Shown: in pieces, positions 1 to 30,376 of the stretch
Position numbering within the stretch: position 1 is the first letter of the stretch
Layout: every line of letters begins with the position of its first letter
Source: a virus
Length of the DNA: 30,376 bases
IMG/VR virus record: IMGVR_UViG_3300028581_000167
Location: 1 to 30,376 of that record
Reading direction: 5' to 3' (one strand)
The notes under the pieces: generated by a model
What the model saw: only the letters and a program-made list of their open reading frames with translations
The model's database searches: none
Told to the model about the DNA's origin: nothing
Program-made: the position numbers and the translations under genes

Positions 1-165
1 TTTGATGGAAACTTTGCTTGGACTGGTGGTGCAGGAACTTTGTTTGCTACCACGATTGGTTATAAACAAAATGATACAAAAACTCGGTGGAAGTTAGAAT
101 ATTTTCCCAAAACAGGTAGCGGTAGTGAGCAAGTTTTTCTCCATTCTGATTTCCATATTGGACCA
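1..165 (+). repeat. Terminal direct repeat, left copy (matches 30212-30376)
   Basis: Bases 1-165 align without gaps to 30212-30376. Positions 40-165 are identical. All five mismatches fall in the first 39 bases: position 10 (A here, G in the right copy) and positions 36-39 (AACT here, CCAA in the right copy). This is the usual sign of a circular or circularly permuted genome whose assembly overlaps itself. The differences are either strain variation or the edge of a second related copy. The frame is kept, and the changes are non-synonymous (Asn/Asp and Thr/Gln). Confidence 0.85.
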
Positions 166-1194
166 GGTAGATTTAATGGAAATACTATACTTCAACTAAA
201 TGGATACAAAATTAAAATCACAGACAATCCATTTTCATCACAAAGCAGGCTTTTTTGTTATGGTAGTGGTCTTGGTGGAGACGCAGGTATGGTTGTTGCA
301 ACATACTCTGTTGATAATCTTGAAATTGATATAAATGATACGGTGTTTTTTTCAGGAGATTTTACAAACTGCGGTGTAAAACTGATACAAGGAACTATAT
401 CATCAAATTATGCTTCACTTGGTTCAGGGGAACAATATGGTGATACAGGAATTGTTTTTAGACACCGAGCCACAGGTCAAACTTCAAGTTTTACAAAAAC
501 TGGTGGAAATATACACCCGAATATGATGTTTGGTTGTAGAGCAAATATAGGAACCGTAATCTGGGATTGCGATGACCAAATTCCTCAATTTGTCCTACAA
601 GGAGCCTCACCCGTTGCTGGATATAATGGAATTATCAGGTGTGATAAACCACTCAATGTAAAACATCTCCATTATGAATTTAGCAATGCCATTAACTTTA
701 CTGCCGCATCAACCATATCACCAACAAGTTTTCAAAGATTTTTATTTACAGGTTCTGGTGGATTATCAGCGTCAAACTTGTTGTTCAAAAGCACGCTTAC
801 AAAATCAGCCCCGTCAGGCGCGAATTTTTTAACAAATGGTTTGGCTCTTGTTCCAAGAGTTCCAAGTTTAAGATTTTCATCTGACGCTACACACAAGATT
901 GGAAACTTTATGGCTATCGGAATGACAAATGATATATTGACACAAGGTTTGAATGTTAATAGTTTGTCAAATGTTTATGGAACTTTTTCATCTCAAACAG
1001 CATCAGTTCCAGCAACTATACAACTTGGAAATGATGGTTTGACTTGGGGATATGGCTTCCGAGATTTGAACTTCACATCAAAAACGATGTATGCTATAAA
1101 CGGAACTCTTCAAAATACAACTGGTGCTACAACATCATATCCGACGACTGGTGGTGTAGGTGGTGGCGAAACATCACACACATTTGTAAATTAA
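1..1194 (+). CDS. Fibre/adhesin-like surface protein, C-terminal part (5' end lies at the right edge)
   Basis: The frame is open from base 1 with no start in reach, so the gene enters from the left. The same frame begins with ATG at 29951 and runs to the right end, where its last 165 bases match bases 1-165. On a circle the two parts give a protein of about 484 residues. The sequence is rich in Gly, Ser, Thr and Asn with alternating hydrophobic residues, as in beta-rich fibre, spike or adhesin proteins. I see no catalytic motif and no membrane segment. It ends in a Gly-rich tail (GGVGGGETSH). It sits last in the late operon, just before the holin-like gene, a usual place for host-recognition or decoration proteins. 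The structural role is inferred from composition and context. An internal TTG at 40 should not be taken as the start. Confidence 0.75.
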   Translation, partial: FDGNFAWTGGAGTLFATTIGYKQNDTKTRWKLEYFPKTGSGSEQVFLHSDFHIGPGRFNGNTILQLNGYKIKITDNPFSSQSRLFCYGSGLGGDAGMVVATYSVDNLEIDINDTVFFSGDFTNCGVKLIQGTISSNYASLGSGEQYGDTGIVFRHRATGQTSSFTKTGGNIHPNMMFGCRANIGTVIWDCDDQIPQFVLQGASPVAGYNGIIRCDKPLNVKHLHYEFSNAINFTAASTISPTSFQRFLFTGSGGLSASNLLFKSTLTKSAPSGANFLTNGLALVPRVPSLRFSSDATHKIGNFMAIGMTNDILTQGLNVNSLSNVYGTFSSQTASVPATIQLGNDGLTWGYGFRDLNFTSKTMYAINGTLQNTTGATTSYPTTGGVGGGETSHTFVN

Positions 1195-1209
1195 AAAATA
1201 TAAAATTAT

Positions 1210-1389
1210 ATGAAAAAAATCAAATTATCAAAAGAACAAGCACTCGGAATTATCAGACACACTCTAACTTTTGTTGGCGGTTTGTTGGTCTTAAAAGGCT
1301 TAATAGATGAAGCAATCGTAAATGAAATCGTTGGTGGTGTCATCACTTTGGCTGGAACTATATGGTCGGTTATTTCTAAACAATCCTAA
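1210..1389 (+). CDS. Small two-helix membrane protein, probable holin
   Basis: This 59-residue protein begins MKKIKLSKEQALG and ends SVISKQS. It has a short basic N-terminus and two hydrophobic segments, about residues 13-33 (GIIRHTLTFVGGLLVLKG) and 39-56 (EIVGGVITLAGTIWSVIS), joined by a short acidic turn. Size and topology fit small phage holins, which form holes in the inner membrane at lysis. The ATG follows an A/T-rich leader (AATATAAAATTAT) nearly the same as the one before the gene at 12039. It starts 15 bases after the fibre-like gene and is the last rightward late gene. Its final 14 bases overlap the end of the convergent gene at 1376. No endolysin is recognised beside it, so the holin role rests on size, topology and position. 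Confidence 0.7.
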   Translation: MKKIKLSKEQALGIIRHTLTFVGGLLVLKGLIDEAIVNEIVGGVITLAGTIWSVISKQS

Positions 1390-2578
1390 CATTGACTTTC
1401 CATTCGTGTCTACAAAATGGGGTTGTGATACCAGTCTCTGGATTTCTATAAAATCCACCTCGATATAATATCAAATCTTCTGGTAGGTTCATATCGGCAA
1501 GATTTTGTAAACCCTCTTCCAAAGTAGCATTATTCGCGGCTTCGAGTTCTTCCAAAGTCCATTCACGACCTTTCATATCCATCATATTTTTACAAAAATC
1601 TCTTGAACCAGATATTGCCGCTGGTATACCATCGATTTCTTTATATTGATATGTAATCTTTACAGTTCTGAATTTTCCTGTAAACTGCTTTCTTAAATTA
1701 AAATCGATTTCTTTGGCGTGTAAAATGTCTTTTACAGCCTCTGTATGTAAAACCTTTATGTCAGGTGAAAAAGTCTCACCAGAACGACTTAAATAGGTGA
1801 TTAAACAATCCTGACCATCAATGTAAGAAAACTCCATTTTGTTATTAAGTTCATCTTGTGAACCAAAAAGTAGATTGTCTTCACTTAAACCAACTTGTTT
1901 TAATTTATTCCAAACTTTTTCGTCGGCTTTTTTTATTTTTCTTTGCGAACGAACATAAACTTTGAAACCCATATCTTTTAATGACTTCAATTTTTCGATA
2001 TCAAACTCTTCTCCAAAAAGAACTTTCTTTACCCTTCTGAAATCTTGTTTTTCGAGTTTTTCCCCTCTGATTTGTTTGAGTTTTCTTGACGCCCATTCTA
2101 TACCAGAAGTTCCACCCCATCCTAACCAAGCGACATATCCAGCATCTTTCCAAGGTGTCCCCTCAAATTCGGGTGAAATTTCTGAATTTTTTTTATGTCT
2201 TTGAAAAGCAGACATTCTGGCTATTGTTTCTTCACTGATGTTTTCACCACCACAAAGTTGATTTGCCCTGGTCCAACCGACACGGGTCATACCTTTTACT
2301 TCATCGCCGTGTTCATCACGCCAACGGAGAACTTTACAAGCCGCATTTTTCGCAGCCTCTGGATAGTCATTATATGTTTGGAAATTAACTGATATAGGTG
2401 CTTCTGTTGACCAAGTTGCATCTGACACAGATGGTGTCATTCCCTTGAATTCATCCTCTGCTTTCTTTATACAAATAGCAACAGCTTGTGGTTGAGATTT
2501 TCCACCTTCAATTTCTATACGAATGCATCTGGTGATAAAGTCGTCTTGACTTTCATTTTGTTTTGGATTGATTGGCAT
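1376..2578 (-). CDS. Minor head / MuF-like multi-domain phage protein
   Basis: This 400-residue protein has three visible parts. Residues 1-40 form a short module (NESQDDFITRC with a second Cys near 36) seen at the N-termini of phage head proteins. Residues about 75-170 carry a Trp-rich module (KVLRWRDEHGDEVKGMTRVG, then TPWKDAGYVAWLGWGG) known from phage protease, portal and head-morphogenesis polyproteins. The C-terminal 120 residues end with GGFYRNPETG and PFCRHEW (Cys389-Arg-His391), like the C-terminal end of MuF-type minor head proteins. Residues 180-270 are Lys-rich and unassigned. It is the last gene of a leftward operon, 5 bases after its neighbour, although every other head gene is rightward. 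Assignment is by family resemblance recalled from motifs; the exact role (head morphogenesis or an injected protein) is open. Confidence 0.55.
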   Translation of the reverse strand: MPINPKQNESQDDFITRCIRIEIEGGKSQPQAVAICIKKAEDEFKGMTPSVSDATWSTEAPISVNFQTYNDYPEAAKNAACKVLRWRDEHGDEVKGMTRVGWTRANQLCGGENISEETIARMSAFQRHKKNSEISPEFEGTPWKDAGYVAWLGWGGTSGIEWASRKLKQIRGEKLEKQDFRRVKKVLFGEEFDIEKLKSLKDMGFKVYVRSQRKIKKADEKVWNKLKQVGLSEDNLLFGSQDELNNKMEFSYIDGQDCLITYLSRSGETFSPDIKVLHTEAVKDILHAKEIDFNLRKQFTGKFRTVKITYQYKEIDGIPAAISGSRDFCKNMMDMKGREWTLEELEAANNATLEEGLQNLADMNLPEDLILYRGGFYRNPETGITTPFCRHEWKVNVRIV

Positions 2579-2583
2579 ACACT

Positions 2584-2820
2584 TTATATGTCATTTCCAT
2601 AAAGGTGTTTGTTTTCGCCATACCAAGTTTTTAATTTATTCCAAACTCGTTGACGACAACCACCACAACCCCTGGAATGTTCTTGTCGTTCCCAAAAGAT
2701 TTTATTGTGAACATTAAAAATTTCTGTAATCACATCGGCTGGAACTCTATAATTTTCTTTTCCAGACCATTCTTTAACCAAACTTTCGGCTCTTAAAAAT
2801 ATATCCTTTTCAATCATCAT
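2584..2820 (-). CDS. Small CGGC-motif phage protein, function unknown
   Basis: A protein of 78 residues beginning MMIEKDIFLR. The start is set by an ATGA overlap with the stop of the upstream membrane-protein gene and a good AGGAAA site a few bases before it. The longer open frame reaching 2937 only shadows that gene. The N-terminal half is helical. Residues 50-62 hold RGCGGCRQRVWNK, a close Cys pair followed by basic and aromatic residues, a pattern I associate with small conserved Bacteroidetes phage proteins of no known role. Two Cys could bind metal only with partners from another chain. It is probably translationally coupled to its neighbour. Confidence 0.7.
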   Translation of the reverse strand: MMIEKDIFLRAESLVKEWSGKENYRVPADVITEIFNVHNKIFWERQEHSRGCGGCRQRVWNKLKTWYGENKHLYGNDI

Positions 2821-3074
2821 AATTTTCCTGACATAATTTGATTTTGTATAAACTGTGCGAGGACACTGACTATCGCCGCCTGTGGTATTGAAAAAGTAAA
2901 TATCAAACCAATCCAGAAACCAAGACAAAGCGGGCATCTTAAAAACTCCATCACCTGTTCACCAAATCTGATATTTAATTTTTTTGTTAAATTATACCAA
3001 AGCCAGTTTGTTGGTTTGCTTTCAACAGCCAACACGGTGATTGCTGAAAGTGCGAATATCAGTTCAAAATTCAT
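2817..3074 (-). CDS. DUF1360-like small membrane protein
   Basis: An 85-residue protein with a hydrophobic N-terminal segment (residues 3-17, FELIFALSAITVLAV) and a second around 52-76. Between them lies RCPLCLGFW (46-54), the CPxCxGFW signature of DUF1360-type membrane proteins of phages and bacteria, whose role is not known. It probably spans the inner membrane twice. Its start overlaps the end of the sigma-like gene by 11 bases and its stop overlaps the next start by 4, so it is firmly inside the leftward operon. A lysis or superinfection-exclusion role would be a guess. Confidence 0.65.
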   Translation of the reverse strand: MNFELIFALSAITVLAVESKPTNWLWYNLTKKLNIRFGEQVMEFLRCPLCLGFWIGLIFTFSIPQAAIVSVLAQFIQNQIMSGKL

Positions 3075-3618
3075 TTTTGATTTTTATTTTTAAATTCTTT
3101 AACATATTATATACTGCTGAAAGTGGAATGTTTATTTTTTCTGCTATTTTCCGTTGAGACAACATATCTTTGAAATACAAGTCAAAAAGAACTTGTTCTT
3201 CATTTGTAAATGTTGTATATAATTTCTTTATTTTTCTAATTTTCGAGATTTGTGAAAGAGAAAAATCATCAATCCAAAGTCGTTCTTCGTGGGTATAATC
3301 ACATATTAAATCTAAATCCAGTTCATGGACATCGTCATATATTTCAGTTTTGAATTCGATAAAAGAACCACCACAAAGTCCATCACCGAATATATCTACA
3401 TTATGTTTTGAGTTCATCCATCTGACTTGATTTTTATACCAACCTTGACACCAGGCAATTTTTTTTTCATCTGGTATAGTCGTAAATGTCGACCAGTTTT
3501 TTTCCAAGTGTAAAGTTAAATGGCTTAACAGGTCAGACCAGTTGTTAAAATCTCTGCGTTTAGCCCAGTATTCAAGACCTGAATAATTTTCTGAAATCCA
3601 TATTGACCAATCCTTCAT
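3064..3618 (-). CDS. Sigma-70-like / helix-turn-helix transcription factor
   Basis: This 184-residue protein resembles a small ECF-type sigma factor. Residues about 24-75 form a Trp-rich helical part that could be region 2 (NWSDLLSHLTLHLEKN). Residues 115-133 form a basic linker. Residues 135-182 look like region 4: TNEEQVLFDLYFKDMLSQRK, then IAEKINIPLSAVYNMLKNLK, a clear helix-turn-helix. Such phage factors usually steer host RNA polymerase to late genes. It overlaps the zinc-ribbon gene upstream (ATGA, 4 bases) and the membrane-protein gene downstream. The helix-turn-helix is well supported; the region 2 match is weak, so a plain transcriptional regulator is the alternative. Confidence 0.6.
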   Translation of the reverse strand: MKDWSIWISENYSGLEYWAKRRDFNNWSDLLSHLTLHLEKNWSTFTTIPDEKKIAWCQGWYKNQVRWMNSKHNVDIFGDGLCGGSFIEFKTEIYDDVHELDLDLICDYTHEERLWIDDFSLSQISKIRKIKKLYTTFTNEEQVLFDLYFKDMLSQRKIAEKINIPLSAVYNMLKNLKIKIKNEF

Positions 3619-3935
3619 TTAAATATTTTTCTCAGTTCGGGTTTTATTCTATCCATTGTTCTTTCTAAATTATAGTCTGGAAATTCCTTCATCCAAGGTG
3701 CTTTATACATTAAATAAAAATGCATCAACAACATATAATCTAACGAGTGTTCGTATGAATATTTACAACGCAAAAGAGACATTCTAATCACTTCTTTATG
3801 TTCTGGTTGGATTACCACATCACGCCACCAGTTTAATTTCTTTTCTTTTGCTTCTCTGTTATATTTTTTTGTATAACAAGATTTACAAATTCCTTTAATC
3901 CATAGTGGTTTTTCTTTAAGACAATCTGGGCACAT
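3615..3935 (-). CDS. Zinc-ribbon protein, function unknown
   Basis: A 106-residue protein opening with two CxxC knuckles, Cys2/Cys5 (MCPDC) and Cys17/Cys20 (CKSC), spaced as in a zinc ribbon. The rest is basic and Trp/Tyr-rich (LNWWRDVVIQ, HFYLMYKAPWM) with no enzyme motif. Zinc ribbons of this kind often sit on nucleic-acid or polymerase-binding proteins, and the next gene, overlapping by 4 bases, encodes a sigma-like factor, so a joint role in transcription is plausible but unproven. It is the first gene of the leftward operon and follows the terminator at 3949-3977. I see no clear promoter in the 90 bases before it. Confidence 0.65.
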   Translation of the reverse strand: MCPDCLKEKPLWIKGICKSCYTKKYNREAKEKKLNWWRDVVIQPEHKEVIRMSLLRCKYSYEHSLDYMLLMHFYLMYKAPWMKEFPDYNLERTMDRIKPELRKIFK

Positions 3936-3948
3936 ATGGAGTATATAT

Positions 3949-3977
3949 AAAAAAAGCCTCGCTTTTTACGGCGAGGC
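3949..3977 (-). terminator. Rho-independent terminator, leftward
   Basis: A 7-bp stem, GCCTCGC (3956-3962) with GCGAGGC (3971-3977), closes an 8-base loop. On the minus strand it is followed by seven T (complement of A at 3949-3955). It ends the leftward transcript of the 4027-5419 cluster before the next leftward operon. The other side has no T run, so it is not clearly bidirectional. Confidence 0.85.
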
Positions 3978-4026
3978 ATATAAAATTTACTTAAAATAAA
4001 ACGAAAAAATTAAACTTCCATATATT

Positions 4027-4260
4027 CTATATGCGTGTGTTGTCGTCGTTAAAAAAATCTATTCCAGAAGCATTTATTTTTTTTATTTTGATATATTTAA
4101 TCATATACTCCAACATTTCATCTGCTCTTTCCTCAAATTGTCTGAAATCTAAATCCTCCAACTTGCCTCCTCCGTCGATTGATAGTTTCATCATACCTAT
4201 TAATTGACTATGTGCTGCCATTCTTAATTTTTCTTGTTTACTTCCTTTTTTAAACTTCAT
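4027..4260 (-). CDS. Small basic/acidic helical protein, function unknown
   Basis: A 77-residue protein beginning MKFKKGSKQEKLRMAAHSQL. The first 15 residues are basic, the middle is Gly/Asp-rich (SIDGGGKLEDLDF), and the rest is a likely helix with many Lys and Glu. No family is recognised. It starts 4 bases after the stop of the upstream 4265 gene and is last in its cluster, 50 bases before the terminator. Size, leftward orientation and position fit an early phage accessory protein. Confidence 0.6.
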   Translation of the reverse strand: MKFKKGSKQEKLRMAAHSQLIGMMKLSIDGGGKLEDLDFRQFEERADEMLEYMIKYIKIKKINASGIDFFNDDNTRI

Positions 4261-4264
4261 TGTC

Positions 4265-4915
4265 TTAAACTTTCGGCATTAATGACCTGTATCTATCGAT
4301 TAACATATCGATTGTTTCTATATCTTTTTTCGTGTGTTTATTCCAGAATGTCAATTTACCTGATGTTGCATATTCCTTCATATTTTTTAACCATTCAACA
4401 ACAGAAAAAGTATATTGAAAGTGTTCCCTAACTGAACTTTTGTCCCTAAAATTTAATCCGATTTTCTCGCCTTTTTGAACAACTATTTTATTGCCATCTC
4501 CTCCATAGTCAAAAAGACCTTCCCAAACTTGTTTTTTAATTTGTTGTTTTTGGTAATGGAATTCCCTTTCTGTTCCATCTGAATAGTGAACCACGACTTT
4601 TGTAATTTCTTTATATTTTCCAACATCTGCTATATATTTTATTGCAAAATTAGTCGGGTCAATGATTTCATCTCCATAGATAATTCCAGTAGAACCTATA
4701 CCATAATTAATATCTGATCCAAGTCGTTCGATAATCCAATCAATATATTGTTTTATGGTGTTTGGTGAAATTTTTAATTTTTCTTTTTTTGCAATCCAAA
4801 ATGATTTTCTAATCACTTGGTTTTTTGACCCGATGTTTTTAATATCTGGGTTTTTTTCTTTTAATCTCATAATTAAGATTTCAAGTTTGTCTTTTGTGTC
4901 ATCCCTCATTATCAT
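4265..4915 (-). CDS. Unrecognised ~216-residue protein, possibly early or DNA-binding
   Basis: I do not recognise this protein. From the ATG at 4915 it begins MIMRDDTKDKLEILIMRLKE. This start leaves 5 bases after the upstream stop at 4921, whereas a start at 4951 would overlap the upstream gene by 31 bases; both are possible. Residues about 25-75 are helical and basic with a possible winged-helix or HTH stretch (QVIRKSFWIAKKEKLKISPN). The middle is beta-rich (VVVHYSDGTEREFHY). The C-terminus is helical. It is the largest gene of the leftward cluster next to the structured non-coding region. No replication initiator is recognised in the genome and this is one candidate, by position only. Confidence 0.55.
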   Translation of the reverse strand: MIMRDDTKDKLEILIMRLKEKNPDIKNIGSKNQVIRKSFWIAKKEKLKISPNTIKQYIDWIIERLGSDINYGIGSTGIIYGDEIIDPTNFAIKYIADVGKYKEITKVVVHYSDGTEREFHYQKQQIKKQVWEGLFDYGGDGNKIVVQKGEKIGLNFRDKSSVREHFQYTFSVVEWLKNMKEYATSGKLTFWNKHTKKDIETIDMLIDRYRSLMPKV

Positions 4916-4920
4916 ATTTT

Positions 4921-5124
4921 TTATTTTATTTTTATTTTGGTCATAGACCATAGGTTTCTTAAATATTCTTTGTCATAAATTAACTCCATTCGTGATATAT
5001 CTTTGTAAATATATTTTCTTCGTATATTTTTTAATTCATTCGAGTATATCGTTCCACTATAATGTTTTTTGAGTATATCACACGCGTGGATTATTTGGAT
5101 TTTATATTTTTCAGTGGTCATCAT
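4921..5124 (-). CDS. Small protein, function unknown
   Basis: A 67-residue, Lys/Tyr/Ile-rich, mostly helical protein starting MMTTEKYKIQIIHACDIL. Its start overlaps the end of the 5111 gene by 14 bases, which supports translation coupling. The pattern YSNELKNIRRKYIYKDISRM could be a small helical bundle or DNA-binding fold, but no family is recognised. It is the second gene of the leftward cluster that begins beside the structured intergenic region. Confidence 0.5.
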   Translation of the reverse strand: MMTTEKYKIQIIHACDILKKHYSGTIYSNELKNIRRKYIYKDISRMELIYDKEYLRNLWSMTKIKIK

Positions 5125-5419
5125 TTTCTATTAAAGTCCTAAGTTTTAAATCACGTGTCAGTTCAGTATAATTAATTTTACCACATTCTTCTGCATAAAG
5201 GAGAAGTGGTGGATTTCCTGGCTCCACCACAAAGTCCCAACCAATCTCCTCCAAATCACTTTCAGTAGCAACCTCCATATTAATGACTTGATATTTTGTG
5301 CTGTTAAAATAAAAAACATCACCGATATTGTGGAATACAGGTAGCATATCTTTCATCGGTGGTCTGTCGTAGTGGAGCAGACAATAAATAAAATCTGGTT
5401 CTGTAAGTAAATTTGTCAT
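5111..5419 (-). CDS. Unrecognised early-type protein, first gene of leftward cluster
   Basis: A 102-residue protein beginning MTNLLTEPDFIYCLLHYDRP. It is acidic toward its C-terminus (ESDLEEIGWDFVVEPG and ENDDH) with a central beta-rich part (GDVFYFNSTKYQVINMEV) that could be a small barrel. No family is recognised. It is the first leftward gene after the large non-coding region, so a promoter must lie at or above 5420; no clean leftward Bacteroidetes promoter is visible there. Small acidic proteins in this place are often host-takeover or anti-defence factors, but nothing in the sequence shows that. Confidence 0.55.
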   Translation of the reverse strand: MTNLLTEPDFIYCLLHYDRPPMKDMLPVFHNIGDVFYFNSTKYQVINMEVATESDLEEIGWDFVVEPGNPPLLLYAEECGKINYTELTRDLKLRTLIENDDH

Positions 5420-5531
5420 AAAAAAAGTAATTTAATATATATGTTTTATATATCTTTTTGTAAAAAGGTTTTTTTTTTATACAACTTTTTTTGAATTTAA
5501 GATATAAAATATATCCATCGCCTCAACGAAG
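5420..5531. other. Very AT-rich leader before the leftward cluster
   Basis: No gene is seen. The stretch is almost all A and T, with runs of T (for example about 5470-5479) and a weak CTTTTT/AAAAAG inverted repeat around 5455-5467. It must hold the leader, and perhaps the promoter, of the leftward gene at 5419, but I find no TTTG/TAnnTTTG pair on the minus strand here. Confidence 0.4.
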
Positions 5532-5570
5532 AAACCTCATGAATTAATTTTTTGAGGTTTTTTTGTTTTT
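5532..5570 (+). terminator. Rightward intrinsic terminator
   Basis: An 8-bp stem, AAACCTCA (5532-5539) with TGAGGTTT (5553-5560), is followed on the plus strand by a T-rich tract to 5570. A competing pairing exists: CCTCAA (5521-5526) with TTGAGG (5552-5557). No rightward gene lies between 1389 and here, so it may stop late read-through or end an unseen RNA. Confidence 0.65.
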
Positions 5571-5599
5571 ATTAAAAACTTTTTTAAGGACTTTTCTAA

Positions 5600-5965
5600 G
5601 TGATTTTCACACTTTGGTTGTGTGAAATCACATCTAGACCGATCTGATATATCCAAAATGTTTGCCAGAGATTAAAAGTTTCAGAGGATTTTAGACACGA
5701 CCATCCTTAGGCCGTCATCTAAAATCCTCTGTTTAACCTAAATGCCGTCAATTGCTTGCCGTCGACCAATTAGCCCCATCGGATTTTAACTATATCACTT
5801 AGTCAATATAGTCGCCAGACCTACTTTAAGATGGTTTCTAAGCCACCTATATGCTCACAACTCGTCTGGTATTAACACCATTGCTGCCCTATGTCATATA
5901 TCCTCCCAGTGGGGCATTACAATATAGTCCCTGGTGCCATTTGTGCGTCAGACTATAAGGTCGAT
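5600..5965. ncRNA. Candidate large structured RNA (or structured origin/control region)
   Basis: No open frame of gene length is found on either strand, base composition is less AT-rich than the flanks, and helices are dense. Seen directly: hairpin 5600-5631 (12 bp, one bulge); a perfect 14-bp stem 5682-5695/5718-5731 whose loop bases TTAGG (5707-5711) can pair CCTAA (5737-5741) as a pseudoknot; a long-range helix TCGACC (5762-5767) with GGTCGA (5959-5964). That helix encloses four more: 5789-5795/5806-5812, CCAGAC/GTCTGG (5815-5820/5864-5869) with an inner hairpin 5829-5848, TGCCCTA/TGGGGCA (5885-5891/5910-5916, one wobble) and 5923-5929/5951-5957. This is the layout of a multibranched RNA. 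Strand is undecided: read leftward the loops are A-rich, as in structured RNAs, but no promoter is clear on either strand. It resembles known giant phage RNAs (GOLLD, ROOL) only in kind; I cannot match it to either. Confidence 0.6.
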
Positions 5966-6028
5966 TGCCTATGATTTGTCACTGATTTGCCTTTAATTTA
6001 TGCCAGAAATTGCCTTTGATTGCCTTTG
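5963..6028. repeat. Iteron-like phased array of (G)ATT(T)GCCTTT units
   Basis: TGCC cores start at 5966, 5988, 6001, 6011 and 6021, with a degenerate TGTC at 5977. Spacings are 11, 11, 13, 10 and 10 bases, so the cores face roughly the same side of the helix. The last two full units are a perfect 10-bp tandem repeat, ATTGCCTTTG (6009-6018 and 6019-6028). The array directly follows the structured core and ends about 30 bases before the promoter at 6061. It could bind a repressor, activator or replication initiator. Confidence 0.55.
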
Positions 6029-6060
6029 AATTAAAATTTATATAATTTATATATCAAAAG

Positions 6061-6092
6061 TTTGGTCTTTCATAAAAAATTTATTAAATTTG
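6061..6092 (+). promoter_or_regulatory. Bacteroidetes-type promoter for the ParB/terminase operon
   Basis: TTTG (6061-6064), 20 bases, then TAAATTTG (6085-6092) fits the Bacteroidetes -33/-7 consensus (TTTG, about 19, TAnnTTTG). Transcription should start near 6098, giving a leader of about 75 bases before the ATG at 6175. Confidence 0.7.
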
Positions 6093-6102
6093 TCAAAAAG
6101 GT

Positions 6103-6138
6103 GATAACCCCCACTATGTCCTATGGAGAAGTGTTATC
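6103..6138 (+). promoter_or_regulatory. Leader hairpin before the ParB-like gene
   Basis: GATAAC (6103-6108) pairs GTTATC (6133-6138). ACT (6113-6115) pairs AGT (6130-6132) above a CCCC bulge. The hairpin would lie near the 5' end of the mRNA from the 6061-6092 promoter. No T run follows, so it is not a terminator. It may stabilise the leader or be a protein site. Confidence 0.4.
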
Positions 6139-6174
6139 TTAATATATAAAAAATAAAATATAAATTAAATCTCT

Positions 6175-6924
6175 ATGAATATACAAATGGTAGGTATAAG
6201 CGAAATAAAACCCAACCCGCAAAACCCAAGGGTTCTTAACGATGGAAAATTTAAAAAATTAGTAAGTTCAATAAAAGAATTTCCCAAAATGATGGAAATA
6301 CGACCAGTTGTCGTAGATGAAAACAATATCATACTCGGTGGAAATATGCGATATAAAGCATGTCAGAAAGCAGGACTTAAAACCATACCTATAATTAGGG
6401 TTGAGGATTTAACTCAACAACAAAAGGAAGAGTTTATAATTAAAGACAACTTATCGTATGGTGAATGGGATTTTGATATTTTATCAAACGAATGGGATAA
6501 AGAATTTTTATTGGACTGGGGTTTGGATTTTCCAAAATCTGAATCTGATGTCCCCCAAATGACAGATAGTAAATATACAAAAAAAGTTGAAGCACCAATT
6601 TATCAAATAACAGGTCCGAAACCAGATGTAGCAGATTTAACGGAATTGGAAACATATTATAAAATATTGGGAAGTATTGAAGAAAAAGGCGAAAACATAC
6701 CAGAGGAAATTAAATTTTTTTTAAGATTAGCAGCAACAAGACATATAAAATTCGATTATAGTAAATGTGCTGAATTTTACGCACATTCAGAGGCAGATGT
6801 TCAACGACTTATGGAGGAACTGGTTCTTATTATAATAGATTTTGATAAAGCAATTGAACTTGGATATTTAAGAATAAGCGAAAAACTAATTGGTGAATAT
6901 AAAAATAAACCCGAAAAAGAATGA
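6175..6924 (+). CDS. ParB/sulfiredoxin-fold N-terminal domain protein
   Basis: A 249-residue protein. Residues 4-80 match the ParB-like N-terminal domain: ISEIKPNPQNPR (8-19), IRPVVVDENNIILGGNMRYK (42-61) with the GGNxR box at 55-59, then a VEDLTQQQKEEFIIKDN segment. Many such phage proteins are nucleotide-dependent switches or nucleases beside terminase and modification genes rather than true partition proteins; no ParA gene is present. The C-terminal half (about 150-249) is helical and unassigned. It starts the rightward operon behind the 6061 promoter and overlaps the glycosyltransferase gene by 4 bases (ATGA). In known phage neighbourhoods, ParB with TET-associated glycosyltransferase and terminase suggests a role in DNA modification or packaging. 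The exact activity is inferred only. Confidence 0.8.
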   Translation: MNIQMVGISEIKPNPQNPRVLNDGKFKKLVSSIKEFPKMMEIRPVVVDENNIILGGNMRYKACQKAGLKTIPIIRVEDLTQQQKEEFIIKDNLSYGEWDFDILSNEWDKEFLLDWGLDFPKSESDVPQMTDSKYTKKVEAPIYQITGPKPDVADLTELETYYKILGSIEEKGENIPEEIKFFLRLAATRHIKFDYSKCAEFYAHSEADVQRLMEELVLIIIDFDKAIELGYLRISEKLIGEYKNKPEKE

Positions 6925-7784
6925 TTTCAAACAACAACAACGACTTCGCTGTCTTTATCCTAACATACGGAAGAGCAGAAAAGGTAAGAACTTATAGAAC
7001 TTTGAGAGAACAAGGATATACTGGCAAAATTTATTTAATGTGCAGTGATGATGATAAGCAATTAACTGATTATAAAAGAATATATGGCGATGAGGTAATA
7101 GTTTTTTCAAAAAAGGATTGGAAGGGTAAATTTGATATAGGTGATAATTTCACCAAAGAAAATGTTGTTGTTTATGCAAGAAACGCAAATCCGGAAATAG
7201 CAAAAAATCTTGGTTTAAAATACTATCTGCAACTTGACGACGATTACAATAATTTTAGATTAAGATTTGCAGAAGGAAAAAAATTAAGTTCATCTCCACT
7301 TCGCGATTTAAATAAAATCTTTGATATATTTTTGGAATTTTTAGAAAATTCACCAGCGACCAGTATTGCTTTTGCTCAAGGTGGGGATTATATTGGAGGA
7401 ATTGACGCATCGATTTTAAACAGAAAAACAGTTCGTAGAAAATTAATGAATACCTTTTTTAATAAAGTCAGTGACCCATATCAATTTTTAGGAAGAATAA
7501 ACGAGGATGTCAATTGCTATATACACAACGGCAAATTAGGCAAAATTTTTCTTACACATCCCAATATATGTGTGACGCAATTACAAACTCAAACAAACTC
7601 TGGTGGTTTAACAGAATTTTATTTGGACGGAGGAACATATCAAAAATCATTTTATACTATTCTTTACAATCCCTCTGCTATAAAAATATCACTAATGGGT
7701 CGAACAGATAAACGATTACACCATTTTGTTCAATGGAAAAATGCGGTTCCGCAAATCATAGAGGAAAAATGGAGAAAAAATTAA
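6921..7784 (+). CDS. TET-associated-type glycosyltransferase (TAGT family)
   Basis: A 287-residue protein matching, motif by motif, the phage TET-associated glycosyltransferase family, which shares ancestry with the domain in animal GREB1. The N-terminus FAVFILTYGRAEKVRTYRTL (9-28) is the nucleotide-sugar side. YLQLDDDYN (102-110) supplies the DxD-like metal motif. GRINEDVN (191-198), GGLTEFYLDGGTY (228-240) and RLHHFVQW (265-272) are the family's C-terminal signatures. Known relatives are proposed to glycosylate oxidised or hydroxymethylated bases in phage DNA. Here no TET/JBP oxygenase or other base-hydroxylating enzyme is seen in about 30 kb. It overlaps the ParB gene by 4 bases and the GIY-YIG gene by 16. 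Family membership is quite sure; the substrate is not known. Confidence 0.85.
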   Translation: MISNNNNDFAVFILTYGRAEKVRTYRTLREQGYTGKIYLMCSDDDKQLTDYKRIYGDEVIVFSKKDWKGKFDIGDNFTKENVVVYARNANPEIAKNLGLKYYLQLDDDYNNFRLRFAEGKKLSSSPLRDLNKIFDIFLEFLENSPATSIAFAQGGDYIGGIDASILNRKTVRRKLMNTFFNKVSDPYQFLGRINEDVNCYIHNGKLGKIFLTHPNICVTQLQTQTNSGGLTEFYLDGGTYQKSFYTILYNPSAIKISLMGRTDKRLHHFVQWKNAVPQIIEEKWRKN

Positions 7785-8080
7785 AATATATTGTTTATAA
7801 AATTTTAATAGACAAAAAGACACGATATATAGGTCATACCAATGATTTATTAAGAAGGGAAAAACAACATAATTATCTCTGTTTTAGGACAAAAAATAAA
7901 AAAATTCTTTATAATAAAATCAAAACTCTATATCCAGAATATGGAGATTTAAGTTTAATTGAAATTAAAGGATTTAACACAAAAATTGAGGCAAAAAGAT
8001 ATGAATGTTTTTTAATTTTAACCGACTATTTTGGGGATAAAGAATTATGGCAACAAATACCTAAAATCTCGGATATGTAA
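7769..8080 (+). CDS. GIY-YIG domain endonuclease
   Basis: A 103-residue single-domain GIY-YIG protein. The GIY part is KYIVYKI (6-12) and the YIG part RYIGHT (19-24), followed by the catalytic-type Arg in LLRREKQHN and a conserved Glu-bearing helix (KIEAKRYEC). I chose ATG 7769, preceded by GAGGAAAA, over the ATG at 7733, because the motif begins right after it and the extra 12 residues only shadow the upstream gene. Its start lies inside the end of the glycosyltransferase gene. GIY-YIG proteins cut DNA as homing, repair or restriction-like enzymes. Its place between a DNA glycosyltransferase and terminase suggests action on phage or host DNA, perhaps sensitive to modification, which is inference. 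Confidence 0.8.
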   Translation: MEKKLKYIVYKILIDKKTRYIGHTNDLLRREKQHNYLCFRTKNKKILYNKIKTLYPEYGDLSLIEIKGFNTKIEAKRYECFLILTDYFGDKELWQQIPKISDM

Positions 8081-8113
8081 AAGACATAAAAAAAATTACA
8101 GAAATTACATATT

Positions 8114-8503
8114 ATGAGTAAACATCAACCAGAAGTTTGGAAGGAAAAACTACTTGAAGCATTGGAAAGAAATTTAGGAATAGTGACACCAACTTGTAAG
8201 GAAGTTGGCATCAGCAGGGATAGATTTTATACCTATTATAACGAGGACGATAGGTTTAAAAAAGCAGTTGATGATATACAAAACATACAATTAGATTTTG
8301 TTGAAAACCAACTATTTAGAAAAATAAAAGAAGGGTCGGAAAAATCAATTCTTTTTTATATGCGATTTCGTGGAAAGAAAAGAGGATATAATGACAGTGT
8401 TGACATCACGACTGGTGGTCAAAATATAAATGATATAAAAGTAATTTTTGTAAATGGAAATGAAGGCGACAGGAGTATTGGAAAAACTTCTGAAAACAAA
8501 TAG
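8114..8503 (+). CDS. terS: Terminase small subunit
   Basis: A 129-residue protein with an N-terminal helix-turn-helix (about 20-45, TPTCKEVGISRDRFYTYY). A helical oligomerisation part follows, then the family's end motif, ILFYMRFRGKKRGYND (about 78-93), common in phage small terminases. It recognises phage DNA and regulates the large subunit during packaging. It sits directly before, and overlaps by 50 bases, the large subunit gene. The packaging site (cos/pac) is not visible; it could lie in or near this gene. Confidence 0.8.
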   Translation: MSKHQPEVWKEKLLEALERNLGIVTPTCKEVGISRDRFYTYYNEDDRFKKAVDDIQNIQLDFVENQLFRKIKEGSEKSILFYMRFRGKKRGYNDSVDITTGGQNINDIKVIFVNGNEGDRSIGKTSENK

Positions 8504-9647
8504 CAGATTTGTTCTTTCTGTTGGTAGTTCCAGGTCATCAAAAACCTATTCTATGATGCAGTGGATTATATTGGAATGCGCAAGACGAAGAGGTGAAGGA
8601 ATTTATATTTCGATAGTCCGTGCCGGCTTTCCCAGTTTACGCAGAACAGTATATAGAGAATTTGTTGATTTATTAAAGGAATTAAATCTTTATAATGAAA
8701 ATTCACACAATAAATCCGAACATAAAATAAATTTATTTGGGAATTTTATTGAATTCTTTTCCTTAAATGATAGTCAAAAAGTCCGTGGTGCTAAACGGAC
8801 ACATCTTTACTTAAACGAATGTAATGAAATTAATTATGAAGCCGCACAGCAACTTTTTTTAAGAACTACTGAACGAGTTTTTATGGACCAAAACCCATCG
8901 GATGCTTGGCACTGGTCATTTAAAATGAAAGTGAGAACAGATGTAGATTATATACACTCAACTTATCTTGACAACCCTTTTTTAACAGAAACAACTATAA
9001 AACAAATTGAAAGTTATAAAGAACACGATGAAAACTTGTGGCGGGTTTATGGTCTGGGTTTACCTGGTTATGCGATTACAACAATATACCAAAACTGGTC
9101 AGAGTGGAAGGATAATGATTTGATATCCCATTCAGAAGATGGTGAACCACAACCAGTATGGGATACTTTTTTATATGGACTGGATGTGGGATATAATCAC
9201 GCTATGGCACTTGTAAAAGTTTATATTAAAGACCAAAACCAATGGGTTGAAGAGGTTATATACAAAAGTAATTTAACATCGTCAGATTTAATTAAATTAA
9301 TGAAAGATTTAAATATAGAAACCGATAAGGATATTTGGGTCGATAGTGCCGCACCGAGTATGATTGAAGACCTTAAACGGGCTGGGTATATGGCAAAGTC
9401 GGCTGATAAAAGTGTAAAGGAAGGTATAGATTTAATCAGGTCAAAAAAATTATATCTACATACAAATTCTGTAAACCTGATTGACGAAATTAGAAAATAT
9501 CAGTGGAAAACCAAAGGTGAACAAATCATATACGAACCAGTCAAATTATATGATGACCTAATGGACGCAATGAGGTATGCGATATGGAACTACTGGCGAA
9601 GGACAAAAAGAGGAGAAGATTACGATTTTGATATCGAGTTCCTATGA
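8454..9647 (+). CDS. terL: Terminase large subunit
   Basis: A 397-residue packaging motor of the PBSX-type terminase family. The ATPase part has Walker A GSSRSSKT (24-31) and a Walker B-like THLYLNECNE (116-125), where Asn replaces the usual Asp before the catalytic Glu, as in many relatives. The nuclease part has YGLDVGYN (241-248), WVDSAAPS (295-302) and YDDLMDAMRY (366-375), giving acidic residues for metal binding. It cuts concatemers and drives DNA into the prohead through the portal. The start overlaps terS by 50 bases; ATG 8460 is an alternative. The portal gene is 17 kb away, an unusual separation. Its end overlaps a small convergent open frame by 6 bases. Confidence 0.95.
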   Translation: MEMKATGVLEKLLKTNSRFVLSVGSSRSSKTYSMMQWIILECARRRGEGIYISIVRAGFPSLRRTVYREFVDLLKELNLYNENSHNKSEHKINLFGNFIEFFSLNDSQKVRGAKRTHLYLNECNEINYEAAQQLFLRTTERVFMDQNPSDAWHWSFKMKVRTDVDYIHSTYLDNPFLTETTIKQIESYKEHDENLWRVYGLGLPGYAITTIYQNWSEWKDNDLISHSEDGEPQPVWDTFLYGLDVGYNHAMALVKVYIKDQNQWVEEVIYKSNLTSSDLIKLMKDLNIETDKDIWVDSAAPSMIEDLKRAGYMAKSADKSVKEGIDLIRSKKLYLHTNSVNLIDEIRKYQWKTKGEQIIYEPVKLYDDLMDAMRYAIWNYWRRTKRGEDYDFDIEFL

Positions 9648-9794
9648 CATAAGGAGTTCATATTCAGAAATCAACGCTCCGATAAATTCAGCATATCCAA
9701 GGGTATAAAAACTCCTACCTACCAGTTCGTTAAATTTGTCGTGAAAGTCATCATCTACATCAGAATTTGTTCCGATAATAAACTTTTTAGGAAT
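9642..9794 (-). CDS. Small protein-like frame without a normal start
   Basis: After the stop of the 9800 gene, a minus-strand frame encodes about 50 residues of protein-like sequence: IPKKFIIGTNSDVDDDFHDK, then FNELVGRSFYTLGYAEFIGA, ending EYELLMS. The frame opens after a TGA at 9812-9810 and has no ATG, GTG or TTG before the protein-like part. The first plausible start is ATT at 9794. It may be expressed by a rare start, by reinitiation after the ATGATGTAA end of the upstream gene, or by a -1 slip there. It could also be the tail of a decayed gene. Acidic, no family recognised. Confidence 0.4.
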   Translation of the reverse strand: MPKKFIIGTNSDVDDDFHDKFNELVGRSFYTLGYAEFIGALISEYELLMS

Positions 9795-9799
9795 TTTTT

Positions 9800-10111
9800 T
9801 TACATCATATCATCATCTGGTTCACCGAGCAAGTCATTTAATTTAATATGTCTTTTTATTCTTTTATCTAAATCGGGTTCGTATTCATAATTGGCATACT
9901 CCAAACCACATTCATATACATTATAAACAAAATCACCAAAGTAAGAGTAATCTTCATCGGTTAAAATTTGTTCTAACCTATGGGGACCAGTTTCATCTAA
10001 ACTATAATCACTTGCTATAAATTCACGAACGCCTCTTTTTGTCCATATTTCGTGGTGGATATACTCTGGATGTTCGGTCAGTTCTTTAATTATATCTTTT
10101 ATATCTCTCAT
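9800..10111 (-). CDS. Acidic protein, function unknown
   Basis: A 103-residue acidic protein beginning MRDIKDIIKELTEHPEYIHH and ending in DDDMM. Its middle is Tyr/Glu/Asp-rich (EDYSYFGDFVYNVYECGLEY) and no family is recognised. The start overlaps the stop of the 10108 gene as ATGA, so the two are coupled. It belongs to a leftward islet between terL and the late genes. Strongly acidic small phage proteins can be DNA mimics or inhibitors, but nothing specific supports that here. Confidence 0.6.
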   Translation of the reverse strand: MRDIKDIIKELTEHPEYIHHEIWTKRGVREFIASDYSLDETGPHRLEQILTDEDYSYFGDFVYNVYECGLEYANYEYEPDLDKRIKRHIKLNDLLGEPDDDMM

Positions 10112-10485
10112 TTTAATAAATCATTTAATTTGTAATCTCGTATCATACTTGGTGAAATTATAAACCATACGGAATTTTTCCAGCAACCATGTCCTGAGAT
10201 TTCTGGTGGCGAAATCCAATAAACGTTGGCGATATCCGCATAACGAACTTCTGGTTTATCGTCATCCATATAGGATATATTTACTTGTATAATCAAACAA
10301 TCTTTAATTTCTTGTTGTTTGTAGCGACCATCACTAATATGTGCTTTACTCCAAAAAAAGTATGTTGAAAAACCTTGCTTGCTGGCATAACCTGCTTCTT
10401 TTAATGAGGAAATACATATAGATTTTATAAGCATTTTGAGACCCATTGGGAAATTAACCCGCCCTCTGTTATCAGTTGTAAACAT
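10108..10485 (-). CDS. Protein of unknown function
   Basis: A 125-residue protein beginning MFTTDNRGRVNFPMGLKMLI. It is beta-rich with many aromatic residues (GFSTYFFWSKAH, VYWISPPEISGHGCWKNSVW) and looks like a compact fold. I recognise no family or catalytic motif. It lies in the leftward islet 55 bases after the 10541 gene and overlaps the 9800 gene by 4 bases. Transcription is probably from the promoter at 10852-10882. Confidence 0.6.
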   Translation of the reverse strand: MFTTDNRGRVNFPMGLKMLIKSICISSLKEAGYASKQGFSTYFFWSKAHISDGRYKQQEIKDCLIIQVNISYMDDDKPEVRYADIANVYWISPPEISGHGCWKNSVWFIISPSMIRDYKLNDLLK

Positions 10486-10540
10486 TGTTTTGTTTTTTTA
10501 AGTTGTTAATTAATTATAGTATAAATTTAAAAAAATTATT

Positions 10541-10822
10541 TTAATCTAAAAAACTTTTTAATAAAATTTCTCGATTTATTTTTGTTTGTTTTTCAATAAA
10601 TCGTTTATCTCGTAAAATAAAATTGATATAATCAATCTTTTTCGCACCTGTTATTTTTCTACCAGAAATTATGATTAATTCCTTTGTTGTATATCTTTGT
10701 AAATTATTGATATCTATAAATTGTTCTTTTTCTCCCATATAAAAAGTTCCATAGGGTATATCGTTTGTTTTTTCTTGAACTTGAATAAAATCTAACATTG
10801 ATGTGATTTTTTGTTTTTTCAT
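10541..10822 (-). CDS. Protein of unknown function, first of leftward islet
   Basis: A 93-residue, Lys/Ile-rich protein beginning MKKQKITSMLDFIQVQEKTN. The middle has YTTKELIIISGRKITGAKK; the C-terminus is helical and basic. No family is recognised. It lies right behind a good Bacteroidetes promoter (10852-10882), about 25-30 bases after the expected transcription start, so it should be expressed without any phage factor, probably early. Confidence 0.6.
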   Translation of the reverse strand: MKKQKITSMLDFIQVQEKTNDIPYGTFYMGEKEQFIDINNLQRYTTKELIIISGRKITGAKKIDYINFILRDKRFIEKQTKINREILLKSFLD

Positions 10823-10851
10823 TTTAATTTATTGGTTTTTTAATTATACTA

Positions 10852-10882
10852 CAAATATAATAAAATTATTTTAATTACCAAA
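10852..10882 (-). promoter_or_regulatory. Bacteroidetes-type promoter for the leftward islet
   Basis: On the minus strand TTTG (10882-10879), exactly 19 bases, then TATATTTG (10859-10852) matches the Bacteroidetes -33/-7 consensus. The expected start, near 10846, is about 25 bases before the ATG of the 10541-10822 gene. Confidence 0.75.
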
Positions 10883-10915
10883 AGGAAAGTACCAAAAATT
10901 AATATATAATTTATT

Positions 10916-11311
10916 ATGTCAATATACAAATTAACTTCAAAAGTCATTTTACATAAAGAAGATGGCTTACAACTCGAATGTCTTGAACTCCAAGTCGGCG
11001 ATTGTGATTGTAAAATATATCGTGAAATCAGATGGACACAATCAAGTATAGAACTAAAAGAGTTCTCTATGCCGCCCCAGTGGTGGAACCGACATATAAA
11101 AATATCAGAGGTTCTTTCATATACAAAAGATTATTATAAAAAAAACAAACAAAAGATGGACGAATATTCAAAAGAATATAAACAAAAAAATAAAGAAAAG
11201 TGGAATGAATATCAACGAGAATATAAAAGAAGAAAACTCCGTGAGCAAAAAGGGATGGTCAGAGATTACAATAGGTCAATACCAAGAAATCCTGACAATT
11301 CAAACGGATAA
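10916..11311 (+). CDS. Protein with Lys/Tyr-rich helical repeats, function unknown
   Basis: A 131-residue protein. The N-terminal half (1-65) is mixed, with ECLELQVGDCDCK and PPQWWNRH. Residues 70-110 are a charged helix with a repeated pattern of about 15 residues (DYYKKNKQKMDEYSKEY, then KQKNKEKWNEYQREY), as seen in many phage HNH-associated or DNA-binding proteins; no HNH motif is present. It is the first gene of the rightward late block. Its last 71 bases overlap the chaperone gene (GTG start at 11241). No TTTG/TAnnTTTG promoter is seen before it, which fits a phage-controlled late promoter. Confidence 0.6.
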   Translation: MSIYKLTSKVILHKEDGLQLECLELQVGDCDCKIYREIRWTQSSIELKEFSMPPQWWNRHIKISEVLSYTKDYYKKNKQKMDEYSKEYKQKNKEKWNEYQREYKRRKLREQKGMVRDYNRSIPRNPDNSNG

Positions 11312-11849
11312 TGAATTTACTCAATTTATAGAAGCAATTTCTATATGTGAGGACACTGACCCAGATGAATTAAGAAACATACCACTTAAAGAGTTGAAAT
11401 CTAAAATCATCGACTATCAGTTCTTGAAAAGGGAACCAGACCCAGATTTCAAAAAAACTTTTACTATTGATGGGGTCGAGTATGGTATTGAACCAGAACT
11501 TTCACTGATGTCAAGTGGCGTTTTTATTGATTGTGAACAGTTCCGTAAAAACACGAATGAAAATTTACATAATCTATGTGCGCTGGTTTGGAGGCCGATT
11601 ACAAAATGGTCGGGTGAAGAATATGAAATCGAACCACATACTGCTCGTGGTTTTGAAAAACGAGCAAATCTATTCAAAAATAAATTAAGTATAGAGTTTG
11701 TTAAAGGCGGACTTCTTTTTTTTTCTCTTCTTGGGATAGAATTGTCGCTGAAAACTCTGGATTGTTTAGTGGAACAGATGACAGCGGTGGTGGAAGTTCA
11801 AACGCCGACGACGCAGACAACCCAGACACCTATGAAGAACTCCAATTAA
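11241..11849 (+). CDS. Tail assembly chaperone, short form (gpG-like)
   Basis: The short product is 202 residues from GTG 11241 (begins MSKKGWSEITIGQYQEIL), or 214 from an upstream ATG at 11205. I prefer GTG because it is preceded by AGAAGAAAA and gives the WSxITxxQYQEI opening common in such phage proteins. The protein is helical and acidic (ICEDTDPDELRNIP, CALVWRPITKW). Chaperones of this type coat the tape measure before tube assembly. A run of nine T (11716-11724) near the end holds a -1 slippery heptamer that joins it to the next frame. It overlaps the upstream gene by 71 bases. The tape measure gene is 8 kb downstream rather than adjacent, which is unusual. Confidence 0.7.
   Translation: MSKKGWSEITIGQYQEILTIQTDNEFTQFIEAISICEDTDPDELRNIPLKELKSKIIDYQFLKREPDPDFKKTFTIDGVEYGIEPELSLMSSGVFIDCEQFRKNTNENLHNLCALVWRPITKWSGEEYEIEPHTARGFEKRANLFKNKLSIEFVKGGLLFFSLLGIELSLKTLDCLVEQMTAVVEVQTPTTQTTQTPMKNSN
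11717..11723 (+). promoter_or_regulatory. -1 programmed frameshift slippery heptamer (T TTT TTT)
   Basis: The zero-frame codons are CTT TTT TTT TCT, so T-TTT-TTT at 11717-11723 has exact X XXY YYZ phasing. The -1 frame is closed upstream by TAA (11702-11704) and open from there to 12004, so a slip here gives a long fusion. Tail chaperone genes of siphoviruses commonly use this device. Confidence 0.75.
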
Positions 11850-12004
11850 AAGAGTTTCAAAAAAAGTGGGGTATGTATGATATATTGGTTAGGATTACAG
11901 AGGGTGATTTAGTCAAAATTCAACAACTATACGAACTACCAATAGTAGCAGTTCTTAATCACATATCATATGTTGAAAGCGGTGGTTGGAGAAAAAGAAC
12001 TTAA
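11723..12004 (+). CDS. Frameshift extension of the tail assembly chaperone (gpT-like)
   Basis: In the -1 frame after the slip, about 93 residues follow: FSSWDRIVAENSGLF, a Gly/Ser/Asp linker (SGGGSSNADDADNPDTYEEL), and a helical end (KKWGMYDILVRITEGDLVKI, LPIVAVLNHISYV). The frame has no ATG until about 11873, so it is best read as the T part of a G-T fusion of about 254 residues rather than a separate gene. A flexible linker followed by a helical T domain fits the lambda gpGT layout, in which the T part binds tail tube subunits. Independent start at TTG 11762 or ATG 11873 is the alternative. Confidence 0.7.
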   Translation, partial: FSSWDRIVAENSGLFSGTDDSGGGSSNADDADNPDTYEELQLKEFQKKWGMYDILVRITEGDLVKIQQLYELPIVAVLNHISYVESGGWRKRT

Positions 12005-12038
12005 TAAACAAGTCGAAAATAAAAAGATATAAAATTAT

Positions 12039-12521
12039 ATGGAATATTTATCACAAAAAGCAATGTCTCAGATTTTTAATGACTGGGCGACATCAGACCC
12101 AAATATAAATCAATTTGGATATGGTCTTTTCTTTAATGAAAATGGTGAACCGAAAGCAAAACAAATCTATCCAGGTGCCTGGGTTAATCCTCAATCTACA
12201 ACACCACTTTCTGATTACGCATTTACTCGCAGATACCAAGTCGTGATATACGACTTGGTTTTTCTTGATAATCTTGGAAATTCAAATCAAAATGATGTCG
12301 TGTCAGATTGTGAGGAACTGGCTTTTCGACTTGTAAGATATTTGAAAGAAACAGCGGGTGAAATTATTGATTTACAATCTTGGTCTTTACAACCGCTATC
12401 AGACAGATGGTTAGACAAAGTCAGTGGAGTTGTTTTGGATTTGACGATTGAATTTAATTTCCAGTTTTCAACTTGTGATGACCCAACATATGGTTTTCCA
12501 ATAAAATATAATGAAGTTTAA
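12039..12521 (+). CDS. Tail completion / tail terminator-like protein
   Basis: A 160-residue protein beginning MEYLSQKAMSQIFNDWATSD. Size, the mix of strands and one long helix (DVVSDCEELAFRLVRYLKET), and an end describing beta hairpins (VVLDLTIEFNFQF) fit phage tail terminator or head-tail completion proteins. Its stop overlaps the next start by one base (TAATG). The ATG follows an AT-rich leader (AAAAAGATATAAAATTAT) like that of the holin-like gene. Assignment is by size, secondary structure pattern and neighbours; no signature motif is seen. Confidence 0.5.
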   Translation: MEYLSQKAMSQIFNDWATSDPNINQFGYGLFFNENGEPKAKQIYPGAWVNPQSTTPLSDYAFTRRYQVVIYDLVFLDNLGNSNQNDVVSDCEELAFRLVRYLKETAGEIIDLQSWSLQPLSDRWLDKVSGVVLDLTIEFNFQFSTCDDPTYGFPIKYNEV

Positions 12522-13267
12522 TGTCAGGAATAAATCAAAATTCAAATTTAGGTAGAGGTGAATTAAAAATATCATCTTCAACAACAACATATTTAACACT
12601 CGGATATACTGGTTCAAGTCAGTTAGATTTCGATTTTCCAACTAATTATGGCTCGTCAGGTCAGGGCTTAGTCACAGATGGTTCTGGTGGATTATCATGG
12701 GGCACAGTCGGTGGCGGTGGTGGTGGAACAAACGGCACATCAGGTTCGTCAGGAACAAATGGTTCGTCAGGAACAAATGGTTCGTCAGGAACAAATGGTT
12801 CGTCAGGAACAACACCTCAGCAAGCATATTGGTTTGGTGAATATCAATCGACACAAGTTCTTGCGACTGGTTCAAGTTTGCTTGGTTTGACAGTTTCGTT
12901 AGAACAAAATATCAGTGGAATGACAGCCGCTGTCTTTGATTATAATGGAATATATAAATGTGATTATTCGATTACACTTGGTGAAAGGGATTTTAGTGGA
13001 TATAATAATGATAAAATTATGTTGTTCTTTTTGAAATATAATGGTGCGACAGTTTCAAATTCAGTCGAATTGTTAGCAATTGATAAACACAACACTGACC
13101 CAGCAGGTAATGTTGGTCTTTCATCATATGGCGGAAGCACTATAATATCGGCAACTGCAAATTCAAGATTGGAATTTTGGGCAAGAACGCCATTTTTAAT
13201 TTGGTTAAGACCAGACGCAACACAACCTGGATATACAGCAAAAATGTCAATCTTTAAAATAACATAA
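12521..13267 (+). CDS. Fibre-like protein with Gly/Ser/Thr/Asn repeats
   Basis: A 248-residue protein. Residues 1-65 are beta-rich and end in SGQGLVTDGSGGLSWGTVGG. Residues about 66-98 form a Gly-rich linker with repeats of GSSGTN. Residues 100-248 form a globular beta domain (LGLTVSLEQNISGMTAAVFD ... IWLRPDATQPGYTAKMSIF). This shape, anchor, flexible repeat, head, is common for phage fibres and head or tail decoration proteins. It lies between two tail-completion-like genes. The repeat DNA (12743-12811) could change length by slippage without breaking the frame. Its linker resembles that of the 29440 gene. No enzyme motif is seen. Confidence 0.6.
   Translation: MSGINQNSNLGRGELKISSSTTTYLTLGYTGSSQLDFDFPTNYGSSGQGLVTDGSGGLSWGTVGGGGGGTNGTSGSSGTNGSSGTNGSSGTNGSSGTTPQQAYWFGEYQSTQVLATGSSLLGLTVSLEQNISGMTAAVFDYNGIYKCDYSITLGERDFSGYNNDKIMLFFLKYNGATVSNSVELLAIDKHNTDPAGNVGLSSYGGSTIISATANSRLEFWARTPFLIWLRPDATQPGYTAKMSIFKIT
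12743..12811 (+). repeat. 18-bp in-frame tandem repeat (three copies plus 15 bases)
   Basis: The unit GGTTCGTCAGGAACAAAT is perfectly repeated at 12743, 12761 and 12779; a fourth, partial unit runs 12797-12811. Each unit encodes GSSGTN, so copy-number changes keep the frame and only alter linker length. Confidence 0.95.
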
Positions 13268-13268
13268 A

Positions 13269-13751
13269 ATGAATTTAGACAAAGACACGAGAGAGTTAAT
13301 CCGCGAAGTTGAAAGAATATGGGTAGCAGAAGTTGTCCAGAAAATAAAAGAAGAAATCAAAAGGATTAATTTGATTGATAGTGGAACTTTGGAAAATTCT
13401 ATAAAATCCGAATATGATGAACAATCAGTTGATGGTGAGTTCAAATTCCGTATGGCTGATTATGGTAAATTTCAAGACCAGGGTGTAAATCCAGTCGACC
13501 AAAAAATATACGACACACCATTTGAGTTCCGTGGAAATGTTGCTGGGACTGCTTTTGCTTTGGAAACCTGGGCTACAAGTCGTGGTCTAAATCCGTGGGC
13601 GGTAGCAAATGTTCTTCAATATGAAAAGGGTATAAAACCAAAAATGTTTTTCAAAACAACAATCGAGGCGATGTATCCAAAATTAGGCGAAAGAATTGAA
13701 AAATTAATTATAGATAAAACCACCTATGATATACAAAAAAGAATAAAATAA
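13269..13751 (+). CDS. HK97 gp10-like tail completion/neck protein
   Basis: A 160-residue protein beginning MNLDKDTRELIREVERIWVA. A long N-terminal helix is followed by IDSGTLENSIK (about 36-46), the region typical of HK97 gp10-like proteins, then a beta part (ADYGKFQDQGVNPVDQ) and a C-terminal helical part ending DIQKRIK. Members help join tail to head or finish the tail tube. It starts one base after the fibre-like gene and ends three bases before the next, inside the late operon. Confidence 0.6.
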   Translation: MNLDKDTRELIREVERIWVAEVVQKIKEEIKRINLIDSGTLENSIKSEYDEQSVDGEFKFRMADYGKFQDQGVNPVDQKIYDTPFEFRGNVAGTAFALETWATSRGLNPWAVANVLQYEKGIKPKMFFKTTIEAMYPKLGERIEKLIIDKTTYDIQKRIK

Positions 13752-13754
13752 AAT

Positions 13755-15218
13755 ATGGCTATCACTATAATAAAAAATTTAACCACAAACTATTTTTACC
13801 CATCGGCAAATGAAATCCTAATCACTGCGAATTCAAACAACACTGGTAAATGTAATTTCAGATATATCTGTGATATTTATATCAACTCAATTAAAGTTCA
13901 TACACTTAAAACATTCCCAGACCCAACGACTGGTTATGGTCTTTTTAATTTACAAAGAATATGTGAGGATTATATTGAAACCTCGATTGATAAATCAGCG
14001 GCAACTCATGTTATTTTTTCTGGAACAAACACTTCGGCGCCGAATGCTGCGTTTAGTTTACAAATAAAATTTGGCGAAGAATATGACAACACGATTGATT
14101 GTTCTGGCGTCGTAAATCAATATCTTAATTTACAAAATTCAAACACGGCATATGTTTTTGAAGGTGGAATAGATTATGAATATTTTACATCATATTCGTC
14201 GACATATTCTGTCGTGGGAACTTTTTCAAATACAGCGAAGTTTTTAACCAACTCGCCTCGTGAATTGAGTTTAACATACAACGACCAGTTCTGTTTAGAT
14301 TTCTTAACTCAACAAAATATAAATGTAGCAGATTGGAAACTTGATGTTAAGACATATGACAATGGAGGAACTTTAATAAACACCTATTCATATCCAACGA
14401 ATAAAACACATCTCATTCGAAGGATGAGGTTGTTTTGTGGACCATATGATATAAACAGAATAGCAAACACGACTATAATAAATCCCATTGTAAAAAAATA
14501 TACTATACAATTAAGATATTCAACCTCAACTCTGGTGAGTGAGGTTTTTACTTTTAATTTGAAAAACCCAGAGGCGTTCCAAAGTAGATTTTGTTTTACT
14601 GGTCAGTTGGGTTCGCCAGAACTTTATACATTCTACCATAGAAGGAGAACAGCGTATAATATAATTAGAGATAATTTTTCACGAGTTTTAAGTCCACTAA
14701 ACACACAATACACTTTGGGTGATAGAGGTTTACAGACATTCAAAATAAATGGACAAGAACGAGGAACAGTCGGTTCATATATCCGTGAAGTTGATGCTAA
14801 TTGGTTGACGGAACTGCCCCTGTCAAAAGATATATTTATTTTACAAAGACCTGAATTAATGGAAACGCAGTTAGTTGGAACTGCTTCTGGAATTGCGACT
14901 TTTATTTATAAAAAACCAAAGTGGGCTACTGGTATAGAAAATGAATTCCTTGTTGGAAATTCAGTTTTTCTACATCAATTAAATGGAACCCAATCTGGCA
15001 AATATACGATTACAAATATACCAGTCGAAAATCAGATTACAATATCAGGAACTTTTAGTGGAACACCTTGTGGTTTTTTACAAAAAGACATCACTTGGAG
15101 AAAACTACCAATAGTAGCAACAGACAACTCAGTTGAGGTGGCACAACGACTTGGAACTCCAATATTATATGGATTTAACTGGGAAACTTCATATCAAAAA
15201 ACAACTTTACGAGGATAA
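13755..15218 (+). CDS. Tail-associated structural protein, possibly distal tail
   Basis: A 487-residue protein beginning MAITIIKNLTTNYFYPSANE. It is almost entirely beta-rich, with repeated short strands, few charged runs, and no membrane segment or enzyme motif. The ending RLGTPILYGFNWETSYQ is globular. It ends exactly where the 1236-residue gene begins (stop 15216-15218, ATG 15219). Size, fold type and position before the largest fibre-like gene suggest a distal tail or baseplate part. No specific family is recognised; this is by context. Confidence 0.5.
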   Translation: MAITIIKNLTTNYFYPSANEILITANSNNTGKCNFRYICDIYINSIKVHTLKTFPDPTTGYGLFNLQRICEDYIETSIDKSAATHVIFSGTNTSAPNAAFSLQIKFGEEYDNTIDCSGVVNQYLNLQNSNTAYVFEGGIDYEYFTSYSSTYSVVGTFSNTAKFLTNSPRELSLTYNDQFCLDFLTQQNINVADWKLDVKTYDNGGTLINTYSYPTNKTHLIRRMRLFCGPYDINRIANTTIINPIVKKYTIQLRYSTSTLVSEVFTFNLKNPEAFQSRFCFTGQLGSPELYTFYHRRRTAYNIIRDNFSRVLSPLNTQYTLGDRGLQTFKINGQERGTVGSYIREVDANWLTELPLSKDIFILQRPELMETQLVGTASGIATFIYKKPKWATGIENEFLVGNSVFLHQLNGTQSGKYTITNIPVENQITISGTFSGTPCGFLQKDITWRKLPIVATDNSVEVAQRLGTPILYGFNWETSYQKTTLRG

Positions 15219-18200
15219 ATGACTACTGAATTAATTATATTTACAAGACCAGCACAATCACAAAGATTGCCTGGAACAGTTCAAACTCCATCGAATAGCG
15301 GAACCCAGTCGATTGGAACATACAACTCACAATGGAAATCTCAACCAAATAATGTCGTTGGAAATGGATCAAAATATGTAGGTGGTAAAAAAATCGACCT
15401 CCATGAAGATGTCAGCATACCAATCACATATTCTATATCGGATATTGTAAATCCTGAAAGTGTTAAAACAAGTTGGTCGAAAACTATCACTATACCAGGA
15501 ACAAACAACAATAATCGTATATTCGGTGGAATTTATAATTTACAATCTGATAGTTGGATACAACTAGGTGGTGTATCAGTATGGTCGGGTTTTAATCCAA
15601 ATTTAAGAACAGAAGTCATTTTACTTTCTGGTGGTATAGAAGTTCTTAAAGGCAATTTACAACTTAAAAAAGCAACTCGTGATAGAGGTGGAAATATAGA
15701 ATATGAAATCGCCTTAAACGGTGAGTTAACAAGTTTGTTTTCTGACATCGGCGATATAAAAATAAATGGATTTGATTTCACTGAATATAACCACCTTTGG
15801 TCGCGTGATAATATAGTGAATAGTTGGTCTGGTTTGATTACAAATTCAAGCGGTGTAAATAAAACAAGTTTTACACAAACTCTTTCAGGAACTGTCAGTG
15901 TTGTTAATAAACAATCAACAACTGGTAGATTAACATTTACAACTACAACGCCTCACGGATTGTCTATCGGTGATTATGTTAGAGTTTTAATAAATCCTGG
16001 GAATGATACTCGATTAAGAATGGTTAATGGTGATTGGTCTGTCGTGGCTTCCACCTCGACTACTTTTACAGTCAATTATTTTTATCCACTTGGTTTAAGT
16101 CCATTTGGTGAAACTGGTATAGTTGGATATGTTTGGAAAATTATACATTCAGGTGGAGGTGTTGTATATCCCCTGATACAATGGGGTGATGAAGTGGATT
16201 ACAATACATTTCCAGTGACGAGTTTTGCTCCGTCATATTATTTGAAAACTATATTAGACAGAATATTTAAGGCAGCGAGTTCGACATACGAAAGTAATTT
16301 TTTTGATAGTCAATTTTTCAAAAGATTAATTTTAACACAAAAATATAGTCAATATGATATAAATCCAGAAGAAACAAAATCGCGAAAATTTATTGTAGGA
16401 TTGACCGCATCATATAATCAATCACCATCAGAGGTTCAACCTGGAACTTGGTGGTGGTTTCAAAACTTAAATCCTAACACGACAGCGACTGCTTCGACTT
16501 TACCAACACAGTTCAGAACTCGTATACCATTTAATAAAGAAGGCGGAACACTCGGAACAACGGCATCATATTTTGATAATGGTTCAACGCAAAGTGGTCA
16601 GTTTGGAAACTGGAACGAAAACACATATCAGTGGATTGTAAGTGATAATGGTGAATATAATATATCGGCAAATTTGGTTTTGGATTGTGAGTTGAAAATG
16701 CGGGCTACTGCGTCCCTACAACCAAACACACCTGGATATACATATTTTCCAGGGTGGATAAGAAATCCATCAACTGTATGGAACCCAGATGGAAATGGAG
16801 TGAGATTAAGAGCAACTTGGTGGTTGGAACGGGCGGGTGTTCAATCAGAGATTTATACTTCTGTATCTGACCAGTTTTATGTAAATCCTCAATCATACTG
16901 GTCTTCAACAAATTACAACTGGGTTAATTTCGGAACATACCAACCTGAAAACTGGAGGAACTATCAATTAACAGCAACTTGTCCTACAACATATTTTTCG
17001 AAAGGTGATAAAGTTTGGATTGAATTATCAAATCTCCTTCAAGCAAAAGCATCAACGATTGGTGGTGGAGTAATCAGTTTTTACGAACAATTTTCATCAG
17101 GTGGTGGAAGCTTTCAACTACCAATAGTCGGTGATTGGAAAATTAAATTAAAATCTGGTTCATATATTTTTAACGAACCAACACCAAAATCAGTTGAAAA
17201 CTCCATTTTAGAGGGCTCGGCGTTTTTACCAAAAGATATGATGGCAAAAGATTTTTTACTTGGTCTTTGTAAAATGTTTAATTTACAAATTGCTGCTGAT
17301 AAAGAAGTTGAAAGAAAATATATCATCGAACCCCGTGATGATTTTTATTATGATGGTTCTAATTCAAATCATTTCCAAAACTGGACAAACAAACTACATA
17401 CTGACGATATTGAAATTATACCCCTGAGTGAATTAACATCAAAAAATTATGAATTTAAAAATAAAGAAGAAAATGATTACTATAACACAAAGTTCAAAAA
17501 CGAAAGATTAAGACCATATTCATATTATAAAAAAACTATACAAAACGATTTCTTAAAAAACACCACTACTATTGAACTTCCATTTGGAACTTCTGTTATG
17601 ACAAATGTTCCATCAGGCACAGATGTCGTTCTTCCAGCGATTTACAATGTCGATGGTGGAAATAAAAAACCTATCCAAACACCAGCACCAAGGATTTTAA
17701 TATGGGGTGGTTTAAGACCATATACTAAACAAAGAGGTGGAGGTGTGATTGAATTAAACAATCCACAAACGAGTTGGAGCATCGGGTGGGAACTCCTAAG
17801 TGGTATCACAAATCCAACTGCGAGTATCAGTCCAACATTTTCGGTTTATACGACATATCCATATGCTGGAACTGTTGATTGTCCACAAGACCCACTGGTT
17901 GATATAAATTGGTATGGATTGGAACAGGGTGATTTTGTTTACTGGGATTTCGCCAGATGGACCAATAATAATTTGTATAATAAATACTGGTCGAATTTTA
18001 TTAATGAAATTTCCGACCCAGGTTCAAAGTCAATAACTTGCCTCCTAAAATTAACACCAAAAGATATAAACAATTTAGATTTCAGAAAAATATATGTTCT
18101 TGAAGGAAATTGGTTAAGATTACAAAAAATTATAGATTATGATAGTGTTGGGGGTGGATTAACAAGGTGTCAGTTCTTAAAATTAATTCAACCGACAAAA

Positions 18201-18929
18201 TATGTAAATCAAAATATAATTGTAAATCAGTGGGGGCAAGTAGCAAATCAGTTTCAATCACAATATATCTTAAATCCGCACCAAATGCAGATTGTTGGAA
18301 CTTCCTCGCAAATCGAGTGGATACCACTGTCAAAAAAACCTGGTTCTGGGTTTAACAACTCGATAGCAGGTCAAGATATATCAACAAACACCACTATACA
18401 AATATCAGGTCAATCGAACTTTGTATCACCGACATCGAAAAATATATCCATAGTCGGTGATGAAAATATAGTCGGTGATTTTACAAGGAACATAAATATA
18501 GTAAATGGTCGTGGAAATCAAGTGATGGGTGGTTTACAAAATGTTTCAATAATTGCGACAGATGGAAAATTAATTTTAGAAAACGATGTATCTTACATAA
18601 ATGGTGTTAGATTTAAATTTGGAAATCCAATATCGAGGTCAAATGTTCTTGATGCTGGTCAAGATGTAGCAATTGAAAACAAAGCACTTAACACGATAGT
18701 AAATGTGATGGACGCGGGTGAAGATATAGTGATTTCGAGTTCAACGAATGGATTTGAGAATATAATGGACGCTGGTGTTGATATGATACTACCAGATTTA
18801 GCAGAGGTTGGTTTAACATCTTTAACAAATCCAAATCCAAGGACAAATTCATCTGGTGGATATATCACTGGTAGCCCGACATATAGTTTGATAAACAAAA
18901 TTAGAAACGAACAAATACTTCGTTCATAA
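15219..18929 (+). CDS. Large tail/baseplate or fibre protein with C-terminal repeats
   Basis: A 1236-residue protein, the largest in the genome. The N-terminal 30 residues are disordered, then come long beta-rich parts with many Trp and Tyr (TWWWFQNLNPNTTATAS). Near 680-720 is a conserved-looking block, NSILEGSAFLPKDMMAKDFL, such as occurs in tail-hub or fibre proteins. Residues about 1060-1110 show Asn/Gly repeats like beta-solenoid turns (NISIVGDENIVGDF, NINIVNGRGNQV). Three DAGxD repeats follow, at about 1145, 1165 and 1184 (LDAGQD, MDAGED, MDAGVD), 20 and 19 residues apart. It likely forms the tail tip or central fibre and may bind the host surface. Function is inferred from size and neighbours. 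Confidence 0.6.
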   Translation: MTTELIIFTRPAQSQRLPGTVQTPSNSGTQSIGTYNSQWKSQPNNVVGNGSKYVGGKKIDLHEDVSIPITYSISDIVNPESVKTSWSKTITIPGTNNNNRIFGGIYNLQSDSWIQLGGVSVWSGFNPNLRTEVILLSGGIEVLKGNLQLKKATRDRGGNIEYEIALNGELTSLFSDIGDIKINGFDFTEYNHLWSRDNIVNSWSGLITNSSGVNKTSFTQTLSGTVSVVNKQSTTGRLTFTTTTPHGLSIGDYVRVLINPGNDTRLRMVNGDWSVVASTSTTFTVNYFYPLGLSPFGETGIVGYVWKIIHSGGGVVYPLIQWGDEVDYNTFPVTSFAPSYYLKTILDRIFKAASSTYESNFFDSQFFKRLILTQKYSQYDINPEETKSRKFIVGLTASYNQSPSEVQPGTWWWFQNLNPNTTATASTLPTQFRTRIPFNKEGGTLGTTASYFDNGSTQSGQFGNWNENTYQWIVSDNGEYNISANLVLDCELKMRATASLQPNTPGYTYFPGWIRNPSTVWNPDGNGVRLRATWWLERAGVQSEIYTSVSDQFYVNPQSYWSSTNYNWVNFGTYQPENWRNYQLTATCPTTYFSKGDKVWIELSNLLQAKASTIGGGVISFYEQFSSGGGSFQLPIVGDWKIKLKSGSYIFNEPTPKSVENSILEGSAFLPKDMMAKDFLLGLCKMFNLQIAADKEVERKYIIEPRDDFYYDGSNSNHFQNWTNKLHTDDIEIIPLSELTSKNYEFKNKEENDYYNTKFKNERLRPYSYYKKTIQNDFLKNTTTIELPFGTSVMTNVPSGTDVVLPAIYNVDGGNKKPIQTPAPRILIWGGLRPYTKQRGGGVIELNNPQTSWSIGWELLSGITNPTASISPTFSVYTTYPYAGTVDCPQDPLVDINWYGLEQGDFVYWDFARWTNNNLYNKYWSNFINEISDPGSKSITCLLKLTPKDINNLDFRKIYVLEGNWLRLQKIIDYDSVGGGLTRCQFLKLIQPTKYVNQNIIVNQWGQVANQFQSQYILNPHQMQIVGTSSQIEWIPLSKKPGSGFNNSIAGQDISTNTTIQISGQSNFVSPTSKNISIVGDENIVGDFTRNINIVNGRGNQVMGGLQNVSIIATDGKLILENDVSYINGVRFKFGNPISRSNVLDAGQDVAIENKALNTIVNVMDAGEDIVISSSTNGFENIMDAGVDMILPDLAEVGLTSLTNPNPRTNSSGGYITGSPTYSLINKIRNEQILRS

Positions 18930-18962
18930 ACAGAACGAGATAAAAAAAATATAAAAAGATAT

Positions 18963-20123
18963 ATGCCATCAATAGAACAATATACAAGATTAAGACACCA
19001 CAGATTAACAACATCAGGTCAATCTTTTACTATACCAACTTCAAATGACCACTCAGATGATACTTGGTTAAAAACCGATTTATACATTGGAGAAATCGGC
19101 TTCAATTTAACCGATGACACGGCTTATTTTCGTTCAAACAATGGTATAGTTGGACTTGCTACTGCGACTTCGTCAGGTGCTGGTTCTGCAAATATATGGA
19201 ACTTTCAATCACCGAACATCGTCATCGGAACCACATATTCAGCCGACAGTGTTTCACCTCGTTCTGGATATTATACAGATTTAGGAACAACGACATTAAG
19301 ATGGAAGGATTTATATTTGGGCGGTTCATCAGGTGGAACAACACAGATTGATATAAATGGTGGTGTTTATATGGTCGGCTCTGGTGGTTCGGTTTTAACT
19401 ACTGATGGTGCCGCGAGTTCAAACGCACCGATTGAAATAAATTCAAGTTCGTCGAATGTAAATAAATCGAGACCTCTTTTCTTAAATGTAAGAGCGGGTT
19501 TAGCAAATGGTTCAACAAATTATATCACAATTGCAAGTTCACAAACAATCACAACAGACGACACATCATATTGTTTCGTTGCTGGAACAAATCAATTGAC
19601 TTTTGAAAATGGTCTTTCACATCAAGTTTTTCTTGGTAAAAGTAATGGAAGAAATGCTTGGCTTGATAACACCGTGTGGACTGGTGGAAATCACGCTTTG
19701 AGAGGTGATTTTGCAGATGACGGAACTGGTCAATATGAAAAGTCAGAATGGATTTCTTCACAAGGGGCTTTACAAACATCTGATGCCCTAACATACGATA
19801 TTGTAAACATTCCGTGGACTGATTTAGTGAACTATGGTGAAGTGGTTCAAATAAAAGCCAATATCATAGCAACTGTGATAAACTCAGCAGATGTTGTTTA
19901 TTCATCAGAACTCGTTGGTGTGTTTTCAGTTGAAGCGGGAGGAACACCTCACACAATCGGAGTTCCAATAAAAAATGAATGGTCGAGTTTTTCTTCAACT
20001 CAGCCTCAAAGTGATTTAACAGCCGACGGAAGTGGTTTTTATGTAAAAGCACAAGGTGTGGGTTCGACAAATATTCAGTGGTTGTGTTCATATTCATATC
20101 ACAGATTAATAAAAGTATATTAA
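18963..20123 (+). CDS. Tail fibre-like protein
   Basis: A 386-residue protein beginning MPSIEQYTRLRHHRLTTSGQ. Residues 35-65 contain DLYIGEIGFNLTDDTAYFRS, the GEIGxNxxDxxxYxR pattern found near the N-termini of many phage fibre and tropism proteins. A Gly/Ser-rich middle follows (GGSSGGTTQIDINGG), with a C-terminal beta domain ending SYSYHRLIKVY. It is separated from the 1236-residue gene by 33 AT-rich bases and ends 6 bases before the tape measure gene. A role in host binding or in the fibre is likely but not shown by any catalytic motif. Confidence 0.6.
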   Translation: MPSIEQYTRLRHHRLTTSGQSFTIPTSNDHSDDTWLKTDLYIGEIGFNLTDDTAYFRSNNGIVGLATATSSGAGSANIWNFQSPNIVIGTTYSADSVSPRSGYYTDLGTTTLRWKDLYLGGSSGGTTQIDINGGVYMVGSGGSVLTTDGAASSNAPIEINSSSSNVNKSRPLFLNVRAGLANGSTNYITIASSQTITTDDTSYCFVAGTNQLTFENGLSHQVFLGKSNGRNAWLDNTVWTGGNHALRGDFADDGTGQYEKSEWISSQGALQTSDALTYDIVNIPWTDLVNYGEVVQIKANIIATVINSADVVYSSELVGVFSVEAGGTPHTIGVPIKNEWSSFSSTQPQSDLTADGSGFYVKAQGVGSTNIQWLCSYSYHRLIKVY

Positions 20124-20129
20124 AATTAG

Positions 20130-23100
20130 ATGGCAGATTTTATATTAAATGTAAAAGTCAATGGTGTTGAACAAACAGTATCAACTATGGCTGAACTTGA
20201 AAAAGCACTTGAATTAACAAATGCTGAATTAAGTGGTTTGGAAGTTGGTAGCCGCGAGTTCAAATCTTTAACAACACAAGCAAATAATTTAGATAAAGTA
20301 ATCGTTGCCTTAAAAGATGACACATCTGGTTTTAATGATAATGTTAAAAAAACAACACAATCAACACAAAAACTCGGTCAAACTATATCTCAAACTGCTG
20401 ATGCCGCAACAGAACTTGGAAAAGCACCGACGGGCGAATTGGGTAAAAATGTAGAAACTGCTACAAAATCCGCTACTAGTTTAAGGGCTCAGTTGAAAAA
20501 AACTATAATAGAACTACAAAATCTCGAACCTGGTTCCGCGAGGTTCCAAGAACTCTCACTTCGCGCTGGTCAATTGAAAGATGAAATCGCGGATACAAAC
20601 GCAATAGTTGGTAATTTGGCTGGAAATACAACTGAACGACTTGGAAATTCATTAAACCTTGCTTTTTCGACGGGTTTACAAGGTTTGAGTGCCCTGAAAG
20701 ATGGATTAACTGGTTTAGGCGTGGAAATACCAGCGTTGGATAGCGCAATATCTGGTTTACAGACAGCACTTGGTTTCGCGGCATTAATTCAGTTTGCTGG
20801 TTCTTTACCAGATATTTTTACAAATTTAAGAAATGGTTTTGGCTCATTAATAAAACCAATCAGGAACTATATTCTTGGATTATCAGCAACAACCGCGGCA
20901 ACAGAAGGTGCAGCAGTAGCGACAACCACTTTGGGTGTAGCACAGAGGGCGATACCAATTTTAGCAATCGCCGCTGGTATAGCACTTTTAACAGCGGCTT
21001 TGATAGATTATTTCCAAGCCAGTCAACAAGCGAGTAAAGAAGAAGAACAACGAGCAAAAAGGCAAGAAGAAGAAACACAGAACAGAGAACAACTGCTGGA
21101 GCAACTCGCATCCGAAAGTCAAGAATTTACATCTTTGGTATTCAGATTAAAACAAACAAACGCACAATCAAAAACTCGTAGCAATTTAATATCTGAAATC
21201 AATGGTAAATATGGAACTACAATCGCAAATATAAAAGATGAAAATAAATTCCAAGAAGTCTTAAATGGAACTATAAAAGATTTTATCACATTAAAATTAA
21301 CTGAATTTAAATTAAAATCAAATAAAAAAGAACAAGACAAATTAATTAGGAGTTTAGCAGAAAGCCAAATGTTGTTAAACCAAGCACAGTCAGATGAAAT
21401 TAAAAACAGACAACAAAACAACGAAATCGCAGAGGGTGATGCAATCAGGGCGGCGGTTTTTAAGATTTCAACCGATAACACTACAAAGGCTTTAAGTTAT
21501 AAAGTAAAAGAACAACAAAAATTAATAGACCAAGAAAAAGAACTGATTAACAAACTTTTCCCACAAAGAAAAAAAGCCGATGGTGAAAGAACAGGGGGTA
21601 TAAATAAAGAAGCCGAAAATTTACAAAAATTAAATGATATATTAGACAAATATACAACCGATGCTGTAAATTCATCATTGGAACTTGATAGACAAAGGAT
21701 TACAGCGTCAAATGGTGAAATTAACAGATTAAATTTTGAATTGGCATTAAAACTTGACGCATCACAAAAAGAGTTCGATGAAGATGTTAAAAAAGTAAAT
21801 GGTTTAATTAAAAACGCCGAAAAAAGAAAAGAATTCATTGAAAAAATCAGTTTGGAACAAGCCAAGATTGAACTTAACATTGTAAAGAAAAATATACTTG
21901 ATATAGAAAAGTTGCGAGAAAAAGAACTTGGTGATATAGAGCAACTTTATAAAGATGAAATACTGGCTCGTGAGGTTTTACAAAAAGAAATTATTTTTGG
22001 AAACAACAACACAAATGACTTGATACTTGAAAGTGATAGACAACGACTACAATCGGAACTGAGTTTAACAGAGGCACAAATATCGGACTTAAATGTATTC
22101 GAAATCCAAAAATTATCAGAACTCAACTCGAAAAAAGAAGGTTTGAAAAAAGAACTTGATGATATTTTATTCAAACTTGAAAAGGAAAGAATTCAAACAG
22201 AAACAAAATTATTAAATGACGAGCAACTTAAAAGGATTGATGACTTAAAATTATTTAATCTTGACTATCAATCTATATTGGATGGTAGAAAAGATATACA
22301 AATCGAACTTGATAAAGAAGCCACCGATGTCCTGTTAAAAGAACAAGATGAAAGATTTGCCGCGTTGAATTTAGCACTTCAAAAACAAGCCGACTTGGAA
22401 AAAGTAAGCGCTGGTATTGAAATTAAAAATGCTACTGATAGAGCGAATAAAATTAAAGAAATTGATGATAAATTAAAAGTCGATTTAGTAATTAATGAAA
22501 CAAAGGCAAATGAAGAAAGAATAAATTTACAAGACAAATTAAATCAGTTGTTGGCACAAAAAAATGAAAATCTACAAACTACTTTACAAAATATAGATGA
22601 AGATGGTAAAAAGAAATTAGAAATCGCACAAAATGAATTTGACGCAAATTTATTGGACAACGCCGAACAAACGGCTGGCGAACAATTAAGTATTTTTATT
22701 GATGCTTCTATAAAAGTAATCGAGGAATTTGTTGGTTTAGCAAACACTGTGACGAGCGCAATATCAGATATAATTTCTACAAACCAAGCGGCTCGTGATG
22801 AGGAATTGACACAAATAGAAAATGACAATATCCGTCGAACCAATACTATAAACCAAAATTATAATGACGAACTCAAAAGTTTACAAAACAGATACAATGG
22901 GGGGTTGATTTCACAGGACCAGTATAATCAAGCATCAACTAATTTGGAACAACAAAGAACTGGATTGATTGATGGACTGGGTGAAGAACTGACAAAAAAA
23001 CAAGGTGAATTTGCCCAAAAAGCATTTGAGGAAGATAAAAAATTAAAAATCGCACAAACTATAATATCAGGTTTAAGAGGTGCCATTGATGCATATACTT

Positions 23101-23501
23101 CAGCAGCACCTTTGGGTCCGATTGCTGGTCCAATAGTCGGTGCTGCCCTCGCTGCTATAATCACTACATCGACTGCGAAAGCCGTAAACCAAATTAGACA
23201 GACAAGATTTGCGGGTGCAAAATATGAAACTTCGGTTCAGCCACAAAGTGCGAACCTCAACCCAGGTGGTTTTGGTGGAGGTGGTAGCAGCGCTGGAAAT
23301 CTTGGTGGAGGTGGATTACCAGATGGTGGTGGTTTTACAGGTTTTAACACTCAAAATTTAGGAACACCTGGATCAAATGGAACCACTGCTGGTCAATCTG
23401 GTGGTCAATCTGGTATACAAAAAGTAGTTGTTTTAGAAAGCGACATCACCGAGGTTCAAAGGCGAGTTAGAGTTCTGGAAAGCCAATCGACTTTCTCATA
23501 A
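20130..23501 (+). CDS. Tail tape measure protein
   Basis: A 1123-residue protein with the usual tape measure build. The first 60 residues are typical (VNGVEQTVSTMAELEKALEL). Helices fill the next 200. A hydrophobic part lies at about 265-295 (RAIPILAIAAGIALLTAALI), and coiled coil rich in Lys, Glu, Gln and Leu spans about 300-960. A second hydrophobic region at about 985-1015 (PIAGPIVGAALAAIITTSTA) precedes a Gly-rich stretch and a last helix. It sets tail length and leaves the tail during DNA entry. At 1.5 A per residue a helical protein this size would give a tail of about 170 nm at most. The chaperone that should coat it is encoded 8 kb upstream. Confidence 0.9.
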   Translation: MADFILNVKVNGVEQTVSTMAELEKALELTNAELSGLEVGSREFKSLTTQANNLDKVIVALKDDTSGFNDNVKKTTQSTQKLGQTISQTADAATELGKAPTGELGKNVETATKSATSLRAQLKKTIIELQNLEPGSARFQELSLRAGQLKDEIADTNAIVGNLAGNTTERLGNSLNLAFSTGLQGLSALKDGLTGLGVEIPALDSAISGLQTALGFAALIQFAGSLPDIFTNLRNGFGSLIKPIRNYILGLSATTAATEGAAVATTTLGVAQRAIPILAIAAGIALLTAALIDYFQASQQASKEEEQRAKRQEEETQNREQLLEQLASESQEFTSLVFRLKQTNAQSKTRSNLISEINGKYGTTIANIKDENKFQEVLNGTIKDFITLKLTEFKLKSNKKEQDKLIRSLAESQMLLNQAQSDEIKNRQQNNEIAEGDAIRAAVFKISTDNTTKALSYKVKEQQKLIDQEKELINKLFPQRKKADGERTGGINKEAENLQKLNDILDKYTTDAVNSSLELDRQRITASNGEINRLNFELALKLDASQKEFDEDVKKVNGLIKNAEKRKEFIEKISLEQAKIELNIVKKNILDIEKLREKELGDIEQLYKDEILAREVLQKEIIFGNNNTNDLILESDRQRLQSELSLTEAQISDLNVFEIQKLSELNSKKEGLKKELDDILFKLEKERIQTETKLLNDEQLKRIDDLKLFNLDYQSILDGRKDIQIELDKEATDVLLKEQDERFAALNLALQKQADLEKVSAGIEIKNATDRANKIKEIDDKLKVDLVINETKANEERINLQDKLNQLLAQKNENLQTTLQNIDEDGKKKLEIAQNEFDANLLDNAEQTAGEQLSIFIDASIKVIEEFVGLANTVTSAISDIISTNQAARDEELTQIENDNIRRTNTINQNYNDELKSLQNRYNGGLISQDQYNQASTNLEQQRTGLIDGLGEELTKKQGEFAQKAFEEDKKLKIAQTIISGLRGAIDAYTSAAPLGPIAGPIVGAALAAIITTSTAKAVNQIRQTRFAGAKYETSVQPQSANLNPGGFGGGGSSAGNLGGGGLPDGGGFTGFNTQNLGTPGSNGTTAGQSGGQSGIQKVVVLESDITEVQRRVRVLESQSTFS

Positions 23502-23535
23502 AACAAAAATAAAGATTTTACATATATAGTGATAT

Positions 23536-24624
23536 ATGAATACCATTCCTATATTTGATATAAAATTGACTGGCGAAGAACAAGGCGTTGATATGATTTC
23601 ACTTGTCGACGAACCCGCAATCGGTGTAAACTGGATAGCACTTAAAAAACAAAAAGTCGAGAATGTTAAAATCCAGTTCAAAGCAGATGGTGATAAAAAA
23701 ATGCTATATGGTCCATTTTTAATCCCAAATAAATTAATTTATAGAAAAGATGATAAAATCGGTGAATATTTTGTAAGATTTACAAAAGAAGACATCGAGA
23801 TGATACAATTGAAATTTAATTCAGATCTGAACTCAAAAAATATAAATTTCCAACATCAAGAAGGCAGTAAAGTCGAAGCATTCGTTTCAGAAAACTGGAT
23901 TATAGATGGTGAATATGATAAATCAAAAAACTTTGGATTTGATTTACCAGAGGGAACTTGGTTCGGTGGTGTAAAAATAAATGATGATGAATTTTGGAAA
24001 TCACAAGTTAAAAGTGGCGATGTCCGTGGGTTTTCAGTTGAAATTAAAGCCGATATGGAACTGGCGCTTAAAAAAAATAAAATAAATTATATGAAAATGA
24101 AGTTTAACAAATATCCACTCGCTGATGGTAAAACCATAGTATATTGTGAGAGTGAATTGGAAATCGGTGGAAAAGTTTATGTTGATGAAACAATGGAAAC
24201 ACCCGCACCAGATGGTGAACATACTTTTGAAGATGGTCGTAAAATCGTTGTTGAAAGTGGAATAGTAAAAGAAATCATTGAGGTTGTAGAAGAACTTGGA
24301 TATGGTGGTAAAAAAGAAGATGATGAGGATAAAATGGCTATCGACCCAAACACTGGTATAGATTTACCAACCACTTTAACACCAGAAGATGTTAGTATGA
24401 TGATTGATAACAGATTTGGTGAATTAATGGAAGAACTGACAAAAATGAAAATTAAAATCGAAGAAATTTCTGGCGAACAAGTTAATTTCAAAAAAGAAGT
24501 TAAAGAAAAATTCAAAATGACGCCGTCTGAAACATCAATCAAAAAAGATGTTCAAAAAACAAAAGTCAATGACAAGTTTGCTGAAATGGAAGCACGAGTT
24601 AAAGCCTTCGCAAAAGTCAAATAA
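23536..24624 (+). CDS. XkdF-like prohead protease with fused scaffold domain
   Basis: A 362-residue protein. Residues 1-175 match the XkdF-like prohead protease type: KLTGEEQGVDMISLVDEPAI (10-29), a central NINFQHQ with His107 and VRGFSVE with Ser167 as the likely catalytic pair. Residues about 186-362 look like a scaffold: a small beta part (PDGEHTFEDGRKIVVESG), then an acidic linker and a coiled coil (about 285-330, MIDNRFGELMEELTKMKIKI) ending in a basic tail. The protease shapes the prohead and is expected to remove the scaffold. It directly precedes the capsid gene. An in-frame start at 24091 probably makes the scaffold alone. Confidence 0.85.
   Translation: MNTIPIFDIKLTGEEQGVDMISLVDEPAIGVNWIALKKQKVENVKIQFKADGDKKMLYGPFLIPNKLIYRKDDKIGEYFVRFTKEDIEMIQLKFNSDLNSKNINFQHQEGSKVEAFVSENWIIDGEYDKSKNFGFDLPEGTWFGGVKINDDEFWKSQVKSGDVRGFSVEIKADMELALKKNKINYMKMKFNKYPLADGKTIVYCESELEIGGKVYVDETMETPAPDGEHTFEDGRKIVVESGIVKEIIEVVEELGYGGKKEDDEDKMAIDPNTGIDLPTTLTPEDVSMMIDNRFGELMEELTKMKIKIEEISGEQVNFKKEVKEKFKMTPSETSIKKDVQKTKVNDKFAEMEARVKAFAKVK
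24091..24624 (+). CDS. Nested in-frame scaffold protein (predicted internal start)
   Basis: At codon 186 of the protease gene lies ATG 24091, preceded by an A/T-rich run (TAAAATAAATTAT) very like the leaders of the 1210 and 12039 genes. From it a 177-residue protein (MKMKFNKYPLADGKT...) would be made that lacks the protease part and keeps the beta and coiled-coil scaffold parts. This is the arrangement of lambda C/Nu3. The start is predicted from the leader and domain boundary only. Confidence 0.5.
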   Translation: MKMKFNKYPLADGKTIVYCESELEIGGKVYVDETMETPAPDGEHTFEDGRKIVVESGIVKEIIEVVEELGYGGKKEDDEDKMAIDPNTGIDLPTTLTPEDVSMMIDNRFGELMEELTKMKIKIEEISGEQVNFKKEVKEKFKMTPSETSIKKDVQKTKVNDKFAEMEARVKAFAKVK

Positions 24625-24681
24625 AAAACAAAAAAACAACTTTCAGTATATAAAGAAAGAACAAAAAAAAATTAAATTAAA

Positions 24682-25587
24682 ATGGCATTAGTTGATAATA
24701 CTACTTTTTATGGTAAAGACGCAGAAGGTTTCTTCAAGAAAGTCCTTACCACAGGTGTTGCTAAATCGGAATTGACATTAATTCCAAATGTTAAGTCAAA
24801 AATCAAGTTGGCATACTCTGACTTAGGAAACATCCTACAATCCGATGACTGTTCGTTTTCAGCGACAGGTGAAGGAACATTAAACCAAAAAACTCTTGAA
24901 GTTTGTGATTTGAAAGTAAATCTTGAATATTGCGCTACAACATTCGAGGCAAATTATTTATCACTTCAATTAAGAGCAGGTTCAAACTCTGAGGAAGTGA
25001 TGCCGAATTCATACGCAGAGTTCGTTGTTGATTATGTTGCTGAAAAAGTAGCATCTGATTTAGAAATCACACTTTTCAAAGGTGATACAGGAACATCATC
25101 ATATCCACTTAATTTGTGTGATGGATTGGTTAAAAAATTATTGGCTGATGGTGATGTAATCGATATTTCTGCAACAGCATCTACAATCACATCTACAAAT
25201 GTTGTAGGTGAGTTAAACAGATTGTTAGAAGCAGTTCCAGCAGAAGTTAGAAACCAACCTAACTTCAAAATCTTTGTTTCTCAAGCAATCGCTTTCTCAT
25301 ACAAACAAGCACAAGCGGCTACAACTGGTGGTTTATTCCTTGTTGGTGATAAAGAATTGAACTATCTTGGATACAGATTAATTCCAACCTCTGGTTTGGC
25401 AACAAAACAAATGATAGCGTTTAACTCTGAAAAGGTGTTTTTCTTAACAGATTTGACATCTGATTGGGACGAAGTCCTTTTAATCCCACAAAGACAAATC
25501 TCTGGTGCAAGAACTGAAAGATTTGTGACATCATTGAAATTTGGTGTTGATTATCTATATGGTGCTGAAATCGTTCTTTATTCATAA
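24682..25587 (+). CDS. Major capsid protein
   Basis: A 301-residue protein beginning MALVDNTTFYGKDAEGFFKK. It has the length, mixed strand/helix pattern and position of a tailed-phage capsid protein: directly after the protease/scaffold gene and followed by a tube-like gene. The middle shows a long helix (PNSYAEFVVDYVAEKVASDL) that could be the HK97-fold spine helix. The end (RFVTSLKFGVDYLYGAEIVL) is typical of Bacteroidetes phage capsid proteins. The 57-base leader and the terminator after the next gene suggest this pair is expressed strongly. Fold is inferred. Confidence 0.85.
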   Translation: MALVDNTTFYGKDAEGFFKKVLTTGVAKSELTLIPNVKSKIKLAYSDLGNILQSDDCSFSATGEGTLNQKTLEVCDLKVNLEYCATTFEANYLSLQLRAGSNSEEVMPNSYAEFVVDYVAEKVASDLEITLFKGDTGTSSYPLNLCDGLVKKLLADGDVIDISATASTITSTNVVGELNRLLEAVPAEVRNQPNFKIFVSQAIAFSYKQAQAATTGGLFLVGDKELNYLGYRLIPTSGLATKQMIAFNSEKVFFLTDLTSDWDEVLLIPQRQISGARTERFVTSLKFGVDYLYGAEIVLYS

Positions 25588-25607
25588 TAAAAAAAAATTA
25601 AAAAAAT

Positions 25608-26120
25608 ATGGCTTGTGTAAGTTTTTCAGGTGGAATTTCTTTGAATTGTGAAAACAATATCGGGGGTCTCACCAAATTATATCTAACAGATTATGACAAC
25701 ATCATTTCATTCACTGAAGCTGGTGGAACAGTATCATCAATCACGATGGCAACTGCGTCAAAATTCTATGAGTTTGAGTTCAACAGAAATTCAGCAACAT
25801 ATCAAGAAGACTTGGTTAAATCAATCGAGGCTGGTTCAGCACTTTTTGAACAAACAATCACCGTGACTATTCCTCGCAGAGATGTCCAAAAAAGAAATAC
25901 TTTGGCACTTTTAACACAACGAGATTTAGCAGCAATTGTAAAAGACAGCAACGGGTTTTACTGGTATCCAGGGGCTCAAGAAGGTGTATATCTACTTGAA
26001 AGCACCTCTACATCAGGAACAACCAAAGCGGATGGTTCAAATTATGTAATCACATTAAGAGGTGAAGAGATCGAAAGAGCACCAGGTGTTTCCTCATCAA
26101 TCATCGCTGGTTTATTGTAA
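25608..26120 (+). CDS. Tail tube-like structural protein
   Basis: A 170-residue beta-rich protein beginning MACVSFSGGISLNCENNIGG. The centre, TITVTIPRRDVQKRNTLALL followed by TQRDLAAIVKDSNGFYWYPG, is a pattern I associate with tail tube or similar structural proteins of Bacteroidetes phages. Its end is Ser/Ile-rich. It is 20 bases after the capsid gene and followed by a strong terminator, so it should be made in amounts like the capsid protein, as a tube subunit would be. A capsid decoration protein is the alternative. Confidence 0.55.
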   Translation: MACVSFSGGISLNCENNIGGLTKLYLTDYDNIISFTEAGGTVSSITMATASKFYEFEFNRNSATYQEDLVKSIEAGSALFEQTITVTIPRRDVQKRNTLALLTQRDLAAIVKDSNGFYWYPGAQEGVYLLESTSTSGTTKADGSNYVITLRGEEIERAPGVSSSIIAGLL

Positions 26121-26140
26121 TCGTAAATCGTAAATCTATA

Positions 26141-26174
26141 AAAAAACCCACTTTAATTTTAAGGTGGGTTTTTT
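26141..26174 (+). terminator. Intrinsic terminator after the capsid/tube genes
   Basis: A 14-bp stem pairs 26141-26154 with 26161-26174 (AAAAAACCCAC against GTGGGTTTTTT, with one wobble above it), closing the 6-base loop AATTTT. T residues end the plus strand and A residues lead it, so it can work in both directions. It splits the late block between the 25608 and 26234 genes. Confidence 0.9.
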
Positions 26175-26233
26175 CGTTTAACAAACAAACAGATTTAATT
26201 ATCATATATAAAATATACAATAAAGTTTAAAAA

Positions 26234-26593
26234 ATGACTATAATTTTTACACCTGGTATCACACAATCTGTTTGGTTAAGTTTTAAGGACGAAGCACCTA
26301 TTGGTTGGACTGGTAGTTGGACTTTTTTATTAACAAATGACATCACAGGAGCGACTAAATCAGCGACACTATCTGATTTACAACCCCAAAATAAATGGAC
26401 AAAGTTTGATATCAAAGTTGGAACACCCGAAGTTCTCAATAGTGGAGTTTGGAATTTACAATCTGGTATGTGGTCTTGGACTGGCTATGCTGGTTCAACA
26501 AAATTGCAGAGTGGTAAAATTATGGTTGAAGATGCGGCTACTTGGAGCACCATAGTCAGGGCATCAAAAAATACTGGTGCTTTAAGAAGATAA
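26234..26593 (+). CDS. Small structural-type protein, function unknown
   Basis: A 119-residue beta-rich protein beginning MTIIFTPGITQSVWLSFKDE. Alternating strands with many Trp (GWTGSWTF, SGMWSWTGYAG) suggest an immunoglobulin-like or small decoration fold. It follows the terminator and an AT-rich leader with no evident TTTG/TAnnTTTG promoter, and stops 3 bases before the portal gene. Head decoration or head-tail joining are possible roles; no family is recognised. Confidence 0.55.
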   Translation: MTIIFTPGITQSVWLSFKDEAPIGWTGSWTFLLTNDITGATKSATLSDLQPQNKWTKFDIKVGTPEVLNSGVWNLQSGMWSWTGYAGSTKLQSGKIMVEDAATWSTIVRASKNTGALRR

Positions 26594-26596
26594 TGT

Positions 26597-27793
26597 ATGA
26601 CTATATTTGATTTTGTTTTTAATAGACAAAAAGAGGTTTTAGAACCAAAAAAAGAAAACGATGGGGGTTCGTTCGTTGATAATTTTAGGAATATCAATAT
26701 AGAACTACCAATGCCGAAAGAACATCGAGGATTTGACTGGGTGCTCTGGGGTCAAAACAATTCATTTCCACTCGACTTGTTGGAATATAAAAATGGTTCA
26801 GCAACTCATAATTCAATCATAGAGGGTAAAACACAATTGATATCAGGACTTGGATTTATATTTGGTGGTAGTCGAGAAATGACACAACAGTGGATTATAG
26901 ACAACTGGAAATTAATCCCATTTTGGAGAAAACTTGATGGTGTGTGGAAAAATGTAAATCGAGATTTTCAAACTTTTGGATATGGAACTTTCGAGGTGAT
27001 TTATTCTATGGACCATACAAGAATTTTAGATATAAACTGGGTTGATGCTTGTCGATTAGCACCTGGAAAAAAAGATGAACCTTGGATGGAACCAGACCAT
27101 TATTATTATTCTGAAGATTGGTCTAACACCAGAAAATATCCACCTCGTAAAATTGACGCTTTTAACCCAAATAATGAAAGTGGTAGACAACTTGTTTTTA
27201 TTAAAGGTTCAGAAAACAATATGGAATATTTTTCACTACCAACATATTATTCAGCATTAAAATGGATTAAAGCCGATATGTTAATGGCAGATTATAACTT
27301 GGCTGCTATTAACAATGGATTTTCACCATCAATCGTTTTCAAGTTCTATAAAAAACCAACACCTGATGAAAGAAGACAAAACGCAGAAGCCATCAAACAA
27401 CAACATGGTGGACCCAAAAACGCTGGAAAGGCAATTATTCTATACGCAGATGGAAAAGAACTTGCTCCTGATGTTGATACGCTTGATGCTACAAACATAG
27501 ACCAAAGATTGCTACAAGTTTCAGAACAAATCACACAACAAATTATCACCGCGCATAGATGCCATCCACAACTTGTTGGAATTCAAACACCAGGAAAACT
27601 TGGATATTCAAGTGAATTATTTCAGTCGTGGGAAATCTTTGATAAAATGGTGATTAAACCAGAAAGAAAAGTCGTGTTAGACGCATTTAAATCAGTTCTG
27701 GTATACAATGGTATAACACAATGTGATATAGAGGAACTGACACCTATAAAAATCGATGAGGCAACACCTCAACAAAATCAACCACAAATATAA
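26597..27793 (+). CDS. Portal protein
   Basis: A 398-residue protein beginning MTIFDFVFNRQKEVLEPKKE. Portal features by order: a disordered N-terminus, the wing and stem start (FPLDLLEYKNGSATHNSIIE), QTFGYGTFEVIYSMDHTRIL (about 121-140), a DPTNIDxRL-like stem-helix part (DVDTLDATNIDQRL) and the clip/crown with HRCHPQLVGIQTPGKLGYSS. It forms the ring through which DNA enters and to which terminase docks. It is encoded after the capsid and tube-like genes, not between terminase and protease as usual. Assignment is quite sure. Confidence 0.9.
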   Translation: MTIFDFVFNRQKEVLEPKKENDGGSFVDNFRNINIELPMPKEHRGFDWVLWGQNNSFPLDLLEYKNGSATHNSIIEGKTQLISGLGFIFGGSREMTQQWIIDNWKLIPFWRKLDGVWKNVNRDFQTFGYGTFEVIYSMDHTRILDINWVDACRLAPGKKDEPWMEPDHYYYSEDWSNTRKYPPRKIDAFNPNNESGRQLVFIKGSENNMEYFSLPTYYSALKWIKADMLMADYNLAAINNGFSPSIVFKFYKKPTPDERRQNAEAIKQQHGGPKNAGKAIILYADGKELAPDVDTLDATNIDQRLLQVSEQITQQIITAHRCHPQLVGIQTPGKLGYSSELFQSWEIFDKMVIKPERKVVLDAFKSVLVYNGITQCDIEELTPIKIDEATPQQNQPQI

Positions 27794-27798
27794 AAACG

Positions 27799-28380
27799 AT
27801 GGCAGCAACTTTTTCATATCTTTTTATTGACGACCAATACCTGAGAGACAACTCACCTCTTGGAAAAAATGTAGATGTAGATTTAATATATCCATTCGTC
27901 AAACAAGCACAGGATATTCACATTCAAGATGTTCTTGGAACACCACTTTATGTTGACCTTGAATATCGACTTTATATCGGAACAACATATTCAACACCAT
28001 ACTTTACAAGTTTTGAAATTGACTTGATTGAGATATCAGCGAAAGCACTCGCATACTGGACTTGTTATTTAGCACTTCCACACTTGGCTTTTCAAATTAG
28101 AAATCTTGGTCTTGGTCAAGCAACTTCAACTGATACGAATTCATCGAGTTTAGAGGAACTAAAATATATCAGACACGAAATGCAAAATCTTGGTGATTTT
28201 TGGAACCAACGGATTGTAAACTTTATTTGTGCGAACAATGAACACCTTCCACTTTACAGCGCAGCGTCTGATGACTTGTATCCAAACATCGTGGCTTGGG
28301 ACAGTGATATTTATATCGAAGACACATATCGCGATTTAACACTTGAAGAAATCAAATTCTTGAAAAAATATATCTCATAA
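27799..28380 (+). CDS. Head-tail adaptor-like protein (DUF6712 type)
   Basis: A 193-residue protein beginning MAATFSYLFIDDQYLRDNSP. Helical N-terminal part (VDLIYPFVKQAQDIHIQDVL, then GTPLYVDLEYRLY) and a second helix set (EIDLIEISAKALAYWTCYLA) fit the adaptor proteins that follow portal genes in Bacteroidetes phages, known to me as DUF6712-like. The C-terminal part is beta and acidic. It starts 5 bases after the portal gene, and head-tail connection is the likely role. Confidence 0.65.
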   Translation: MAATFSYLFIDDQYLRDNSPLGKNVDVDLIYPFVKQAQDIHIQDVLGTPLYVDLEYRLYIGTTYSTPYFTSFEIDLIEISAKALAYWTCYLALPHLAFQIRNLGLGQATSTDTNSSSLEELKYIRHEMQNLGDFWNQRIVNFICANNEHLPLYSAASDDLYPNIVAWDSDIYIEDTYRDLTLEEIKFLKKYIS

Positions 28381-28383
28381 AAA

Positions 28384-28641
28384 ATGGAACTGGATTTAAT
28401 TAAAATTGCCCTCGGTCTTGCAATCGCCATAATCGGTTGGTTTTTGAATGCCACTATGGAAGACCTAAAACAAGTAAAACAAATGTCGTTTGAAAACAAA
28501 TCTGGACTTGATTTAATCAAAAATGATTATCAAAATAAAATCGACCACATCACCGAAAAGTTCGACGAATTGAAACAAACTATGAATGATTTGATAAAAG
28601 AAATAAAAGAACTCAATAAATCTTGGCACAAAAAAGATTAA
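28384..28641 (+). CDS. Membrane-anchored coiled-coil protein
   Basis: An 85-residue protein with one N-terminal hydrophobic segment (about residues 5-24, KIALGLAIAIIGWFLNAT) and a long charged helix (26-85, KQVKQMSFENKSGLDLIKND ... ELKQTMNDLIKEIKELNKSW), a strong coiled coil. The shape is that of a spanin-like or holin-associated lysis protein, or of a small phage membrane anchor. It lies 3 bases after the adaptor gene and its last 19 bases overlap the next gene. Lysis is possible, but no spanin partner with a lipobox is seen. Confidence 0.6.
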   Translation: MELDLIKIALGLAIAIIGWFLNATMEDLKQVKQMSFENKSGLDLIKNDYQNKIDHITEKFDELKQTMNDLIKEIKELNKSWHKKD

Positions 28642-29198
28642 TATCAAAAGTAAATCCATTTTCTGGTGTCAGAGCCGTGATAAATGGAACTCAATCAGGT
28701 CAAATTCAAACTTGGTATAGTGAAGGGCGAGGTGATAGATTTTATGTAAATGAAATCACGGCAACTGCTTCACCAGTTCTTGAAAGTGCGACTTTTATAT
28801 CATATTTGAGTTTTACAATGTCTGGTTCAACTACAGCGAAGTTTGATTTAATTCCAATGTCGACAGGTGAAAGTGCTTTTATTGAAACTATAATTTATGG
28901 TCAAAATTCAGGTGCTACTGCTGGATATTGTGAAAGGTTTTTTGGTGCTTGGAGACATTCTGGTTCTGCTTTAACACTTGTAGGTGGAACTGTCAGTTCA
29001 ACAAAATTAACAGATTTTACAACAGTTGGAACTCAATGGTCTACCACTGGAACACAATCAATCAATTTTACAATCACGGGTCAAACTGGTCAGTTAATCG
29101 ACTTTGATGTTCATATCAGATATACAAAAGGCACACATTTAATTTTGACTGGTGGTGGTGGCGGTGGTTCAATATCACCGATATATCCAACGAGTTAA
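28623..29198 (+). CDS. Beta-rich structural protein (TTG start)
   Basis: A 191-residue protein starting at TTG (MAQKRLISKVNPFSGVRAVI); no ATG lies nearby, and the start overlaps the coiled-coil gene by 19 bases. It is beta-rich (FYVNEITATASPVLESATFI) with a Gly-rich end (LTGGGGGGSISPIYPTS). No family is recognised. The place among late genes and the composition suggest a virion surface protein. Its Gly tail resembles those of the 1-1194 and 12521 proteins. Confidence 0.6.
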   Translation: MAQKRLISKVNPFSGVRAVINGTQSGQIQTWYSEGRGDRFYVNEITATASPVLESATFISYLSFTMSGSTTAKFDLIPMSTGESAFIETIIYGQNSGATAGYCERFFGAWRHSGSALTLVGGTVSSTKLTDFTTVGTQWSTTGTQSINFTITGQTGQLIDFDVHIRYTKGTHLILTGGGGGGSISPIYPTS

Positions 29199-29233
29199 AA
29201 AAAACAGAAGTGAACTTTTAGAATATATAAAGT

Positions 29234-29416
29234 ATGATTAAAAAGACAGCAAAAATTCAACAACAAAAAAGTCAAATCGACTGGGCTGTTATTCAAAAAA
29301 GAATGATGGTGATGAAGTTCCTACCAGGATATTTTTCAGGTAAAAACTGGATTTTGGATAATGGATTTTGGAATGATTTGAAACTCTGGGTTGATGACGC
29401 TGTCTGGAAGGATTAA
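29234..29416 (+). CDS. Small Trp-rich protein, function unknown
   Basis: A 60-residue protein beginning MIKKTAKIQQQKSQIDWAVI. The N-terminus is basic and helical. The C-terminal half has many Trp and aromatic residues (KNWILDNGFWNDLKLWVDDA). No family is recognised. It lies alone between the 28623 gene and the fibre-like gene at 29440 in the late block. It could be a small virion or assembly protein; it may also be a chance frame, though its length and direction favour a gene. Confidence 0.45.
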   Translation: MIKKTAKIQQQKSQIDWAVIQKRMMVMKFLPGYFSGKNWILDNGFWNDLKLWVDDAVWKD

Positions 29417-29439
29417 TTTGAAAAAACAAAATATAATAT

Positions 29440-29949
29440 ATGCCAACACCATATACATTAATTAACAATGGAGATACTGGTCTTTCAGCCAGAACGACCA
29501 TAAACTCACTTTTCACAGATATAAACAATGGTCTTTATATTGGACCGACGGGTGCTGCTGGGACGAGTGGTTCATCAGGCACATCAGGAACACAAAGTGG
29601 TTGTTTAGGCATCACAATCGATGGTGGTGGGTCTGTTATCACAACTGGTTTGAAAGGATATTTACTCGTTCCATATGACTGCGAAATTGATTGTTGGGGT
29701 GTCATAGCCGACCAATCAGGCTCAATAGTTGTTGATGTTTGGAAAGCCGCACAACCAACTATACCAACGGTCGCAAACACAATCACTGGCACAGAAAAAC
29801 CAACTTTATCATCAAGTCAAATCGCAGTAGATGTTAATTTAACAACTTGGGCGACAAGTTTATTATTCGGTGATATATTGGCTTTCAATGTTGATAGTGC
29901 TTCAACATTAACAAGAGCAACTATACAAATAAAAACGATTAAATCTTAA
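29440..29949 (+). CDS. Fibre-like protein with collagen-style Gly linker
   Basis: A 169-residue protein. Residues 1-35 are an anchor-like beta part (MPTPYTLINNGDTGLSARTT), residues 36-56 a Gly/Ser/Thr linker (GPTGAAGTSGSSGTSGTQSG), and the rest a beta domain with a YDCEIDCWGVIAD segment and a C-terminal IQIKTIKS. The linker is like that of the 12521 gene (SSGTNGSSGT). It sits one base before the gene that starts at 29951, the large fibre-like protein. A receptor-binding or decoration role is likely by context. Confidence 0.6.
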   Translation: MPTPYTLINNGDTGLSARTTINSLFTDINNGLYIGPTGAAGTSGSSGTSGTQSGCLGITIDGGGSVITTGLKGYLLVPYDCEIDCWGVIADQSGSIVVDVWKAAQPTIPTVANTITGTEKPTLSSSQIAVDVNLTTWATSLLFGDILAFNVDSASTLTRATIQIKTIKS

Positions 29950-29950
29950 T

Positions 29951-30376
29951 ATGGCGATAATAACTAAAAGCACCACATCTGGAAACTGGAACGCAACTTC
30001 ATCGTGGGTCGGTGGAGTTGTTCCAACATCAGCAGATGATGTAATTTTTGATGCTACATCTGCGGGTGTTGTCTTGAATGTTTCATCAACGGTAAAGAGT
30101 ATAGACATGACTGGTTTTACAGGAATGCTGACGGTTTCAAACGCGAACTTAACAGTAAATGGTTCTACAAATTCAACTGGTGCTTTATACACATCACAAC
30201 CGAATGCTATATTTGATGGAGACTTTGCTTGGACTGGTGGTGCAGGCCAATTGTTTGCTACCACGATTGGTTATAAACAAAATGATACAAAAACTCGGTG
30301 GAAGTTAGAATATTTTCCCAAAACAGGTAGCGGTAGTGAGCAAGTTTTTCTCCATTCTGATTTCCATATTGGACCA
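29951..30376 (+). CDS. Fibre/adhesin-like surface protein, N-terminal part (continues at base 1)
   Basis: Starts MAIITKSTTSGNWNATSSWV, then GGVVPTSADDVIFDA, a pattern common at the start of bacterial and phage beta-helix adhesins. The frame is open to the end of the window. The last 165 bases align with bases 1-165, so it continues as the 1-1194 gene for a total of about 484 residues. It starts one base after the stop of the 29440 gene. The right copy has Asp and Gln where the left copy has Asn and Thr. Confidence 0.8.
   Translation, partial: MAIITKSTTSGNWNATSSWVGGVVPTSADDVIFDATSAGVVLNVSSTVKSIDMTGFTGMLTVSNANLTVNGSTNSTGALYTSQPNAIFDGDFAWTGGAGQLFATTIGYKQNDTKTRWKLEYFPKTGSGSEQVFLHSDFHIGP
30212..30376 (+). 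repeat. Terminal direct repeat, right copy (matches 1-165)
   Basis: This copy aligns with bases 1-165, identical from 30251 to the end (126 bases) and with five mismatches at 30221 and 30247-30250. It marks the closing point of the circle or permuted genome, or the start of a near-identical second copy. Confidence 0.85.

Follow-up and report, generated by a model that had tools for sequence, protein, structure and literature searches.

Comparative analysis of a 30,376-nucleotide stretch of viral DNA from IMG/VR (the window, meaning the whole stretch that was analysed) indicates that its minus strand, from about position 6035 to 5600, encodes a conserved structured RNA of about 430 nt that is not translated into protein. 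With moderate confidence, we favour the reading that this RNA is the product of a stand-alone gene, carried as an accessory (moron-like) module, and works in trans, on the combined grounds of strand-specific base pairing, a promoter-like region, a hairpin at the end, inversion of the element, its patchy presence and its transfer between phages. It would probably serve as an optional tool for host takeover, not as a core part of the virus.

The RNA lies in a gap of 755 bp (5420-6174) in which inspection of the open reading frames of the window revealed no credible ORF, bounded by a leftward ORF (5111-5419, minus strand) on one side and a rightward ParB-like gene (6175-6924, plus strand) on the other. 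The initial annotation had described a gene-free, structured region here, richer in G+C than its flanks; all of its coordinates were verified in the sequence, G+C was 37% in 5501-6000 compared to 29% on both flanks, and the helices that it listed (5600-5631, 5682-5695/5718-5731 and the TCGACC/GGTCGA pair) were all present. Elsewhere in the window, a TET-associated glycosyltransferase gene (TAGT; 6921-7784, PF20691, E 2.6e-32) suggests that this phage has modified DNA bases, and a GIY-YIG endonuclease gene (7733-8080) lies directly upstream of the probable small terminase gene. On the plus strand at 5483-5566, a promoter-like sequence (AACTTTTTTTGA...TATAAAATATAT) has a hairpin and a T-run no more than about 50 bases downstream of it, in a position kept in L086 and L084, and could possibly give a very short transcript or act as an attenuator.

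Searches with neighbouring proteins and DNA patterns recovered three distinct relatives, L084, L086 and L100, with 80%, 69% and 98% identity to the window over the element respectively. A covariance model built from these four members (R1) independently found five further members, all near terminase genes: L140 (248 bits), L113 (E = 6e-7), L115 (2e-4) and L112 (3e-4) among terminase-related contigs, and L181 (contig of L011; E 4.5e-7). L197, from a later pattern scan, scored the same as L181 and looks near-identical to it. The family thus counted has nine distinct members in IMG/VR phage contigs, with a core identity of 43-98% between members, all of them metagenomic viral contigs that may be incomplete. 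The phages carrying the RNA are compact (30-34 kb) and presumably infect Bacteroidota, judging by their nearest cultured terminases alone (approximately 33% identical). A DNA similarity search against annotated phages and plasmids gave nothing real, the matches obtained when 84,980 bacterial and archaeal genomes were scanned by pattern were all chance ones in coding sequence (L103-L106), and further pattern matches (L095, L099, L101, L102, L194, L200 and L201) were rejected as coding or chance.

Folding energy alone was suggestive on both strands, with the minus strand of 5600-6035 folding at -120.8 kcal/mol (z = -3.70; 0 of 100 shuffles as good) and the plus strand giving z = -2.73 (1 of 100 shuffles as good); the comparative evidence was far stronger. 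In the alignment of the nine members (A9; 28 modelled pairs, P1-P4), which was fitted to the structure being counted and had some distant members structurally realigned, such that exact figures lean towards the structure, standard pairing was found in 92.9% of base-pair cells. The compensatory changes for which the initial annotation had looked to homologues were present, with both sides changing in 23 of the 28 pairs, a level of covariation reached in 0 of 500 shuffles and compared with at most 9 pairs in slid controls; sliding the partner by one column reduced pairing to 39%. Detection of the distant members by R1 did not involve the structure fitting of A9, and covariation was likewise far above controls within the five close members. 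The P2 stem occurs as GCGAU/AUCGC, UUUCAC/GUGAAA, AUUACU/AGUAAU, GCUC/GAGC and GCCC/GGGC, and that of P3 as CCAGAC/GUCUGG or UCCUUG/CAAGGA. Of the 11 differences in 506 positions that separate the window from L100, two even combine into one compensatory pair in P3b (G-C to A-U). G-U cells exceeded A-C cells (20 versus 3), which establishes the minus strand as the RNA strand.

Coordinates and comparative support of the parts of the RNA, listed 5' to 3' on the minus strand, with the exchanged block and the long-range helix
Feature	Position in window	Strand	Description and support
Promoter-like region	6038..6063	-	AAACTTTT (6063-6056), then AT-rich TTATATAA (6045-6038); putative
A-rich unstructured 5' leader	5964..6026	-	RGCAWW at 6024, 6014, 6004, 5991 and 5969; spacing 10, 10, 13, 22
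Hairpin P1	5923..5957	-	2-nt purine bulge (AG) on 3' side; both sides change in 5 of 5 modelled pairs, nine members
Hairpin P2	5886..5915	-	Loop holds ACUGGGAGGAUAUAUGACAUA (conserved, GGRGGA-like); both sides change in 4 of 4 pairs, 100% paired
Helix P3	5815..5869	-	CCAGAC/GUCUGG; encloses asymmetric internal loop ending AAGUAG, and P3b; both sides change in 5 of 6 outer pairs, 100% paired
Hairpin P3b	5829-5848	-	8-nt loop; both sides change in 4 of 6 pairs, 100% paired
Hairpin P4	5789..5812	-	Both sides change in 5 of 7 pairs; 80% paired on automatic alignment
Hairpin P5	5682..5731	-	Conserved apical GAUGACGG-CCUAAGGA-GG-UCGUGUC; 3 pairs change on both sides, 96.8% paired (five close members)
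3'-end hairpin	5600..5631	-	Exact edge of exchanged block; no U-run; common to L100 only
Exchanged block	5600..6104	-	98% identical (495/506) in L100, other genes distantly related
Long-range helix, 5762-5767 with 5959-5964	5762..5964	-	0 pairs changing on both sides, 82.5% paired

The helices described initially fared differently under comparison. The 14-bp helix at 5682-5695/5718-5731, which forms P5 and is joined to P4 by a linker, was supported by covariation in the close relatives. Distant members retain the leader as well as P1-P4, and have a different long 3' hairpin at the position of P5. The long-range helix that had been thought to enclose four further hairpins exists in the sequence and showed no compensatory change; 4 of its 8 pairs depart by unpaired cells only, and it was not evident in the distant members and may be chance or a local peculiarity. 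The terminal hairpin was confirmed as present; its conservation extends only to L100, whose 98%-identical copy has one broken pair. Other members have hairpins of other sequence at the equivalent 3'-end position, and the hairpin is possibly a terminator or processing stem. RNAalifold returned a long-range GCCCC/GGGGC helix that competes with P2; P2 was preferred because it is 100% paired in the distant members too, and the competing helix may be an alternative state in the close relatives. In these, the GCYY of the P2 5' strand (5912-5915) pairs with a local GGGC or a distant GGGGC, both of which covary, as a two-state switch would.

Three further resemblances were rejected. A likeness, seen by eye, of P3b GGUGGCUUAGAAACCAUC to the GTPase-associated centre of 23S rRNA was dropped, as distant members have ACCUUAAA loops; a group I intron reading, from the string GAUAUAGU, leaves no room for P3/P8, with the two P4 strands 10 nt apart; and a miniature ORF after the P2 GGGAGG (AUG ACA UAG) was not kept in more distant members.

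By Rfam, the RNA belongs to an undescribed class: the window and six related loci gave no match at gathering score, and GOLLD and ROOL were absent among the matches with E<=10 in 5440-6170. The initial proposal of a multibranched, structured phage RNA of a new class was thereby upheld with respect to Rfam, and its other suggestion, a relative of GOLLD or ROOL, found no Rfam match. The RNA may have been listed earlier without a name in surveys, such as a microbiome survey (PMC8040213) or a 2017 survey of 224 candidate RNAs. An RNA-only assembly, a multimer or cage of the GOLLD and ROOL kind in which something is held while the phage grows lytically, would suit a large, multibranched, phage-encoded RNA, given that GOLLD and ROOL assemble into RNA cages and have disordered linkers (PMC12286853). 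We consider this unlikely, as this RNA, at about 430 nt and with 28 core pairs that are well supported, is clearly smaller than the studied ROOL (659 nt) or GOLLD (often >800 nt), and GOLLD is often near tRNA genes (PMC12286853), whereas there are no tRNA genes near the phage element.

Upstream of the folded part lie the promoter-like region and the leader. Sequences resembling (A)AACTTTT ... ATATA(T)AA precede the leader in L084, L112, L113 and L115, and also occur before the corresponding leaders of L114 and L119, and we infer that transcription would be from a phage promoter belonging to the RNA itself. GGCAA/RGCAA was over-represented in the leader of the window (0 of 300 dinucleotide shuffles) and RGCAWW motifs were over-represented relative to shuffles in most members, with about three or more copies per member and a more degenerate array in L086 and L113 (AGCAUU/AGCAUA in L113). 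An RGCAWW-rich leader also precedes the unrelated RNA bodies of L114 and L119.

The members lie near terminase genes, most of them at the junction of a leftward block, which contains a sigma-factor-like gene, and the terminase block. As 7 of the 9 read towards the terminase genes and are upstream of them, and the P2 5' strand has its two covarying, switch-like partners in close relatives, the RNA could be the long leader of its own transcript acting in cis, for example an antitermination element (PUT/nut) or a late-operon regulatory leader. We regard this as quite unlikely, since the copies in the window and L100 read away from the terminase, the element is inverted between the window and L084/L086 (terminase 88% identical) though the flanking genes match, and in L100, L140, L112, L113 and L115 the genes that directly follow the RNA run antiparallel to it. 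The inversion and the five antiparallel neighbours argue against a leader tied to one gene; a cis-regulatory leader would keep a constant place and orientation relative to the gene it regulates, and here both were found to vary.

The clearest case of transfer was L100, in which the element matched that of the window at 495 of 506 bp (98%) and lies on another flank, while its terminase was only 50% identical to that of the window and the other long nucleotide matches at the locus were only 64-68% identical. These comparisons demonstrate, at the level of sequence, that the RNA is independent of its neighbouring genes and that the whole block has been horizontally exchanged. The contigs L087 and L088 (terminase 72% and 65% identical), which may be incomplete, gave no match with either covariance model, and its accessory status is proposed on this basis. 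The initial annotation had offered a folded origin or packaging site as an alternative, in which the single DNA strand would fold and act in cis. The divergent junction near the terminase, with the cumulative GC skew minimum falling at the element, would agree with this, and the RGCAAU repeats could be iterons; the GC skew here merely follows gene orientation, however, and the conserved G-U pairs and strand asymmetry are those of an RNA. As a main reading it was abandoned and we hold it to be very unlikely, for close relatives with the same terminase type, which also need an origin and a packaging site, lack the element, and an element that is inverted or absent in close relatives and on another flank in L100 is more readily explained as an independent gene than as a DNA site that is essential in cis.

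Exchange also affected the body of the RNA separately. L112 and L114 are 98.7% identical over 1503 bp, ending inside the leader, beyond which the RNA body and the next small ORF are unrelated for approximately 620-660 bp before 95% identity resumes. Sequence comparison of this one contig pair demonstrates replacement of the body behind an identical promoter and leader in close relatives. With the body exchanged and the leader retained, the leader would appear to be the common module for docking or expression, and the body to act as effector. Homing endonucleases adjoin 3 of the 9 members, an HNH in L100 (with no convincing Pfam match, and matching several PHROG HNH families) and a GIY-YIG in L084 and L113; homing endonucleases are common in phages anyway. 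That the element is itself mobile, or a degenerate intron spreading by means of its RNA structure with no benefit to the phage, would account for the sharp 506-bp transferred block, the inversion and the endonuclease neighbours, but is highly improbable given that it is always at a similar site, keeps its structure over large divergence together with promoter and leader, has no match to group I/II intron Rfam models at E<=10 and no transposase-like ORF inside, and that the L114 swap retains promoter and leader, for which a body mobile by itself would have no use.

Several other elements were observed in these contigs. The replaced segment of L114 (3975-4592, versus 3524-4184 in L112) appears to be a second structured RNA type, itself with further RGCAAU motifs. 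L119, a contig with a related terminase, has a third RNA-like body (approximately 150-620) behind a leader of AGCAAU repeats, and upstream of that body a hairpin block, GAGTTTCGTTTCCGTGTGG-CTCACACTTCAACTC, which is the reverse complement of a block 3' of the RNA in L112 and L115. L116 contains, in the intergenic space upstream of its terminase, an exact, strongly folding 111-bp repeat (6250-6360 and 6442-6552; a 77% copy lies at 6946-7059) that may be a further structured RNA in tandem. In L112 and L114, sequences of about 60 bp repeated before several small genes (approximately 4840-6850) are likely to be dispersed phage promoters or regulatory repeats.

For the trans-acting accessory RNA gene that we favour, the following mechanism is proposed. 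Once the RNA is transcribed from its phage promoter during infection, its 5' leader, A-rich and carrying three to five RGCAAU motifs, would provide a common docking site for a repeated RNA-binding protein of the phage or host, and the variable folded body would present loops (the P2 GGRGGA loop, the 8-nt loop of P3b and the loop of P4) that bind or sequester a host target, for example an RNA-binding protein, a defence component or the ribosome. The adjoining HNH and GIY-YIG homing endonucleases would probably drive the swapping of bodies by gene conversion. In a subset of phages the role of the RNA may be essential.

More tentatively, and with rather less than even confidence, the locus may be an exchangeable site for non-coding RNA cassettes, where whole bodies are swapped behind a constant promoter and RGCAAU leader by homing-endonuclease-driven gene conversion, like anti-defence protein genes; the bodies would then amount to a set of RNA effectors directed at host functions, with the P1-P2 family reaching into mobile elements of Pseudomonadota through Betaproteobacteria-1. 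Exchange in this pattern is indicative of selection by the host, and whether the anti-defence genes that phages exchange have an equivalent made of RNA can be tested directly in a family whose consensus is measurable.

The nearest approach to a known RNA was Betaproteobacteria-1 (RF02932), an orphan Rfam family of candidate sRNAs with no assigned function, which gave the best sub-threshold Rfam match in 5440-6170 (E 0.0055 against 4227 families). Applied alone to 36 phage records, its model ranked L140 (29.2 bits, E 6e-6), the window (26.8), L100 (26.2) and L086 (21.3) as the top four, all below the membership cut-off of 49.4 bits; the phage matches fell in P1-P2, weaker ones lay outside any element in two other records, and L084, L112, L113, L115 and L181 gave none. 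Among 398 sampled Pseudomonadota genomes, true Betaproteobacteria-1 members were found in three and sub-threshold ones in a fourth (L202-L207); of these loci, L203 and L205 at least have phage-like or integrase-bearing neighbourhoods. Conversely, a P1-P2 covariance model of the phage family (R3), run unfiltered on these loci, gave its three best matches in register and on the right strand (L206, E 0.017; L205, 0.24; L202, 0.99), and R3 with default filters, and R2, gave no match there. In L212 (G015:C1:18500-24500), three weak RF02932 matches 1.4-2.3 kb apart are probably chance, the one inspected appearing to lie in a coding stretch. In the matching members, the two families appear to share two adjacent hairpins, with a short inner helix and a 2-nt purine (AG/GG) 3' bulge in P1 and a P2 loop containing CUG-GGGA ... 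AAA, but the phage RNA, at about 430 nt, carries P3b, P4, P5 and the leader array, which RF02932 (120 positions) lacks. The two families are likely to descend from a distant common ancestor or to have a P1-P2 module in common, which would offer this orphan family a phage-borne relative.

To our knowledge, few phage RNAs of this size have comparative proof of structure, and no large one has a settled function. The RNA resembles GOLLD in being phage-borne, large and multibranched with its function unsettled, and ROOL in being phage-borne and structured with its function likewise unsettled; PMC12286853 describes for neither of them the passage of an almost unchanged copy from one phage to a distant one, inversion of the element, or the exchange of one body for another downstream of a constant promoter and leader. 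A pRNA of the phi29 type would be expected wherever its cognate packaging motor is; the L087 and L088 contigs, possibly incomplete, in which neither model matched, speak against one. With a promoter-like region of its own, a place between core gene blocks, patchy presence and horizontal exchange, the element is most like a moron. Phage morons as usually described encode proteins, whereas the product here would be a structured RNA.
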